Positions 1 through 64,000 are shown, counted from the stretch's first letter. The stretch: 64,000 nt of DNA from Bacteroidota bacterium (GCA_013112545.1 JABFGJ010000010.1:1-64000); one strand, 5' to 3'. Notes: a model not told the origin generated them from the letters alone. Numbers and translations: made by a program.

Positions 1-2
1 TC

Positions 3-158
3 CGATTAGGAATACCCCAAGGACAAGCGTATGCATGGAGTAGGACAAGAATGGGAGGATGGGCAGTAGCTCAGAGTCCAATTTTAGGAACTACAATAAC
101 AATCGAACGGTTGAAAAAGAGAGGTTATATCAGTTTGGTCGAATACTACAAACGTTGA
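3..158 (+). CDS. group II intron reverse transcriptase/maturase, C-terminal fragment
   Basis: Fifty-one codons open at the window edge encode the end of a group II intron-encoded protein. The residues RLGIPQGQAYAW, then TRMGGWAVAQSPIL, then LTN-like TTITIERLKKRGY and LVEYYKR, match the typical LtrA-family C-terminal segment (maturase domain X and beyond). The protein assists intron splicing and reverse transcription. No HNH endonuclease motif follows, so this subtype appears to lack an En domain. Truncated only by the window edge. The stop TGA is followed at once by the catalytic RNA domains. Confidence 0.8.
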   Translation, partial: RLGIPQGQAYAWSRTRMGGWAVAQSPILGTTITIERLKKRGYISLVEYYKR

Positions 159-170
159 TGCATCATTATT

Positions 171-252
171 GAACCGTCACGCAAAAGGCGGGATGGTGTG
201 AGAGGTGAACTCCGACTAATCCCGCAGGATTAGTCGGAGCCATCTACTCGAT
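171..252 (+). ncRNA. group II intron domains V and VI
   Basis: Bases 173-178 pair with 192-197 to give a short domain V-like hairpin. It is followed by GTGTGAGAGG and a perfect 13-bp hairpin (210-222 with 227-239, loop CGCA) in the domain VI position. The 3' tail CATCTACTCGAT fits the branch-point side and splice site. The domain V hairpin is shorter than the canonical 34 nt, so whether it is catalytically intact needs folding. Confidence 0.7.
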
Positions 253-266
253 TGGCATCCGTATTT

Positions 267-866
267 TTATTTTTTTTCAATTCTCCATGTCTTTCCATTG
301 AGTTTTTCTAATCCAACAAGTCCTTCTGATAAACTCCAATATAATTTGGCAATAAAGTTTGATCGATCTCGATACTCGTTGTTAAGAGATGGAATGATAA
401 TTACATCCGTGAAAGTTTTCTGTCCATTATTGGATTCAACTTGTTCAAATTGGCGAAGTTTTTCAATGTTGTCCTCGCAGTCGGTATACCACCATGCACC
501 TTCTATGTTAATATCAAAATAAGCTGTCTTTGTTCCATTTTTTTCTGCTCGAATAGTCAAAATTGATGTGCCCGTCCAATCTTGATTTGGCTCGTTCGTG
601 TTAACGTAAAACCCTTCCCAAGTGTCTTCTGTCAGTTTGCTATAAATACACTGAATAAATGAGTAGCATTTTTCTTCTAGCACCGATCTCATCGTTGAAT
701 GGATGATTACTGTGTCTTTATTTCCTTCGTCTGAAGTGAAGATTAATATGTCGCCTTGTTCGTAAGGATTAAACTCGACATCTGAATCTGTCAATCGGAA
801 ATTTGATTTGCAACCAATCAATGTCAATAGTGACAAGAACAGAATTGAAAGAAGTGTCTTTTTCAT
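267..866 (-). CDS. lipoprotein of unknown function
   Basis: The 199-residue protein begins MKKTLLSILFLSLLTLIGC, a clear lipoprotein signal peptide with lipobox LIGC and SPII cleavage before Cys19. The upstream reading frame extends 20 more codons but lacks signal-peptide character, so the internal ATG at 866 is preferred. The mature part is acidic with many Trp and Tyr and resembles no family I recognise. An exact TAnnTTTG -7 box lies on the same strand at 944-951, inside the left copy of the R-M flanking repeat. The group II intron ends just beyond the stop codon. Confidence 0.75.
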   Translation of the reverse strand: MKKTLLSILFLSLLTLIGCKSNFRLTDSDVEFNPYEQGDILIFTSDEGNKDTVIIHSTMRSVLEEKCYSFIQCIYSKLTEDTWEGFYVNTNEPNQDWTGTSILTIRAEKNGTKTAYFDINIEGAWWYTDCEDNIEKLRQFEQVESNNGQKTFTDVIIIPSLNNEYRDRSNFIAKLYWSLSEGLVGLEKLNGKTWRIEKK

Positions 867-901
867 TTTATATGGATGCCAACATCCGAATAAAGCGAAA
901 G

Positions 902-1020
902 GTACGTTTATTCCCCTTTTGTCCAAATGTTTTATTTTAATTCCAAATATAAGGTATCTAACGGATTTTTAAAGCATCTTGCCAAAATGTACAATTATAC
1001 AGCCTAATTTCGGCTAGCTC
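902..1020. repeat. direct repeat, left copy, flanking the R-M module
   Basis: These 119 bp are repeated at 4413-4527 in the same orientation with 6 substitutions and one 4-bp gap. The shared block runs from GTACGTTT to CGGCTAGCTC. This copy carries on the minus strand an exact TATATTTG (-7 type) box at 944-951, upstream of the lipoprotein gene. The 4-bp gap in the other copy removes that box. Confidence 0.9.
944..951 (-). promoter_or_regulatory. candidate -7 box for the 267-866 lipoprotein
   Basis: On the minus strand the sequence is TATATTTG, an exact match to the Bacteroidota TAnnTTTG element, about 78 nt before the ATG at 866. No convincing -33 TTTG was found at the proper distance. Confidence 0.4.
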
Positions 1021-1074
1021 CTCATTCTGCTATTCAGGAATGAAATTGGATAGAACTAGTATGTTAACAGACTA

Positions 1075-1116
1075 GAACTGAATTAATGCGGCCTTTAAAA
1101 CGCATTAATTCAGTTC
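1075..1116. repeat. perfect 16-bp inverted repeat
   Basis: GAACTGAATTAATGCG (1075-1090) is perfectly complementary to 1101-1116 across a 10-nt loop. There is no T-run on either side, so it is not a classical intrinsic terminator. It lies inside the segment bounded by the direct repeats, about 160 bp beyond the 3' end of the methylase gene. It may be a mobile-element end, a cruciform site or a structured 3' UTR. Confidence 0.75.
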
Positions 1117-1274
1117 GCTTTGATCAGGATTTGGACTTGTGTAACGCTTACTATTGTTACCCGCTGGCTTTTCTTCTATCAGTTGTTGGTATCGGCAAAG
1201 GCATACTCTTCTGCAATTTTTGGTTTAGTGCTGGCTTGTGCTAAACGTAAGTTCACGAACAATAATAATTAAAT
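1117..1274. other. non-coding stretch between hairpin and methylase
   Basis: No gene or RNA is recognised here. The base composition is somewhat richer in G+C than the surroundings, with short phrases such as GTTGTTGGTATCGGC that suggest foreign or integron-like DNA, but no convincing attC core sites were found. Confidence 0.5.
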
Positions 1275-2897
1275 TCAAAAAACCGTGAGTAATTGCAAAT
1301 CCGCCTGCCGGACGGGTAGGTGTGTATGATTTTTTGCGTTGGAATATTCATTTCGAAATATCAAGTCAATCTCGGCTATGTATTTTTCATTTTCTGAATG
1401 TCTGTAATTGGAATACAATTTTAAAATTTCCTTAACTTTTGATTGAGATAAGATTGATAAGTCAAGCATTTTAGATTTGTTCAAGTCATTTGGTTCAAAC
1501 TTCTTTAATCCATTTCCATATTCTCTTCTGTTATCACTAAATATGTCTTTAGAAACATCGGTTAATAGATAAGCAAACAAAAGGTCAATGCTTACCTTAG
1601 AGAACAAGTCCGAATTTGTTGGATAAACACAATGAAAAGTAGTAAGATTAGAAATGTTTGCTTCATTTCTGATAAACTTGACACCATTTCTATTAAATAC
1701 AGAAACCCAAATAGGGGCAGGAGGACGTTTTTCTAAAGCATACCAAGGCTTTCTGCTTTTGGTCAAAAACTTTTCGTTTATTTCTTCTTGCTCTCCTTTT
1801 TTGATATAGTTTTCAACTTCTTCACTTTTGGATTGTTGTCCATTAAAAAGGTAAGTTAGTTCGTCTTTTTTGATAAGATTTTTGAAATGTTCACTGGTAA
1901 AAAAATTAGTTTTTACGTCTTTAGCTTTACAAATACACGGCAATAGGTTTGCTTCTGGAATATTGAACTCTTTTGCCTTTGAAGGTTTAAATGTGAAATA
2001 TTCATTTGCCCCTGTAGCAATGCCTCTAACTACTTTTGCGTATGTTGAAAACGGAACAAGGTTATTATAATTAATGGAGTTTTGTACTTGATAATATTTA
2101 CGCCATTTTATAGTTGGGTCTAAATCTTTTGGAGCAAATGAAAACTCTCCTTTGCCTTTCGGATATGAATCAATATAACGTTTGATTAGCTGTAAATCTG
2201 ATTTTGAATCAATAGTTGAAATATGTATTTCTGAATTATTATTATCATTCGCCAAAAGAAGGATAGATGCTGTTGTCATTGCGTCATCAAAAACATTTTC
2301 TTTAAAGTCGATAACGAATAAGTGTCTTAATGTTTTTGTTTTAACAAGGTATTCCTTTATTAATTTTCCGTAGTCAGAATTCAAAAACTCCGAAGGAATT
2401 ATGTATGCTGCTCTTCCGTCTTTATTCAATTGAAAAACTGATTTCAAAAGAAAAAGAGTATATAGGTTGGTAAATCCGTTGAACTTGAATTTTAATTTAC
2501 TTTCAACTTCTTGTAAAATTTGTTTGTTGTCATAATCGTGAAACTTTAAATATGGCGGATTACAGATAATACCGTCATATTTATTTTTCCAATCATTAAA
2601 CATATAATCTTCAAGATTTAAAGAAACATTATTGAAAGACTCAAAGTGGGTTTTAGCTTCTTTTATAATGGTTTCATCAATATCAAATCCTTTTATATTA
2701 AGGTTATTGTTTTTATTAAGAAGTGTCCTTGAAAAAATACCCAATCCAAAAGCTGGCTCAAGAATAGTTTTGCAGTTTTCATTTCCTAACAACCAATCCG
2801 ACATTAAATCAGCAATCGGTTGGGGTGTGAAAAATTGAGCAAACTTTTTTCTGTGTTCCAGGTCTGTATTTTTCGAATATTTTTTTTCTAAATCCAT
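1275..2897 (-). CDS. type II DNA adenine-N6 methyltransferase (Eco57I/TaqI-like)
   Basis: A 540-residue N6-adenine DNA methylase that would protect host DNA from the adjacent endonuclease. Residues 17-30 (KKFAQFFTPQPIAD) and the SAM-binding motif I LEPAFGLGIF (46-55) lead to the catalytic motif IV NPPY at 113-116, followed by a long C-terminal target-recognition region. This architecture is known from gamma-class type II methylases. It lies 1 bp after the endonuclease gene on the same strand, so the pair is one operon. The last ~16 residues are encoded partly by a GC-rich 20-bp block (1301-1320) unlike the rest of the gene, which suggests the original C-terminus was extended or altered. Its size and pairing fit the AccI system, but the recognition sequence is not proven. 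Confidence 0.85.
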   Translation of the reverse strand: MDLEKKYSKNTDLEHRKKFAQFFTPQPIADLMSDWLLGNENCKTILEPAFGLGIFSRTLLNKNNNLNIKGFDIDETIIKEAKTHFESFNNVSLNLEDYMFNDWKNKYDGIICNPPYLKFHDYDNKQILQEVESKLKFKFNGFTNLYTLFLLKSVFQLNKDGRAAYIIPSEFLNSDYGKLIKEYLVKTKTLRHLFVIDFKENVFDDAMTTASILLLANDNNNSEIHISTIDSKSDLQLIKRYIDSYPKGKGEFSFAPKDLDPTIKWRKYYQVQNSINYNNLVPFSTYAKVVRGIATGANEYFTFKPSKAKEFNIPEANLLPCICKAKDVKTNFFTSEHFKNLIKKDELTYLFNGQQSKSEEVENYIKKGEQEEINEKFLTKSRKPWYALEKRPPAPIWVSVFNRNGVKFIRNEANISNLTTFHCVYPTNSDLFSKVSIDLLFAYLLTDVSKDIFSDNRREYGNGLKKFEPNDLNKSKMLDLSILSQSKVKEILKLYSNYRHSENEKYIAEIDLIFRNEYSNAKNHTHLPVRQADLQLLTVF

Positions 2898-2898
2898 T

Positions 2899-3993
2899 TT
2901 AAAAATCTGATATGTTTAATAATGCCTTTAAGCTATCAATGTCTAAATAAGCTATTCCCTTTTCAAAACTCACATAGAATAGTAAACGACCTCTACCCAT
3001 TTCTCTCCTAACGCTTTTATGTTCAGGTTCCAATATTTTGTACGCAACTTGATTTGTGTGTCGGGTGTTTATCTTAATAGTGGTTTTGTTTTGATTTTTA
3101 ATGTCTTTACTTATTTCATAATGCTCTCCCTCTTTATCAGAATCGGTAATAAGTGTAAGAATGTTTTTAAAAGAGATTCCATACGACTTGTCAAAGAAAA
3201 CTTGAAAATAATAATGAGGTACATTGAATGTTTCAGCCCATTTATAAACCACTTTAATATCCTCAACCTTTGGTGTTATACTTAAATAGTCTCTTTTTTG
3301 GCTGATGCTAATATTATCTTTTAAGTTTTTGAATAATTGAGTCAGTTCTTGTAGTCTTTCAGTTGAATTCCAACTTGGTCTGCGAAAAGTAATTGCATTA
3401 ATAGTTTCTTCGTTTATGCTTTTGAGTATATCTAAATAAGGTTTCTTTTTAGGATGTTCAAATACATCTGAAAACTCGTTTATAATTTTGTCTTTAATTA
3501 TTAATGCAGCCTCCAAATGAGTTCTTGTTCTTTCCTGCATTTCGCCCTCATACTTGTCAATTAGAAAAGCACTTGAACGTACTTCCAATCCTGCAATAGC
3601 TTTTTTTACATAATCAATAATTTGTGAGTGCTTAAGCTTGCTTATGTCGTGACCTAATTTTTCATCAAAATCAGATTTTCTAAAGACTAATAAATCGGGT
3701 CTTTTTCCTATTGTGTCTAATTCGTCTTGGAATTCGTTATAGAATTCATCAAACCCAATTTCACCCGCTACTAAATCATCAGATTTCCCGTAACGAACAG
3801 CAACATAATTTTTTGATGTTTCATTGATTGCTCTGAAAATCAAATCTTCTGCCCAATCTCCTTGTTCTTTATTTGTAATAAAATTTGAAGATGCTTGAGT
3901 TGGTGGCGAAGTCCTATCTCTTGGTATCGAAAAATCAACAATAGTATCGGGAATTATTTTTGTTATTTCCCTTAATTCATCAAAGTATGTCAT
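2899..3993 (-). CDS. type II restriction endonuclease, probably AccI-like
   Basis: The 364-residue protein lies between a controller and a methylase. It carries a plausible PD-(D/E)xK-type core: PD at 99-100 (KRPDLLVF) and LEVRSS at 136-141. A conserved-looking segment NKEQGDWAE (41-49) precedes it. I associate the overall pattern with the AccI family (recognition GT^MKAC in the type enzyme), but this rests on memory of the family, not on a search. The start ATG at 3993 overlaps the end of the controller gene by 14 bp, and the stop abuts the methylase start. Cleavage specificity could differ. Confidence 0.7.
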
Positions 3994-4282
3994 ATTGCTT
4001 TCTATATTTTATTTCTTGTTCGGCTACTTTTAAAGCATTTAATGCTTCTTGTTCATCTTTTATTATTTCATACAATTTAGTTCCAATCCATAATGCTTCT
4101 AATTCTGATAGGGAACAATTAAAAAGTTCACTAATTTTTATCAGATGCTCTCTTTTTAGTGTTTTTTGATTGTTTTCAACTTTGCTTAAAAATCCATCTC
4201 CAATCTCAAGTTTAGAAGCTAATTCCCGCTGAAACATCCCCGATTGCTCTCTTAATTCCCTAATTTTCTGTCCAAGTGTCAT
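3980..4282 (-). CDS. XRE-family helix-turn-helix controller of the R-M operon
   Basis: The 100-residue protein opens with a lambda-repressor/Cro-type HTH ([12 protein letters not shown], then [19 protein letters not shown], residues ~4-40). Its C-terminal tail is an alpha-helical charged segment. It is the first gene of the R-M operon and overlaps the endonuclease gene by 14 bp. An AAAAGG ribosome-binding-like stretch lies 5 nt before the ATG. An inverted repeat TTGAC-N8-GTCAA overlaps the -7 box just upstream, as expected for an autoregulated C-protein that delays endonuclease expression. Confidence 0.85.
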
Positions 4283-4298
4283 TGTACCTTTTTTAGAC

Positions 4299-4321
4299 TT
4301 GACTTATTTAGGTCAAATGTA
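4299..4321 (-). promoter_or_regulatory. R-M promoter -7 box overlapping a palindromic operator
   Basis: On the minus strand, TACATTTG (4321-4314) matches TAnnTTTG exactly. The inverted repeat TTGAC (4299-4303) / GTCAA (4312-4316) overlaps its 3' end and would cover the start site. It lies 17-39 bp upstream of the controller ATG. Binding of the HTH protein here would repress its own operon. The role is inferred from position and symmetry. Confidence 0.55.
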
Positions 4322-4412
4322 ATTATGATTTTCTAAGTATTATTATAAGTGAGGGGAAAATTTTAGCTTTATTGTTCTTTCAGCTTGCAGATAACAACTG
4401 AAAAACGTACAA

Positions 4413-4527
4413 GTACGTTTGTTCCCCTTTTGTCCAAATATTTTATTTTATTTCCAAATGGTATCTAGCGGATTTTTAAAGCATCATGCCAAAATGTACA
4501 ATTATACAGCTTAATTTCGGCTAGCTC
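4413..4527. repeat. direct repeat, right copy, flanking the R-M module
   Basis: This 115-bp block matches 902-1020 in direct orientation (6 mismatches, 4-bp gap). The unit distance is 3511 bp and it encloses the complete R-M operon and the 16-bp palindrome. This copy does not carry the exact -7 box seen in the left copy. Confidence 0.9.
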
Positions 4528-4806
4528 AATATATACTATACCTCTTTCGCTCAATTTATATTAACTCGGCAAATGTTCGCCGCGGTGGATTTACCTTCCG
4601 ATTGTCATCGGAATCTACGTTTTAAAAAAATCAACTCCTTATTTTATACGGCATTTAAAAACTTAATTGGTCTAAGAAGAAAAAAATATAGAAATTACAG
4701 TAATTAGATGCTGCAGTAGTCTCCAAGATTTAACACCGATAGATTTATTAAAAATTGTCTTCAATTGGTTTGGTGTGATTTTATGTAATTAGTAAATGAA
4801 AAATCT
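4528..4806. other. non-coding stretch with a 7-bp hairpin
   Basis: No gene is visible. TTCCGAT (4596-4602) and ATCGGAA (4607-4613) form a perfect stem around the loop TGTC, set in a small GC-richer patch. No T-run follows, so it is not an obvious terminator. Confidence 0.5.
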
Positions 4807-5439
4807 TTATTCTATGCGAATAAAAGTTTCAATGTCGCTAAAACCACCCTTTTTAATAAACTTTTTAAACTGCTTTTTGGTGGCAGTGAATTCTTGTTTT
4901 GCATTCGCATTTGGTGGATTTGAAGTGAACTCTTGTAAGCTTTCGATATCTTGTGCTTTAGAGATGCCACTAATAGTTAGATGCTTTTTAGAAAGTTGCA
5001 TTTTTTCTACCGTCCAACTTGTATTATCATAACGCGTGTTGAGAAAATAATAACCTTTATACTTTCTAATTATATGATTATAATTCAATTGAAATAAGGT
5101 GTCAATACTATTAATGTGAATGATTAAACTATCACTTTTCCATTGTATAATTGTGCTTTCATTGGTGTTTACATTTGTTAATGTATCGCCGTTTAGCTTA
5201 GAAGTGCTGTCAAGTTGATTTGGATGAATTTTATAATCAAAATCATAAATTCTTTGAATTAATGTATTGCTAATGATTAAGCTTGAACTGTCCGTAAGAC
5301 TTAAATAATTACCATGCAATTGTCGGGGTAACTTGGGAAGATTGGCCGTATTTATTGGCTGAGGTTCTGTAAAAGTAATGGGTGGCTCACAAGCATATAA
5401 GCTCATGAATATGATGATTAGACTTACTGTTTTTAGCAT
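4807..5439 (-). CDS. lipoprotein of unknown function
   Basis: The 210-residue protein begins MLKTVSLIIIFMSLYAC, a lipoprotein signal with lipobox LYAC. An upstream TTG at 5457 is in frame, but the ATG at 5439 gives the cleaner signal peptide and avoids overlap with lpxH. The mature region has repeated beta-strand-like stretches (TSKLNGDTLTNVN, IIQWKSDSLIIHI), suggesting a small beta-rich periplasmic or outer-membrane protein. It is the last gene of the lpxH operon. Function unknown. Confidence 0.75.
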   Translation of the reverse strand: MLKTVSLIIIFMSLYACEPPITFTEPQPINTANLPKLPRQLHGNYLSLTDSSSLIISNTLIQRIYDFDYKIHPNQLDSTSKLNGDTLTNVNTNESTIIQWKSDSLIIHINSIDTLFQLNYNHIIRKYKGYYFLNTRYDNTSWTVEKMQLSKKHLTISGISKAQDIESLQEFTSNPPNANAKQEFTATKKQFKKFIKKGGFSDIETFIRIE

Positions 5440-5446
5440 TTGCAAT

Positions 5447-6202
5447 TTAGCCTTCAAACTTCTCTAACTTAAACTCGTTTCCATCAAACACACCATAAGT
5501 ATTGTAATTAATCCATTCGCCCAAGTTAATGTATGTGCTGTTTGGCCCAACTTCAATTTCTAAGGGTAAGTGGCGGTGGCCAAATACAAAATAATCGATG
5601 TGCTCTTTTTGGAGATACTCCTTGGCATAAACCACTAAAAATTCTTTTTCTACACCCAAGAATTTCTCGTCTGTTTCTCGGTTGGCAATTCTACTTCTAC
5701 CAGACCAATAATTGGCAATTCCAATTCCTAAATTCGGGTGAATTCGCGCAAACAACCATTGACACAATCGGTTGGCAAAAACCTTTTTTATGAATTTATA
5801 CCCATGATCTCCTGGTCCTAATCCATCGCCATGGCCAATTAAAAATTGCTTGCCATTATATTCTTTTCGTATGGGCTTGCGGTGCATGCTTACTCCCAAT
5901 TCTTTGGGCAAATAGTCAAACATCCACATGTCGTGGTTTCCAGTAAATACGTGCACTGGAATTCCAGAGTCACACAACTGGGCTATTTTGCCTTGTAATC
6001 TTACAAATCCCTTGGGAATTGCATGTTTGTATTCAAACCAAAAATCAAATAAATCGCCCACCAAATAAATTTCGGCTGCATCTTTTTCAATGCTGCTTAA
6101 CCAGCGCACAATTCGGTCTTCGCGCTTGCGACTTTCTTCGTAATTCGGCACTCCCAAATGAAAATCCGAAGCGAAATAGATATTTTTTTTAGTTTCTATC
6201 AA
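5447..6202 (-). CDS. lpxH: UDP-2,3-diacylglucosamine diphosphatase
   Basis: This 251-residue calcineurin-like phosphoesterase hydrolyses UDP-2,3-diacylglucosamine to lipid X and UMP in lipid A synthesis. The metal-site motifs are in order: SDFHLG (12-17), GDLFDFW (49-55), GNHDMW (88-93), GHGD (123-126) and GHRH (208-211). Length is typical. The start appears to be TTG at 6202, 4 bp after the upstream stop; no ATG precedes the first metal motif. lpxK at 9692 is a second lipid A gene on the same strand. Confidence 0.93.
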   Translation of the reverse strand: MIETKKNIYFASDFHLGVPNYEESRKREDRIVRWLSSIEKDAAEIYLVGDLFDFWFEYKHAIPKGFVRLQGKIAQLCDSGIPVHVFTGNHDMWMFDYLPKELGVSMHRKPIRKEYNGKQFLIGHGDGLGPGDHGYKFIKKVFANRLCQWLFARIHPNLGIGIANYWSGRSRIANRETDEKFLGVEKEFLVVYAKEYLQKEHIDYFVFGHRHLPLEIEVGPNSTYINLGEWINYNTYGVFDGNEFKLEKFEG

Positions 6203-6206
6203 ATGC

Positions 6207-7337
6207 TTAATTCAATACTTCTTCTAGCTTTTTGTGCAAAGCAGGTCCTCTCAAATTCTTGCCAATGATTTTGCCTTCCTCATCAATCAGCAGAGCAAAC
6301 GGTATTCCTGTAACACCATAATCTTTTGCAGCTACAGAATTCCAAAACTTCAAGTCGCTCACGTGAGTCCAAGTTAGATTGTCTTGCTTTATGGCAGCTA
6401 CCCAAGCTTCTTTGGTTTTGTCTAAAGAAACGCCATAAACTGTAAATCCTTTGTCTTTAAATTTATTGTAGGCCGCTACAACATTTGGGTTTTCAATTCT
6501 ACAAGGCTTACACCAAGATGCCCAAAAATCAATTAAAACCACTTGACCTCTTAATGAAGAAAGCGGGACAAGGTTGCCATCTGGGTCAGCTAAGTTAATC
6601 TCAGGAACCACAGAACCTGGGGCGAATTGGGTTAAACTTTTTACTCGTTGGTTGAAACTTTGGTAAAAAACCGAATTGGCGTATTTCTTAGCCAAGGCTT
6701 GATCTACTTTTACGAAGTATTCTAAGTTGTTTCCTTTGTCTGGAGGCAATTGTTCAATTATTGCTAAATTGGAAAATAAAGCAGGATCTTGGTCAATCAT
6801 TTCTTTCATCTTATCCATTTTATCCGCTTCCATTACGGCATATCTTTCTATGAATACAGGTTTTAAAGAGTCAACATTGTTGTTATTTGCAATTGCTTGA
6901 AATTCTTTATTTAATTCGGCTAATTGCATGTCTATTTTAAAATTAAATCGATTGAATTCAGCTAAAGCTTCAGCTTCAGGGCTTCCAACAATTTCTAATT
7001 GATTGATGTCTTCTGCATTGCCAGATACAAAAACCTCATTGCCGCCGCCAAGTGGCAATATTAAAGCATTGGTATTGTTTAGGTTGATGCGGTAAAATCC
7101 CATCTCTGTCGGTTGATAATCAAAAGCAAAATTTCCATTTTCGTCAATTTTTGCCGTGTCAATCGGGCCACCTCTTTGTTGAGATAAATCGATGAGATAA
7201 AGTTCTTTGCTAACTATGTTGCTCAAGTTTCCACTTAAAATGGACGTTGTATTGTTCTTAATTTGCGAGCTACCACAAGCTATTAATATAATACTTGTTA
7301 TAATAGCAATACTCAAAATTTGCTTTTTCATTTTCAT
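6207..7337 (-). CDS. thioredoxin-like (TlpA family) lipoprotein with DUF4369-type N-domain
   Basis: The protein (376 residues from ATG 7337; another ATG at 7331 is equally possible) has a lipoprotein signal ending in IILIAC. Its N-terminal beta-domain resembles DUF4369 (GNLSNIVSKELYLIDL). A helical linker follows, then a C-terminal AhpC/TSA-thioredoxin fold with the redox motif WCKPC (residues ~275-279). It probably acts as a membrane-anchored periplasmic disulfide reductase. Such DUF4369-TlpA fusions are common and often multicopy in Bacteroidota. The substrate is unknown. It precedes lpxH by 4 bp. Confidence 0.88.
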   Translation of the reverse strand: MKMKKQILSIAIITSIILIACGSSQIKNNTTSILSGNLSNIVSKELYLIDLSQQRGGPIDTAKIDENGNFAFDYQPTEMGFYRINLNNTNALILPLGGGNEVFVSGNAEDINQLEIVGSPEAEALAEFNRFNFKIDMQLAELNKEFQAIANNNNVDSLKPVFIERYAVMEADKMDKMKEMIDQDPALFSNLAIIEQLPPDKGNNLEYFVKVDQALAKKYANSVFYQSFNQRVKSLTQFAPGSVVPEINLADPDGNLVPLSSLRGQVVLIDFWASWCKPCRIENPNVVAAYNKFKDKGFTVYGVSLDKTKEAWVAAIKQDNLTWTHVSDLKFWNSVAAKDYGVTGIPFALLIDEEGKIIGKNLRGPALHKKLEEVLN

Positions 7338-7384
7338 AATTTCTTTATTCTTCAAAAATTAATGCTGCAATTTCAGTTGCAGGA

Positions 7385-8845
7385 TTAGTTTTCCAATTTT
7401 TCTTTTAATAATTGACTAGTCAGTTTTGGATCAGCCTTGCCTTTACTGCGTTTCATTACTTCACCCATAAACAGCCCAAGTAAGTTTTTGTTGCCTGCTC
7501 GATAAGCTTCCACTTTTTCGGGATACATGGCAATGGCTTCAGAAATAAATCCTTCTAAAGCATTTGAATCGCTTTCTTGTATCCAATTGTTAGACTCGGC
7601 AATGGCTCGCGGTCTGTCATTTGTATGTTCTATTAAATAAGGAAAAATCTTTTGATTTGCTATGGAATTACTGATTTTTCCTTCGTCAATAAGCTGAATG
7701 ATTTCTGCAATTTGATCGGGTTTAATTTTAAATTCCTGTATGGTTAATGCATTTTCGTTGAGGTAAGACTTTACTGCACCCATCATCCAATTTGCCGCAG
7801 CTTTATAGTTTTTGGTCAAGCGCGTTAATTCATCAAAATAGAGCGCAAAATATTTTTCTTCAGTCAAAACTTCAGCGTCATAAGTTGAAAGATTCATTTC
7901 ACTGGTGAATTTTTTTATCAATTCACTGGGCAAGGCTGGCAAGTCTTTTCTTACTTTTTCAATATAATCAGAATCTACATAAACAGCTTGTAAATCTGGC
8001 TCTGGAAAATAGCGATAATCATGCGCTAACTCTTTACTTCTCATGCTTGAAGTTGTTCCTTTTACGGCATCAAAACCCATGGTTTCCATTTTTATTTCAC
8101 TACCAGCTTCTATCACTTCTATTTGCCTTTTGAACTCATATTCTATGGCGCGAAAAACATTGCGGATAGAATTTAAGTTTTTTGTTTCAGTTCGTTGTCC
8201 AAACTCTTTCGCACCCTTTAATCGAACAGAAACATTGGCATCACAACGCATACTGCCTTCTTCCATGTTGCCATCACAAATTTCTAGGTAGCGCACCAAC
8301 TGTCTTACTTCAGTTAAATAATTATACGCTTCTTGTGGAGTTCTAATTTCTGGCTCCGATACTATTTCCAAAAGTGGAACACCAGCTCTGTTTAAGTCAA
8401 CAAGGGTGTTAAATGGGTCTAAATCATGGATGCTTTTTCCAGAATCTTCCTCCATGTGAATCCGAGTAATTCCGATGCGCTTATCCTTACCTTGATCATC
8501 TTTAATTAAAATACTTCCACCAAGGCATAAGGGAGTTTTGTCTTGCGTAATTTGATAGCCTTTTGGCAAATCGGCGTAGAAATAATTCTTTCTAGCAAAT
8601 TGATTTTCGTAGGTAATTTCAGAACCACAAGATAAGCCCAGTCGCACTCCGTATTGGAGTGTGTTCTCGTTAAATCGAGGTAAAGTTCCTGGGTGACCTA
8701 ATGAAATGGCGCTAATGTGTGTGTTTGGCGCAGAACCATATTCAGCAGAATCTGACGAATAGGCTTTGCTTTTCGTTTGTAGTTGAACATGGATTTCTAA
8801 TCCTACAACTAGCTCATATTTTTCATAAACTTCTTCCTTCAACAT
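7385..8845 (-). CDS. gatB: Asp-tRNA(Asn)/Glu-tRNA(Gln) amidotransferase subunit B
   Basis: The 486-residue GatB kinase/tRNA-binding subunit of the GatCAB complex converts misacylated Glu-tRNA(Gln) or Asp-tRNA(Asn) to the amide form. It has the N-terminal GLEIHVQL signature, HMEEDSGKS around residue 131, the cradle domain, and a C-terminal YqeY-like tail ending KADPKLTSQLLKEKL. Length is typical. gatA and gatC are not in the window. A TAATTTTG -7 box ends only 5 nt before the ATG, suggesting a very short or absent 5' leader. Confidence 0.97.
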   Translation of the reverse strand: MLKEEVYEKYELVVGLEIHVQLQTKSKAYSSDSAEYGSAPNTHISAISLGHPGTLPRFNENTLQYGVRLGLSCGSEITYENQFARKNYFYADLPKGYQITQDKTPLCLGGSILIKDDQGKDKRIGITRIHMEEDSGKSIHDLDPFNTLVDLNRAGVPLLEIVSEPEIRTPQEAYNYLTEVRQLVRYLEICDGNMEEGSMRCDANVSVRLKGAKEFGQRTETKNLNSIRNVFRAIEYEFKRQIEVIEAGSEIKMETMGFDAVKGTTSSMRSKELAHDYRYFPEPDLQAVYVDSDYIEKVRKDLPALPSELIKKFTSEMNLSTYDAEVLTEEKYFALYFDELTRLTKNYKAAANWMMGAVKSYLNENALTIQEFKIKPDQIAEIIQLIDEGKISNSIANQKIFPYLIEHTNDRPRAIAESNNWIQESDSNALEGFISEAIAMYPEKVEAYRAGNKNLLGLFMGEVMKRSKGKADPKLTSQLLKEKLEN

Positions 8846-8850
8846 AAATG

Positions 8851-8858
8851 CAAAATTA
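8851..8858 (-). promoter_or_regulatory. -7 box immediately upstream of gatB
   Basis: The minus strand reads TAATTTTG, then CATTT, then ATG. If transcription starts 3-5 nt after the box, as is known for TAnnTTTG promoters, the mRNA is leaderless or nearly so. No clear -33 element was seen. Confidence 0.4.
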
Positions 8859-8886
8859 GCAATAATGAATGATACTGGTTTTAACC

Positions 8887-9708
8887 TTAATTACTTGAAA
8901 TTCTTTTAACTAGCTCTTTGAAAACCAAGGTTAATTTTGGTGCTGCCATGCTTGCCACTTCTTGAACTTCTTCGTGGCTTATTTCTACTACTTGGCCTTC
9001 TACACCCATGTCAGAAATAACTGATATTCCAAAAACTTTCATGCCTGCGTGAATAGCAACAATGGTTTCAGGAGTTGTTGACATACCAACAGCATCGGCT
9101 CCAATGATTCTAAAATACTTGTATTCCGCTTTGGTTTCATAGGTTGGTCCTGGTGTGCCTGCATAAACACCATAGTGCAAGTTGAGCTTGTTTTGTTGGT
9201 CAATTTCTTTGACCCAATCTATCAGCAGATTGCTATACGGTTCGCTCATGTCTGGAAAACGAGGGCCTAATTCTGCGTAATTCTTTCCCCTTAAAGGATT
9301 GTCGGTAAAAAGGTGCATGTGGTCGTTTAATACCATTAAGTCACCAACTTTTTGTGCTGGATTTAACCCACCACTCGCGTTTGACAATAATAGATATTCT
9401 ACACCTAAGGCCTTAAAAACACGGATAGGGAAAGTGGCTTCTTTCAAAGAATATCCTTCGTAATAATGAAACCTTCCTTGTAGGGCAATCACGTAATTTC
9501 CGTCAATTTTACCGATGATTAATTTGCCCGAATGTCCCTCAACTGTAGAAATGGGAAAGTTTGGTAAGTCCGAATAATCCCAAGATTTTATAGTTTCGAT
9601 TTCATCTGCAAAACCTCCTAAGCCTGAGCCTAAAACGATTCCAATTCTTATTGGTTCTGCAACGAATTCTTGGATGAATTCAGCAGTTTCTTTAATACGA
9701 TTTAACAT
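8887..9708 (-). CDS. punA: purine nucleoside phosphorylase
   Basis: The 273-residue trimeric-type PNP phosphorolyses inosine and guanosine to base plus ribose-1-phosphate in purine salvage. Recognisable motifs are GSGLGG (28-33), EGHSGKL, GRFHYYEGY, SNASGGLNP, GPTYETKAEY and GMSTTPETIVA. The ATG at 9708 lies inside the end of lpxK (17-bp overlap), so the two are translationally coupled. The family also contains MTA phosphorylases, but the motif set and length fit PNP better. Confidence 0.93.
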   Translation of the reverse strand: MLNRIKETAEFIQEFVAEPIRIGIVLGSGLGGFADEIETIKSWDYSDLPNFPISTVEGHSGKLIIGKIDGNYVIALQGRFHYYEGYSLKEATFPIRVFKALGVEYLLLSNASGGLNPAQKVGDLMVLNDHMHLFTDNPLRGKNYAELGPRFPDMSEPYSNLLIDWVKEIDQQNKLNLHYGVYAGTPGPTYETKAEYKYFRIIGADAVGMSTTPETIVAIHAGMKVFGISVISDMGVEGQVVEISHEEVQEVASMAAPKLTLVFKELVKRISSN

Positions 9709-10744
9709 AGTTTATTATTTCTTCATCTATATTAGTATTTGCTAAGCTGTGAAATTTAATTTCTATTGGAACGGCAAATACTGGAATTTTTTCAAGTTTT
9801 TCAAAATTAAGTTTTGTTGCATCTTTTTCGGTCAGCAATAAGACTTTTTGCTTGGTAAGGTTAGTGAATTTAGTATTGAATAATTCATAATCTTTTTCTC
9901 TAAAATAATAATGGTCGGGAAAATTGATTATATCAGGCTGTGAATTGTATTTTAGAATAAATTCTTCCAAGGGTTTTGGGTTTGCAATTGCACTCACTAA
10001 GCAAACATTGATATCTTTTAGAGATTTATAGTTGATCGACAATGATTTCGCTGCTTCATTCAGCGGAATTAAATCGCCATAGTCCACATAGGAATAAAAA
10101 ACTTTTTGATACTCTGTAAGTTTTAAATCAATTGTAAAGCTTTTCATTTCAATTGCAGTCAAAGTTTTAGGGCATTTTGTAATAATCAAAATGTCGGCCC
10201 TTTTTGCGCCTCTTCTCGGCTCTCTTAATCGCCCAACAGGCAAGATATAATCATGAATGTAAGCCTGATTGTATTCGCTTAATAAGATGTTTAGCCCAGC
10301 TTTTACCTGTCGATGCTGAAATGCATCATCTAAAATAATAATGTCTGGCCTATGTTCTAATTTTAATAGATTTTTAATGCCTCTAACCCTTTTTTCGTCA
10401 ACTGCAACAATTAAGTTTTTAAATTTCTGAAACAACTGAAATGGTTCGTCTCCAATGGTGTTGGCATTGTCCTTTTCGCTAGCTATTATAAAGCCTTTAG
10501 TGTCTCTCCCATAACCTCTACTGAGTGTGGCAATTCTGTAATTCTTTTTTAATAATCGGATGAAGTATTCGGTGTGAGGGGTTTTACCAGTTCCACCAAC
10601 ATTTAAATTGCCAATGCAAATTACTGGGAAAGAAAATGAATGAGATTTTTTAAAACCAAAATAAAACAAGCCATTTCTGATGCTTGTTATCAAGTAATAG
10701 ATAAACCCAAAAGGGATTAAAAGAACTTTATAAATTGAATTCAA
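9692..10744 (-). CDS. lpxK: tetraacyldisaccharide 4'-kinase
   Basis: The 350-residue LpxK phosphorylates the 4' position of the lipid A disaccharide precursor at the inner membrane. An N-terminal hydrophobic anchor helix (LLIPFGFIYYLITSI) is followed by the P-loop GNLNVGGTGKT (~45-55) and DDAFQHR, a typical LpxK signature. The only plausible start is TTG at 10744, since no ATG occurs before the anchor. It is transcribed away from the Nif3-like gene. Confidence 0.94.
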   Translation of the reverse strand: MNSIYKVLLIPFGFIYYLITSIRNGLFYFGFKKSHSFSFPVICIGNLNVGGTGKTPHTEYFIRLLKKNYRIATLSRGYGRDTKGFIIASEKDNANTIGDEPFQLFQKFKNLIVAVDEKRVRGIKNLLKLEHRPDIIILDDAFQHRQVKAGLNILLSEYNQAYIHDYILPVGRLREPRRGAKRADILIITKCPKTLTAIEMKSFTIDLKLTEYQKVFYSYVDYGDLIPLNEAAKSLSINYKSLKDINVCLVSAIANPKPLEEFILKYNSQPDIINFPDHYYFREKDYELFNTKFTNLTKQKVLLLTEKDATKLNFEKLEKIPVFAVPIEIKFHSLANTNIDEEIINYVKSY

Positions 10745-10792
10745 AATTGTTTTTTATTAGGCTTCGAAATTACAGAAACTCCTTATTTAGAC

Positions 10793-10800
10793 TATTTTTG
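10793..10800 (+). promoter_or_regulatory. -7 box for the Nif3-like gene
   Basis: TATTTTTG matches TAnnTTTG exactly and ends 18 nt before the ATG at 10819, within the 74-bp divergent gap with lpxK. No clear -33 TTTG was seen. Confidence 0.45.
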
Positions 10801-10818
10801 AACTAAAATAATTGAGTT

Positions 10819-11913
10819 ATGAAAATAAAAGAAATTATACATCAATTAGAACAACTAGCCCCTCCACAATTGCAGGAGTCTTATGACAATGCAAATTTAA
10901 TTGTAGGAACTGGAAATGAGAAATTTAAAAAGGCATTAATCTGTTTAGATTCTACTGAGGAAGTCATAGATGAGGCAATAGCATTGGGATGTAATTTAGT
11001 CATTGCGCATCATCCGATAGTTTTTTCAGGATTAAAAAAGTTTAATGGCAGTAATTATATTGAGCGAGTTATCATCAAAGCGATAAAAAATGACATTGCG
11101 ATTTATGCAATTCATACCAATTTAGACAATGTGTTTAAAGGAGTAAATCATAAGATTGCTGAAAAACTCGGCTTAAAGAAATTGCAAATTTTGAGTCCTA
11201 AAAGGCATCAATTGCGGAAACTGGTTTTTTATGCACCAATTAAAAATACAGCAGAAATCCGCAATGCTGTTTTTGAAGCTGGGGCAGGAGAAATAGGAAA
11301 TTACAGTGCTTGCAGTTTTAATTTAACAGGTAAAGGAACATTTAAAGCCAATGACAAAGCAAAACCTTTTGTCGGAGAAAAAGGGGAGATACATGAAGAG
11401 CAAGAAGATCGGATTGAGGTTGTATATCCTGTGTTTAAAGAATCAGCAATAATCGAAAATTTGATTGCAAAGCACCCTTACGAAGAAGTTGCTTATGATA
11501 TATATGACATTGAAAATAAATGGAATCAGGTTGGAAGCGGAATGATAGGTGAATTGCCTGAAGCTATGGATAGCAAACTGTTTTTAAAGGCAATTAAAAA
11601 GAGAATGAGTGTGGAGCAAATTCGATATACCGAAATAATAAAAGACAAAGTGCAAAGAATAGCTGTATGCGGTGGCTCAGGCAGTTTTTTATTAGAAGAT
11701 GCAATCCGTCAAAAAGCCGATGTGTTTATTACGGCTGACTTTAAATATCACCAATTTTTTGATGCCGATAAAAGAATAATGATAGCAGATATCGGACATT
11801 ATGAAAGTGAACAATTTACTGGTGAATTAATACAAGAGTATCTTCAAGAAAAAATTCCTAATTTTGCCAACTATTTGACAAGTAAAAGGACGAACCCTAT
11901 TAACTATATTTAA
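10819..11913 (+). CDS. Nif3-like dinuclear metal-centre protein (YqfO type)
   Basis: This 364-residue NIF3-family protein has metal-ligand motifs (IAHHPIVFSG near residue 70, IHTNLDN, DIGHYESEQ near the C-terminus). The central insertion (~130-235) corresponds to the PII-like YqfO domain of the long form. The family forms hexameric toroids with two metals per subunit. The biochemical role is unsettled; GTP cyclohydrolase-like activity has been proposed for some members. It is followed after 1 bp by the zinc-ribbon gene, so the two form an operon, a pairing common in Bacteroidota. Confidence 0.92.
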   Translation: MKIKEIIHQLEQLAPPQLQESYDNANLIVGTGNEKFKKALICLDSTEEVIDEAIALGCNLVIAHHPIVFSGLKKFNGSNYIERVIIKAIKNDIAIYAIHTNLDNVFKGVNHKIAEKLGLKKLQILSPKRHQLRKLVFYAPIKNTAEIRNAVFEAGAGEIGNYSACSFNLTGKGTFKANDKAKPFVGEKGEIHEEQEDRIEVVYPVFKESAIIENLIAKHPYEEVAYDIYDIENKWNQVGSGMIGELPEAMDSKLFLKAIKKRMSVEQIRYTEIIKDKVQRIAVCGGSGSFLLEDAIRQKADVFITADFKYHQFFDADKRIMIADIGHYESEQFTGELIQEYLQEKIPNFANYLTSKRTNPINYI

Positions 11914-11914
11914 G

Positions 11915-12724
11915 ATGGCTAAAAAAGCTTCAGGAAAAGAAACAAGCGTAGAAGAGAAATTACAAGCATTGTATGACTTACAAGTGATTGACTCTAAAAT
12001 TGATAAGATAAGAACCATACGTGGAGAACTACCATTGGAGGTTCAAGATTTAGAAGATGAAGTGGCAGGTCTAGAAACAAGGATCGAGAAGGCGCAAGAA
12101 TCGTTGAAAACTTTAGAAGCAGAAATTTCTGCCAAAAAGATTCAGATTGAGCAATCTAAGGCTGCCATAAAAAAATACGAAGAGCAACAAAAAAATGTTA
12201 GAAATAACAGAGAGTATGACGCTTTGACAAAAGAAATTGAATTTCAAAATTTAGAGATAGAACTTGCAGAAAAACACATTAATGAGTTTAATGCAAATCT
12301 TGAGAATAAAAAGGAGATTAATGAGAGTTCAATCACTAAACTAGATGAGATCAGAAAAGAGTGGGAGCTTAAAAAGAGCGAACTAGCAGAGATTACAGCT
12401 GAAACCAGAAAAGAAGAAGAAGGTTTAGCTATTGAGTCTGCTAAAGCGGAAGAAGTTATTGAGGAAAGACTATTAACAGCATACAAACGATTGAGAGACA
12501 ATGCTAGAAATGGTTTAGCTGTTGTGCCAGTAGAGCGTAGTGCATGTGGAGGTTGTTTTAATAAAATACCACCACAAAGACAATTAGATATCAATTCGCA
12601 TAAAAAAGTAATTGTTTGTGAGCATTGCGGTAGAATTTTAATTGATCCTAAAATGGCTGGAATAGAAGAAGTAGTAGAAGAAGTAAAGCCAAAAAGAAGA
12701 TCAACTAGAGTAAAGAAAGATTAA
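11915..12724 (+). CDS. coiled-coil protein with C-terminal C4 zinc ribbon
   Basis: The 269-residue protein is mostly a long coiled coil (~15-195, rich in Glu, Lys, Ala and Ile heptads). A zinc ribbon follows, CGGCFNKIPP ... CEHCGRIL (two CxxC pairs, ~209-241), then a basic tail. This matches the C4-type zinc ribbon family often encoded beside Nif3; the molecular role is unknown, with nucleic-acid binding plausible. A strong terminator follows the stop. Confidence 0.9.
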   Translation: MAKKASGKETSVEEKLQALYDLQVIDSKIDKIRTIRGELPLEVQDLEDEVAGLETRIEKAQESLKTLEAEISAKKIQIEQSKAAIKKYEEQQKNVRNNREYDALTKEIEFQNLEIELAEKHINEFNANLENKKEINESSITKLDEIRKEWELKKSELAEITAETRKEEEGLAIESAKAEEVIEERLLTAYKRLRDNARNGLAVVPVERSACGGCFNKIPPQRQLDINSHKKVIVCEHCGRILIDPKMAGIEEVVEEVKPKRRSTRVKKD

Positions 12725-12753
12725 AAGCATTTGATAATTGATAAAACAAAAAA

Positions 12754-12785
12754 AGCAGTGAGAATATTTTCTCACTGCTTTTTTT
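12754..12785. terminator. bidirectional intrinsic terminator
   Basis: AGCAGTGAGAA (12754-12764) and its perfect complement at 12769-12779 enclose the loop TATT, with A-run before and T-run after. It serves the zinc-ribbon gene on the plus strand and the convergent DUF5723-like gene on the minus strand. Confidence 0.95.
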
Positions 12786-12811
12786 ATATCCAAAACTCGA
12801 TTATTTGTTAG

Positions 12812-14791
12812 CTATTCAGGTGTTTCAGAGTCTTCCGAATCACTTGATTTTACATCACCTTCATGATTAGATTCATCCGTATTTGGTTCTTCACCGCCTA
12901 TCGGTTTAGGACTCAATTCTTGATTCGAATCAATATGCAATTTAGAATCTTCTTTTGAATTGTTAAGTTCCTCATCTATTTTTGAATCTAAATTTTTCAT
13001 TAGCTCATCATCGTTTTCATGATTTTGAATAATAGAATCTACCGGAGCAGTTAAATTAGAATCTAAACTTGGTAACGTATCATTTAAAATTGGAGTTGTA
13101 TCGTTTTCTATAATCTGTTCTGAGTTATTCGGCTCCTCTATAGTTTCCTCATCTAGCTGAATTGGTTTAGCTTTAAGAATTGTTTCCTTTTCTTTAGCTT
13201 CTATTTCTTGTTCTTCTTTTTCTTCAGAAGAATCTATAGCTGGATTTTTTTCAGCATCAGATTTATTTTTATTGATTTCCTCTTCTTGCTTGTCTAGCCC
13301 TTTTTCTTTGCTATCATTTTCCTTCTCCGTCTCAATTATTTCTTCTTTAGTGTCATTGTTTTCTTCCTCTATTTTGCTGTCTTCTTTATTGTCATCAACT
13401 TTAGTTTCTTCTTCTTCATCTTGGTCTTTTTTATTGAAAATAGCCTTAGTTTTAGGTCTTATTTCTTTTGATTTATCTCTACCAAAAATTAAATTAATTC
13501 CAAATCTTAGCTGAAGATGTCTGGTGTTTTGTGGTTGAAAAGCTCCGAGAACATTGTCACTTACAACGTAAAGTTGAACAGGTCCAGGATCAATTGAGAA
13601 TCCGAATCCCACATTATTATAAGAGCCATTTATTGCAGTATAAGACGTTGCTAAAGTAATCCACTTCGTCATTTTTCTACTGTAATTTAGCGTGAATGAA
13701 GGGCGAATAGTACCTTGAAAGAATTCTGATTGGACTAACAATCCTGTCATATCTCTATCAGTTAATTTGTAATTAACTCCTAAATAGGCTCTTGCAGTCA
13801 AGGGAGCTTTGTATCCATCGGTATTTTCTTTCAATTTAAAAGCGTCTTCAATCGAGTCACCGATTCGATCAAAAGGAGTATCGCTAGAATCTTCATTAGC
13901 AGAAAATACATTAATAGCAACACCAGAGAAAGTATATTCTCCATTATCAATTATGTGAGACTTAGTATAAGAATTCCAATTGATGAAACCTAAATCTAAG
14001 ACACTAGCATTGAAGCTTAGTTTATCATTGAGCTGATAATCTGCTCCCAAATCTGCAGCAAAGCCTGTGTTTTTTCTATTCATCAAATAAGAACCTATGG
14101 CTTCATCACTATCAACTCCATCTATTCCAGCTGTTCTAATTATCACATCTGCTTTAGCTGTCATAGCATAGGTCTCAGGGTCTGAAGTCAGACTTAAATC
14201 AGTTTTTTCGCTATAGATGTTTTCCATACCATAAAGGTATTTTGCTCTAAGTCCCAAACGTAATTTTTCAGATAATTGATGAGAAATGCCGATTCCATAT
14301 TCTCTATAGTGATTTACACTAATGCCAATTCCAGAAAAATCTGCTTTGTTATCGCTAAACCCTGTGTTTCCTTTGTATATAAATTGGATAAAATCCTTCG
14401 GATAACTCAGTTTAAAATTAGCGTTTTCGGTTACGTTTACAGTTAACTGGGTTTTATCTCCTAAAGTAATTCCAAAAGACAAGAGATCGATTTTGGTATT
14501 AAAAGAAAGGTAATTCTTGTCTCCTAAGGTACTCAATAAACTATTGAAATCTAATAATAAGGAGTCCCCATTTTTTTTAACTGCGTCAGAATAGGCAAAG
14601 CCTGAATTGCTAAAGTTAAAATAGTTGGAAGAAAGCGCCGGAAGCCCAATGTAAAAATTTCCGTTAAACCTATTTGATGGATTGTTGTATGTACTTTGTG
14701 GAATATCTTGAAGTCCATACATGATAAAATCTTGCTGAGCATTTGCTTCGAATGCAAGAAATAATATAATAATGCTAATATACTTTTTCAT
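12812..14791 (-). CDS. DUF5723-like outer-membrane beta-barrel protein with acidic C-terminal tail
   Basis: The 659-residue protein has a Sec signal (MKKYISIIILFLAFEANAQ, cleaved after AQ). It is followed by ~430 residues of alternating strand patterns (YREYGIGISHQLSEKLRLGL, LGVNYKLTDRDMTGLLVQ) typical of the DUF5723 / PorP-like barrel group. From about residue 445 it turns into a very acidic low-complexity tail of Glu, Asp, Lys, Asn and Ser. Such tails are not part of the barrel and may be periplasmic or extracellular. The gene lies 2 bp after the lipoprotein gene 14794-16401, forming an operon. The family assignment is by pattern only. Confidence 0.7.
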   Translation of the reverse strand: MKKYISIIILFLAFEANAQQDFIMYGLQDIPQSTYNNPSNRFNGNFYIGLPALSSNYFNFSNSGFAYSDAVKKNGDSLLLDFNSLLSTLGDKNYLSFNTKIDLLSFGITLGDKTQLTVNVTENANFKLSYPKDFIQFIYKGNTGFSDNKADFSGIGISVNHYREYGIGISHQLSEKLRLGLRAKYLYGMENIYSEKTDLSLTSDPETYAMTAKADVIIRTAGIDGVDSDEAIGSYLMNRKNTGFAADLGADYQLNDKLSFNASVLDLGFINWNSYTKSHIIDNGEYTFSGVAINVFSANEDSSDTPFDRIGDSIEDAFKLKENTDGYKAPLTARAYLGVNYKLTDRDMTGLLVQSEFFQGTIRPSFTLNYSRKMTKWITLATSYTAINGSYNNVGFGFSIDPGPVQLYVVSDNVLGAFQPQNTRHLQLRFGINLIFGRDKSKEIRPKTKAIFNKKDQDEEEETKVDDNKEDSKIEEENNDTKEEIIETEKENDSKEKGLDKQEEEINKNKSDAEKNPAIDSSEEKEEQEIEAKEKETILKAKPIQLDEETIEEPNNSEQIIENDTTPILNDTLPSLDSNLTAPVDSIIQNHENDDELMKNLDSKIDEELNNSKEDSKLHIDSNQELSPKPIGGEEPNTDESNHEGDVKSSDSEDSETPE

Positions 14792-14793
14792 AA

Positions 14794-16401
14794 CTAATCA
14801 ATTAAAATGCTTGCTTTAATACCTACTTCTACATCTAATTTATAGCTCGGTCTAAATCGAACTGTATCTGGAATTGCACCAGAGCCATTAGTAGTTTCTA
14901 CTTCAGCTTTTATTATTAAAAATTTAGTGTCTTTTATCTTCTTTAATTTTTCAGAAGTCAATACAGCATCTGTATTTTTTTCAGAGATACCTACTGCATC
15001 TCCATTTACATCAACTGGTGCAGGTGGAATTATAACTTCTTGCCCTAAACTAAATGCAGAATCAAGTCCTACATATTTGTTATCTGTAAAAATTAGCTGT
15101 AGCTCACCTTGCGTTGGGAAACCATTTTTTATTCTAGTTTTTAAAAGGGCTTCTTTCAAGTTTTCGGCAGCATCAAATTCAAACTCTATGGTATCTTGCA
15201 TGATAAAACCACTGGCATATCCTTCTAGTGGCAATGTTAATTTTACATCTAAACCTATAGAACTTGTATCAGTAAAAAAATTTCTGACAGTGCGACCTGT
15301 TGGGTTTGGGAATGCATCTGCATCATAAGCGATTTTCTTTACAAGTAGTTTAATGATTTCTGGAATATTACTTGTGTTTTTATCTAGTCGAATATTTGTT
15401 GTTTCTGTTCCAGTAGATGTTGGGTATAGGAGACTTACTGGGTTGTTTGCACCTAAGTTGATAGCTTTTACTGAAGGGGTACTTTCTGGCATTAAGGCAT
15501 TTAAGTAATTAAAATTTAAGTTTAAAGGCATGCCATAGCTATTCGATACTTTAATATCCAATGTAGGATTTGATAAATAGAAAGTTCCATTTTTAAAATT
15601 CTTAAATAAGCCAATCAAAATGGTATCTTCTTTTAATTGTATTGGGTCTTGGCCAACATAGCCGTTAAATTTTTTATATTCAACATCTCTCATGTTGGTG
15701 GTTAACTGAATGTTACCCAAAGATCCTGGTGGAGGTCCTGCAATTCCGGTCACTTTAACACTCAATTCATAAGGTAGTTTATTAAATGATGTTCCATTGA
15801 GTGTGAAATCACCAGTGTAATCTTTTAATTCAACAATACTTGCACGAACTGAAGGAGAATTCCCATCATAAGGGGGAATGCTTAAAGTTTGGCTTAATAC
15901 ATTTTTATTTTCATCTTTAAAACTAGGAAAGCTTATAGTTACCTCAACAGGATGTCTAACGGTTGAATTAAAGTTAAAAGCAAGTTTCCCGCTTTTGTAT
16001 AATATGGAATCTACTTCTACACCGTTTTGAACATTGATTACCGTCGTGTCTTTATATGGAATCGTTACGCTGACTCCAGGAGGAGGACCAGGTATAGCAT
16101 TAATGGTAGTAACTTCAGTAAAATCAGGTAGCGGAGCTAATTCGCTTCCAATTCCAGATATTACATTTCCTTCATAAACTATTTCTAAAACATTATCAGC
16201 ATTTGTAGAAATTATTCCAGATGAATCTTTGTTTGATAAAATGTTTTCTAGGGTAAGTGATGACTTCACTAATGGCAATGCAAACTCAGGGCTCCATTCG
16301 CTTGTTTTTATTTTATCAAATTCAAAATAGTCGTCGGTGCAGGCAACTAGAATAGAAATTGACGCAATTAAAAAAGTCCACTTTTTAAATGTTTTCTTCA
16401 T
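14794..16401 (-). CDS. large surface lipoprotein, unknown function
   Basis: The 535-residue protein starts MKKTFKKWTFLIASISILVAC, a lipoprotein signal with lipobox ILVAC. The following TDDYFEFDKIKTSEW has an early acidic pair suitable for surface export. The remainder is beta-rich and Ser/Thr/Pro rich with no catalytic motif seen. Its 2-bp spacing to the DUF5723-like gene suggests a lipoprotein-barrel pair. A near-consensus promoter (TATCTTTA) lies upstream. Confidence 0.75.
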   Translation of the reverse strand: MKKTFKKWTFLIASISILVACTDDYFEFDKIKTSEWSPEFALPLVKSSLTLENILSNKDSSGIISTNADNVLEIVYEGNVISGIGSELAPLPDFTEVTTINAIPGPPPGVSVTIPYKDTTVINVQNGVEVDSILYKSGKLAFNFNSTVRHPVEVTISFPSFKDENKNVLSQTLSIPPYDGNSPSVRASIVELKDYTGDFTLNGTSFNKLPYELSVKVTGIAGPPPGSLGNIQLTTNMRDVEYKKFNGYVGQDPIQLKEDTILIGLFKNFKNGTFYLSNPTLDIKVSNSYGMPLNLNFNYLNALMPESTPSVKAINLGANNPVSLLYPTSTGTETTNIRLDKNTSNIPEIIKLLVKKIAYDADAFPNPTGRTVRNFFTDTSSIGLDVKLTLPLEGYASGFIMQDTIEFEFDAAENLKEALLKTRIKNGFPTQGELQLIFTDNKYVGLDSAFSLGQEVIIPPAPVDVNGDAVGISEKNTDAVLTSEKLKKIKDTKFLIIKAEVETTNGSGAIPDTVRFRPSYKLDVEVGIKASILID

Positions 16402-16479
16402 GATTAGTAATTTGTTAGGTATTAGGAGTAAAGATACATTAATTGATTATATGTTAAAAATCTTTAAATATTTTTTTAA

Positions 16480-17064
16480 CTAGCTGTTAATCAATCGAAA
16501 AGACATCCTGTGGTAGGGACTTATTCCTAAGTTAATAATAGTATCTCGATGGTGTTTTGTCGGATAACCTTGATTTTTTTTCCATTGATATTCTGGATAT
16601 TCTCGATCGAGTTGTAACATGATTTCATCTCGATGGGTTTTTGCAAGGATGGATGCAGCAGCGATAGAGGTATATTTTGAATCTCCTTTTATAACGCAGT
16701 GATGCCTAACTTCTTTGTATGGATTAAAACGATTTCCATCAATTAAAAGGTGATCAAACTTTACTTTAATCTGGTCAATAGCACGGTGCATTGCTAAAAA
16801 AGAAGCATTTAAAATGTTGATTTGGTCAATTTCTTTATGACTAACTATGCCAATAGCCCATGCAATTGCATTTTCTTCAATCCAAGTTCTTAATTCTTCT
16901 CTATTTTTTTTGGAAACCTGTTTTGAATCATTTAAAAGCGTATTTGATTTTTCTGCTTGTAATATGACAGCTGCCGCTACTACAGGTCCAGCCAAACAAC
17001 CTCTTCCGGCTTCATCACAGCCCACTTCAATTTTATCTTTAATAAAGAATTTTTTAAGTGCCAA
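16480..17064 (-). CDS. rnhB: ribonuclease HII
   Basis: The 194-residue RNase HII cleaves RNA in RNA-DNA hybrids and single ribonucleotides. The signature GCDEAGRGCLAGPV holds the two first acidic residues. Later motifs are LLIDGNRF and SILAKTHRDEIM. Length is normal. The start is most likely TTG at 17064, overlapping the glycosyltransferase gene by 11 bp; no ATG occurs before the active-site motif. Confidence 0.95.
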   Translation of the reverse strand: MALKKFFIKDKIEVGCDEAGRGCLAGPVVAAAVILQAEKSNTLLNDSKQVSKKNREELRTWIEENAIAWAIGIVSHKEIDQINILNASFLAMHRAIDQIKVKFDHLLIDGNRFNPYKEVRHHCVIKGDSKYTSIAAASILAKTHRDEIMLQLDREYPEYQWKKNQGYPTKHHRDTIINLGISPYHRMSFRLINS

Positions 17065-18187
17065 CTTTTAATGTTTTTTGAATTGATCTATATAATAATT
17101 CCGCGCTTTTAGACCAAGAAAACTTAGAGCTTTGTAGTTTTCCTTTTTCAATTAAAGTCTCTCTTAATGTTTTATTTTCAGTAATTTCTTGCATTGCTTT
17201 TGCAATGGTGTTTACATCCTTAGGGTCGATTAACAAAGCGGCATTTCCAGCAACTTCTGGCATAGAGGTAACATTAGAAGTTATAACCGCTGTTTCACTA
17301 TGAAATGCTTCTAAAATTGGTATTCCAAACCCTTCGAAATAAGGGAGATACGTTAATGCGATAGCACTACTTAACAATAAACTTAAATTTTCATCGGATT
17401 GTCTTCCTACAAATAGAATGTCATCTTTGAATGTTAAATTCTTATAAATGTTTTCTAGTTTTTCGGGCCACCATTTTTTATTCCCCGCTATTAGCAATTT
17501 TGTTTTGTGGCCAGTTGATTTATATTGCTCAAAAGCTAAAAATAGATGCTCTAAATTTTTTCTTGGATGAATGGTTCCTATAAAAATAAAATAGTCTTGT
17601 CCTTGGGAGTATTTTTTCTTCACGTTTTCTTGTTCAGCTATACCAACTGGTTTGAAAACGTTGTTTGCTCCATTGTATAAAACATCAATTTCCTCTGCAT
17701 TGATGCCATAAGTTGTAGCAATATCATTTTTAGAGTACTCAGAAACAGTTGCAATTCTACTTGCTCTTTTAGCAAATTTTGGAAAAAAATGCTTCAAATA
17801 AAGCCGATGACTAAGGATGATGTTTTCTGGTGAATGAACAAAATTTAAATCATGAATAACAGCCAATGATGGACAATTGAGTTTTGGCGGAACCCATCCT
17901 TCAGGGCTTAAGAATAAATCAAATTTATTTTTGTTGAGGTAGTTTTTTAAGCTAAATTCAAACCACCATATCCACAATATGGGGTGTCTTGCTGGCGGTG
18001 AAAGTTTTTTAAAATTTACGTTTCTTGGGAATTTTAACGAGGTCGGAGTGTCGCGGTCAAAAATAAATGTGAATTCAATGTTCGGATTTTTTTCACAAAT
18101 AATTTTTAGAGTTTCGTATGTAAATCGACCAATACCATCCATCTTGTCTGGAACAAGTAATCGTGTATTGACCGCAATGCGTACCAT
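17054..18187 (-). CDS. glycosyltransferase family 4 (GT-B)
   Basis: The 377-residue GT-B enzyme has an N-terminal acceptor domain (MDGIGRFTYE near 16-25) and a C-terminal Rossmann half with FIGTIHPRKNLEHL and the nucleotide-sugar motif EGFGIPILEAF (~286-296). It would add a sugar to a surface glycan precursor on the cytosolic face of the membrane. Its stop overlaps rnhB and its start overlaps the methyltransferase gene, so the three are coupled. Confidence 0.9.
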   Translation of the reverse strand: MVRIAVNTRLLVPDKMDGIGRFTYETLKIICEKNPNIEFTFIFDRDTPTSLKFPRNVNFKKLSPPARHPILWIWWFEFSLKNYLNKNKFDLFLSPEGWVPPKLNCPSLAVIHDLNFVHSPENIILSHRLYLKHFFPKFAKRASRIATVSEYSKNDIATTYGINAEEIDVLYNGANNVFKPVGIAEQENVKKKYSQGQDYFIFIGTIHPRKNLEHLFLAFEQYKSTGHKTKLLIAGNKKWWPEKLENIYKNLTFKDDILFVGRQSDENLSLLLSSAIALTYLPYFEGFGIPILEAFHSETAVITSNVTSMPEVAGNAALLIDPKDVNTIAKAMQEITENKTLRETLIEKGKLQSSKFSWSKSAELLYRSIQKTLKVGT

Positions 18188-19005
18188 TATTTTTTACTGA
18201 CCATAAAATTAATTCCAAAAAAGAAATATTCTTTTAGAAAATTATTTCTTTTCCATATTTTTTGTTCTTTATTTATGCGCTCCTTTGCTCCTTTATTTGG
18301 AAACATAAAAGGTAAATAATAGCGAATATATTGTACGGATTTAGGATTTATTTTAAAACCTTGTTTTTGAAATTCAGATTCCCATTTACTTAAGCTTCGA
18401 ATGTTTTCATTTCCCAGTAAAATGTTCTTTTTTAAGCTTTCATCATAAATTTCTATAATCCTTTTATTCCCTCTTTGCTTATATAGTTTAGCGTTCTGTA
18501 TCACATTATTCCCATTTTCTTCAATGATAAGTAATTGACCTTTTGGGCTAAGCACATGATTCAAAATTTTTAATGCATCTTGTAGCGGTTCTAAATGGTG
18601 TAAGGTGTCTTGAATTATAATTAAATCATAAGCATTCGGTTCAAATTGATGATCGAAAATGTTTTCATAGGAATATGTAAACTTAGATACATCTCCAAAT
18701 TGTGACCAAAACTTTAACCTCTCAGGGATTTGTTTAATATAATGTTCTAAAGTTGTTCCGTGTGAACTAATACCGTTTATTGAAAGAAACATAGCGGTTG
18801 TTCCAAATCCACACCCACAATCCCAGATGCGTGCATTTTTATCATCAATATGGTCGATAATGTATTGCAATCTTTGACAGAAATAAGCTTTTCTATATTC
18901 AAATTTAGCAGGGTCATCGAGGTATTTATAATAATACCTTAAACTTTCGTTTATCTTTAATTCTTCTACAAAGTGAGTAAAAAACTCTTCAACTGTCATT
19001 TTCAT
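18187..19005 (-). CDS. SAM-dependent class I methyltransferase
   Basis: The 272-residue methyltransferase has motif I as WDCGCGFGTTAMFLS (~75-89) and post-motif IIIQDTLHHLEPL (~133-145). The substrate is not evident. Its place next to a glycosyltransferase and a flippase suggests a sugar or glycan-linked target. A second ATG at 18999 is possible. It shares a promoter region with the divergent flippase gene. Confidence 0.85.
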   Translation of the reverse strand: MKMTVEEFFTHFVEELKINESLRYYYKYLDDPAKFEYRKAYFCQRLQYIIDHIDDKNARIWDCGCGFGTTAMFLSINGISSHGTTLEHYIKQIPERLKFWSQFGDVSKFTYSYENIFDHQFEPNAYDLIIIQDTLHHLEPLQDALKILNHVLSPKGQLLIIEENGNNVIQNAKLYKQRGNKRIIEIYDESLKKNILLGNENIRSLSKWESEFQKQGFKINPKSVQYIRYYLPFMFPNKGAKERINKEQKIWKRNNFLKEYFFFGINFMVSKK

Positions 19006-19022
19006 TCTATCTATAAAACGTG

Positions 19023-19030
19023 CAAATATA
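19023..19030 (-). promoter_or_regulatory. -7 box for the methyltransferase-GT-rnhB operon
   Basis: The minus strand reads TATATTTG, an exact TAnnTTTG match, ending 17 nt before the ATG at 19005. Confidence 0.45.
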
Positions 19031-19090
19031 CATCCCTCAATTAAATTAAAATGGTTTATTAGGATTGCTTTACTTTGCCATTCTCAATTT

Positions 19091-19098
19091 TAATTTTG
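19091..19098 (+). promoter_or_regulatory. -7 box immediately upstream of the flippase gene
   Basis: TAATTTTG is followed by CAACC and then the ATG at 19104, so transcription would begin within a base or two of the start codon. A weaker TACTTTG element lies at 19071-19077. Confidence 0.4.
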
Positions 19099-19103
19099 CA
19101 ACC

Positions 19104-20540
19104 ATGCAAAAGAAATTTATAGGAAACTTATTATTTGTATTATTTCTAAATATTCTTGTAAAACCTTTTTGGATTATAGGGATAGATGTAGCTGTGCAAA
19201 ATAGAGTAGGAGCAGAGGAGTATGGTTTATATTACCCCATTTTTGGCTTTAGTATTTTATTTAACATCATTCTAGATTTTGGCATTACGAATTATAACAA
19301 CCGGAATATTGCGCAACATAGTCATATGCTACGGCGATATTTTTCTGGAATTTTTAACGTCAAATTAATTTTAGGCCTAATTTACCTTGTTGTTACTTTA
19401 GTTGTAGGTTATGTAATTGGCTACAGAGCAGAGCAAATGAGTCTGCTTATTTTATTGTGCATTAATCAATTTTTGGTCTCCCTTGTACTTTATTTGCGAT
19501 CAAACATAGCAGGTTTACATCTTTTCAAAATGGATGGATTTCTATCGATAATCGACCGTGTTTTAATGATATTAATTTGTAGTGTATTACTGTGGAATTC
19601 CTATTTTGAAGGTCGATTTAGTATTAAATGGTTTGTTTATGCTCAAACAGCTTCTTACTTAATTACTGCTTTTGTTGCTTTTATTATAGTGTTTAAAAAA
19701 GCCAAATTCTATCGATTAAAAATAGATATTAAGATGTTTCGCTTAATTCTAAAACAGAGTTTGCCCTTTGCATTACTTGTACTTTTAATGTCATTCTATT
19801 ATAGACTCGATTCCGTAATGATTGATTTATTATTGATAGAAGGAAGGTATGAAGCAGGAGTTTATGCTCAAGCTTATCGATTGTTAGAGGGTTTCAACAT
19901 GTTTGGATTTATTTTCGCTGGTATATTGCTGCCGATGTTTGCCAAAATGATTAAGAATCAATTGCCTATAGATTCTTTGGTAAGAACATCTTTCAACCTC
20001 ATTTTTATACCAACCATAATTGTAGCCATTATTTCTTATTGTTATGGTAAAGAAATTATGGAATTGCTTTATGTTGCGAATGTTTCAGAGTCTGCCAAGG
20101 TTTACTCTATTTTAATGTTCTCATTTGTGGCAATAGCATCTACCTATGTATATGGAACTTTGTTGACTGCCAATGGAAGTTTAAAAGCATTAAACATTAT
20201 TTCAGGGATAGGGCTTGTTGTAAATTTTGTGTTAAACTATTGGCTTATTCCTATTTACGCGGCATATGGTGCCGCCATAGCTACACTGATTACCCAAATA
20301 ATTGTTATCTTTTCTCAAATATATGTTACCAAAAAGACCTTAGATATTCCATTGTCTAAAGCTTTAACAGCAAAGTATTTGGGTATTTTAACTATTGGAG
20401 TCTTAGTCACTTATTTAATTTTTATAATGGGTAACAATTGGATTATCAACTCACTTATAATTGGGCTGGTGTTTATCCTTTTATCCTTTTTATTTGGCTT
20501 ATTTAAATGGGAGGAGATTAGAAAGTTAATCGCCATATAA
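19104..20540 (+). CDS. polysaccharide flippase (MOP superfamily, Wzx-like)
   Basis: The 478-residue polytopic protein has about 12-14 membrane segments and the organisation of oligosaccharide flippases. It would translocate lipid-linked glycan units across the inner membrane. An upstream TTG at 19065 is in frame, but the ATG at 19104 (MQKKFIGNLLFVLF) begins directly at the first membrane helix region. Neighbouring Wzz-like and ligase/polymerase genes support a surface-polysaccharide role. Confidence 0.9.
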   Translation: MQKKFIGNLLFVLFLNILVKPFWIIGIDVAVQNRVGAEEYGLYYPIFGFSILFNIILDFGITNYNNRNIAQHSHMLRRYFSGIFNVKLILGLIYLVVTLVVGYVIGYRAEQMSLLILLCINQFLVSLVLYLRSNIAGLHLFKMDGFLSIIDRVLMILICSVLLWNSYFEGRFSIKWFVYAQTASYLITAFVAFIIVFKKAKFYRLKIDIKMFRLILKQSLPFALLVLLMSFYYRLDSVMIDLLLIEGRYEAGVYAQAYRLLEGFNMFGFIFAGILLPMFAKMIKNQLPIDSLVRTSFNLIFIPTIIVAIISYCYGKEIMELLYVANVSESAKVYSILMFSFVAIASTYVYGTLLTANGSLKALNIISGIGLVVNFVLNYWLIPIYAAYGAAIATLITQIIVIFSQIYVTKKTLDIPLSKALTAKYLGILTIGVLVTYLIFIMGNNWIINSLIIGLVFILLSFLFGLFKWEEIRKLIAI

Positions 20541-20566
20541 ATTAAGTTTTAAGTATTAATAATCAT

Positions 20567-20574
20567 TAAATTTG
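20567..20574 (+). promoter_or_regulatory. -7 box for the Wzz-like gene pair
   Basis: TAAATTTG matches TAnnTTTG exactly and ends 22 nt before the ATG at 20597. A GTTTT stretch at 20546-20550 is a weak -33 candidate. Confidence 0.4.
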
Positions 20575-20596
20575 CGCTTTTTCAAAATAGAAGTTG

Positions 20597-21586
20597 ATGA
20601 GCGAACAACAATATGATATTAACTCTAAAGGGATATTGACTTTCATGAGAAAGTGGAAAAATATTCTTTTAACAACCTGCGGCTTTGCTTTGATAACTTC
20701 GCTGGTTTTTTCTTTTTTTATTGAAGATAAATACGAGTCTTCAGTAATCTTATTTCCTTCTACAACTTCGAGTATTTCACGTGCATTACTCAACGATAAG
20801 AATTACAAGGAAAAAGACTTTTTAGAATTTGGTGAAGAGGAAGAAGCAGAACAAATGATTCAAATATTGAAATCAGACGCTATCCGCCAACACATTATCA
20901 CCAAGTTTGACTTAATGAACCATTACAAGATAAATCAAGATGGGGATTATAAGCTAACCAAGTTAAATAAAGAATTTGATGCAAACATTGATTTTTACAG
21001 AACCAAATTTATGTCAGTAAAGATTGAAGTTTTAGATAAAGACCCCAAATATGCGGCCGACATTGCTAATGAAATTGCTTTAAAATACGATCAAATTAAA
21101 AATCAAATATTAAAAAAAGTAGCCAATCAGGCTTTCGAAATCGTTGAAGCAGAATATAATACTTTGGTTTCTGAAATAGCATTAATGGAGGATACTCTTA
21201 ATCAAATTCGAGCTAGGGGAATTCAAGATTATGAAACACAAGTGGAAGTATTAAGTTATCAATATGGAGCGGCATTGGTAAACAATAATACGAATGCAGC
21301 AAATAAATTAAACTCTAAACTTGATACGCTTTCCAAATATGGAGGTAAGTATTTGAGTTTAGTGCAACAATTGGAATATGAGCGCGAAAAACTCAGTGAT
21401 TTACGAGGAGTTTATGCAGAAGCTAGGGTTGATGCAAATTCTACCTTAGACCAAAAGTTTGTAGTAAATGAAGCGTATCCAGCTGAGAAAGCCTCCTATC
21501 CAATTCGATGGTTAATTGTGGTGGTTTCGGTGGCTGCCACATTTTTATTTACCATGATATTATTAATTCTAGTAGATCCAAAATAA
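20597..21586 (+). CDS. Wzz-like polysaccharide chain-length determinant (first copy)
   Basis: The 329-residue protein has TM1 near residues 17-40, a periplasmic coiled-coil region of ~230 residues and TM2 near 300-325, preceded by the Pro-rich segment YPAEKASYPIRW that typifies this family. No tyrosine-kinase domain is fused. It would control chain length or assemble the export machinery for the glycan. It is 8 bp upstream of a second copy of the same fold. Confidence 0.9.
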   Translation: MSEQQYDINSKGILTFMRKWKNILLTTCGFALITSLVFSFFIEDKYESSVILFPSTTSSISRALLNDKNYKEKDFLEFGEEEEAEQMIQILKSDAIRQHIITKFDLMNHYKINQDGDYKLTKLNKEFDANIDFYRTKFMSVKIEVLDKDPKYAADIANEIALKYDQIKNQILKKVANQAFEIVEAEYNTLVSEIALMEDTLNQIRARGIQDYETQVEVLSYQYGAALVNNNTNAANKLNSKLDTLSKYGGKYLSLVQQLEYEREKLSDLRGVYAEARVDANSTLDQKFVVNEAYPAEKASYPIRWLIVVVSVAATFLFTMILLILVDPK

Positions 21587-21594
21587 GGGAAAAG

Positions 21595-22557
21595 ATGGAA
21601 CAGAATTCAAATAAAGATTATTTTGCATCAAACGTGAAAATTTTACAATTCGCATTAAAACAATGGAAGTTTTTAGGATCAGTTGCAGTTATAGCTGCAA
21701 TCTTAGGAATTGTTTTTTCTTCTCCTAGCTTCATTGCTCCTAAGTTTACTGCGGAAGCTATTATTTATCCTGCCAATTTAGGTGGATATTCTGGCGAAAC
21801 TCGTTTAGAGCAAATGCTGCAATATTGTGAATCGAATGAAATTAGAAATGCAATAATTAGCAAGTTTAATTTATATGATGAATATGAGATTGACAGCACT
21901 GCTAAATCTTCAAAAAATGCGATAGACAAACTGTATAGTGAAAACGTAACTTTTGATGAAACAAAATATGAGTCGATCCGAATAACAGCAAGTTCTACAG
22001 ATCCAAAGAAATCGCGTCAAATGGTTGATGAATTCATTAGACTATTAGATATGACGATACGCTCGAAAGAACGTGAAAAATTTAAAGAGCAACTAATCAT
22101 AAATGAGAAATTGCTAGTTGAAAAGAAACACCAAATTGATAGTTTAGAATCTATCATTAGAGAATACAGTACTAAATACGGGATTTTAGATTACATTGTA
22201 CAAACAGAAGAAGTAACTAAAGGCTATATGAAATTTTTGCTTTCAGGCAAAAAGGGGAAAGATTATGATGAGGTAAAACAACTGTATGAAAATCTACAAA
22301 AATATGGTCGCAAATACCACAATATAAATGCACAACTTAATCTTATAAATACTGAATATGTTTCTAGATTACATAATTATGAACACTCAGTAAAGGACTA
22401 TACAAAGGTCCAAACACACTCTTATGTTTTAGTTAGTGCAGAAACCCCTGATAAAAAATCCTCACCAATTCGTTGGCTAATTGTCCTTATGGCTAGCTTC
22501 AGTGCAATGTTTTTTGCATTTGTTTTGATGTTATTCAAAGGATATAACAACAAATAG
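21595..22557 (+). CDS. Wzz-like polysaccharide chain-length determinant (second copy)
   Basis: The 320-residue paralogue of the preceding protein has TM1 (~26-46), a coiled-coil periplasmic part and TM2 with TPDKKSSPIRWLIV just before it. The ATG at 21595 follows an AAGGGAAAAG purine stretch. The longer frame from 21508 overlaps the previous gene and would put non-hydrophobic residues before TM1, so it is rejected. Tandem unlike copies suggest a hetero-oligomer or two chain-length modes. Confidence 0.9.
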   Translation: MEQNSNKDYFASNVKILQFALKQWKFLGSVAVIAAILGIVFSSPSFIAPKFTAEAIIYPANLGGYSGETRLEQMLQYCESNEIRNAIISKFNLYDEYEIDSTAKSSKNAIDKLYSENVTFDETKYESIRITASSTDPKKSRQMVDEFIRLLDMTIRSKEREKFKEQLIINEKLLVEKKHQIDSLESIIREYSTKYGILDYIVQTEEVTKGYMKFLLSGKKGKDYDEVKQLYENLQKYGRKYHNINAQLNLINTEYVSRLHNYEHSVKDYTKVQTHSYVLVSAETPDKKSSPIRWLIVLMASFSAMFFAFVLMLFKGYNNK

Positions 22558-22561
22558 TCAG

Positions 22562-24010
22562 ATGAATGATTATTTAAAATCGAATGGCATTTTAATCCTA
22601 TGCTTTTTGTTTATCATGGCCAACAGTGCTTTGATAGCCTTAGAGCAATACTGGTTTTCTATAGTTCCTTTTGCGATTTTAATATTAATGCTTGCTTTTG
22701 TAGCTACAGATAAACTGATGTGGTTTATCGTATTTACAACCCCTCTTTCTTTAAATCTGGAAGCCTTGGAGTTTGGTGGGATAGGAATGTTTTTGCCTAC
22801 AGAGCCATTGCTTTTTGGGGTCATGCTTATCTTTTTTATCAAATTATTATATGACAAAACATTTGATAAAGACGTATTGAAACATCCGCTTACGATAGTT
22901 ATCTTAATTAATCTCGCTTGGATTATACTAACTACGATTACGAGTACCTTACCTATAGTTTCCTTAAAATTTTTATTAGCTAGAATGTGGTTTGTTATAG
23001 CTTTTTATTTTATTGGAACACAGTTGTTTAAAACTCAAAAAAACATCGTTACATTCTTTTGGCTTTATGTAATACCACTTTCAGGTGTAGCTTTATATAC
23101 CTTTATTCACCACAGTACACACGCTTTTGCAGAAAGACCCGCTCACTGGGTAATGCAACCCTTTTTTAAAGACCACACGGTATATGGGGCTGTTATAGCA
23201 ATGATGTTTCCTATATTATTATCTCTATTTGGGTTTAAGAAAAATAAAAAATATACCTTGATTTTAATATTAATGACATTTGTTTTTCTAGCAGGGATTG
23301 TTTTTTCTTATGGTAGAGCTGCTTGGATTAGCTTAATTATTGCTTTTCTTGTTTCTTTAATCTATTTACTTCGTATTAATGGAAAGTTGATATTTTCTGT
23401 TTCTGGTTTATTGGCAATTTTTCTGATTGTTTTCTGGACAGACATAGTAAATGTGTTAGAAAAAAACGATCAAGATTCAACCAGTGAGAATCTTCAAGAG
23501 CATGTGCAATCAATAACCAATATTTCTACAGACGCTTCTAACCTTGAGCGAATTAACAGATGGCGTTCGGCAATTCGAATGTTCGAAGCTAAGCCAATTT
23601 TAGGCTGGGGGCCTGGCACCTATGCCTTTCAATATGCTCCATTCCAATCTTCTGAAGACCTTACCATTATTAGTACTAATTCAGGTGATGGTGGAAATGC
23701 ACATAGTGAATTTATTGGTCCTTTAGCAGAAGAAGGACTTCTTGGAGCGCTTTCTTTTGTGCTTATTATAATTGTTTTTTATTATAAATCAGCTAAGCTG
23801 TATTATAGATTGCCGAAAGGTGAATTGCGCCAGATCGTTTTTTGGGTTACAATTGCTTTTACAACGTATATCGTAAATGGGACTTTAAATAATTTCTTAG
23901 ATACAGATAAAGCGAGTGTGCCTTTTTGGGCTTTCATAGCTATTATAACGGCAATAGATATTAACCAAAAAAGTATGATTAACGAAGAAACTCAGCTACA
24001 AGAAAAGTGA
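22562..24010 (+). CDS. O-antigen ligase / polymerase family membrane protein
   Basis: The 482-residue protein has about 12 membrane segments and a large periplasmic loop (~300-390) with FSYGRAAWISL before it and GWGPGTYAFQY plus NAHSEFIGPLAEEG within it. This is the Wzy_C / WaaL-type signature with the conserved Arg and His. It would ligate or polymerise glycan on the periplasmic side. Its last 32 bp overlap tail-to-tail with the convergent phosphatase gene. Confidence 0.9.
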   Translation: MNDYLKSNGILILCFLFIMANSALIALEQYWFSIVPFAILILMLAFVATDKLMWFIVFTTPLSLNLEALEFGGIGMFLPTEPLLFGVMLIFFIKLLYDKTFDKDVLKHPLTIVILINLAWIILTTITSTLPIVSLKFLLARMWFVIAFYFIGTQLFKTQKNIVTFFWLYVIPLSGVALYTFIHHSTHAFAERPAHWVMQPFFKDHTVYGAVIAMMFPILLSLFGFKKNKKYTLILILMTFVFLAGIVFSYGRAAWISLIIAFLVSLIYLLRINGKLIFSVSGLLAIFLIVFWTDIVNVLEKNDQDSTSENLQEHVQSITNISTDASNLERINRWRSAIRMFEAKPILGWGPGTYAFQYAPFQSSEDLTIISTNSGDGGNAHSEFIGPLAEEGLLGALSFVLIIIVFYYKSAKLYYRLPKGELRQIVFWVTIAFTTYIVNGTLNNFLDTDKASVPFWAFIAIITAIDINQKSMINEETQLQEK

Positions 24011-25208
24011 TGTCATCGTCAATAGCTGACTTATTTTCTGCTTCTTTTATTCGTTTCTCTAGTCTAGTTTTTATTTCTTTTAGGTTTTGATAACTATCAA
24101 TTAAATTTGCTACTCCTTCAACTTCAAGTTGATTCCCATTTTCATCTTCTAGTTCAGTTAAGCCATCTGTATAGCAAATTAATTTACTGTGATTAGGCAA
24201 TGCTATAGTTTCTGATTCTATTTTTGGTAGTTCATCAAACATGCCTAAAACCGTACAACCTTTTTTAAGTTCTACAATTTTATTTTCTGAAACCAATAGA
24301 GCTGGTTGATGACCTGCATTCAAAAAAGTTAAGGTTTGCTCTTTAGCATCAAAAATGGCTAGAAATAAAGTGATGAACTTTTCATAATTAGCTGACTCTA
24401 TTATCCTTTTGTTGGTCTTGTTTACTAGCTCTTCTATGGTTGATGAAATTGAAAGTTGCGCTCTTAAATGCGCTTGAAAATTGGCCATTAAGAGTGCAGC
24501 CGACATGCCTTTACCAGAAACATCTGCAACACATAAAGCCGTTCTATTGGCATCAATTTGCACCACATCATAATAATCGCCACTTACTTCGCTATGTGGT
24601 CTATAATAAGCTTTTACTTCAATTTTTTTATTGTTTGGAAGCCTTCTAGGAAATAAAAGTGATTGCATAGTTTGAGCCATCTCTAACTCTTTTTTTATTG
24701 CAATTTGTTTTATTTCTTCTTCATATAAACGCTTATTCTCTAAAGCAACTACAATGATATTTGCTAATGTTTGAATAAACTTTAAATGCTTAATAATGGG
24801 ACTTATTTCAACTTTCTCTCCTTGTAAATCTCCTAAAAGTAGATAGGCAAAAGCTTTTTTATTGTGAAATACGGGCACTACAATCTCAAACTTATTGGTG
24901 CCAGTTTCAGTCGAAGAATGAAGGACATCAATATCATCGTACTGATTGATAATGCTATCAATATTGATTTCTGAAATTTGATTTTCGTTTAAACCTTCTT
25001 GCAATGCTATTTGCCATGTTTTATCAAATGATATAAAAACAAAACGACCAATTCCAAGATCTTGAACTAGCACATTTTTTAATAAACCAAACAGATGTTC
25101 ACTGGAAGCATTTTTGTTAATAGCTATGGAAATATCAAGTATAGTTTTCAACTTGATATTTGATAGCTTTAATTTGCCCCTGACCCGCTCTGATTTATCC
25201 TGGCTCAT
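23979..25208 (-). CDS. GAF-SpoIIE (PP2C-type) serine phosphatase, RsbU-like
   Basis: The 409-residue protein has an N-terminal GAF-like sensor (~25-150), a short coiled-coil linker and a SpoIIE/PP2C phosphatase domain. Metal and active-site motifs are VSGDYYDV, VADVSGKGMSAAL, LNAGHQPALL, CYTDGLTE and DDDITFLV. It probably dephosphorylates an anti-sigma-factor antagonist, but no partner is in the window. The start ATG at 25208 overlaps the LpxD-like gene by 14 bp; the upstream TTG at 25226 is less likely. Confidence 0.9.
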   Translation of the reverse strand: MSQDKSERVRGKLKLSNIKLKTILDISIAINKNASSEHLFGLLKNVLVQDLGIGRFVFISFDKTWQIALQEGLNENQISEINIDSIINQYDDIDVLHSSTETGTNKFEIVVPVFHNKKAFAYLLLGDLQGEKVEISPIIKHLKFIQTLANIIVVALENKRLYEEEIKQIAIKKELEMAQTMQSLLFPRRLPNNKKIEVKAYYRPHSEVSGDYYDVVQIDANRTALCVADVSGKGMSAALLMANFQAHLRAQLSISSTIEELVNKTNKRIIESANYEKFITLFLAIFDAKEQTLTFLNAGHQPALLVSENKIVELKKGCTVLGMFDELPKIESETIALPNHSKLICYTDGLTELEDENGNQLEVEGVANLIDSYQNLKEIKTRLEKRIKEAENKSAIDDDITFLVAEFLR

Positions 25209-26139
25209 TTTTGCTAAGATTTTCAAGAATTGCAGGCAACTTTCTTAAAAGTGCCATTTCTTTCAATTTATTTCGACTTTCTTCTACAGGTGTGCCAAAA
25301 TATACTTTTCCACCCTCTATAGATTTTGTAACTCCTGTTTGCCCTTGTATAATTGCTTTGTCTCCTATAGAAATTCCACTAGACATACCCACCTGTCCCC
25401 AAATAGTGACTTCATTGCCAATAGTTACACAACCAGCTACTCCAGTGCCTGCTGCTATTAAACATTTATTACCGATAATGGTATCATGCCCAATTTGTAC
25501 TAAATTATCAATTACTGTACATTTTCCAATTTTGGTTTCTGCAGTTACTCCTTTATCTATGGTGCAATTTGCTCCTATTTCAACAAAATCTTCTATGATA
25601 ACCTTACCAACAGATTTTAATCGCTCAAAATGATCTAATCTATTTTTATAATAAAAAGCAAAAGAGCCAATTACAGTTCCAGATTGAATGATAACATTGT
25701 TGCCAATTTGCACATCATCTCCTATTGAAACATTTGGAAAGATGAGGGTATTACTTCCAATACTTACGTTTTTACCAATTGTAACTGAAGAATGAATCTT
25801 AGTATTCGATCCAATTTTTGCATCGGGATGCTGATGAAACTCAGGGAACTCAAAAGGTTTGAAGTAGTTAAGTAGAAAATTGAAACTTTTAAAAGGGTCA
25901 TCGCAGATAATAATGCCTTTTCCTTCAGGAAAATCAACCTCCTTATTGATTAAAACAACAGTAGCTAATGAGTTGAGTGCTTTATCATAGTATTTTGGAT
26001 GATCAACAAATACGATGTCTCCAATTTCAACACGATGAATTTCATTAATACCTGAAACCGTGAGGTTAGCATCGCCTTTAAAAGGAGATGACAATAGCTC
26101 AGAAATTTCTTTTAATGAATTTTTTCTTTCAAATTTCAT
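25195..26139 (-). CDS. LpxD-like UDP-3-O-acylglucosamine N-acyltransferase paralogue
   Basis: The 314-residue protein has an N-terminal LpxD-type domain (~1-100) and a left-handed beta-helix of hexapeptide repeats ([20 protein letters not shown] and onward). The catalytic-type His sits in [10 protein letters not shown] second, longer LpxD is encoded at 29538. Such second copies are common in Bacteroidota and may use a different acyl chain or another sugar. The start overlaps the stop of efp by 4 bp (ATGA), so the two are coupled. Confidence 0.85.
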
Positions 26140-26702
26140 TCTTTAACTCTTTCAGAATAAGCACCAGTTCTAGTGTCAATTTTTATTTTATCACCTTCAT
26201 TGATAAACAAAGGCACCCTAACTTCTGCACCGGTTTCTATTTTAGCAGGTTTTGTTGTGTTTGTTGCTGTATCGCCTTTTATCCCAGGTTCGGTATAGGT
26301 TACTTCCATAATTACAAAAGCTGGAAGGTCGCAAGAAAGTGCTTTTTCTTCTTCTGCATGAAACAATATTTCAACCTCATTTCCTTCTTTCAAAAATTGC
26401 GGTGCATTGATTAAATCTTCAGGTAAAAATGTTTGCTCAAAATCTTCCATATTCATAAAATGATATCCACTTTCATCTTTGAATAAATACTGATACTTTC
26501 GAGTTTCCATTCGAATCGTTTCAATTTTTACACCAGAATTAAAGGTATTATCAATGATTTTACCTGAGGTAAAACTTTGGAGTTTTGTTCTAACAAACGC
26601 AGGTCCTTTACCTGGTTTTACATGTTGAAATTCTAATATTTTATAGAGGTCTCCATTAAATTTAATGCAAAGCCCATTTTTAAAATCTGCAGTTGATGCC
26701 AT
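26136..26702 (-). CDS. efp: translation elongation factor P
   Basis: The 188-residue EF-P relieves ribosome stalling at polyproline. Three beta-domains are evident. The loop [10 protein letters not shown] (~29-38) carries the lysine at the usual modification position (about 34), and the C-terminus has the [14 protein letters not shown] signature. The 4-bp overlap with the LpxD-like gene is notable. Confidence 0.96.
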
Positions 26703-26747
26703 TTGAAATGTTGTGTTATACTTAAATATAAATTTAAGATTATTAAA

Positions 26748-27365
26748 TTATTTATAGTTCATAATATCTATAGTCTGTGTAGCCATAAATATTTCATTTT
26801 TATCATCATTTGACCCGATCAAGATTATTCTATTGTCAGCATTGTTTTTTAATAAACGCTGATATAAATCAATTCCCATGTGATCTAAATTTGAGCAAGG
26901 TTCATCTAGGAATAAGATTGGCGATTGGCTTAAAATACTCAACCCAAGCTTTAAACGTTGTCTCATTCCTGAAGAATAGTTCTTTATTTGCTTTTGTCTA
27001 TCATTTTCTAAGTAAACAGTTTTTGCAAACTCTTCCAGCTCCATATTAATTGGCCTAAATTGATTGTGAAATTTAAAAACTTCATCTAAAGTTAGCAATT
27101 CTGGCAAATCCATATAAGGTCCAACAAATGAAATGTATTGATACACTTCATTTAAATCAACCAATTTGTTAGTAGAATTGGTATAGCTTATTATTCCACT
27201 ACTTGGTAATTCAGCTGCTGAAATAATTTTCAATAAAGTAGATTTCCCACTTCCATTAGAACCTAAAATAGCTGTTACGGAATTTTCTTTAAATGTAAAA
27301 TTTACATCTTTAAAAATCCATTCGCGGTTAAATTTTTTACCTATTTCCGCAAGTTGAATGTGCAT
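26748..27365 (-). CDS. ABC transporter ATP-binding protein
   Basis: The 205-residue ATPase has Walker A GSNGSGKST (~35-43), signature YSSGMRQRL (~129-137), Walker B ILFLDEP (~150-156) and a D-loop SNLD. No permease is adjacent. It lies 3 bp after lpxA in a lipid A operon, so a link to envelope lipid or glycan export is plausible but not shown. Confidence 0.9.
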   Translation of the reverse strand: MHIQLAEIGKKFNREWIFKDVNFTFKENSVTAILGSNGSGKSTLLKIISAAELPSSGIISYTNSTNKLVDLNEVYQYISFVGPYMDLPELLTLDEVFKFHNQFRPINMELEEFAKTVYLENDRQKQIKNYSSGMRQRLKLGLSILSQSPILFLDEPCSNLDHMGIDLYQRLLKNNADNRIILIGSNDDKNEIFMATQTIDIMNYK

Positions 27366-27368
27366 GAT

Positions 27369-28142
27369 TTAATTAATCGGTCCGCGAATAATTCCTTTTT
27401 CAGAAGATTCTATAAAACTGAGTATTTGGGTTTTTACTTCAGAATCAGCAATGCTAGCTTTTATTTCTTCTATGGACTTAGATACATTGGTTCCATGAAC
27501 AAAAATATGCCTGTAAATATCTTCAATCTGACTAATAACTGCTGTTTCAAATCCTCTTCTCCTAAGTCCAATTGCATTTATTCCTGCATAAGAAAGCGGC
27601 TCTCTGGCAGCTTTCACAAAAGGTGGAACATTTTTTCGCACCAAAGAACCACCAGCAATAAAAGCATGAGCACCAATTTTTACAAATTGTTGTATGGCTA
27701 CTACTCCCTCTAGAATTACATAGTCTTCAATAGTAACATGTCCTGCAATATTTGCTGAGTTGGCTAAAATAACGTTATTGCCAATGAAAGTATCATGAGC
27801 AACATGAACGTATGCCATTAAAAGACAATTACTTCCAACAATTGTTTTATGTCTATCGGAGGTGCCTCTGTTGATCGTAACACACTCTCTGATAGTTGTA
27901 TTGTCACCGACTTCGGCTGTTGTAATCTCACCTTGAAATTTTAAATCTTGAGGAATTGCTGATATTACAGCTCCAGGAAAAATTTTACAATTTTTGCCAA
28001 TTCTTGCACCGTCCATAATGGTCGCATTGGGTCCTACCCAAGTACCGTCTCCAATCTCAACATCACCGGCGATGTATGCAAATGGCTCAATGATTACATT
28101 TTTGCCAATTTTTGCATTTGGATGTATAAAAGCTTGCTCCAT
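27369..28142 (-). CDS. lpxA: acyl-ACP--UDP-N-acetylglucosamine O-acyltransferase
   Basis: The 257-residue LpxA catalyses the first acylation in lipid A synthesis. It has a left-handed beta-helix from ~5-180 and a C-terminal helical domain. The catalytic-type His lies in VHVAHDTFIG (~124), and NTIRE-type TTIRECVTINRG is present. It is 3 bp after lpxC-fabZ. Confidence 0.96.
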   Translation of the reverse strand: MEQAFIHPNAKIGKNVIIEPFAYIAGDVEIGDGTWVGPNATIMDGARIGKNCKIFPGAVISAIPQDLKFQGEITTAEVGDNTTIRECVTINRGTSDRHKTIVGSNCLLMAYVHVAHDTFIGNNVILANSANIAGHVTIEDYVILEGVVAIQQFVKIGAHAFIAGGSLVRKNVPPFVKAAREPLSYAGINAIGLRRRGFETAVISQIEDIYRHIFVHGTNVSKSIEEIKASIADSEVKTQILSFIESSEKGIIRGPIN

Positions 28143-28145
28143 AAT

Positions 28146-29534
28146 TTATTTCTCTTTAACAATTTGTGCCATTAATTCTCCCTCTGCAACTAATACTCCG
28201 CCAACAAATGCTTTGGCTCTCATGTTGCAAATACCTCTTCTAATGGGTTCGGTTAACTCTAATTTAAAAATAAGGGTATCGCCTGGAACAACTTTCTTTT
28301 TAAACTTTACTTTATCAATTTTAAGGAAAAAGGTTAAATAATTCTCGGGATCTTCAACTGTGTTTAAAGCTAATATACCACCAGTTTGTGCCATAGCTTC
28401 CACAATCAAAACTCCTGGCATGACAGGAGCTCCTGGAAAATGACCTTGAAAGAATTCCTCATTCATGGTAACGTTCTTTACGCCTACAACATGACTTTCG
28501 CTTAATTCGATTATTTTATCAATCAGCAACATGGGATATCGGTGAGGCAATAATTTTTCAATTGCATTGATATCGTATAGTGGTGGTACTGATGGATCGT
28601 ATTTTGGAGCAGCTTTTTCTTGCTTTTTGATTTCTGATTTTATCAACTTTGCAAAATCTATATTGCTTTTATGTCCTGGTCTAGCTGCTAATATATGGCC
28701 TTTTATTGGTCGGCCTACCAATGCTAAATCTCCAACAATATCTAGTAATTTATGTCTTGCTGGTTCGTTTTGAAAGTGCATTTCTAGGTTATTCAAAACA
28801 CCAATTCCTTTTACTTCAATTTTTGGTTTCCCTAAAAACTCGGCTAATTCATCTAATTTCTCTTGGGGCATCACATTGTCAACTAAAACTATCGCATTGT
28901 CTAAATCTCCACCTTTTATCAAATTGTTTTTAGCCAAATACTCAAGTTCTCTTAAGAAAACGAATGTTCTACATTTAGAAATTTCTTTTTCAAACTCTCC
29001 CAAATGATACATGTGTGAATGCTGAGTTCCTAAAAACTTAGAATTATAATCTACCATTACAGTTAACCTAAATTCATCTTGAGGAACAGCTAACATTTCG
29101 GTTTCTCGTTCTAAATCTTCGTAAGTTAAATTATCTGTAACAACAAAATATTCTTTTTCAGCCTCTTGATCTACTATTCCAGCTTCCTTTAATGCTTGTA
29201 CAAAAAAGTGAGCGCTTCCATCCATAATTGGAACTTCAGGTCCGTCAATTTCTATCAACAAATTATCGATTTCTAAACCATAAGCAGCAGCCAATAAATG
29301 CTCTGTGGTGTGTACTCTTGCGCCATGAGCTTCAATCGTTGTTCCCCTAGAGGTATCAACAACTAAATCTGCATCTGCTTTAATTAGAGGTTTTTCGTCA
29401 AGGTCTATTCGTTGAAAAACATAACCGTGATTTTCATCTGCTGGTTTAAAGGTAATTTTTGATTTTTTTCCAGTGTGAAGTCCAACCCCAAGGAGTGAAA
29501 CTTCATTTTTTATAGTCTTCTGTTTTGTACTCAT
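28146..29534 (-). CDS. lpxC-fabZ: bifunctional UDP-3-O-acyl-GlcNAc deacetylase / 3-hydroxyacyl-ACP dehydratase
   Basis: This 462-residue fusion is characteristic of Bacteroidota. The N-terminal LpxC part (~1-305) has the zinc ligands HTTEHLLAAA and HKLLDIVGD. The C-terminal FabZ hot-dog fold (~315-462) has HRYPMLLID and HFPGAPVMPGVLIVEAMAQ with the catalytic His and Glu. It commits lipid A synthesis and also supplies fatty-acid dehydration. It lies 3 bp after lpxD. Confidence 0.98.
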   Translation of the reverse strand: MSTKQKTIKNEVSLLGVGLHTGKKSKITFKPADENHGYVFQRIDLDEKPLIKADADLVVDTSRGTTIEAHGARVHTTEHLLAAAYGLEIDNLLIEIDGPEVPIMDGSAHFFVQALKEAGIVDQEAEKEYFVVTDNLTYEDLERETEMLAVPQDEFRLTVMVDYNSKFLGTQHSHMYHLGEFEKEISKCRTFVFLRELEYLAKNNLIKGGDLDNAIVLVDNVMPQEKLDELAEFLGKPKIEVKGIGVLNNLEMHFQNEPARHKLLDIVGDLALVGRPIKGHILAARPGHKSNIDFAKLIKSEIKKQEKAAPKYDPSVPPLYDINAIEKLLPHRYPMLLIDKIIELSESHVVGVKNVTMNEEFFQGHFPGAPVMPGVLIVEAMAQTGGILALNTVEDPENYLTFFLKIDKVKFKKKVVPGDTLIFKLELTEPIRRGICNMRAKAFVGGVLVAEGELMAQIVKEK

Positions 29535-29537
29535 CTA

Positions 29538-30587
29538 TTATGAAGCGGAAGGATTTATGTTATTAAATTTTTTGTCAAGATTTTGAAGTTGAGCTGAAAT
29601 TTCAGGTAACTTTCTAAACATAACATAAGAGCGTTTAAAATCTCCGATGTTAATCGCTGGAGAACCTTGAACGATGGTGCCCGCTGTTTCTATGGATTGT
29701 GCAATTCCACTTTGAGCGGCAATTTTTACTTCATCGGCAATTTTAATGTGACCAACTATACCCACTTGTCCGCCAATCATACAATTTTTACCAATTTTTG
29801 TAGATCCTGCAATTCCAGTTTGAGCGGCGATTACCGTGTTTTCTCCAATTTCTACATTGTGGGCAATTTGAATTAGGTTGTCAAGTTTTACTCCTTTACG
29901 TATAATGGTCGATCCCAAAGTTGCGCGGTCTATACATGTATTTGCACCAATTTCTACATGGTCTTCTATAATCGCATTGCCAATTTGAGGGACTTTTTTA
30001 TAATTATTTTCGCTATTGGGCACAAAACCAAAACCATCAGCTCCTATGCTAACTCCTGAATGGATAACACATTCTTTGCCGATGATACTTTCTGAATAAA
30101 TTTGAGATCCCGCAAAAATAGTCGAGTTCTCACCAATTTTTGCATTGTCGCCAATGTAGCAATTCGGATATATTTTTACTCCATCTCCCAAAACAACGTT
30201 TTCACCTATTGAAGTATTTGCGCCAATATATACGTCTTTCCCAATTTTAGCAGATTCGTCGATATCAGCTTTTGGAGAAATGCCAATTTTATTGTTTTTT
30301 ACTTGATTATACATTTCAAGTAATTGACCAAAACATGCTTGCGCATTGTCAACTCGAATTAAGGTAAGTGTGTTTTTTACAGGTCTATCTAGTTTAAAGT
30401 CACGATTCAAAATCACGATACTAGCATCTGTTGAATAAATGTATTCAGCATACTTGGGATTTGCTAGAAAAGAAATAGAACCAGTTATGCCTTCTTCGAT
30501 TTTTGACACCGAAGTAACACATGTATTCTTGTCTCCTTCTATTGTGCCATCTAGGATTTCAGAGATTTGAAGGGCTGAAAATTTCAT
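29538..30587 (-). CDS. lpxD: UDP-3-O-(3-hydroxyacyl)glucosamine N-acyltransferase
   Basis: The 349-residue canonical-length LpxD has an N-terminal uridine-binding domain, a hexapeptide-repeat beta-helix (~105-310) and a C-terminal helix. The catalytic-type His is in [10 protein letters not shown] (~240). First gene of lpxD - lpxC/fabZ - lpxA - ABC ATPase - (efp - lpxD-like - phosphatase). A promoter box ends 4 nt before its ATG. Confidence 0.96.
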
Positions 30588-30591
30588 GTTT

Positions 30592-30618
30592 CAAAAATAA
30601 CAATTATTTGTAGGTAGC
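30592..30618 (-). promoter_or_regulatory. promoter of the lipid A operon
   Basis: On the minus strand a TTG is followed by 21 nt and then TATTTTTG (30599-30592), then AAAC and the ATG of lpxD. Both elements fit the Bacteroidota promoter. The start site would fall at or next to the start codon. Confidence 0.5.
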
Positions 30619-31886
30619 TACAATTGAGCTTTTTTCAAGTTATTAACCATACTTTGTTTGGGGCTGCATACATAATATTTCTTCACAGGTTTTGATAACA
30701 CACTGATATTTAGTTGGTCTGCTGCTTCTGCAATGTCTTGAATTGAGCCGTCTTTATAAAGTAAATTTATTTTATCTTTTTTAGGATTGTAAGCATTGTT
30801 TTCAATTGAGCCTGAAAAAACAAAATATTTTAATTGTTTTTCGCTGATTTTTAATTCAGCCTGGACTTTTGTTTCAAGTTCTTTGATGTATGTTGGACTA
30901 AAATCTGAGTTACTTAATTCTATTTTGAATAAGTTTCTGTCAATTTGAGCTCTACATAAAAAGGATAAAACTGGATCTTTATGATTTTTCCACATTTTAA
31001 TTGAAGCGGTAATATCAAAATCGTCTAAGTCTGAAAATTGATCTAAAACCTCTGGCTTGTTTTTGAACGAATCAATATCATGTTCTGTGTATAAAAAATA
31101 GCGTAAGGCATCTGTGCAGAATAAATCTTCCCCTTTGTTTGCGAGTTCTTTAGCCCTTGTTAAAATGTTTACAATCAGTTTTTCAGCAGAAAGTACTGTC
31201 TTGTGCAAATAAACCTGCCAATACATTAATCTTCGAGCAATGATAAATTTTTCTATGGAATAGATTCCTTTGGCTTCAACACAAAGTTGTCCATCTTTTA
31301 CATTTAACATTGAAATAATTCGATCTGTGTTTATAACTCCCTCAGATACTCCTGTAAAAAAACTATCTCGTTTTAAATAATCTAGACGATCCATGTCTAG
31401 TTGACTAGAAATTAATTGATGCAAAAAAGTTTTGTGATACCTGTTCTCAAATATTTCTATAGCTAGATCTAGTTTCCCGTTAAACTGAGCATTTAATCGT
31501 TGCATAAATAGCGTTGAAATATGTTCATGATTTACATTTTTGACTATGCAAAACTCTAAAGCATGTGAAAATGGGCCATGTCCTATATCATGCAATAAAA
31601 TGCCAATGGCTGTGGCTCGAGCTTCCTTTTTAGTGACTTTATGGCCTTTAGAACGTATGACTTCAATAGCCCTCATGGTTAAGTGCATGGCCCCTAATGC
31701 ATGATGAAATCGAGTATGCAGCGCACCAGGATAAACCAAATGGGTTAGACCCAATTGTTTTATTCTTCTTAGTCTTTGAAAATAAGGATGTTCGATTAAA
31801 TCGAAGATAATGTTAAAAGGCAAGGAAATAAACCCATAGAGTGGGTCGTTAAAGATTTTCTTTTTGTTGTAAATTTTATTCTCCAA
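30618..31886 (-). CDS. HD-domain phosphohydrolase (dGTPase-like)
   Basis: The 422-residue HD-superfamily protein has RFHHALGAMHL (~60-70) and LLHDIGHGPFSH (~97-108), supplying the metal-binding His and Asp residues. The family (YdhJ / SAMHD1-like) hydrolyses dNTPs or related nucleotides; the substrate here is unknown. The start seems to be TTG at 31886, because no ATG occurs before the first conserved block. Divergent from porX, an arrangement often seen in this phylum. Confidence 0.9.
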   Translation of the reverse strand: MENKIYNKKKIFNDPLYGFISLPFNIIFDLIEHPYFQRLRRIKQLGLTHLVYPGALHTRFHHALGAMHLTMRAIEVIRSKGHKVTKKEARATAIGILLHDIGHGPFSHALEFCIVKNVNHEHISTLFMQRLNAQFNGKLDLAIEIFENRYHKTFLHQLISSQLDMDRLDYLKRDSFFTGVSEGVINTDRIISMLNVKDGQLCVEAKGIYSIEKFIIARRLMYWQVYLHKTVLSAEKLIVNILTRAKELANKGEDLFCTDALRYFLYTEHDIDSFKNKPEVLDQFSDLDDFDITASIKMWKNHKDPVLSFLCRAQIDRNLFKIELSNSDFSPTYIKELETKVQAELKISEKQLKYFVFSGSIENNAYNPKKDKINLLYKDGSIQDIAEAADQLNISVLSKPVKKYYVCSPKQSMVNNLKKAQL

Positions 31887-31969
31887 AGGGTGCTTTATTA
31901 ACTAATTTTAGCAAATCGAACTTGTTATTCATTTAGAATAGCACGTTCTTGCAAACAAAAATAATTTAA

Positions 31970-33520
31970 ATGACGAATATAAGAATACTCTGGGCAGATG
32001 ATGAAATAGAATTGCTAAGACCGCACATCATTTTTTTAAATGAAAAAGGCTATCAAGTAACTTCTGCAACAAGTGGGGGAGAAGCAATAGATTTAATCAA
32101 GGAGCAGCGCTATGATTTGGTGTTCTTAGATGAGAATATGCCAGGGAAATCAGGTTTAGAAACATTATCAGAAATTAAAAGCTTTGCACCTTCATTACCT
32201 ATAGTTATGATAACTAAAAGTGAGGAAGAATCTATTATGGAAGAGGCAATAGGCTCTAAGATTTCCGATTATTTGATCAAGCCAGTCAATCCAAATCAAA
32301 TTTTAATGACAATTAAAAAGCACATTGACACAGCAAGGTTGGTGAGTGAAAAAACAACCATTGGATATCAGCAAGCATTTCGAAATATTAGCATGAGTTT
32401 GCACAACAACATGTCTTTTAGCGAATGGGAAGATGTCTATAAAAAGCTGATTTATTGGGAAATTGAATTGGAAAAATCCGATGACAATGGCATGGTTGAA
32501 ATTTTAGACACGCAAAAGCAAGAGGCCAATAATCTTTTTGCTCGGTTTATTGAAGAGAATTATATTGACTGGTTGCACCAAGGAGATAATGCGCCTATAA
32601 TGTCACACAATGTATTTAAAAAGAAAATTCTTCCTGAAATCAACCAAAAGGATACGACTTTTTTAATTGTGATTGACAACTTGCGATTAGATCAATGGCA
32701 ATTGTTGAAACCTTTGATTGAAGAAATGTTCTGGATAGATAAAGAAGATACCTATTTAAGTATTTTACCAACCACCACACAATATGCTAGAAATTCTTTA
32801 TTTGCGGGTTTGCTGCCATCAGATATTGAAAAGTTATATCCAAATCTTTGGTCGAATGACGAAGACGATGGAGGTAAGAATTTGCATGAAAAAGAGTTGA
32901 TGGAATTGCAGCTAAAACGCTTGGGGAATACCGATAGATTCATGTATAATAAAGTGTTGAACCCTTCTTATGGTAGAAAGGTTGTGAGTGAAATCCCCAA
33001 CCAAATGCAAAATAAATTCAATGTCATTGTCTATAATTTTATAGATATGTTATCTCATGCCAGAACCGATACAGACATTATAAAAGAATTAGCAGAAGAC
33101 GAAGCTGCATACCGTTCATTGACGATTTCTTGGTTTGAACACTCTCCTTTAAAAGAAGCGCTTAAAGAAATTGCAGCTCGTAAAGGTAAAGTGATTATAA
33201 CAACTGATCATGGTTCAATAAAGGTGAAAGAACCGTCAAAAGTTATTGGTGACAAAACAGTGAATTCCAATTTGAGGTATAAACAAGGAAAAAATTTGAC
33301 TTATCAAGAGAACGAAGTATTTGCGATTACTAAGCCTAGCGATGCTTTTTTACCTCGAGTTAATGTAAGTCAAACGTTTATTTTTGCAAGGAATGACCAT
33401 TTTTTCGCCTATCCAAATAATTACAATCACTATGTAAATTATTATAAAAACACCTTCCAGCATGGTGGCATTTCTATGGAAGAGATGATAGTTCCCATTA
33501 TTCATTTATCGGCAAAGTAG
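31970..33520 (+). CDS. porX: PorX, T9SS response regulator with PglZ-type phosphatase domain
   Basis: The 516-residue protein has an N-terminal receiver domain (D10, D11 and phospho-acceptor D54 in VFLDENMPG) and a helical middle. The C-terminal alkaline-phosphatase-superfamily PglZ domain has LIVIDNLRLDQ and ITTDHGSIKV. PorX controls T9SS function together with PorY and SigP in species studied. Its presence fits the several T9SS cargo proteins encoded nearby. Usual length. Confidence 0.96.
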   Translation: MTNIRILWADDEIELLRPHIIFLNEKGYQVTSATSGGEAIDLIKEQRYDLVFLDENMPGKSGLETLSEIKSFAPSLPIVMITKSEEESIMEEAIGSKISDYLIKPVNPNQILMTIKKHIDTARLVSEKTTIGYQQAFRNISMSLHNNMSFSEWEDVYKKLIYWEIELEKSDDNGMVEILDTQKQEANNLFARFIEENYIDWLHQGDNAPIMSHNVFKKKILPEINQKDTTFLIVIDNLRLDQWQLLKPLIEEMFWIDKEDTYLSILPTTTQYARNSLFAGLLPSDIEKLYPNLWSNDEDDGGKNLHEKELMELQLKRLGNTDRFMYNKVLNPSYGRKVVSEIPNQMQNKFNVIVYNFIDMLSHARTDTDIIKELAEDEAAYRSLTISWFEHSPLKEALKEIAARKGKVIITTDHGSIKVKEPSKVIGDKTVNSNLRYKQGKNLTYQENEVFAITKPSDAFLPRVNVSQTFIFARNDHFFAYPNNYNHYVNYYKNTFQHGGISMEEMIVPIIHLSAK

Positions 33521-33545
33521 GTAATTTAAATCTATTTTAAGCCAT

Positions 33546-33553
33546 TAATTTTG
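33546..33553 (+). promoter_or_regulatory. -7 box upstream of tsaE
   Basis: TAATTTTG ends 7 nt before the ATG at 33561, giving a leader of only a few bases if used. Confidence 0.4.
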
Positions 33554-33560
33554 CAGGTAT

Positions 33561-33986
33561 ATGCAATCGAAAGTTTTTTTTAGCAAATCACCTAAAGATC
33601 AAGAAACTGTAGTCAAATTTATTTTGGAATTGGTTGACAATACGCCCATTGTTTTATTTGTAGGAGAAATGGGAACGGGGAAAACGACTTTAATCAAAAA
33701 TATTTGTAACTTTCTGAACGTAAAGGATGATGTAAGTTCTCCCACTTTTTCATTGGTTAATGAATATGAAACTGAAACAGGAGAAATAGTATATCACTTT
33801 GATTTTTATCGAATAGAGCGGGAAGAGGAAGCACTGGATATGGGATGTGAAGATTATTTTTATAGCAATAATATCTGCTTAATAGAGTGGCCTTCAAAAG
33901 TTGAAAACATACTTCCACCTAAACACATATTGGTAGAAATAACAGTTGAAAACAAACAAAGAAAAATTACAGTTAGCCTAGTTTAA
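33561..33986 (+). CDS. tsaE: tRNA threonylcarbamoyladenosine biosynthesis ATPase
   Basis: The 141-residue P-loop protein has Walker A GEMGTGKTT (~34-42), SSPTFSLVNEY and IEWPSKVENILP near the C-terminus, all typical of TsaE. It works with TsaB and TsaD to make t6A37 on tRNA. It is followed after 2 bp by alanine dehydrogenase, a conserved neighbour pair in Bacteroidota. Confidence 0.96.
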   Translation: MQSKVFFSKSPKDQETVVKFILELVDNTPIVLFVGEMGTGKTTLIKNICNFLNVKDDVSSPTFSLVNEYETETGEIVYHFDFYRIEREEEALDMGCEDYFYSNNICLIEWPSKVENILPPKHILVEITVENKQRKITVSLV

Positions 33987-33988
33987 AG

Positions 33989-35206
33989 ATGGAAGAAGAT
34001 GTTGTAAAATCCTTAGCTCGCGCTGCAACCAAGTTGTTGCCACAAGAACAGCGAGCTGAAATAAAAAAGAAAAATTGCAATTTATTTATTGGAGTCCCCA
34101 AAGAAACATCTTTGCAAGAACGCCGCGTGCCTTTAGTTCCACAAGATGTAGAATTGTTAGTGAACAATGGCCATGAAGTGCTAATAGAAACGAAAGCTGG
34201 AGATAAAGCCAATTTTAGTGATCAAGATTATAGTGAAGCTGGAGCTCAAATTGCCTATTCCGCAGAATCAGTTTATAAAGCAGACATTATTTTAAAAGTA
34301 GAGCCACTTTCTCATAATGAGATAGAAATGATGAAGCAAGGGCAAACTTTGATTTCTGCTTTGCAATTATCTGTTCAGCCAAAAAATTTCTTGGAAAAGC
34401 TAATCGCCAAAAGAATAACTGCCATCGCTTACGATTTTATAAAAGATAAATCGGGGCATCTGCCTGTGATTAGAGCAATGAGTGAAATTGCCGGTAATAC
34501 TTCCATATTAATTGCCGCAGAGTATTTAAGCAATATAAATGGTGGACAAGGTTTAATGATGGGCGGGATATCAGGAGTAAAACCCACTGAAGTTGTCATT
34601 TTTGGAGCTGGTGCTGTAGCTGAATTTGCTACTAGAGCCGCTATTGGCTTAGGCGCGTCGGTTAAGGTGTTTAGCAACAATACTTCAAAATTGAGAAGGT
34701 TGCAAGAAGGTGTAGGTTGTCGAGTTTTTACATCAACCATACAACCCAAAGTAATTGAATCGGCATTGATGACTGCCGATGTTGCCATAGGAGCCATGCG
34801 TTCGCCTAAAAGCCGCTCTCCAATTATTGTTTCTGAAGCCATGGTAGAAAAGATGTCTGAGGGTTCAGTTATCGTTGATGTGAGCATCGATCAAGGCGGT
34901 TGTTTTGAAACCTCTCGGGTGACGAACCATGCCAAACCAACTTACGTTCTTCACGGAGTAACGCATTATTGTGTTCCGAACATTGCCTCAAGAGTTGCTA
35001 GAACAGCATCTTATGCATTGAGTAATATTTTTGCGCCAGTAATTTTAGATTTGGCAGACGGCGGCGGTTTGGACAATTGTATTCGACATGAATTATCGGT
35101 TCGGTCTGGAATTTATTTGTACAAGGGCATGTTGACGAATCGCTATTTAGCCGAAGATTTTAATCTGCCATACAAAGATTTAGATTTACTTTTGGCAGCG
35201 ATATAA
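33989..35206 (+). CDS. ald: alanine dehydrogenase
   Basis: The 405-residue NAD-dependent dehydrogenase family protein has an N-terminal extension of ~35 residues before GVPKETSLQERRVPLVP, and the Rossmann motif FGAGAVAEFATRAA (~204-217). The family catalyses L-alanine + NAD + H2O to pyruvate + NADH + NH4. The divergent subgroup found beside tsaE in Bacteroidota is annotated as alanine dehydrogenase; substrate not tested. Confidence 0.88.
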   Translation: MEEDVVKSLARAATKLLPQEQRAEIKKKNCNLFIGVPKETSLQERRVPLVPQDVELLVNNGHEVLIETKAGDKANFSDQDYSEAGAQIAYSAESVYKADIILKVEPLSHNEIEMMKQGQTLISALQLSVQPKNFLEKLIAKRITAIAYDFIKDKSGHLPVIRAMSEIAGNTSILIAAEYLSNINGGQGLMMGGISGVKPTEVVIFGAGAVAEFATRAAIGLGASVKVFSNNTSKLRRLQEGVGCRVFTSTIQPKVIESALMTADVAIGAMRSPKSRSPIIVSEAMVEKMSEGSVIVDVSIDQGGCFETSRVTNHAKPTYVLHGVTHYCVPNIASRVARTASYALSNIFAPVILDLADGGGLDNCIRHELSVRSGIYLYKGMLTNRYLAEDFNLPYKDLDLLLAAI

Positions 35207-35216
35207 AATATAAATT

Positions 35217-35609
35217 ATGACATTCGGAAGAAGATTGAGAACCTATTTAGTAGGGGTAGGGTTAGGTTTATTAATGGTTTATATATTTTTTGGAGATCGA
35301 GATTTAACCACTTGGACACCAGAAGGACGAGTATTAATTGCCATAGACAGTTCTACACATATTATTTCAGATCTAGCAAAATGCCAAATGCAATGTTTGG
35401 TCTTAAGTGATTCATCCATCTATAAAATACAAGAAGTAGCGGATGTTATTTTTTCAGAATCAAGCACACAAAAGAAACCATGCCCGATATATAAAATCAA
35501 AAGCACATGGAAAGAAGAAAAGTATAGTTTAACTTGGGAAGTTTGTGAATTTGACGAAGTTGTTACCCTGAATAGTATTTTGAAAGAGGGGACGGAATGT
35601 GGGTGTTAG
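35217..35609 (+). CDS. small membrane-anchored DUF4258-like protein
   Basis: The 130-residue protein has one N-terminal membrane helix (YLVGVGLGLLMVYIFFG). Its soluble part carries AKCQMQCLVLSDS, then CPIYKIKSTW and VCEFDEVVTLNSI. The CxMxC and the C-terminal VVT pattern resemble DUF4258, which I recall as a frequent neighbour of ald in this phylum. It ends in CGC. Function unknown. Confidence 0.6.
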   Translation: MTFGRRLRTYLVGVGLGLLMVYIFFGDRDLTTWTPEGRVLIAIDSSTHIISDLAKCQMQCLVLSDSSIYKIQEVADVIFSESSTQKKPCPIYKIKSTWKEEKYSLTWEVCEFDEVVTLNSILKEGTECGC

Positions 35610-35623
35610 CTTGATTATTGACA

Positions 35624-35656
35624 CAAGATTCTTTTAATCTTGAGCCTAAATTTTTT
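35624..35656 (+). terminator. probable terminator, partial member of the GGCTCAAG terminator family
   Basis: CAAGATT (35624-35630) pairs with AATCTTG (35636-35642), followed 8 nt later by six T. The right part CTTGAGCCTAAATTTTTT is identical to the right arms of the terminators at 37336 and 43087, while the matching left arm has been lost here. Confidence 0.6.
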
Positions 35657-35759
35657 CTAAAAAACATGTTTGATTGTTAAATTTTCTTAACTTTAACACC
35701 ATGTTAACGAAACCATTAGCTACAATATCACCAAAATCGGAGAAGAGCACTCACCTCAC
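35639..35759 (+). repeat. launch-module repeat, copy 1
   Basis: This copy shares with 37356-37480 and 43107-43230 the terminator right arm, the AT-rich spacer and the coding start ATGTTAACGAAACCATTAGC through the ACTC tract. Here the frame then runs straight into a secreted protein instead of stopping. Confidence 0.85.
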
Positions 35760-37317
35760 TAAAATTTCAAGTTATTTCATTCTATTCTTCTTTTTATTTG
35801 TTTGGGTGCCTCTGGGCGCCCAAACATTTGAAAAAACCATTACAATTAGTCCTTTTTTCAATCACTTTAACAAAGTAATAACAACCCCTTTGAATGAAAT
35901 TTTAATTTCTGGATCCAGTTTTCAAATAACTTCTGATTCAACAGCAATTATTCAATACACAAGTCTTATTCATTTGAGTAAAAGCGGGGAATTGAATCGA
36001 CTAAAAATATTAAAGACTTATGAATTTAACAATACAAGCCCAATCGACACCGCTTTTGAATTTAATGATTTTATTGCAACTTATGAGTCCCCCAATAAAA
36101 TAAAGTTATTAGGTTCATTTCGAGTAAATGAAAAAAACTCATCTGTATCTGCACTACTTGAGCTAGATTCAAGTTTTATTGTTCAAAATGTACATGTCAT
36201 AGATACAATTGAACAACATTTAGTTTTTAACCATAAGGCAAAAAGGTTTAGTAATAGTTTTTATATTCAAGCGATTAAAAGCTTAATTACTCCTTATGAT
36301 TATTATCGATTGATTGAAATTGATAGCTTAAACAGGATTAAGGAGTTTAACTTATATGATACTATAACTGGCTTAAGAATTTATCAATTACACGATTTCT
36401 TACAGTCTAAGAGTGGCATCAATTATTATTTTGGAAATGTTTTAGATACAAATAATCAATATCATTTTAATCAAATCATAAAATTAAATTCTAAACAAGT
36501 TGTTTTGAAGAGAAAATTAATAGACTATCCATTGACAAGTAGAGATGTAACCGAATTTATATTTCCATCAATTGATGCCAGTTGGACACTCGATAGCAAT
36601 ATCGCTATGGTTATCACAGTTGATACTGAATTTGATCATAAAGGAGATATTCACCTGTTTTTATTCGATACTTCATTAACTCAATTGAAGTACAAACGTT
36701 TAATTACTCATGATAGCCTAGAACAAGCGTTTTATTATCAAAATCTTGTATTTGATTCTGTTTCCAATTGCTTTTATTTTGCTTGTCACCAGAAAGCATC
36801 AGATGATTTTAGCAACATAATCTATTCACAAGATACTTCAGATTTTAGGTTGGTTAAGTTCGATAAAGATTTGAACATAAGATTCGACAGAAGGTATAGA
36901 AGAAACAAAACCATGATGATGAATACTTTGACAACTGATTCAGAAGGCAACGTGATTATGGTTGGTCAAATTCAAGATCCAGATAGGACAAATCTTTATC
37001 ATGGTGATTTGTATATTTTGAAAGTCGATTCCCTTGGAAACTTCAACCCAATTGGTATTTCAGAAGAGAAAATTGATCCTTTGAATTATGCACTATTTCC
37101 CAACCCAGCTGATGACCAACTTGTTTTTAGACAATATAACCTAAACGAAAAGTATAACCTAAAAATTTACGATAACAAAGGGGTTTTAATAAAAAAAGAA
37201 AGAATTAGTCAACAAGAGCAAATTATTAATGTAACAAGCCTAACAACAGGTGTTTACATTTATTTATTAGAAGACTCTAAAAACAGAATGATTTCTGGCA
37301 AAATCATGAAAAAGTAG
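35701..37317 (+). CDS. secreted protein with T9SS type A C-terminal sorting domain
   Basis: The 538-residue protein starts with the repeat-encoded MLTKPLATISPKSEKSTHLT, then a strongly hydrophobic core and VPLGAQ, a signal peptidase I-type end near residue 41. The body resembles a beta-propeller/kelch-like exported protein with repeated LxLDSS and FNDF strands. The last ~75 residues (YALFPNPADDQLVF ... LTTGVYIYLLED ... GKIMKK) form a T9SS sorting domain. The ATG at 35701 is preferred over the TTG at 35674. Unlike the next two cassettes it has no lipoprotein partner. Confidence 0.85.
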   Translation: MLTKPLATISPKSEKSTHLTKISSYFILFFFLFVWVPLGAQTFEKTITISPFFNHFNKVITTPLNEILISGSSFQITSDSTAIIQYTSLIHLSKSGELNRLKILKTYEFNNTSPIDTAFEFNDFIATYESPNKIKLLGSFRVNEKNSSVSALLELDSSFIVQNVHVIDTIEQHLVFNHKAKRFSNSFYIQAIKSLITPYDYYRLIEIDSLNRIKEFNLYDTITGLRIYQLHDFLQSKSGINYYFGNVLDTNNQYHFNQIIKLNSKQVVLKRKLIDYPLTSRDVTEFIFPSIDASWTLDSNIAMVITVDTEFDHKGDIHLFLFDTSLTQLKYKRLITHDSLEQAFYYQNLVFDSVSNCFYFACHQKASDDFSNIIYSQDTSDFRLVKFDKDLNIRFDRRYRRNKTMMMNTLTTDSEGNVIMVGQIQDPDRTNLYHGDLYILKVDSLGNFNPIGISEEKIDPLNYALFPNPADDQLVFRQYNLNEKYNLKIYDNKGVLIKKERISQQEQIINVTSLTTGVYIYLLEDSKNRMISGKIMKK

Positions 37318-37335
37318 GATTCATTAGTCCCATTA

Positions 37336-37373
37336 TTAGGCTCAAGATTTTTAAACTTGAGCCTAAATTTTTT
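37336..37373 (+). terminator. intrinsic terminator
   Basis: TTAGGCTCAAG (37336-37346) and CTTGAGCCTAA (37356-37366) form a perfect 11-bp stem followed by T6. It ends the T9SS gene and starts the second copy of the launch module. Confidence 0.92.
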
Positions 37374-37418
37374 ATAAAAAAAACGTGTTTGTTTGTAAAA
37401 TTTCTTAATTTTAACATC

Positions 37419-37538
37419 ATGTTAACTAAACCATTAGCTACAATATCACCAAAATCGGAGCAGAGAACTCACTCACTCATGGCTAAATTATACCTCATTT
37501 TTAATATGTATTTATTACTTATTTTATGGGAGATGTAG
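37419..37538 (+). CDS. 39-residue mini-ORF of the launch module, copy 2
   Basis: The peptide starts MLTKPLATISPKSEQRTHSL and ends in a hydrophobic stretch YLIFNMYLLLILWEM. The first 14 residues equal the N-terminus of the T9SS protein at 35701. It ends 107 bp before the lipoprotein ATG, with an RNA stem in between. It is either an expressed leader or small membrane peptide, or the relic of a signal peptide whose gene was replaced. Conservation with copy 3 supports selection but does not prove translation. Confidence 0.45.
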   Translation: MLTKPLATISPKSEQRTHSLMAKLYLIFNMYLLLILWEM

Positions 37539-37549
37539 TTTTTATAGGC

Positions 37550-37626
37550 GATGCAAGAATTAGTAAGATTTGTAATAATTATTTAATTGTATGTCAAACC
37601 TAAAATCTTACTATTTCTGAGACATC
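37550..37626 (+). promoter_or_regulatory. candidate structured 5' leader, copy 2
   Basis: TAGTAAGATTT (37561-37571) is perfectly complementary to 37603-37613 across 31 nt, enclosed by GATG (37550-37553) and CATC (37623-37626). The loop contains ATGTC, which could pair instead with GACAT at 37621-37625, so two mutually exclusive folds are possible. The equivalent stem in copy 4 has another sequence but is also perfect. Confidence 0.55.
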
Positions 37627-37645
37627 AAACCCAAAAATTACACAA

Positions 37646-38683
37646 ATGAAAAATTTATTTAAAACAACAGCCATGTTAATGGCTTTAACAATAGGAATGG
37701 TTTCTTGCGAAAAAGAAGAAATTAATAATCCAAGTAATATTAATAATCAAAAGGATGTAACCTCAAAAAAGAAAACAGTGATTCAAAAAAGTGGTGATGA
37801 TGATGAAATATATAATGATATTTTAGATTTTGCAGACGCTATTGGTTCAGAAAATGTTTCAGAACAAGAAGCAGAATATGGTCTTGAGTTATTGGAAGCA
37901 ACTTTGAATCTAAATTTAACTAATGATGATTATCTTCCTCAAGAAGTTCATTTCGTTGAAACAGAATATCAAGTTGAAGTTTCAACCAATGGAGGTTTAG
38001 TAATTACAGGTGAAGAAGTTGAATCGATTTATTCGGAACTATATGATGATATATATGATGAGGCTTCCAATTTTACGTTTGATACAGAAAATGATGGCAA
38101 GTTTATTTCGGTAATTGATCTAGACTGGAGCACATTGGAAGAAGGGACAAATACAATTTTTGTAAGCTATGCGATACATAGCTTCTATAATATACATCCA
38201 AGTTGTGCTTTTACTGAATCATGGAAGCCCATGTTTAATCTTGGTGGCTGTAATTCCAACCTTGCAACAAGTAGCGATGCGGCACAAGAAATTCAGAGAA
38301 GAGCCAATAAATTAACTTGCAATTCAAATCTTACTAATTGTGGTAACTCAGTTTGGTTTAGCATGAGCAAAACACCTTTTATTTACCCTTGGTCTAATCA
38401 AGGGTGGAGTCAAAAATATACCAATACGAGCATTTGGGACGATGTTACCTATGCTTCCGTTTGTTTAGGGCCTACAAGATTAGACGAGTTGGTAGATAGC
38501 TGTATTTGGATAGGAAATAATGAGAAACCATCCAACTCAGCTATTTCTCTTAAGAATATTATTGTTTCAACAGATATTTTAACATCAACACAAAATACAG
38601 TATATACCCATAGGTATAGATACTTTTATGGAAAATGTGTTGGTAGTGCTATTTCTAAACCAAAACCTTGTTTCTCATGTTAA
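37646..38683 (+). CDS. surface lipoprotein, cassette payload A
   Basis: The 345-residue protein has signal MKNLFKTTAMLMALTIGMVSC. It is followed by EKEE, which matches the K-(D/E)2 lipoprotein export signal known from Capnocytophaga, so surface exposure is likely. The N-terminal third is acidic. The C-terminal half is Cys-rich (about 10 Cys) with paired motifs and ends in CFSC. Parts align by eye with the 365-residue protein at 40430 (GCNSNL..., IWDDVT, FYGKC), although the signal peptides are almost identical and the mature regions are not. It overlaps the following T9SS gene by 7 bp. Function unknown. Confidence 0.8.
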   Translation: MKNLFKTTAMLMALTIGMVSCEKEEINNPSNINNQKDVTSKKKTVIQKSGDDDEIYNDILDFADAIGSENVSEQEAEYGLELLEATLNLNLTNDDYLPQEVHFVETEYQVEVSTNGGLVITGEEVESIYSELYDDIYDEASNFTFDTENDGKFISVIDLDWSTLEEGTNTIFVSYAIHSFYNIHPSCAFTESWKPMFNLGGCNSNLATSSDAAQEIQRRANKLTCNSNLTNCGNSVWFSMSKTPFIYPWSNQGWSQKYTNTSIWDDVTYASVCLGPTRLDELVDSCIWIGNNEKPSNSAISLKNIIVSTDILTSTQNTVYTHRYRYFYGKCVGSAISKPKPCFSC

Positions 38684-40179
38684 AAAAAAGAAATCTAATT
38701 CTAATAATGGTCATGCAGTTCTGCATGACCACTTATTCTCAAACATTTGATTATTTATATGATCAATCTTTTACATTAGATGTAGCTGACGTAATAGAAA
38801 CGCAAAATGATTATTTGCTAATTGCTTTTAAATCTACCTATCCAAATTTTGAATCTGTTTTTATTCGAATTTCCAAAACTGGACAATTTATTTCAGATAG
38901 CATTGATAATACACACCCTGGATACATGACTCAGAAAATTCATAAATACAATCAAAATTATTTACTGATAAAGAGTATTCTATCTGGGCTTGGTTCTGAT
39001 AGGATTGTTATTCAAGAGGTTGATTCAACACTAAAAAATCAAATTTCTAGTTATGCCTATTCAAGCAATTCAACATTTGATATTGCCAATGCCAGAATTC
39101 TATCAAACAATCAACTATTAATGGTTGGCAATTCGTTTCAACAAGGAGTAGGAAGAGATGCTTTTGTTTATCAATTCAACCTAGATACGCAATCTGACAC
39201 CATGATTAATTTAGGAAATAACAATCCAACACTTGACTTAAGTTCTGACATATTGATGTTAGGGGGCAAGTATTATGTATTTAAAACAATAGGGAATACG
39301 AGTTCTAACTGTGCTACTTTTAATGAGATTAGTAGATATTTCGCTGATTGGACTCATGACACAACGGTGGCAATCTGTAATTCCATCAGCACTTCAACTG
39401 ACCATCATTTTCGTTTTATAGTTAGTGCCTTAAAGATTTCTGAAAGCGATTTTATGATGGCCGCAAGAGCTGATTATTCAAACTCAATAAACACAATTCG
39501 TCCAGAACAAATTGGCCAATTACATTGGGATACAAATTTTGTTGAATTAAATGCCTCTTTATATGGGAAATACGATACTGTGGCAATAGAAGCAAATCAA
39601 GGAATTTCAAGATTTTCAAATCATCCATTTGTCTTTGTTGGAGGAACAGAAAACTATAAAGTAAACCCAGCTGGTGTTGACACTACCGACTCATTTTATA
39701 CTTTAATTAAAACTGATTTATTGGGAAATCCAATATGGACTAGGTATTATTCCAATCATTCCTATCTTCAGTTGAGAAAGGTTTTAGCTACTTCAGATGG
39801 GGGTGCAATTATGGTTGGGTCTTCGTATGATGAAAACAGAAGTAACAATAGTTCAACAGAAAAAGAGCTGTGGATTTTAAAAGTCGATAGCAACGGCAAT
39901 ATGAGTAACTCGAATTCTATAATTGAAAACAAATTAAAACCAACTCTTTTATTTTATCCAAATCCTGTAAATAATATCTTGTACTATAAGCAAATTAATT
40001 CTTTTAATGATTATAGCTTTCAGCTCTACGATAGCAAAGCGAGTGTCGTTTTACGGAGTGCGATTTCGAATACTTTTGGCGAGATTGATGTTTCTCAATT
40101 GATTAATGGCGTTTATTTCTATTTACTATTTGACAATAATGGTTTAGCGATTCAAAGAGGTAAAATAATTAAACAATAA
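38677..40179 (+). CDS. secreted T9SS type A cargo protein, cassette A
   Basis: The 500-residue protein starts MLKKRNLILIMVMQFCMTTYSQ (signal peptide) and ends in a T9SS sorting domain (LFYPNPVNNILYYK ... LINGVYFYLL ... GKIIKQ). The body has repeated TSDGGAIMVGSS-like and LDTQSD-like strands, suggesting a propeller fold. The ATG overlaps the lipoprotein stop (ATGTTAA), implying translational coupling and perhaps a lipoprotein-cargo complex. It is paralogous to the proteins at 35701 and 41529. Confidence 0.87.
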   Translation: MLKKRNLILIMVMQFCMTTYSQTFDYLYDQSFTLDVADVIETQNDYLLIAFKSTYPNFESVFIRISKTGQFISDSIDNTHPGYMTQKIHKYNQNYLLIKSILSGLGSDRIVIQEVDSTLKNQISSYAYSSNSTFDIANARILSNNQLLMVGNSFQQGVGRDAFVYQFNLDTQSDTMINLGNNNPTLDLSSDILMLGGKYYVFKTIGNTSSNCATFNEISRYFADWTHDTTVAICNSISTSTDHHFRFIVSALKISESDFMMAARADYSNSINTIRPEQIGQLHWDTNFVELNASLYGKYDTVAIEANQGISRFSNHPFVFVGGTENYKVNPAGVDTTDSFYTLIKTDLLGNPIWTRYYSNHSYLQLRKVLATSDGGAIMVGSSYDENRSNNSSTEKELWILKVDSNGNMSNSNSIIENKLKPTLLFYPNPVNNILYYKQINSFNDYSFQLYDSKASVVLRSAISNTFGEIDVSQLINGVYFYLLFDNNGLAIQRGKIIKQ

Positions 40180-40204
40180 ATTAGTTGCTAAAATTCAAAG
40201 GTAA

Positions 40205-40318
40205 ATGAAACCATTAACAAAAATATCACCAAAATCGGAGAAGAGCACTCACTCACTCACGGCTAAATTATACCTTAATTATAATATGTATTTATTACTT
40301 ATTTTATGGGAGATGTAG
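40205..40318 (+). CDS. 37-residue mini-ORF of the launch module, copy 3
   Basis: The peptide starts MKPLTKISPKSEKSTHSLTA and ends in the same hydrophobic NMYLLLILWEM and TAG as copy 2. The N-terminus is shortened compared with MLTKPLATISPKSE. Expression not shown. Confidence 0.4.
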   Translation: MKPLTKISPKSEKSTHSLTAKLYLNYNMYLLLILWEM

Positions 40319-40329
40319 TTTTTATAGGC

Positions 40330-40410
40330 GATGCAAGAATTGGTAAGATTTGTAAGAATTAATTAATTAATTGTATGTCAAACCCAAAATCTTACTATTT
40401 CTAAGACATC
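40330..40410 (+). promoter_or_regulatory. candidate structured 5' leader, copy 3
   Basis: TGGTAAGATTT (40341-40351) pairs with 40387-40397 with one G-U wobble in place of an A-U pair. The flanking GATG and CATC are kept at 40330-40333 and 40407-40410. The stem is thus maintained despite a base change. Confidence 0.55.
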
Positions 40411-40429
40411 AACCCCAAAAATTACACAA

Positions 40430-41527
40430 ATGAAAAATTTATTTAAAACAACAGACATGTTAATGGCTTTAACAATAGGAATGGTTTCTTGCGAAAAAGA
40501 AGAGACCAATTTCAGAAACAATGCAAATAATAGAGCCTCGGTTGTGTTATCTAGTAAAGTAGATAAAGTAAATCAAAGGTTGAAAAATAAACTCCTATCA
40601 ATGTCAGAAGCGGATTATGTAGCGATTGCAGCACCCATTAAGGCTCAGTTAGAAGTGAACCATAGATTAAATAATGACAAATCATTAAATGCAATCCCAT
40701 TAGAAGATATCTTTTTTATTCATGAGGGAGTCATCAATTCAATTTATACAACCCCGTTAGACCCTGAGGATGAATCAGAAATATTTACAACCACACATGA
40801 ACTGGAGGTTAGTTTAGATGAAAATAATAATTATATTATTGAAATAAATGATTATAATGAATTTTTTACTAATGTTAGCAATACCTTGAGTTCTGAAGTT
40901 AGCCCACAAGAAGGAGAATATTTAAGCCTTACAGATTTAGAATTAATAAGCATAGAGAATGATGTTGCTGTCATTCAATTAAAATCTATTGTTTCGCAGC
41001 CCCCTGTTAATCAAACATTTAATCTTTTGCCTGGAGGGGAGGTATATGGTGCTGATTTAGCAGGTTGGTGCGACACAAATTTAACTGGGACTGATGCCTC
41101 TGTATTTATAAATAATACTATTCAAAAATTAGGAGCAAACACAATAACTGGCTCAACATGTCCCACAAACACAGGTCGTTATCTATTTGTTATGGGTACG
41201 TTTAATACCATGTATTCTAACGATGCTGTAAATCACGGCTTAACATATTCATATGTGTTGTCAAAAATTTGGAAGGATGTTACAAACTCTTGTGTTGGAG
41301 ACAATTCCAATTCTTCAAACAATAATACAATTTGGCAGAATTGGTATAATAATGCTAGTAGTCTAGTAAACGCGCCAATTGCTCATTATTCAACATGGGG
41401 TAATGCCGTTTTTTGCTATGGTCAATTATCATCTGATTCATATAATAATTCTACGATAAAATTAGCAGGTAGCTATAATTTTTACCATAAAGCAATGTTG
41501 TTTTATGGAATTGAAATTTGTCCTTGA
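40430..41527 (+). CDS. surface lipoprotein, cassette payload B
   Basis: The 365-residue protein has a signal peptide identical to payload A except for one residue, lipobox GMVSC and export tail EKEE. The mature part is strongly diverged from payload A. Shared landmarks are a C(N/D)xNL block, IWKDVT, and an ending FYGIEICP with Cys next to the C-terminus. The stop lies 1 bp before the T9SS gene start. No known domain recognised. Confidence 0.8.
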   Translation: MKNLFKTTDMLMALTIGMVSCEKEETNFRNNANNRASVVLSSKVDKVNQRLKNKLLSMSEADYVAIAAPIKAQLEVNHRLNNDKSLNAIPLEDIFFIHEGVINSIYTTPLDPEDESEIFTTTHELEVSLDENNNYIIEINDYNEFFTNVSNTLSSEVSPQEGEYLSLTDLELISIENDVAVIQLKSIVSQPPVNQTFNLLPGGEVYGADLAGWCDTNLTGTDASVFINNTIQKLGANTITGSTCPTNTGRYLFVMGTFNTMYSNDAVNHGLTYSYVLSKIWKDVTNSCVGDNSNSSNNNTIWQNWYNNASSLVNAPIAHYSTWGNAVFCYGQLSSDSYNNSTIKLAGSYNFYHKAMLFYGIEICP

Positions 41528-41528
41528 T

Positions 41529-43082
41529 ATGTTCTATTTAAACAAAACAAAGAAGCTTAGGGTAATAACCCAAAGCCTCTTTTTTATTCTTCCTTTATTT
41601 TCATATAGTCAAGTTGTTCAGGATATTACTTTTAGTACTGGTTCTAAAGCCAAAGACGTTAATAATCTTTTACCAATAATATCTTACCAGCTTAAAGATT
41701 ATAGCAGTCAGAAAGTATTGTTTTCATTTTATAAATCGGGGGCAAATAACAAAGTTGAAAAAAAGGTTGAAATTGAAATTGGTAAAACAAGTTTTAATCA
41801 ACAAAGCATAAAAACGATATGGAATAGAGACACTTTGAAGGTTTTTAAGAATTTTTATGGTGAATATGGTATTGCTACCTCACTTTTGTATGACTCTGTA
41901 AATCATGTTAAGTATTTTTTTGAAACCTATGTATTTCACGATAGTACTAGTACTGTCATAAATCTTTATTCTGTAAAAAATAATACTGAAAAAGACTCAT
42001 TGATTTTCTATAAAATATTGGCTAATCGGAAGCTACTCTTATTCCCATTTATTCATGATTCTAAGGTAATTACCTTTACAAGTTCTGGAAATGCACAGTC
42101 TTTTATAGGGCATATTGAAAAATTTGATTTCCAAGGAAACTTGATATTACAAAGGATTATTGATTATAATAATTTAGACGTGTCAAAAGATTTTAGTATT
42201 CATAACTATTGGAATCCTAAATTACATCCTTTAGTTGATTCACTTTTTACAATAGAAACAACTTATGGTGGATATTTTATGGTTACTCTCAATATAAAAA
42301 CCTTAAATACTGTAAACCGAATCGGAATTAATCAGCAGATTGGAGCATATTTAGCAAACACATATCGTTATGCAGGTGCAAATAGTTATGGCTTTCATAT
42401 AGATAGTACAGGAGTAGAAATGGGTGGGTATGTATCTATGTTGAACGCTAATAATTCATTTGACAATCAATTTTTCACCTGTAAGATAGCTTGGGATAGT
42501 ACATTAATTAGCTTTCATGAATATGGCGATACACTAATAGACGAACGAGCTTATGCTTTTGTTAAACAAGACTCTATAAAATACCTCGTTGGTGCAAGTC
42601 CTAGAAATACAAATGACCCATATGCAACTGAATATCGAAAAGTAGTTTTATATAGAATTAGTCCTTCACAAGTAGATACGATAAGCCTTTATGGCAATAA
42701 AAATCACATTGCTGAAAATTTAATTGTGGATGATAGTGGAGATGTGTTTATAGCAAGTAGCTACTCCAATGCATGGTCTAACGATAGCATTTATTTGGTT
42801 GTTACAAAAATCCCTCATCAGATATTTTTGTCAATAGCAGAGCAGAAAATCAGTAGAAAAATTGAGCTGTATCCCAACCCAACAAGTGGAATTTTAAACT
42901 CTATTGATTTTAAATTTGGGAATCATGTTTTAATATATAATATAAAGGGTCAACTCGTTTTACAAAGCACAATTAGCAATGAAGGGGTATTTGATGCTAA
43001 AGCATTAAAAGCAGGAACTTATTTTATTCAGGTTAGAAATGTTGCGAATTCAAAAGCAACTTTATTTATAAAAACAGAATAA
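41529..43082 (+). CDS. secreted T9SS type A cargo protein, cassette B
   Basis: The 517-residue protein starts MFYLNKTKKLRVITQSLFFILPLFSYSQ in sequence order (basic start, hydrophobic core, SYSQ cleavage end). It closes with a T9SS sorting domain (ELYPNPTSGILNS ... ALKAGTYFIQV ... ATLFIKTE). The ATG at 41529, right after the lipoprotein stop, is preferred over the in-frame ATG at 41505. The central region has the same propeller-like texture as its two paralogues. Confidence 0.87.
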   Translation: MFYLNKTKKLRVITQSLFFILPLFSYSQVVQDITFSTGSKAKDVNNLLPIISYQLKDYSSQKVLFSFYKSGANNKVEKKVEIEIGKTSFNQQSIKTIWNRDTLKVFKNFYGEYGIATSLLYDSVNHVKYFFETYVFHDSTSTVINLYSVKNNTEKDSLIFYKILANRKLLLFPFIHDSKVITFTSSGNAQSFIGHIEKFDFQGNLILQRIIDYNNLDVSKDFSIHNYWNPKLHPLVDSLFTIETTYGGYFMVTLNIKTLNTVNRIGINQQIGAYLANTYRYAGANSYGFHIDSTGVEMGGYVSMLNANNSFDNQFFTCKIAWDSTLISFHEYGDTLIDERAYAFVKQDSIKYLVGASPRNTNDPYATEYRKVVLYRISPSQVDTISLYGNKNHIAENLIVDDSGDVFIASSYSNAWSNDSIYLVVTKIPHQIFLSIAEQKISRKIELYPNPTSGILNSIDFKFGNHVLIYNIKGQLVLQSTISNEGVFDAKALKAGTYFIQVRNVANSKATLFIKTE

Positions 43083-43086
43083 ATCT

Positions 43087-43124
43087 TTAGGCTCAAGTAT
43101 AAAAATCTTGAGCCTAAATTTTTT
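43087..43124 (+). terminator. intrinsic terminator
   Basis: TTAGGCTCAAG (43087-43097) pairs perfectly with 43107-43117, followed by T6. The arms are identical to the terminator at 37336 but the loop differs. Confidence 0.92.
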
Positions 43125-43285
43125 CTAATAAAACGTGTTTGTATGTTAAATTTTCTTAATTTTAACATCATGTTAACGAAACCATTAGCTACAATATCAC
43201 CAAAATCGGAGAAGAGAACTCACTCACTCACTCATGGCTAAATTATACCTTAATTATAATATGTATTTATTACTTATTTTATGGG
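43107..43285 (+). repeat. launch-module repeat, copy 4
   Basis: This copy matches copies 2 and 3 through the mini-ORF region. The ACTC tract has four units instead of three, and similarity decays after the TAG, where the stem sequence changes. Confidence 0.88.
43170..43241 (+). pseudogene. mini-ORF of the launch module, copy 4, frameshifted
   Basis: It begins MLTKPLATISPKSEKRTHSL as in copy 2, but one additional ACTC unit shifts the frame, so it ends THG-stop after 23 residues and the hydrophobic C-terminus is lost. The downstream sequence for that part is still present in another frame. Confidence 0.5.
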
Positions 43286-43304
43286 AGATGTAGTTTTTGG
43301 TGAC

Positions 43305-43396
43305 GATGCTGTTTTTAGATAGATTTATAGGAAAGAGCGGAAATTATTTTTTCGATGTCAAACCAGACTCTCAATCTATCTAAATCTCACGACATC
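43305..43396 (+). promoter_or_regulatory. candidate structured 5' leader, copy 4
   Basis: TTTAGATAGATT (43314-43325) is perfectly complementary to 43373-43384 (12 bp, 47-nt loop). GATG and CATC enclose it, and the loop GATGTC (43354-43359) can alternatively pair with GACATC (43391-43396). The stem sequence differs from copies 2 and 3 while the architecture is the same. Confidence 0.55.
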
Positions 43397-43416
43397 CAAA
43401 CTTAAAATATAATAAA

Positions 43417-44082
43417 ATGAAAAATGTAATAAAAATGGGTGCTATTATGGTAGCGCTAATAATCGGATTAGCTTCTTGTGAGAAAGAAGATAATGTAAAT
43501 CCCTTAAATCTAGCAAACTCCGAAACTGTAGTTATTAAGAAAGATAGAACACAATCAAATAAATCTGAGGAATCATATTTGGCTGAAATGGCTCAAGCAG
43601 CTAATATTAGTGAAATTAGCTATGAAGGAGGTCAATATGTAATCACATTTCATAATTCAAACGATGAATATACTGTTGATGTTGTTGATTTTGATATGGA
43701 ATCATCAATTGAGTATCTGATAACCTACAATTCGACTACGACTGAGGTTTTAATTGATTTTACCGCCGAGATAGTTAGTATAGAAGACTTAGATGACTAT
43801 GATTTTGAAGAGTATGCAACTTTTAATGTAACAAGCAATGAGAATGTACTTAGAAATGTTGTCTCAGTAATTACAGGACATCATGCTTTCGAGGCCGAAG
43901 CATCAGTAACTTATTCTGACAATGGTTCTAGTGATGTTGCTCCTACCATAGACCCTGATACGGATGCAAGACGAAAGTTTATTGGAACAGTTCATCATCC
44001 ATGTATATATGGATGGACAAGAGGAACAAGCAAATATTTCTTTTGGATCAGAGTTGGTGGTAATAAACCAGGTGGATGTTAA
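43417..44082 (+). CDS. surface lipoprotein, cassette payload C
   Basis: The 221-residue protein has signal MKNVIKMGAIMVALIIGLASC and export tail EKED. The middle is very acidic, and the C-terminal ~45 residues turn basic and aromatic (HHPCIYGWTRGTSKYFFW) and end KPGGC. It shares layout, signal type and a terminal Cys with payloads A and B, but the body is unlike them. A terminator separates it from the next gene. Function unknown. Confidence 0.75.
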   Translation: MKNVIKMGAIMVALIIGLASCEKEDNVNPLNLANSETVVIKKDRTQSNKSEESYLAEMAQAANISEISYEGGQYVITFHNSNDEYTVDVVDFDMESSIEYLITYNSTTTEVLIDFTAEIVSIEDLDDYDFEEYATFNVTSNENVLRNVVSVITGHHAFEAEASVTYSDNGSSDVAPTIDPDTDARRKFIGTVHHPCIYGWTRGTSKYFFWIRVGGNKPGGC

Positions 44083-44092
44083 TATTTAACAA

Positions 44093-44125
44093 GCAACCCA
44101 TTATTTAGTAATGGGTTGCATTTTT
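44093..44125 (+). terminator. intrinsic terminator between payload C and the next gene
   Basis: GCAACCCATTA (44093-44103) and TAATGGGTTGC (44109-44119) form a perfect 11-bp stem with loop TTTAG, followed by ATTTTTAATTTTT. The downstream gene starts only 8 bp later, so it depends on read-through or on its own promoter. Confidence 0.9.
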
Positions 44126-44132
44126 AATTTTT

Positions 44133-44948
44133 ATGAAGTATTTAATAAATTTAATATCGAGCCTTATCATTCTAAATCTGAATGCACAAAACAAGATTAT
44201 TTTGCTTGATGCTAGTGATTTAAGCCCAATTGCAAATGCTGTAATTTCATTTTCTAACTATCAAACAATTTCGGATGAAAATGGCAGATTTAATAAATCT
44301 AAGTTTTATTCTAAAAAAGTAACAATAAGCCATATTAGTTATCAATCGAAATCTGTTTTACTTAAACAAGGGCTAGATACTATCCTTTTAAATCGGAAAG
44401 AGTATAGTATACCTGAGATAGAAGTGAGTACAGAAAAGAAAGAACAATTTTATGAATTGGGTTATTACCGCTCAAAAAAAGGATTGATTTTGTACAATTG
44501 TATATTGGCTCATCGAAATTCCATTATTGCAACATTCATTCCTTCCGATTCTCAAAACTCATTGATTGAAGGAATTTATTTTTCAAAACGAAAGAAAGAG
44601 AAGGAGTCAGAGTTTGTAATCTACTTGTTTACCGTTAATGAAAAGGGTTTACCAGGAGACACTATCTTTTCGAAATATGTTTTGCAAAAAGAGCTTGATC
44701 GAAAGGAGTTTCTAAATATTAGAGAAGAGAAACTATCAATTCCTCCTAACGGGCTTTTTATTGGATTTAAATTAATAAAATCCTACGATGAAAGCGTTGA
44801 AACTTTGCAAGTAAATGCAACTAATGAAGGTTCATATGGAACTACCTACATGATTATGAATCGGAAGGGTTCGAGTTGGATATTTGTAGGACTTCCTGAA
44901 GAACCAGGAAATGCTCGATTTGGGTTAAAAATGAAGAGGCTAGACTAG
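44133..44948 (+). CDS. secreted protein with carboxypeptidase-like regulatory domain
   Basis: The 271-residue protein has a short signal (MKYLINLISSLIILNLNAQ) and then a CarboxypepD_reg-like beta-sandwich (~22-95: ASDLSPIANAVISFSN, ISDENGRF, HISYQSKS). A ~170-residue C-terminal region of unknown fold follows. Such domains are frequent on Bacteroidota envelope proteins, often before TonB receptors, but no barrel follows here. Confidence 0.78.
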   Translation: MKYLINLISSLIILNLNAQNKIILLDASDLSPIANAVISFSNYQTISDENGRFNKSKFYSKKVTISHISYQSKSVLLKQGLDTILLNRKEYSIPEIEVSTEKKEQFYELGYYRSKKGLILYNCILAHRNSIIATFIPSDSQNSLIEGIYFSKRKKEKESEFVIYLFTVNEKGLPGDTIFSKYVLQKELDRKEFLNIREEKLSIPPNGLFIGFKLIKSYDESVETLQVNATNEGSYGTTYMIMNRKGSSWIFVGLPEEPGNARFGLKMKRLD

Positions 44949-45053
44949 TTGCTAATTCTTATTACTCAAACCAATCAGTTTGTTGTTTATGATAGCTCTG
45001 CATAACTCTGAATTGTTATTTAAATGACGATAAACTACGCTTTTTAAAACTAT

Positions 45054-45126
45054 CCTCCAATCCTCAACTGAACCATGCCTTTCACTTTCTCAAATAAATT
45101 TTGTGGGCTGTATGTTCTCCAGTTGA
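45054..45126. repeat. direct repeat, left copy, flanking the toxin-antitoxin module
   Basis: The 73 bp match 45716-45788 with one mismatch. On the minus strand it is the 3' end of the gene at 45712, here encoding NWRTYSPQNLFEKVKGMVQL and then a TAG stop, a gene-end remnant without a full gene. Confidence 0.93.
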
Positions 45127-45176
45127 TATATTTCAGTAGTAATAAATTCTTCCTAATCGATTTCTCTCATATTGTG

Positions 45177-45184
45177 TAAATTTG
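45177..45184 (+). promoter_or_regulatory. -7 box of the toxin-antitoxin operon
   Basis: TAAATTTG matches TAnnTTTG exactly, 15 nt before the antitoxin ATG at 45200. Confidence 0.45.
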
Positions 45185-45199
45185 AAAAAACAAAAAAAT

Positions 45200-45400
45200 A
45201 TGGCTTATCTAATATTAGAAGATTCTACAAATGAGAATTTAAAACTGTTAATGGCTTTAGCAAAAAAGCTGAACATTAAAATATCCGAAATTAGTACAGA
45301 AGAGCAAGAAGATTTTCTTTTTGGCAAAATGGTACTGAAAGAGGAAACAGAAGAATATGTGAGTAGAGAAATACTTATGAAGGAATTAAATCGCTTATGA
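45200..45400 (+). CDS. putative antitoxin of a RelE/ParE-type module
   Basis: The 66-residue acidic helical protein starts MAYLILEDSTNENLKLLM. The ATG at 45200 is preferred over the TTG at 45182. The ATGA overlap with the toxin reading frame, small size and acidic character fit an antitoxin; the DNA-binding fold is not obvious. The call rests mostly on context. Confidence 0.7.
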   Translation: MAYLILEDSTNENLKLLMALAKKLNIKISEISTEEQEDFLFGKMVLKEETEEYVSREILMKELNRL

Positions 45401-45679
45401 TAATTAAAGTTGATAAGCAATTTATTAAGAGGTTAAAAAATATTAAAAAACATTGAACTTAAAACTCAAATAAGGCAGTTTGTTGACAAGATTGAATTAG
45501 CGAATAGTATTCATGAAATACAGAACATAAAGAAATTAAAAGGATATAAAGCTTACTATCGTTATAGAGTCGGAAACTATAGGGTAGGTTTCAAAGTTAT
45601 TGATGCTTCTACTATTAAATTGATTACCATTGCAAAACGCAATGATAAATACAAGTTGTTTCCTTTTTTCTTAACCTAA
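45397..45679 (+). pseudogene. RelE/ParE-family toxin, frameshifted
   Basis: The frame opening at 45397 (MIIKVDKQFIKRLKNIKKH) stops after 19 codons. A one-base shift within the A-run at 45445-45450 joins it to IELKTQIRQFVDKIE, KKLKGYKAYYRYRVGNYRVG and LITIAKRNDKYKLFPFF, the classic RelE/ParE pattern, for a total of about 93 residues. One A fewer would restore the gene. It may be a real inactivation, phase variation or slippage, or a sequencing error. Confidence 0.8.
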
Positions 45680-45711
45680 ATTTTTAAATAATTAGCTTTA
45701 GTATAATTCCA

Positions 45712-46281
45712 TTACCCTCCAATCCTCAACTGAACCATGCCTTTCACTTTCTCAAATAAATTTTGTGGGCTGTATGTTCTCCAGCTGAGGTCGTTTAATT
45801 GACCACCGGAAACCAAGTAATAATCGATGTTTGCTTCTGCAAAATCGTGCAAAACATGTTCTCTAAAATTTAGAAAGCAAATCCAGCCGTCTTCTACGTC
45901 TTCAAACCATTCTTCATAATAAGAATCGTCGGAATAGTGAAAATTTAACACGTTTTCGCCAATCAGGATATATTTATTAATCCCTTCATGAACCAATTCA
46001 TCTATGATGTTTCGTTTCAAAAACATAATGTCATTGTAGAGTAAATCATTCCATTCTCCAATCAATTCTATGATTGCATAGCCTTCCTCATAGTCGGCCA
46101 TTAAGATTTTGATGAATAGGGTAGTGGACTCTATATTATCCCATTGCGGATGAATGAGATGATCGTAAATGGCATCGGTAAATTCAAACTCACTATAAAT
46201 GCGTTCAAAAAAAGGAGAACGAGGGTCTTCCGACGCAATGTACTCATCTCTCCATCTATAAAAAGGCTCTATTGCGTGCAT
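45712..46281 (-). CDS. conserved hypothetical protein next to murQ
   Basis: The 189-residue soluble acidic protein is rich in Tyr, Trp and Glu, with segments ILMADYEEGYAIIELIGEW and NFHYSDDSYYEEWFED. It has no signal peptide or membrane segment. It follows murQ by 5 bp on the same strand. I do not recognise the family. Its last 24 codons are duplicated at 45054-45126 on the other side of the toxin-antitoxin module. Confidence 0.75.
   Translation of the reverse strand: MHAIEPFYRWRDEYIASEDPRSPFFERIYSEFEFTDAIYDHLIHPQWDNIESTTLFIKILMADYEEGYAIIELIGEWNDLLYNDIMFLKRNIIDELVHEGINKYILIGENVLNFHYSDDSYYEEWFEDVEDGWICFLNFREHVLHDFAEANIDYYLVSGGQLNDLSWRTYSPQNLFEKVKGMVQLRIGG
45716..45788. repeat. direct repeat, right copy, flanking the toxin-antitoxin module
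   Basis: This is the functional 3' end of the 45712-46281 gene without its stop codon. It is 72/73 identical to 45054-45126; the period is 662 bp. Confidence 0.93.
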
Positions 46282-46286
46282 AAGGT

Positions 46287-47090
46287 CTAATAATTATCGA
46301 TGGCATTTCTAACACTGCCGTATTTACTCAACAGGTCACGCGCCTCTTCGTAAGAGATGTTTAACTCATTAACCAACATCTGAATTCCGCGTTTAACCAA
46401 TTTGTTATTACTTAGCTGCATGTCAATCATTTTGTTCCCCTTCACTCTTCCCAATCGAACCATTACGGCTGTAGAAATCATGTTAAGGATGAGCTTTTGT
46501 GCAGTACCAGCTTTCATTCTTGTACTGCCTGTTACGAATTCTGGGCCTACGATGGCCTCAATAGGATAGTCAACAGCGGCCGCTAAAGGACTACCAGAAT
46601 TGCAAACGATACAAGCCGTTTTAATGTTGTTTGCTCTGCATTTCTCTACAGCGCCTATCACGTAAGGTGTGGTGCCAGATGCGGCAATTCCAATTACAAA
46701 ATCCAATTCAGAAACTTGATGTTTTTGCAAATCTTCCCAACCTAATTCGGTGTTGTCTTCAGCAAATTCTACCGCTTTTCGGATGGCAGAATCTCCTCCA
46801 GCAATAATTCCAACAACCAAGTCGGGGCTTACGCCAAAAGTAGGAGGGCACTCCGAAGCATCCACAATTCCCAATCTTCCGCTAGTGCCAGCGCCCATAT
46901 AAAATAAACGCCCACCTTCTTGCAATCGCTGAACAATTAGCGGAATAATTTCTGCAATTTCGGGAATCACCTTTTCGATGACATAAGGAACTATTTTGTC
47001 TTCTTTATTGATGTTTACCAAAATCTCTTTGGCACTCATCTTTTCTAATTCATTGTATTTAGAATCGCTTTCTGTTGTCGATTTATTCAT
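46287..47090 (-). CDS. murQ: N-acetylmuramic acid 6-phosphate etherase
   Basis: The 267-residue SIS-domain enzyme cleaves the lactyl ether of MurNAc-6-P to GlcNAc-6-P in peptidoglycan recycling. Motifs are GAGTSGRLGIVDASE (~61-75), GVSPDLVVGIIAGG and GPEFVTGSTRMKAGTAQK. Length is a little shorter than E. coli MurQ (~298) because the C-terminus is shorter. Between an unknown gene and a putative aminopeptidase. Confidence 0.95.
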   Translation of the reverse strand: MNKSTTESDSKYNELEKMSAKEILVNINKEDKIVPYVIEKVIPEIAEIIPLIVQRLQEGGRLFYMGAGTSGRLGIVDASECPPTFGVSPDLVVGIIAGGDSAIRKAVEFAEDNTELGWEDLQKHQVSELDFVIGIAASGTTPYVIGAVEKCRANNIKTACIVCNSGSPLAAAVDYPIEAIVGPEFVTGSTRMKAGTAQKLILNMISTAVMVRLGRVKGNKMIDMQLSNNKLVKRGIQMLVNELNISYEEARDLLSKYGSVRNAIDNY

Positions 47091-47099
47091 GTTCTAAAA

Positions 47100-48131
47100 T
47101 TAACCCGATCCATGTATCTTCTTAAAGGCAATTATAAAATCTTTTAAACGACCTTGATGTTCATTTTTTAAGATCTCATGAAAATCCGTTTGCTGTTTAG
47201 AATAAGTCGAAAAACCGGTAAAAAATGCATTGTTTGGTTGAAACTTGGCAAGCCTTTTTTGTGCTTCTGTAGAATCTTTAAAATAACTACTAGCCAACAA
47301 TCCCCACTTGATTTGGTCTAATTGCTGTTCTTTTAGCTGTCTTTTTTTTGCTATTGACAAAGAGATATTCAAAGTATCGTAAAACTGTTTAAGCGTTTTC
47401 AACTGATTTCGCATATAGTCTGCGAAAACTTGCTTTTTTAAAAGTGAATTTTGATAAGTAAAAACTTCTAATGAGGTATCACTGTATTTGTGCTTTAAAA
47501 ATTCGATAGCGCCTTGTTTACCAACAAAATTGGCCAAGTTTTCATTGAAAGAAACATCGTTTTTTACATATAAAGTGGCATGTGTTAGTTCATGTATTAT
47601 CAGCTCGGCTAAACTGCCTTCGCTTCTATTGAGCATAGAAGACAAAATGGGGTCTTTAAAAAAGCCAAGTGTTGACCAAGCAGAAACTTCGCCGATATCC
47701 GTATCAAACCCCTTTGTTTTTAATTCCTGCTCTTCGGCAAGTGCTTTTTCATATTCAAAAAAACCTTTATAGGGAAAACAACCCGCAATAGGAAAACACC
47801 ACTGATGCGCCTCGATTTGAAACTCTGGACTTGCCGTCACGACCCAAAGAATTGGTTTGCCTTTTTGATTGTAAAAGCTGGTGTAATTATCTGTTTCTGA
47901 CAAGCCAATTGAATCGTAGGCGTAAGTTTTAACTTCTTCGATAAAAGCAATTTTTTGTAAAATAGAGTCAGGAGTGTTTGGATTGTTTTTTACTGATTCT
48001 ATAGAAACGGTATTCATTAATACTTTGGCTTGGCCTATTCCCTGACTGATACCGTATTTTAATGCAGAAAAGTGGAAAGCCAAATAACATAAGAGTAAGA
48101 ATAAAAAAGCAAAAACAACTTTTTTAATCAT
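47100..48131 (-). CDS. putative zinc aminopeptidase (PF10023-like)
   Basis: The 343-residue protein has an N-terminal membrane anchor (VFAFLFLLLCYLAF) and then a metallopeptidase-like motif HELTHATLY (HExxH, ~182-190). Upstream is GEVSAWSTLGFFKDPI, a pattern of the predicted aminopeptidase family. It probably faces the periplasm. Operon with murQ (9-bp gap) and the MarC-type gene (2-bp gap) suggests cell-wall peptide or sugar recycling. Confidence 0.85.
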   Translation of the reverse strand: MIKKVVFAFLFLLLCYLAFHFSALKYGISQGIGQAKVLMNTVSIESVKNNPNTPDSILQKIAFIEEVKTYAYDSIGLSETDNYTSFYNQKGKPILWVVTASPEFQIEAHQWCFPIAGCFPYKGFFEYEKALAEEQELKTKGFDTDIGEVSAWSTLGFFKDPILSSMLNRSEGSLAELIIHELTHATLYVKNDVSFNENLANFVGKQGAIEFLKHKYSDTSLEVFTYQNSLLKKQVFADYMRNQLKTLKQFYDTLNISLSIAKKRQLKEQQLDQIKWGLLASSYFKDSTEAQKRLAKFQPNNAFFTGFSTYSKQQTDFHEILKNEHQGRLKDFIIAFKKIHGSG

Positions 48132-48133
48132 GT

Positions 48134-48775
48134 TTAAGCCGCTTTTAAAATGCTAATTAAGATTGGTTTTAAGCCACTAAAGAAAAACTCAACCGCAATA
48201 ACCATCACAATTAGTCCCATTAATCTCATCATGATTTTATTGCCAGTTTCGCCAAGCCATTTGGTTACTTTGTTGGCGCTCCACAACACCAAAAATGTAA
48301 TTAAGCTAACAAGAGCCATCACAAAAACTAAGATTCCTTTTAGTTTGGCATCACTGGCATCTTCCATTAATACGATAGCATTGGTAATTGCTCCAGGGCC
48401 ACAAATCATCGGTATTGCCAAAGGGGTAATAGAGATGTCGTTTACATATTCTTTTCGGGCATCTTCTTTATTAAATTTTGCTTTTACAAGTCTAGCTTGC
48501 AGCATATCATATCCCATCATAAAGAATATGATACCACCAACAATTCGGAAGCTATCTACTGAGATTCCAAGAAACTTGAATAAAAATTGGCCTGAAAAAC
48601 CAAAAGCTAGCATGGTAAAAAAGGCGACGATTGTTGCTTTTCGAGCGGTGTTTCTTCTCTCTGTATTGCTTAAAGAAGCGGTCATGCTCATAAAAATTGG
48701 CATAGTACCAAGTGGGTTAATTAAGGTTAAGAAAGAGGTAAAGCAAAGTAATCCGAAAGCGAGATATTGATCCAT
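48134..48775 (-). CDS. MarC-family integral membrane protein
   Basis: The 213-residue protein has six membrane segments and the MarC/UPF0056 signatures LTLINPLGTMPIF (~15-27) and PLAIPMICGPGAITN (~117-131). The transported substrate of this family is uncertain. A TAAATTTG box at 48787-48794 lies just upstream on the same strand. Confidence 0.93.
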   Translation of the reverse strand: MDQYLAFGLLCFTSFLTLINPLGTMPIFMSMTASLSNTERRNTARKATIVAFFTMLAFGFSGQFLFKFLGISVDSFRIVGGIIFFMMGYDMLQARLVKAKFNKEDARKEYVNDISITPLAIPMICGPGAITNAIVLMEDASDAKLKGILVFVMALVSLITFLVLWSANKVTKWLGETGNKIMMRLMGLIVMVIAVEFFFSGLKPILISILKAA

Positions 48776-48786
48776 TATTTTTTCTG

Positions 48787-48794
48787 CAAATTTA
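48787..48794 (-). promoter_or_regulatory. -7 box for the marC-aminopeptidase-murQ operon
   Basis: On the minus strand TAAATTTG matches TAnnTTTG exactly and ends 11 nt before the ATG at 48775. Confidence 0.4.
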
Positions 48795-48889
48795 GTTTAA
48801 CCTTCTTTAACATTTTAGCAACAACAATTTAAATGTTGAGGCGTTCTAGTATCAAATTTCTAAGTGTTAGTTGTTTTGTTTGGTAGTAG

Positions 48890-48926
48890 ATCGGCTCAAG
48901 GTTTTTAATCTTGAGCCGATTTTTTT
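48890..48926 (+). terminator. orphan intrinsic terminator on the plus strand
   Basis: ATCGGCTCAAG (48890-48900) and CTTGAGCCGAT (48910-48920) form a perfect 11-bp stem followed by T6. The GGCTCAAG core is shared with the terminators at 37336 and 43087. No plus-strand protein gene precedes it within 3 kb, so it may end an unannotated small RNA. Confidence 0.85.
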
Positions 48927-48984
48927 ATTACTATCGTACAGTATTGACGGTTATATCAGCTAAGCATTTAAATTGGATAAAAGC

Positions 48985-49020
48985 AAAAAACCTTCTCAAA
49001 CATGTTTGAGAAGGTTTTTT
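48985..49020. terminator. bidirectional terminator after the giant T9SS gene
   Basis: A 16-bp perfect stem (48985-49000 with 49005-49020, loop CATG) has A6 on one side and T6 on the other. It ends the minus-strand gene at 49039. Confidence 0.93.
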
Positions 49021-49038
49021 TTGGTAGTAGAAAAACAA

Positions 49039-52000
49039 CTACTGGATAATTATTCTTTCATTTTGAATAAAGTCACCGTTGCTGAATTTCAAGAAGTAAA
49101 TTCCTTGAGCATCAACATTTAAATCAATTTGTTTTTTCACAACTCCAGATTCACTTTGTATGTTTTCTTGGTAAACCAATTTACCAACTACATCAAAAAC
49201 CTGAATTTGACCATTTACTTTTCCATTGTTAAATAACTCGAAGTTAAATGAACCATTATTAGGATTTGGATAAATAGATAGTTCAATTTCATTGACATCT
49301 TTGTTTTCGCTAAACTTAATTCTTTGTGGATTCAACCCTGTTGTGAAGGTTTGTATGCCTGACCAACGAGTGCCAGAAGCCGTTGGGCTATACTCACATA
49401 CCGTTTTTGCTTGCCATTCATAGGTTGTAGCAGGATTTAAACCAGTTAGCCATAGTTTAGTACGACCAGCATATGCAACATCCTTAGCCCAAGGAGTAGT
49501 ACCTTGAACTCTATACCTCACTCGGTATTTCTTAGCTCCTGGCATTGTATCCCACGCAAATCTTGCTTGATTATGACTGATTCCACCTACGAACATTCCT
49601 GTCGGAATTGCACAAGGAGCATCTAATGTTCTAAAACGTTGTACAGATGGTTCACCGTAACCTGCTTTACAATTTGCAGTTACAACAAACACGTAATTCG
49701 TACTAGGAGTTAAACCATCAATGTCATAAATAGGAGTGTTGGTATGTCTAAAATGAACTGGACCAAAGTTAGGGGCACCAGCTTGTTTCCAACGTATTTT
49801 ATAGCCAATAGCATCATCAATTTTATCCCATCTAAGCGTTGTAGAAGTATCAGAGCTAAATTGTGTTCTTAAATTAATTGGGCTTTCACAAGAATAACCA
49901 TCTGCAATTGAAATATTATCAATAGCAATATCTTTTTGGAATCCTGTACCTACTTCTTCACCTGTAAATCTTACTTGAATAGTTTTACCTGCATAATCAC
50001 CTAGATATATACGTTGTTTCTCCCAACCGGTATTTTCAATATCTAGGGTTTGAACAGTATTAAATCCATTACCTGAGTCAATTGCAACATGCAATAAGAA
50101 ACTACTAGCTGAACTATGACTTTCAGACCACAAGTAAAACTCCAAACCAGGGTGAGTAGCAGCACCTAAATCAATCAATGGAGTTTCTATAGATGTATTT
50201 GTATTGTGAGGTGAACTATCATCAATCCAAGCATAATAACCTGAACCACCAAAACCAGATGTTGGGCCATATGAGGCAGCGCTTCCAGATCCAAATTTCC
50301 AATCTTCTAGATTTCCACTTCCTTGATTCCAGCAATTTGGAATAGCACCTCCATTTTCAAAACCTTCGGTATATGGTAATGTAACTGTAGCACATAAAGT
50401 TGTAAAGCTGTTTACAGCAGACCATGCACTAGTATCTCCACCACCACAATCTGCTCTTACATACCAATCGTAAGTAGTTTGTGCTGTTAAACCACTTAAA
50501 CTATGAGGATTTGAACTAGTTGTTACTATTGTTCCAGTTCCTTGTGTAAAACCAGATGTGCCATATTCGATTATCCATGATGTAGCAGAATTGTTTTCTG
50601 TCCAAGCTAAATCAACAGAAGTAGAAGTTAAATTGGAAGTTGATAGGCTAGTAGGGCTTACACAACTTGGAGATTCATACACAGCTATATCATCAATAGA
50701 AATATACCATGGACTACCATTCATATAACCCTTAATTCCAATATAATATACACCTGAACTTCCTGGGGTAAATGTGCCAGTAATTAATTGATAAGTAGCA
50801 TCGATTCCTACTGGACTTACTATAGTATTAGTCATAGCAGCAATAGTGTTAGATGAACCATAACTTATACCGACATTAGAATTAGTAGTAGTACTACCAT
50901 CTTGTCTAGCATATACATCAGCTGTATAGCTTATTCCTCCGGTTAAAGAAATTGGAATAAAAATCCAGTCTTCATTATTGTATTGTAAAAAGGCATTCCA
51001 AGAACCAGAATTAGGAGTTCTATTGTAAGTTGTTAAGGTATTGTTTGCAGTCCACATACCAGCTCCTGAAGTACTCTCTTGAGATAGGCATCCAGCTACA
51101 GCTGTATTGTGTGTATAACCTGTTTCAAATCCTTCAAAATAAGGAGTCGTAAAAGCATTACATGGTGTTGTAAATGAATTTACTGATGACCATAAACTCG
51201 TATCACTACCACCGCCACAATCAGACCTTACATACCAATCGTAAGCAGTTTGTGTTGTTAAACCATTAAAGCTATAAGGATTTGAACTTGTTGTTATTAT
51301 TGTTCCAGTTCCTTGAGTAAAACCAGAAGCACCATATTCAATTTTCCATGAAGTAGCAGAATTGTTTTCTGTCCAAGCTAAATCAACAGAAGTAGAAGTT
51401 AAATTGGAAGTTGATAGGCTGCTAGGGGCTATGCAAGAAGGAGTCTCTTCTACTGCAATGTCATCGATAGATACATCACCCCATTGTGCCCCATTCCATT
51501 TCGCAGTAAACCTTACTTTGGAAATACCTGAGAATGCTGATAAATCAATTGCCCTCTTGTAGAATGGGTCAGCTTGATTTGCTTGTTGCTCTCCGATAAT
51601 ACTATCTACTAAAACATAACTTGTACCGTTATGAACTTCAACATACAAATCAGCCATTATATTTCTACCATCTCCAAACATGTGATAGTAGAACGTTAAT
51701 CTAGGTGTTGTTAAAGGAGACAAATCAACTAAAGGAGACTCTAAATATGCTTCATTTCCGGCAGTACCTCCTGAGGCTTCAAAGTAAAAGAATTTTGTTC
51801 CACTATTAGCGGATAATGGTCCAGTTCCTGACGATGGTGTTCCACCATTACCTGAAATATTCCATTTATTTGTGGTGTTATTAGCAGTTGCAGTCCAACA
51901 AAGTGAAGTTGTTAGGTTAGTAGTAGCAGTATGGAATTCTACATCATCTAAAACGGGTGCTGTTAATGGTGCACACAAAGTAGTAAAGCTATTTACTGAA

Positions 52001-55000
52001 GACCAAGAACTAAAATCATTTTGACCACAAATAGCTCTTACATACCAATCATAAGTTGTTGAGCTAGAAAGGCCTGTTAAAGAATGAGGATTTGTGCTTG
52101 TAGTAACTTGTGTTCCATTTCCTGCAGTAAAACCAGTAGTACCGTAAGAAATCTCCCAAGAAGTTGCCGTGCCTCCATCAGTCCATGCTAAATCCACTGA
52201 AGTGCTTGTTAAATTAGATGTCAAAAGGTTTGACGATAATGGGCAAGTTACTTCCTCAATAACAATGTTGTCAAAATAGGCATTGTCTCCAGGTGCACTA
52301 TTTGCAACATCATATTTCATAGAAGATTGAAAGGTTAACTCAAAGCTAGTGCCAGCATAGGCACTAAGGTCAAATATAATTTTTGAACAAGCATCTGAGC
52401 TTGCAGTTGTCGGATGATAATCAGGAGATATTTGAGTGCCATTTACCAATATTCTAGCCCAACTATAACCTGGTCCATAAGACCATGTTTGTTTTAAATC
52501 AAAACTCAAGGTTAAATTATTCGTTGCACTTGTTGCGTCAACATTTAAACTTGCATCACTTATCTTTGTGGAATTTGTTACCCATGCTTGTGTAGTGCTT
52601 GTACCTGTAGCACCTGAACTACCTGACCAGCCAGAAGATGTTCCTCCTGTCATGTGTAAAGAATTAGTACCTGTGCAATTTGAACTAGCGTCTATTTGTA
52701 AGCCTGCATCAGTTCCTATATTAATTGTGAAATCTGTAAGAGGGTTTGTTCCTTCAAAATCTTGATAATATGGAATTGTTACCGGAGCGGCAAGCGTTGT
52801 AAAAGTATTTGGCCCTGCCCAAGCACTTGAGTTATTTCTACCGCAACTTGTTCTTACATACCAATCATAGGTTGTGCCAGATAGTAAGGCAGTAATATTT
52901 TGAGGATTTGATGAGGTAACTACTTGTGTGCCATTTCCTGCAGTAAAACCACTTAGGCCATAAGATACTTGCCATTGTGTGGCAGCATTGTTTTCTGTCC
53001 AAGTTAAACTAGCAGCACTAGCAGTTATGTTAGATTCTGATAAACTACTAGGCTGTAAGCATGAAGGAGGAGTAAATTCATCTGCACCTATATCTACTAT
53101 AGTTGATCCGGAATAGGGTCTTGTATCTCCATCAATGTCAACTGTTATTCCAACAGAATTATCTCCGGCATCATTTGCTAAAGCACCAGCCACATGCAAG
53201 TCTGTTGAAGATAGGAATCCTGGGTCACCTTCTACTGAGTTGATATTCATTAAACCATTTGCAGTTTGATAAGCGCTTAAATCTGCGTAGGTAGATGTTC
53301 CATTTTTTACTAAAACGGAACCTCCAGTATAAAAAAGGTTGTTATCAAAATTATCGGCAATAGCATCGGTACAATTCAAAAACTCAATGGCTTCTGCAGT
53401 TGTAGAATACATGATGTTATTACGGATATCGTAATTGTCTATAGGATCATAAGAGGTGGAAGTTGAGGTGTAAAAATAAACCGCAGGGTTTGTTCCCTCA
53501 TTAACTACTGTATTGTGTAAAAAATCAACAGAATCAACACCATATAAATACACTCCATAATCTCCTGAAGAATAAACCATGTTGTTGATTAAACGAGTTT
53601 TCTTTGTTCTTGCAGGTCTTACCGTTGTTATTTGAGATACATATAAACCGTAATCTGGTGCTGAAATTGTATTGCCAATAAAATCTGCATTAAAGGTATA
53701 ATAGGCATAAACTCCATCTGCATTTACATTTGATGCAGCTGTTACATCTATAGCGTTTCCAGATATTACAGTAGAATCTTGGTAATAGGTATATATTCCG
53801 TAATAATAAATATTGGTCATTACATTGTTTAACACCTGATTGTATTTTCCAAAATCGCTAGAAGTACCATACAATCTAACTCCATAATAACCTCCATCTA
53901 ATTTATTGTCCGTTAAGAAGTTATAATGATTAGATCCGGCAGAAGTTGTTGATGTTGTGCTACCTGAGTATGTTACAGGCATCACAGTGGAGTTTGAAGA
54001 GGTAGGAACAGAAATCTCACAGTTACTTACAGTGCAATGCTCAGAATTTACAAACATAACCCCTACAGCATTGGATGTGCCAGTTGAAACTATACCAAAG
54101 TTTTTAAACGTTATATATGAAACACCATTAAAAAGAACTGTTCCGTATTGTCCATTACTATTGTGTGTAATAATTGTTGAACTTGAATCTCCACCATCAA
54201 AAGTAATGGTGTTAGTTGCACTTGTCCCATTAATCGATTCTATAGTAACTGGTGTAGAATAAGTGCCTGCAGCCACATTAATAGTTACTGGTCCACAGAT
54301 TCCATTTGAAGACAAATCATTAATGAGAGATTGAAATGAAGTATAAGTAGTAGTAGAAGGAGTTCCGTTTGCATCTATAGTATAAACTCCAGATAAAGCT
54401 GGGCTTAAGGATAAATTTAAGGTGTCGTTTGTAAGATTTCCATCTGCTTTACCGTTTGGAGATGCTGTGTACATTTGTACTAAATTAGAACCGGCTGCAA
54501 CTACTTGTGAATTAAAGGTTATAGTAGTTGAAGCCCCTGGGTTTAATGTGCCAGAAAAGACGTCTGTATCAACTAGGCTTCCATTGTATTTGAAGTAAGA
54601 GTTAAAACTTGTAACAACATTTGTACCCATGTTAGTTACGGTTAATTCGAAAAGTTGTGAGCCAGCACAAGTTGGTAAAGAAGGAGATGCCAATGCTGTA
54701 GCTTCTAAATCTAATCCAGAAATAGGAGTAATTGAAAAATCATCCAATGCCATATCACTAGAAAAGCTAGTTCCTGAAATTCCTCTAACTCTTATTTGAA
54801 CAGAATCTTTACCAACGTAGTTTGGGTCAAACACAGAAATGGATTGTAATTGCCAGACGTCCTGATTGTCAGTCCAAGAGGTGATAAAATCATTTTGCCA
54901 TGCACCGTTTCCTTGACGGATATCAAAGTGCATTGTTCCCATTGCTGAACCATACATATGATACCAAAAATCAATTTTAACACCTGATTCAGATGACCAA

Positions 55001-55347
55001 TCCATATAGACACTTTCTAAATTTGTTGTTTTATTATAACAACCACTTGTCTCAATATAAAGGTAATAACCAGAAGAAGTGCCGGGGTTGTGGTCCGCTC
55101 CACTATTAACAGTCGGTCCAGTATTACTAGAGACAGTTCCGCCTTTGTCGGGAGACCAATCAGAATCATCGCCTGTACCGTTAGAAAACACGGTACTTGC
55201 TAAATTTATTGTAGTGCTACTTGCGCAAGATGTTGAGCCTTGAGATTCATTCTCAAAATCTTCATATAAGGGAAGTGTTGCGGTTTGTGAAAATCCAATT
55301 GCACTTGAAAATATAAGTGCAGTAAGAAACTTGTATCTCTTTTTCAT
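49039..55347 (-). CDS. giant multidomain T9SS-secreted adhesin-like protein
   Basis: The 2102-residue protein has a signal peptide ending GFSQ near 20. In approximate order it has a MAM-like jelly roll (25-205), a CARDB-like beta domain (215-310), a right-handed beta-helix (330-750; NVMTNIYYYGIYTYYQDS), then alternating fibronectin III modules (WTENNxATxW and TYDWYVRxxCG) with MAM-like jelly rolls up to ~2005. It closes with a T9SS type A sorting domain (LSIYPNPNNGSFNFELF ... QGIYFLKFSNG). It would be exported and anchored to the cell surface, probably for adhesion or polymer binding; no catalytic residues recognised. At least two FnIII modules share a 68-bp identical DNA block, indicating recent internal duplication or gene conversion. 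Confidence 0.88.
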   Translation of the reverse strand: MKKRYKFLTALIFSSAIGFSQTATLPLYEDFENESQGSTSCASSTTINLASTVFSNGTGDDSDWSPDKGGTVSSNTGPTVNSGADHNPGTSSGYYLYIETSGCYNKTTNLESVYMDWSSESGVKIDFWYHMYGSAMGTMHFDIRQGNGAWQNDFITSWTDNQDVWQLQSISVFDPNYVGKDSVQIRVRGISGTSFSSDMALDDFSITPISGLDLEATALASPSLPTCAGSQLFELTVTNMGTNVVTSFNSYFKYNGSLVDTDVFSGTLNPGASTTITFNSQVVAAGSNLVQMYTASPNGKADGNLTNDTLNLSLSPALSGVYTIDANGTPSTTTYTSFQSLINDLSSNGICGPVTINVAAGTYSTPVTIESINGTSATNTITFDGGDSSSTIITHNSNGQYGTVLFNGVSYITFKNFGIVSTGTSNAVGVMFVNSEHCTVSNCEISVPTSSNSTVMPVTYSGSTTSTTSAGSNHYNFLTDNKLDGGYYGVRLYGTSSDFGKYNQVLNNVMTNIYYYGIYTYYQDSTVISGNAIDVTAASNVNADGVYAYYTFNADFIGNTISAPDYGLYVSQITTVRPARTKKTRLINNMVYSSGDYGVYLYGVDSVDFLHNTVVNEGTNPAVYFYTSTSTSYDPIDNYDIRNNIMYSTTAEAIEFLNCTDAIADNFDNNLFYTGGSVLVKNGTSTYADLSAYQTANGLMNINSVEGDPGFLSSTDLHVAGALANDAGDNSVGITVDIDGDTRPYSGSTIVDIGADEFTPPSCLQPSSLSESNITASAASLTWTENNAATQWQVSYGLSGFTAGNGTQVVTSSNPQNITALLSGTTYDWYVRTSCGRNNSSAWAGPNTFTTLAAPVTIPYYQDFEGTNPLTDFTINIGTDAGLQIDASSNCTGTNSLHMTGGTSSGWSGSSGATGTSTTQAWVTNSTKISDASLNVDATSATNNLTLSFDLKQTWSYGPGYSWARILVNGTQISPDYHPTTASSDACSKIIFDLSAYAGTSFELTFQSSMKYDVANSAPGDNAYFDNIVIEEVTCPLSSNLLTSNLTSTSVDLAWTDGGTATSWEISYGTTGFTAGNGTQVTTSTNPHSLTGLSSSTTYDWYVRAICGQNDFSSWSSVNSFTTLCAPLTAPVLDDVEFHTATTNLTTSLCWTATANNTTNKWNISGNGGTPSSGTGPLSANSGTKFFYFEASGGTAGNEAYLESPLVDLSPLTTPRLTFYYHMFGDGRNIMADLYVEVHNGTSYVLVDSIIGEQQANQADPFYKRAIDLSAFSGISKVRFTAKWNGAQWGDVSIDDIAVEETPSCIAPSSLSTSNLTSTSVDLAWTENNSATSWKIEYGASGFTQGTGTIITTSSNPYSFNGLTTQTAYDWYVRSDCGGGSDTSLWSSVNSFTTPCNAFTTPYFEGFETGYTHNTAVAGCLSQESTSGAGMWTANNTLTTYNRTPNSGSWNAFLQYNNEDWIFIPISLTGGISYTADVYARQDGSTTTNSNVGISYGSSNTIAAMTNTIVSPVGIDATYQLITGTFTPGSSGVYYIGIKGYMNGSPWYISIDDIAVYESPSCVSPTSLSTSNLTSTSVDLAWTENNSATSWIIEYGTSGFTQGTGTIVTTSSNPHSLSGLTAQTTYDWYVRADCGGGDTSAWSAVNSFTTLCATVTLPYTEGFENGGAIPNCWNQGSGNLEDWKFGSGSAASYGPTSGFGGSGYYAWIDDSSPHNTNTSIETPLIDLGAATHPGLEFYLWSESHSSASSFLLHVAIDSGNGFNTVQTLDIENTGWEKQRIYLGDYAGKTIQVRFTGEEVGTGFQKDIAIDNISIADGYSCESPINLRTQFSSDTSTTLRWDKIDDAIGYKIRWKQAGAPNFGPVHFRHTNTPIYDIDGLTPSTNYVFVVTANCKAGYGEPSVQRFRTLDAPCAIPTGMFVGGISHNQARFAWDTMPGAKKYRVRYRVQGTTPWAKDVAYAGRTKLWLTGLNPATTYEWQAKTVCEYSPTASGTRWSGIQTFTTGLNPQRIKFSENKDVNEIELSIYPNPNNGSFNFELFNNGKVNGQIQVFDVVGKLVYQENIQSESGVVKKQIDLNVDAQGIYFLKFSNGDFIQNERIIIQ
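50582..50649. repeat. intragenic repeat, copy 1, in the giant T9SS gene
   Basis: The 68 bp are identical to 51353-51420. The copies are 771 bp apart, which is 257 codons, so exchange between them keeps the reading frame. They code for the LAWTENNSATSW-type core of a fibronectin module. Confidence 0.95.
51353..51420. repeat. intragenic repeat, copy 2, in the giant T9SS gene
   Basis: Identical partner of 50582-50649. Neighbouring bases outside the 68 bp are also very similar, falling off gradually. Confidence 0.95.
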
Positions 55348-55660
55348 ATAAATAAAAATTGGTTAGTAGATATATTAATTGCTATTAAAAATAGATTATA
55401 AAAATAGTTAAAAAATGTTATTATGTTAAAATAAAATGTAAAATGCAAAAATATATGAAAATAATGCGTATAAATTCAATTGATTTTTTCGGTGTTTTGT
55501 AAGGTTTTTGTATTAAAAGCGAAGTGAGTTGATGCTTAAGAATTAAGAGCAGAAACTTTTTATTCAATTAAGAAATGATGCGAATTCTAAAGTTAATTAA
55601 TTATAAAAACGGAATAAACTCATCAATTCTAGATTTTTATTCTTTTCCCTAATGCACAAA
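55348..55660. other. AT-rich upstream region of the giant T9SS gene
   Basis: No gene is seen. On the minus strand TATTTTTG at 55453-55446 matches the -7 box and lies about 99 nt before the ATG, implying a long 5' leader if used. A TTG sits about 23 nt further upstream. Confidence 0.4.
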
Positions 55661-55699
55661 AAAATCCCCCAATTTGAAAACTACAAATTGAGGGATTTT
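55661..55699 (-). terminator. intrinsic terminator of the M16 peptidase gene
   Basis: AAAATCCCCCAATTTG (55661-55676) pairs with 55684-55699 with a single C-A mismatch. On the minus strand the hairpin runs into eight T. It lies 31 bp after the stop at 55730. Confidence 0.9.
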
Positions 55700-55729
55700 G
55701 TTAAAATCGGATAAAATAGAGAGATACTC

Positions 55730-58666
55730 TTAATACCCGAATACTTGCTTTAAAGATAATTCTTGCACTGGACCATAACTTTTTAAAGCAGCCATGTCTA
55801 ATCCATCTTTCTTGCCAATTACCATGATGTTGTAATTGCCATTTTTAATGTATTGCTCATGAAAAGCTTTTAAGTCAGCCATTGTCATATTTGGAACTGC
55901 ATCATAAACATCTTTTCTAATGTCGTAATCAAGTCCTCTTTTCAAGGCTGATTCATAATTCCAAAGGATAGAAGCTTTGGTAATTCGCTCTGTTCTTATT
56001 TTCTCTAAAGCAGCTTTTTTAGCCAATTCAAAGCTTTTTTCAGATTCAGGCATGTTATTTAACAAATCAACCATTCCTGCCATTGCTTCTTTCAATTTAT
56101 CGGCTTGTGTTCCAATATATGCCATCGCATAATGCGATTTGTCTTTTTCTCCCGGAGTTTGATATACAGAATATACTGAATATGCTAGGGCTTTAGATTC
56201 TCTCATCTCTTGAAAAACAATTGAACCCATTCCGCCACCAAAATACTCATTGTAAATGGCTGCAGCAGCTACCGTTTTAGGATTGTATAATTCCTTTTTA
56301 GAAAGCATGTAAATTTCCGCTTGTTTCATGTCGTAGTCAACTACATAAACTTTGGTTTTTTCATTTTCTTGCTCCACAAATTTCACGCTTTCAGGAAGCG
56401 CTTTCATGCTTTCTGCCATTTTGTGATTTGCTTTTAAATCTTCCACCAATACTTCTTGTGATTTTGGACCATAATACAACACGCGGTGTTCAAAATTGGT
56501 CAAATCGCGAATCATCGCAATCAAGTCATCTGCTTTCAAACTGGATAATTCTTCTGAAGTAAGAATGTTTTTATACGGCGATTTTTCACCATATTTACCA
56601 AAAGAGGCCATTGCTCCAAACAAAATATTTCCTTTGTTCAATTTGGCATCAGTTCGCTCTTTTTCAATATTAGAAACCATGCTTTTTAACGCTTCTTCTT
56701 CTGGTTTTGCGTCTGCTAATAAATGCTCAAATAATTTCATACCTGCTTCAAAGTTTTCATCTAAACCTGATAAAGTCACATAAGTTCTATCGTCAGAAGA
56801 GAATACATTAAACTCGCAACCAATTTTGTAAAATTCTTGTTGAATTTCAGAAGGAGAGTATTTTGAAGTGCCTAAGAATGGTAAGTATTCTATGGCAACG
56901 CTCATTTTTTTGTCATTGTTGTTGCCCATGTCAAATACATAATACATGGTAAACAATTCATTTGTTTTGTTTTTGATAGAACGAACGATCATTCCGTTTT
57001 CTAAAGCAGTTTCGTTGATATCTGCTTTGTAATCTAAAAATAAAGGCTGAATGTCATCGAAAGCCATTCCTGTAATTTCAGTCAAAAATGGAGAAGCATC
57101 TTCTCTGTTTACTTGAACAGGAGTAATGGCAGGTTTTTCAACTTCAGCAACTGATTCATCTTTGCCAGTTCGCTTGTAAACCACCACATAGTTGTCGCCA
57201 TAGTTTTCTTTAGCAAAATTGACAATGTCCTCTTTGCTGTATTTTTTCAATACATCGATGTCATTTACTTGGTCGGCCCAATCTCTTTTTTGAATAAAAG
57301 CATCTATCATCATGCTAGTTCTTCCTCTATTGTATTCCAATTGTCTAATTCTTCCAAGCTTTAAGTCATTGATTACAGCAGTTGGCAACCAATCGGGGAA
57401 AGCGCCAGCTTTTAAGCTATCAATTTGAGCCAATAATAAATCTTTGGCCTCTTCTAGTGTTTGTCCTTGTTTTGGATTAGCATTAAGCATGTGTGCAGAA
57501 TAATCACTCAATATATAAGTAAATGAACTTGCCCCTAAAACCTTTTGTTGCTGATTCAAGTTTAAATCTATTAAACCAGCTGTTCTGTTTGCTAATATCA
57601 TGTCACATAGTTGAATTAACTCAGCTTCTTTGCTACCAACTCCATCAAAACGATAAGCTAAATACATAAATTCAGCATCAGGGCCTACTACTTCTTTTAT
57701 AACAGGAGCAGTAATAGGTGCTTCTTTAGCAACAGTAAATTCTGGAACTTCTTTGGATTCAAATGCCCCGAATTTTGCTTTAATCATTTCAAATACTTTG
57801 TCAGCATCAAAATCACCTGCTAAACAGATTGCCATATTGTTCGGCACATAATAGGTGTTGAAGTATTTTTTTATTTCAGTAAGTGAAGGATTTTTAAGAT
57901 GTTCAATTGTACCAATTGTTGTTTGTTGTCCATATTGGTGAGTAGGGTACAAGCCATCCATTAAAGCAGTAAAAGCTTTGCTGAAATCACTGTCTAAAGA
58001 CCTGTTTTTTTCTTCATAAACGGCTTCTAATTCCGTGTGAAATAATCTCATTTGTGGATTTCTGAAACGCTCAGCTTCAACAGTTAACCACTTTTCTAAT
58101 TGGTTGGTTGGTATGTCGTTGATATATACAGTTCTTTCTTGAGAAGTATAGGCATTTGTGCCTTTAGCTCCCATCTCAGAAACCATTTTGTCATATTCAT
58201 TGGCAATTGCAAAGCTTGATGCCACTTGAGAAACACTATCGATTCTCGCATACATGGCTTTTCTAGCTGCTGGATCAGTCAATCCTCTATAAACCTCATA
58301 AAGGCTATCAATTTCGATTAACATTGGCCCTTCTTTCGAAAAGTCTAAGGTGCCATATTTGTCGGTTCCTTTAAACAACATGTGCTCTAGGTAGTGAGCC
58401 AATCCTGTTGCCGTTGCAGGGTCATTCTTGCTTCCTGCTCTTACAGCTATAGAAGTTTGAACTCGAGGAGCTTCATTGTTTACAGATAAGTAAACTTTTA
58501 ATCCATTATCTAGCGTGTAGATTCTGGTGTTTGTTGGGTCATTTTCTACGGTTTCGTAGGCCTTACTAACTTCTACTTTAGGTGCTTTTTTATCTCCGCA
58601 AGCAGAAATAAACAATACAGCAAATGCCAAAGCAAAAAAGTTCAGATTAAACTTTTTGGTTCTCAT
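55730..58666 (-). CDS. M16-family zinc metallopeptidase, lipoprotein
   Basis: The 978-residue protein has signal MRTKKFNLNFFALAFAVLF and lipobox ISAC (Cys23). It carries two tandem pitrilysin-type halves. The N-terminal half has the inverted zinc motif HYLEH at 91-95 (GLAHYLEHMLFKGT) and the downstream Glu region NAYTSQERTVYINDIP; the second half (~540-978) lacks the zinc motif, as usual. It is anchored in the envelope and probably degrades peptides. A near-consensus TACTTTCG promoter box lies upstream. Confidence 0.94.
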   Translation of the reverse strand: MRTKKFNLNFFALAFAVLFISACGDKKAPKVEVSKAYETVENDPTNTRIYTLDNGLKVYLSVNNEAPRVQTSIAVRAGSKNDPATATGLAHYLEHMLFKGTDKYGTLDFSKEGPMLIEIDSLYEVYRGLTDPAARKAMYARIDSVSQVASSFAIANEYDKMVSEMGAKGTNAYTSQERTVYINDIPTNQLEKWLTVEAERFRNPQMRLFHTELEAVYEEKNRSLDSDFSKAFTALMDGLYPTHQYGQQTTIGTIEHLKNPSLTEIKKYFNTYYVPNNMAICLAGDFDADKVFEMIKAKFGAFESKEVPEFTVAKEAPITAPVIKEVVGPDAEFMYLAYRFDGVGSKEAELIQLCDMILANRTAGLIDLNLNQQQKVLGASSFTYILSDYSAHMLNANPKQGQTLEEAKDLLLAQIDSLKAGAFPDWLPTAVINDLKLGRIRQLEYNRGRTSMMIDAFIQKRDWADQVNDIDVLKKYSKEDIVNFAKENYGDNYVVVYKRTGKDESVAEVEKPAITPVQVNREDASPFLTEITGMAFDDIQPLFLDYKADINETALENGMIVRSIKNKTNELFTMYYVFDMGNNNDKKMSVAIEYLPFLGTSKYSPSEIQQEFYKIGCEFNVFSSDDRTYVTLSGLDENFEAGMKLFEHLLADAKPEEEALKSMVSNIEKERTDAKLNKGNILFGAMASFGKYGEKSPYKNILTSEELSSLKADDLIAMIRDLTNFEHRVLYYGPKSQEVLVEDLKANHKMAESMKALPESVKFVEQENEKTKVYVVDYDMKQAEIYMLSKKELYNPKTVAAAAIYNEYFGGGMGSIVFQEMRESKALAYSVYSVYQTPGEKDKSHYAMAYIGTQADKLKEAMAGMVDLLNNMPESEKSFELAKKAALEKIRTERITKASILWNYESALKRGLDYDIRKDVYDAVPNMTMADLKAFHEQYIKNGNYNIMVIGKKDGLDMAALKSYGPVQELSLKQVFGY

Positions 58667-59107
58667 GTAATTAGGATTTGTTAAACATTTAATATTTGGC
58701 GAAAGTAAATAATTTGAAACTGAAATTATTAAACTTTTATAAGAAAGGTAAAATACTAAGGCTGAAAGGAAAGCAGTATTTGGTATTAATTATACCATTT
58801 TTATTTTATAATGAGCGATAAGTGTTGAAATTCGTTTGATATTAAAGTATATAGGTAACATTAATTATTCTTCATTTTTTTGCCGCAAAAAAACGAAGCA
58901 AAAAAAGCTCGTCCTTTGAAAAAAATCTTGCCAAATCTATTGAAACCTAAGGGCAGCCGGATGATTTCATTAGGCAAGCTAAGAACTTTCCGGTTTTACT
59001 AAGGTTTCAATTCGATTTGTCTTCAATTTTCTTCAAGGGACAGTATAATCGATATGTATATATAGTTTAATTTATTTTACTTATTTTGAGTATCTTGCGA
59101 TTCTAAT
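58667..59107. other. non-coding region with nested inverted repeats
   Basis: No protein gene is supported. A GC-richer core holds ATTGAAACCT (58938-58947) pairing with 59001-59010, enclosing CCGGA (58956-58960) pairing with 58988-58992. Additional complementarity CTTGCC/GGCAAG crosses these. A short decayed reading frame on the minus strand (ending LRFFAAKK) looks like a relic. Possible structured RNA or repeat. Confidence 0.45.
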
Positions 59108-60904
59108 TTAAAAGAAATCTAAATCTAATTCCTTCTTAAGGCGAAGCAATTTGGGGTTTTCTTCTGCTAGTTTGTTAAATTTTTCTTCAGGGGTGTAAGC
59201 TTTCTTTTGTTTTTTATCTTTCTGAATACTAGTGATCAATTCTACTGCACCATTTTTTAAAGCTTTTCTTAAAAAACTATGTATGTCTGTCCTAAAGTGC
59301 TTTACTTCCTCTTCTTGACTTTTATTGTCAACTTTCAACAAGATTTGAAAATCTTTTTCAAGCTTAGGTGTGTGGGTGGTCATGGCTGCATAAACCATAG
59401 AACTGCCTTCTAATTGGTCTTTTTTAATTTTTTCAGCAAGCGTATTCCATACCTTCAATAGCTCATCTGTTGTGAATTCATTTCTTGAATTAGAAGTGTA
59501 TTCAATTGACTCGTGTGTTGCTTCTACTTGTTTTTCAGCAGTGAGTTCATTTATGGACAGAGAACTAGTTTTAGACTTTAAACCGAGTGAAGACAGCTTT
59601 CCAGCCTTTTTTATAGGAGCAGGTTTTTTGCTCTCAGGAATGTCACTCAAGCTTTTTTGGGGTTCAGTTATAGCTTCTGGTTCTACAGTTTTTACTGTTT
59701 CTTTATTTGCGGACTTGGGTTCTTCAACCTTTATGAGATTTGTTTCATCACCTGACTGATAATCTGGTGCTTTTATTTTAGGCTTTTTTTTTTCAACCGA
59801 ATCAGTTTGATCAGTCAAAATAGATGCGAGCTGCATTAAACTGAGCTCAACCAAAAGCCGCTGGTTTTTACTCGATTTATATTGTATATCGCATTGGCGA
59901 CAAATCTCTATGGCAGGCAACAGAAATTCTAATGGGCTTGTTGCTGCTTGTTTTAAGTAATTTTCTTGTACACTTTTCCCAACTTCAAGCAATTCAACCG
60001 TTGATTTGTCTTTACAAACCAATAAATTCCGAAAGTGACTTGCCAAACCATTTATAAAAAGGTGGCCGTTAAATCCTTTGTTTAAAATTTCATTAAACAA
60101 TAATAGCGACTTCGAAATATTACCTTGAATCAAGTAATCACTAGCTTTGAAATAATAATCGTAGTCTAATATGTTGAGGTTTTCAATGACTGCTTCATAA
60201 GTCAATTTATTGCCGGCAAAACTAACAAGTTGGTCAAAAATAGAAAGTGCATCTCTTAATGCACCATCGGCTTTTTCTGCAACAACATGCAATGCGGCTT
60301 CTTCCGCATCAATGTTCTCTTTTTCGGCGATTAGTTTTAAATGCTCTGAAATATCAGTTATTCCAATCCGATTGAAGTCAAAAATTTGGCAACGCGAAAG
60401 TATCGTAGGAATAATTTTGTGTTTTTCGGTAGTTGCCAAAATAAAAATGGCATGCGCTGGCGGTTCTTCCAGTGTTTTTAAGAATGCGTTAAAAGCGGCA
60501 TTCGACAGCATGTGAACCTCATCTATAATGTAAACTTTGTGTGTACCCAATTGAGGTGCAACTCGCACTTGGTCAACTAAGTTTCGGATATCATCCACAG
60601 AGTTGTTGGAAGCAGCATCTAATTCAAAAATATTAAGTGAAGCACCTTCATTAAAGGATTTACACGAATCACATTCATCGCAAGCTTCAATAGTTTCTGT
60701 GCGGTTGAAGCAATTGATGGTTTTTGCTAAAATTCGAGCGCAGGTGGTTTTGCCAACCCCTCGCGGTCCACAAAACAAAAAAGCCTGAGCTAAGTGTTTA
60801 GTTTTTATCGCATTTTTTAAGGTGTTGGTAATCGACTTTTGTCCAACCACCGTATCAAAGGTAGCAGGTCTGTATTTACGAGCCGAAACAACAAAATTTT
60901 CCAT
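59108..60904 (-). CDS. dnaX: DNA polymerase III subunit gamma/tau
   Basis: The 598-residue clamp-loader ATPase has Walker A GPRGVGKTTC (~45-54), a four-Cys zinc module (CFNRTETIEACDECDSC, ~65-81), Walker B DEVHMLS (~126-132) and the SRC motif ILSRCQIFDF. A low-complexity linker (~365-470) precedes the C-terminal tau region. Length is typical. An exact TACCTTTG box lies at 60929-60922. Confidence 0.97.
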   Translation of the reverse strand: MENFVVSARKYRPATFDTVVGQKSITNTLKNAIKTKHLAQAFLFCGPRGVGKTTCARILAKTINCFNRTETIEACDECDSCKSFNEGASLNIFELDAASNNSVDDIRNLVDQVRVAPQLGTHKVYIIDEVHMLSNAAFNAFLKTLEEPPAHAIFILATTEKHKIIPTILSRCQIFDFNRIGITDISEHLKLIAEKENIDAEEAALHVVAEKADGALRDALSIFDQLVSFAGNKLTYEAVIENLNILDYDYYFKASDYLIQGNISKSLLLFNEILNKGFNGHLFINGLASHFRNLLVCKDKSTVELLEVGKSVQENYLKQAATSPLEFLLPAIEICRQCDIQYKSSKNQRLLVELSLMQLASILTDQTDSVEKKKPKIKAPDYQSGDETNLIKVEEPKSANKETVKTVEPEAITEPQKSLSDIPESKKPAPIKKAGKLSSLGLKSKTSSLSINELTAEKQVEATHESIEYTSNSRNEFTTDELLKVWNTLAEKIKKDQLEGSSMVYAAMTTHTPKLEKDFQILLKVDNKSQEEEVKHFRTDIHSFLRKALKNGAVELITSIQKDKKQKKAYTPEEKFNKLAEENPKLLRLKKELDLDFF

Positions 60905-60921
60905 AGCATTTTTGCGAAGGT

Positions 60922-60929
60922 CAAAGGTA
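60922..60929 (-). promoter_or_regulatory. -7 box of dnaX
   Basis: On the minus strand TACCTTTG matches TAnnTTTG exactly and ends 17 nt before the ATG at 60904. No -33 TTTG at the expected spacing. Confidence 0.4.
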
Positions 60930-61087
60930 TGGTTTCAAGTTTAAATTTATATAAAAGTAGAAGAAGAAATAATTAACAATATGAGGACTTGCATAGCGAA
61001 ATATTTAAACTATTAAGAATCAATTAAATTTAATTTAAGTAAAACATGTTTAATCTGTTTCTATGATTAAATATTAGAAAGTCAATA

Positions 61088-61116
61088 TTGCTTATGCAAA
61101 ATTTTTCTTATTTTTG
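61088..61116 (+). promoter_or_regulatory. promoter of the rpsF-rpsR-rplI operon
   Basis: TTG at 61088-61090, an 18-nt spacer and TATTTTTG at 61109-61116 make the best full Bacteroidota promoter in the window. The start site would be near 61121, giving a ~39-nt leader. Confidence 0.6.
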
Positions 61117-61133
61117 CCGCCCCAATTTTGGGG
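61117..61133 (+). promoter_or_regulatory. possible S6:S18-binding leader element
   Basis: CCG (61117-61119) is followed by the hairpin CCCCAA-TT-TTGGGG (61120-61133) in the rpsF leader. A CCG next to a GC stem is the hallmark of the known S6:S18 autoregulatory motif. This copy is short and partly overlaps the predicted start site, so the assignment is tentative. Confidence 0.35.
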
Positions 61134-61159
61134 ATATAAACAATTAAAAAACATCAACA

Positions 61160-61507
61160 ATGAGAAATCATTATGAGACTGTTTTCATAGTAACTCCCGT
61201 TTTGTCTGCTGAGCAGGCAAAGGAAACTGTCGATAAATTTAAGGCGCTATTGCTAGAAGCAGGCGCAGAAATGAAGAACGAAGAGCACTGGGGCTTGAAA
61301 AAGCTTGCTTATCCTATTCAAAAGAAGTCAACTGGTTTTTACCAACTATTTCAATACGAAGTAGAAGGTGATTTTATCGCCAAATTAGAATTAGCATTTA
61401 AACGTGATGAGCGTATTATGCGATTCTTAACTGTAAAACTTGATAAACATGCGGTAGAATATGCTGCTAGAAGAATCGAGAAGAGAAAATCAACAGCGAA
61501 AGCTTAG
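61160..61507 (+). CDS. rpsF: 30S ribosomal protein S6
   Basis: The 115-residue S6 has the N-terminal [16 protein letters not shown] and the central [21 protein letters not shown] block, with a C-terminal basic tail. It binds S18 on the 30S platform. First gene of the rpsF-rpsR-rplI operon. Confidence 0.98.
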
Positions 61508-61532
61508 TAAAAACATTTAAAGACTAGAAAAA

Positions 61533-61802
61533 ATGGCTGAAAATTCATCAGAAATTAGATACCTTAATCCACCTGCGATTGACGTAAAAAAAGAGAAGTA
61601 CTGTAGATTCAAAAAAAATAGAATCAAATACATTGATTATAAAGATCCTGACTTCTTATTACAATTTATAAATGAGCAAGGAAAATTATTACCAAGAAGA
61701 ATCACTGGTACTTCTTTGAAATATCAAAGAAAAGTTGCTCAAGCAGTTAAACGTTCACGTCACTTAGGCTTAATGCCTTATGTAGCTGACTTAATGAAAT
61801 AA
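61533..61802 (+). CDS. rpsR: 30S ribosomal protein S18
   Basis: The 89-residue S18 has KEKYCRFKKNRIKYIDYKDP and the signature LPRRITGTSLKYQRKVAQAV with RSRHLGLMPY. It sits between S6 and L9 genes as in most bacteria. Confidence 0.98.
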   Translation: MAENSSEIRYLNPPAIDVKKEKYCRFKKNRIKYIDYKDPDFLLQFINEQGKLLPRRITGTSLKYQRKVAQAVKRSRHLGLMPYVADLMK

Positions 61803-61814
61803 GGAGGACAAAAA

Positions 61815-62264
61815 ATGGAAATTATTTTAAGAGAAGACATCGAAAACCTAGGGTTTAAAGATGAGTTGGTAAATGTGAAAAACGGATTTGCTAGAAATTT
61901 TTTAGTTCCTCAAGGCAAAGCAATTGTTGCTACTGCTTCAGCTAAAAAAGTTTGGGAAGAAAACTTAAAGCAAAGAAGTCACAAAGAAGCAAAAGTTAAA
62001 GAAAGTGCTGAAAAAACTGCTAAAGCATTGAAAGATGCTAAAATCAGTGTTGGTGCTAAAGTTGGAGAAGCTGGAAAGAAAATTTTTGGTTCTGTAAATA
62101 CCATTCAATTGGCAGATGCAATCAATGCCTTAGGTCATGAAGTGGATAAGAAAACAATCAAGATTTTAGGCTCTCAAATTAAAGAACTTGGAACATACCA
62201 AGCAGAAATTAGATTGCATAGAGACATTACAGTTGCTATTGATTTTGAAGTTGTAGCTGAGTAA
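61815..62264 (+). CDS. rplI: 50S ribosomal protein L9
   Basis: The 149-residue L9 has an N-terminal globular domain (EIILREDIENLGFKDELV, GFARNFLVPQGKA), a long connecting helix (~45-80) and a C-terminal RNA-binding domain. An AAGGAGG purine stretch lies 8 nt before the ATG, unusual for this phylum where SD sequences are often absent. Confidence 0.98.
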   Translation: MEIILREDIENLGFKDELVNVKNGFARNFLVPQGKAIVATASAKKVWEENLKQRSHKEAKVKESAEKTAKALKDAKISVGAKVGEAGKKIFGSVNTIQLADAINALGHEVDKKTIKILGSQIKELGTYQAEIRLHRDITVAIDFEVVAE

Positions 62265-62283
62265 TATTAGATTAGATTAATTG

Positions 62284-62312
62284 AAAAAGCCTTGAGTTAT
62301 CAGGGCTTTTTT
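62284..62312 (+). terminator. terminator of the ribosomal protein operon
   Basis: AAAAAGCCTTGA (62284-62295), loop GTTA, and TCAGGGCTTTTTT form a stem with one G-U pair and a run of T. Confidence 0.9.
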
Positions 62313-62352
62313 TTGTGCTATACTTTTTAAGCTTTAGCGTTTTTTTAATGTA

Positions 62353-62405
62353 ATACCAATGTGAATACTAAGTTAGTCTATAATTTAGTATTCTTACTGT
62401 GGTAT
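62353..62405. repeat. two-tier inverted repeat
   Basis: ATACCA (62353-62358) pairs with 62400-62405, and inside it GAATACTAA (62363-62371) pairs with 62385-62393. It lies in a 380-bp gene-free gap with no other feature. It could be a relic of a mobile element end or a structured transcript. Confidence 0.6.
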
Positions 62406-62516
62406 ATGCCGATGAATACAATTAACAGTATAATGAGGAGACATCAGATATTAGACTGTATAATTGTTCATTTCGGTATAAACTTATCTCAGGAAGGTAC
62501 AAAGAAGAGTAAAATT

Positions 62517-62556
62517 TACAAACCCTCAGAGCGTTGAAACGCTCTGAGGGTTTGTA
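62517..62556. repeat. perfect 18-bp palindrome with TGAA loop
   Basis: TACAAACCCTCAGAGCGT (62517-62534) is perfectly complementary to 62539-62556 around the tetraloop TGAA. It is far more GC-rich than its surroundings and lacks a T-run, resembling REP-like palindromic repeats. Confidence 0.8.
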
Positions 62557-62565
62557 GAAAACCCC

Positions 62566-62595
62566 AAAAACCGCTAGCTAGTACTATCGGTTTTT
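62566..62595 (-). terminator. weak terminator candidate of the ABC permease gene
   Basis: AAAAACCG (62566-62573) pairs with CGGTTTTT (62588-62595) around a 14-nt loop. On the minus strand the hairpin ends in T5 about 100 bp after the permease stop. Confidence 0.4.
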
Positions 62596-62691
62596 ATCTA
62601 TTTTATAAATCTTAAAACTTTTGGGTGAGATCAGCGATAATAACAGATTGTATATACGCTAGGCTAAACTTGAGATAGCCACAAGAACTAT

Positions 62692-63933
62692 CTACTCATA
62701 TCTCAAAGCCTCTATTGGGTCTAAGTTCGAAGCTTTGTAAGCCGGATATATTCCCGAAAGTAAACCAACGATAAAACAAAGTGCTACGCCAAGTCCTATC
62801 CAATCCCAAGGGATGATAAATCCACTGCCCATAAACATTCCAATCATATTGCCAATTGCTATTCCCAATATAATTCCCAAAATTCCACCCAATTGACAAA
62901 TAATAATCGCTTCAATTAGAAACTGATTACGAATTATTTTTGCACTTGCTCCAATTGCTTTTCTAACTCCTATCTCTTGAGTTCGCTCGGTTACAGAAAC
63001 TAGCATGATATTCATTAAGCCAATGGCTGCACCTAACAGTGTAATTAATCCAATAACAGTAGCAAAAATGGTAACCATGCTTAAATTGTCAATCAGCATT
63101 TCGGACAAACTATCGCTTCTAGAAATTTCAAAACTATCTTCTTGACCTAGTTTATCACCTCGTATTGTTCTAAACATTCCAGTTGCTTCGCCTACTGCAC
63201 GGTCAATCTGTTCAGGACTGTCGGCCATTACATTAATTAAGAATGTGGGGTTTGCAGTAGAAAAATATTGCCTAGCATTGGTCAGCGGAATAAATGCGTT
63301 TTTGTCGGCGCTGTTACCCATAGAACTTCCCTTTTCGGCTAAAACGCCTATTACCTTGTATTTTCCGCTGCCTATAGATATGAGTTTATCAATTGGGTTT
63401 TGATTATTAGGAAACAAAGTTTTGGCAATTTCATGCCCGATAATTGCAGTGTGTGAACCAAATTGTATATCGTGTTCCGAAAAGTTCCTTCCTTTTTTTA
63501 ACTCATAACCAGAAGTAATTAAGTAGTTTTCATCTATGCCAAATACAAAAATGTTAGGATTTGTTTTTAGCGATTCAAATTTTAAAGTAGCTAAAGCAGA
63601 AGCCCTCGTTGAAACAGAACTTAGTGCAGGGAAATCGTAGCGTTTTTTAAAAGTAATAGCCTGATCGTAAGTAATACGAGGGAAAACCTTCTCTTTTTTT
63701 CCACGCTTGCCGACATGTATATTCATTCCTCTGTTTCTAATCGAGAAACTATTGGCGCCCATATTGCTGAAATTATCACTGATAGAACTTTTCATAGCAT
63801 CAATAGAAGTTAAAATGCCAACCAAGGCCATTATGCCAACTGCAATAATTAGCACAGTTAAGGTTGTTCTCAGCAATTGACTGCGAACAGACTTCAAGGC
63901 TTCTTTGATATTTTCTTTAATCAGATTAGTCAC
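62692..63933 (-). CDS. MacB/FtsX-type ABC transporter permease
   Basis: The 413-residue permease has one N-terminal membrane helix (~22-45), a MacB-type periplasmic domain (~50-255) and three C-terminal helices forming the FtsX domain (~285-405) with [15 protein letters not shown]. It would act with a separate ATPase and a periplasmic adaptor, not in the window, in export or envelope-stress functions. The start appears to be GTG at 63933, since no ATG lies before the first conserved residues. Confidence 0.92.
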
Positions 63934-64000
63934 AACACAATGTTACTAAATGTGATGATAGTTCTTATTCAAAATTGGATAAACGGTTTACAAAAACAAG
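63934..64000. other. window edge, upstream of the ABC permease gene
   Basis: Sixty-seven bases with no recognised gene or promoter box; the operon may continue to the right. Confidence 0.4.

What the first reader, a model, noticed from the sequence alone, without database searches (positions are those of the whole stretch)
35639..44082. Constant launch module, variable secreted payload: four related secretion cassettes
Seen: four copies of a 5' module. Copies 2 and 3 (37419-37720 and 40205-40500) are nearly identical from a mini-ORF, through a leader stem, to the codons right after the lipobox, and then similarity collapses. Signal peptides differ by one residue while mature lipoproteins share only scattered landmarks. 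Copy 1 shares the module only as far as the ACTC tract and is fused in frame to a T9SS protein; copy 4 shares it through the mini-ORF and carries a third lipoprotein. Inference: tandem duplication followed by payload diversification or swapping, a way to launch variable surface antigens or effectors with fixed expression and export signals. I know of no described system with this layout.
Basis: partly seen in the sequence, partly recalled or inferred. Interest (0 to 1): 0.85.

Follow-up and report, generated by a model that had tools for sequence, protein, structure and literature searches.

The report
Phase-variable leader for surface-protein gene pairs
Four neighbouring export genes in a marine bacterium share a short leader gene with a stuttering DNA repeat; the same repeat-plus-peptide design recurs in sister genera and looks like a genetic on/off switch for surface proteins, and the switch module has been copied between unrelated proteins.

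Summary
Copies 2 and 3 are about 95% identical in DNA from the leader through the first 25 lipoprotein codons; beyond that, silent sites are saturated. Trees reject "duplicate, then diversify": the adjacent lipoprotein/T9SS pairs belong to old separate subfamilies whose nearest kin lie in other Vicingaceae genera. So it is the 5' module that was recently shared.

The "mini-ORF" is a leader ORF crossed by a short tandem repeat, (ACTC)3, 3 and 4. These are the only ACTCACTCACTC tracts in the 3.27-Mb genome. In one of the three frames after the repeat lies a peptide box, consensus LFKG[KR]x[ST]FW-stop, found in leaders of other Vicingaceae genera, whose repeat units are CT, CTAT, CCTA, CTTT or a heptamer. 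Assembled copies occur in and out of frame. One relative carries (CT)8 inside the lipoprotein signal peptide, presently out of frame.

Best reading: slipped-strand phase variation of a leader ORF controlling a lipoprotein + T9SS cargo operon, with leaders spread by recombination that often breaks at the repeat. The nearest proven mechanism is Streptococcus gallolyticus pil1. Switching itself is not shown: no reads, strains or RNA, and the window's tracts are short.

The parts
35636..35760 (+). Module copy 1: promoter region and first codons of T1, up to the degenerate ACTC stretch; natural 5' end of a T9SS gene
   Evidence: 92-98% identical to copy 4 up to the tract, 77% to the C1 paralogue over the first 48 nt
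35701..37317 (+). T1, T9SS cargo protein (538 aa), Por_Secre_tail; body is sister to the C15 paralogue, not to C1
37336..37372 (+). Inverted repeat followed by a T run: intrinsic-terminator-like, between T1 and module 2
   Evidence: inverted repeat seen in sequence; its 9-nt loop is outside the limits of the scan
37419..37538 (+). Leader ORF of copy 2 (39 aa as assembled, OFF phase)
37467..37478 (+). (ACTC)3 tract in leader 2; loss of 1 or gain of 2 units puts the box in frame
37519..37545 (+). Peptide box LFYGRCSFY in the +1 frame; its stop codon is at 37561-37563
37556..37618 (+). Leader stem-loop; the box-frame stop lies in its 5' arm
   Evidence: z -1.8, weak
37646..38683 (+). Lp2 lipoprotein (345 aa), no known family; nearest relative G009 Lp0
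38677..40179 (+). T2, T9SS cargo (500 aa); overlaps the end of Lp2
40205..40318 (+). Leader ORF of copy 3 (37 aa as assembled, OFF phase); no own terminator or promoter segment
40247..40258 (+). (ACTC)3 tract in leader 3; n = 2 or 5 puts the box in frame
40299..40325 (+). Peptide box LFYGRCSFY in the +1 frame
40336..40402 (+). Leader stem-loop of copy 3
   Evidence: z -1.3
40430..41527 (+). Lp3 lipoprotein (365 aa); clade with G019 and G014 lipoproteins
41529..43082 (+). T3, T9SS cargo (517 aa); clade with G019 and G014 cargos
43081..43117 (+). Terminator-like inverted repeat after T3
43170..43241 (+). Leader ORF of copy 4 (23 aa as assembled, OFF phase)
43218..43233 (+). (ACTC)4 tract in leader 4; n = 2 or 5 puts the box in frame, ending FYGRCSFW-stop
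43274..43303 (+). Peptide box LFYGRCSFW plus TGA stop, in the +1 frame
43314..43384 (+). Leader stem-loop of copy 4 (12-bp core; arm sequences differ from copies 2 and 3)
   Evidence: z -1.7
43417..44082 (+). Lp4 lipoprotein (221 aa)
44133..44948 (+). Partner gene of Lp4, weak CarboxypepD_reg match, no T9SS tail

Best explanation
Each lipoprotein operon is preceded by a leader ORF whose reading frame is set by a short tandem repeat. Slipped-strand gain or loss of repeat units moves the ribosome between three frames. One of them ends in (or passes through) a conserved box, LFKG[KR]x[ST]FW, close to the lipoprotein start or its leader stem-loop. That frame most likely switches the downstream lipoprotein + T9SS cargo operon on, by translation-coupled relief of attenuation or by translational coupling. 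Leaders are shared between operons by recombination, often with junctions at the repeat tract, so unrelated payload pairs come to carry the same switch and signal peptide. Shown: anatomy, frames, recurrence in several Vicingaceae genera, module/payload tree conflict, repeat-junction mosaics, pairwise inheritance of lipoprotein and cargo. Inferred: that slippage occurs in cells, which phase is ON, how the box acts, and what the exported proteins do.
For: (1) Frame table: 17 leaders from 5 genera (window G000, G009, G005, G002, G014) each have an ATG leader ORF, a repeat of unit length 2, 4 or 7 (never 3), and the box in one post-tract frame. Seven are in frame as assembled, three of these near-identical copies. 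(2) A 30-nt box pattern searched in 395 class genomes gave 7 exact hits, in 2 Vicingaceae genomes only, 0 in the reversed control; 6 of 7 sit before lipoprotein signal peptides. (3) Ser in the box is kept with both AGT and TCT codons, and Gly with all four codons, so the peptide is conserved; upstream of the tract a G009 leader pair has pS 0.43 against pN 0.14 only in its own frame. (4) In G000 the only ACTCACTCACTC tracts genome-wide are in leaders 2-4, and its only (CT)5.5 tract is in another lipoprotein leader on C15; in G009 4 of 4 and in G005 2 of 2 such CT tracts are in leaders. (5) In G019 a (CT)8 tract sits inside the Lp signal peptide itself: 11 aa as assembled, 376 or 378 aa with 6 or 9 units. 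(6) Module/payload conflict. (7) Mosaics switch at the tract: G009 leader m1 is 93% like B/C on the left and 96% like copy 0 (47% like B/C) on the right; window copy 4 is 92-98% like T1 up to the tract and unrelated after it. (8) In window copy 2 the box-frame stop lies within the leader stem's 5' arm, the other two stops upstream of it.
Against: No strains, reads or RNA were available, so tract-length change within a population is not shown. Window tracts have only 3-4 units and may slip rarely. All three window leaders and C15 are out of frame, so here the switch could be decayed. Leader stems are only weakly better than shuffles and are not terminators with a T run. In G005 and G002 the box frame is not always the longest frame, so 'longest leader = ON' does not hold everywhere. 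Most tracts come from draft assemblies, at least one of them a MAG, where short repeats can be mis-assembled. One leader (L156) has only a triplet repeat and is in frame regardless, and one box hit in G002 is an orphan. G004 has many CT tracts elsewhere, so such tracts are not confined to leaders family-wide. The box was first noticed by eye before it was tested with the pattern search.
Confidence: 0.66

Rival explanations
1. Old tandem duplication: one cassette duplicated in place, payloads diverged, the 5' part stayed similar through purifying selection on promoter and signal peptide.
For: The cassettes are adjacent, in one orientation, and their payloads are distant homologues.
Against: Synonymous and non-coding sites of the module are 95-97% identical while payload dS is saturated. 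AU tests reject Lp2+Lp3 and T2+T3 as clades.
Confidence: 0.03
2. Homogenised but non-regulatory 5' module: gene conversion spreads a good promoter and signal peptide, and the repeat and mini-ORF are passive passengers or a recombination hot spot only.
For: Mosaic junctions at the tract; short tracts and all-OFF phases in the window genome; T9SS-gene 5' ends captured as leaders.
Against: The box peptide is conserved across genera downstream of unrelated repeat units, and frame-shifting units recur at the same place. A passive passenger would not keep a peptide in a frame that is often not read.
Confidence: 0.17
3. The leader ORF encodes a functional small cationic peptide or small protein, itself phase-variable; control of the downstream genes is incidental.
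For: Leader ORFs of 49-75 aa when in frame with a conserved basic-aromatic C-terminus.
Against: N-termini are unrelated between genera and, in the window, borrowed from a T9SS gene; only the C-terminal box is conserved, as expected of a leader or arrest peptide. It is found almost only in front of lipoprotein genes.
Confidence: 0.12
4. One reading: a fixed launch module expressing interchangeable surface antigens, with payload replacement as the means of variation.
For: Non-sister payloads behind one module in two genera; in G009 three cassettes have identical ends and diverged cargo middles.
Against: Payload middles are under purifying selection; no silent donor cassettes lacking a module were found; no strain data.
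Confidence: 0.15

Closest known systems
Streptococcus gallolyticus pil1 phase variation by leader-peptide repeats and attenuation (PMC3894217)
   Same: Frame-shifting repeats inside a leader ORF; leader stop codon moves relative to a downstream stem-loop; surface-protein operon downstream; all three phases possible.
   Different: Here: Bacteroidota, lipoprotein + T9SS cargo, changing repeat units between genera, a conserved peptide box at the leader's end, a stem without a T run, several operons sharing the module by recombination. In pil1 there is a single GCAGA repeat, an experimentally shown terminator and no such box mentioned in the sections read.
Mycoplasma variable lipoprotein families such as vlhA (PMC6258824, seen as an abstract only)
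   Same: Multigene surface lipoproteins with a short repeat in the 5' region.
   Different: In vlhA the variable GAA repeats lie in the promoter region; here the repeat is in a translated leader, and payloads are two-gene lipoprotein/T9SS operons.
SSR contingency loci with tracts inside signal-peptide or coding sequence (Neisseria type; own knowledge)
   Same: G019 lipoprotein has (CT)8 in its signal peptide, out of frame as assembled.
   Different: In the window and most relatives the tract is in a separate upstream ORF, not in the surface-protein gene.

Membership tests
pil1-type leader-peptide phase variation | Tandem repeat of unit length not divisible by 3 inside a leader ORF upstream of a surface-protein operon | tested here: met
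   units 2, 4 or 7 nt in all 17 leaders; coding signal upstream of the tract in one G009 pair. Translation itself not tested.
pil1-type leader-peptide phase variation | Stem-loop transcription terminator between leader and operon | tested here: inconclusive
   stems in window copies (z -1.3 to -1.8), varying elsewhere, no T run
pil1-type leader-peptide phase variation | Repeat number varies within a population and changes expression | not testable with these tools
   one genome per species; unit number differs between copies in one genome but no reads or strains
T9SS type A cargo | Por_Secre_tail C-terminal domain above the curated cut-off plus N-terminal signal peptide | tested here: met
   T1, T2, T3 all above TIGR04183 and PF18962 cut-offs; signal peptides by eye
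Bacterial lipoprotein | Signal peptide with lipobox Cys | tested here: met
   sequence...GMVSCEKEE...GLASCEKED; lipidation not tested
Antigenic-variation cassette system with silent donors | Silent donor copies without promoter recombining into an expression site | tested here: not met
   genome searches found no further lipoprotein or module copies beyond those listed
Known RNA regulators (Rfam) | Match to a covariance model | tested here: not met
   none at E up to 1
Anti-phage defence (PADLOC) | Match to a defence profile | tested here: not met
   none

The most novel reading that the evidence does not exclude
A phase-variable leader class of the Vicingaceae in which the conserved C-terminal box (FKG[KR]x[ST]FW-stop) is a ribosome-arrest or pausing peptide. 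Only the frame chosen by the repeat makes the stalling peptide that opens the downstream lipoprotein/T9SS operon, and repeat tracts double as recombination joints that graft this switch onto new surface-protein pairs.
Probability: 0.27. Interest if true: 0.87.

Novelty: new variant of a known kind. Interest (0 to 1): 0.72.

Why it matters
Leader-ORF phase variation with attenuation is described in essentially one case in the literature found here (PMC3894217). A conserved version in a marine Bacteroidota family would show it is a recurrent solution and would tie it to type IX secretion. It also gives a sharp example of module and payload evolving separately, with microsatellites as both switch and recombination joint. 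It is directly testable by repeat-length sequencing and reporter fusions.

Tried and rejected
Rfam scan of the region: nothing. Pattern too strict, relaxed. AlphaFold of Lp2 failed (pLDDT 36). T2 gave a low-confidence all-beta, propeller-like model (pLDDT 49; TM-scores 0.11-0.34 to the query), used only as a hint. PADLOC and solved-structure searches: nothing useful. Positive selection on payloads rejected. CT tracts in G004, G007, G003, G058 and two of the three in G019 checked and set aside as different contexts. A hand reading that G005 leader X was in frame was wrong; the script shows it out of frame. The frame loop used a start one base off for copy 2, so one search is the valid result for that copy.

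Full report
OBSERVATION. The four modules are present at the stated places. Copies 2 and 3 are 94% identical over about 296 nt; from repeat tract to lipoprotein start they are 95% and over the first 25 codons 97% identical. Beyond codon 25 silent sites are saturated. The finding that similarity collapses just after the lipobox is therefore correct. The module is found nowhere else in the 3.27-Mb genome except as a partial fifth copy at C1:102585-102671 and in none of 60 relatives as DNA (short chance-level hits only).

WHERE IT IS. The window genome shares its family with G009, which the collection names as a Vicingaceae MAG (JAGYIE010000003.1; family in Flavobacteriales). The window species itself is not named by the tools.

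PAYLOADS. T1, T2 and T3 are T9SS cargos with sorting domains above curated cut-offs; the lipoproteins match no family. Lipoprotein + T9SS cargo is a conserved gene pair: other Vicingaceae genomes carry one to four pairs (G009 four in tandem, G005 three, G002, G019, G014 one each), and two genomes of other families carry related pairs. Lipoprotein and cargo subfamilies track each other: Lp3/T3 with the G019 and G014 pairs, G005 Z with G002, Lp2 with G009 Lp0 and T2 in the clade of G009 T0.

MODULE AND PAYLOAD DISAGREE. Lp2 scores 229 bits with G009 Lp0 and 57 with its neighbour Lp3; Lp3 scores about 180 with G019 and G014. On mature sequences alone, Lp2+Lp3 is rejected (p-AU 5e-115), as are T2+T3 (5e-54) and T1+C1T (4e-5), although T1 and C1T share their N-terminal 5' end. 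So nearly identical modules sit on payloads that separated before the genera did. In G009 three neighbouring cassettes have 0 differences in 547 nt of intergenic DNA (B/C) and dS = 0 over 200 lipoprotein codons, while the cargo middles have pS up to 0.9 with pN 0.1-0.5. This is recent homogenisation of ends over old, constrained middles, not diversifying selection.

WHAT THE MODULE IS. Its left part is the promoter and start of a T9SS gene: T1 here and C1T elsewhere keep it as their real N-terminus. In copies 2-4 that start is joined at ACTC repeats to a different right part. Reading the right part in the +1 frame gives LFYGRCSFY (copies 2, 3) or LFYGRCSFW-stop (copy 4). The same box ends leader ORFs in G005 (RFLFKGKSTFW-stop), G002 (RFLFKGKFSFW-stop), G014 (RYLFKGRSSFY-stop) and the C15 locus of the window genome (RYLFKSRASFW-stop), and occurs inside the longer in-frame leaders of G009 (LFYGKCTFYW). 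Gly uses four codons and Ser both codon families, so the peptide is what is kept. A 30-nt pattern for it hits only G002 and G005 among 395 genomes, with an empty reversed control.

THE REPEAT. Between leader start and box lies a tandem repeat: (ACTC)3, 3, 4 in the window; (CT)5-10, (CTAT)6, (CTTT)2, (CCTA)8 and a 7-mer x3 in relatives. No unit is a multiple of three. As assembled, 7 of 17 leaders have the box in frame (three of them near-identical copies) and 10 do not; all of the latter are one or two units away. The window leaders would be in frame with n = 2 or 5. The ACTCACTCACTC tracts are unique to these leaders in the genome. In G000, G009 and G005 every (CT)5.5 tract found lies in a lipoprotein leader. 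In G019 the tract is inside the lipoprotein's own signal peptide, and n = 8 gives 11 aa, n = 9 gives 378 aa. One leader (L156) has only a triplet repeat and reads in frame.

MECHANISM. The nearest proven case is S. gallolyticus pil1, where repeat number sets the length of a leader peptide and the ribosome then opens a terminator hairpin (PMC3894217). In window copy 2 the box-frame stop (37561-37563) lies in the 5' arm of the leader stem (37556-37571), while the assembled-frame stop ends at 37538 and the third frame stops further upstream. In G009 copy 0 the in-frame leader ends 5 nt before the lipoprotein ATG, which would allow direct translational coupling. I infer that the box frame is the ON phase. 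The stems are only weakly supported and lack T runs, and the box is not always in the longest frame, so attenuation, translational coupling and peptide-dependent stalling remain open. The G009 leaders have a TAAGTTTG element 4 nt before the leader ATG, matching the Bacteroidota -7 consensus TAnnTTTG as I recall it, which suggests a leaderless transcript (inference).

RECOMBINATION AT THE TRACT. G009 leader m1 is 93% like B/C left of its tract but 96% like copy 0 right of it (47% like B/C). Window copy 4 is 92-98% like T1 up to the tract, then unrelated; copies 2 and 3 are closest on the right side. The repeat is thus a frequent junction between left and right halves.

LIMITS. No populations, reads or RNA were available. 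Window tracts are short. Two AlphaFold models were of low confidence and the function of the exported pair is unknown; a propeller-like cargo is a weak hint only.

Noticed in passing
L052:7192-16560 (G009 C10): Three tandem lipoprotein/T9SS cassettes whose ends are near-identical while the cargo middles are 40-80% identical, plus a short hypervariable patch near the lipoprotein C-terminus next to the cargo gene; possibly the interaction site of the pair.
   Followed up: partly
L149-L155 (G004 C1, C25, C40, C54, C61, C78): G004, another Vicingaceae genus, has many long (CT)11-23 tracts in intergenic DNA; at C40 the tract is about 100 nt upstream, in antisense, of what looks like a secreted-protein gene start: candidate phase-variable promoters.
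   Followed up: partly
L157:1029 (G019 C9) and L159:960 reverse strand (G007 C18): (CT)7 and (CT)6 tracts inside signal peptides (SLSLS) of a protein that looks like PorP/SprF and of a kelch-like protein, both in frame as assembled.
   Followed up: no
L091, L092 (G058 C23, C32): In a genome of another family, contigs start inside lipoprotein/T9SS pairs with nearly the same sequence, suggesting an unresolved tandem array.
   Followed up: no
window 45051-45126 and 45713-45788: A 76-nt stretch, 97% identical, repeats the end of the 189-aa gene on the minus strand: remnant of a partial duplication.
   Followed up: no
L109 (G002:C8:103016): An orphan leader box with only a short TC tract and no lipoprotein after it, upstream of what looks like rpsL: likely a decayed leader.
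   Followed up: partly
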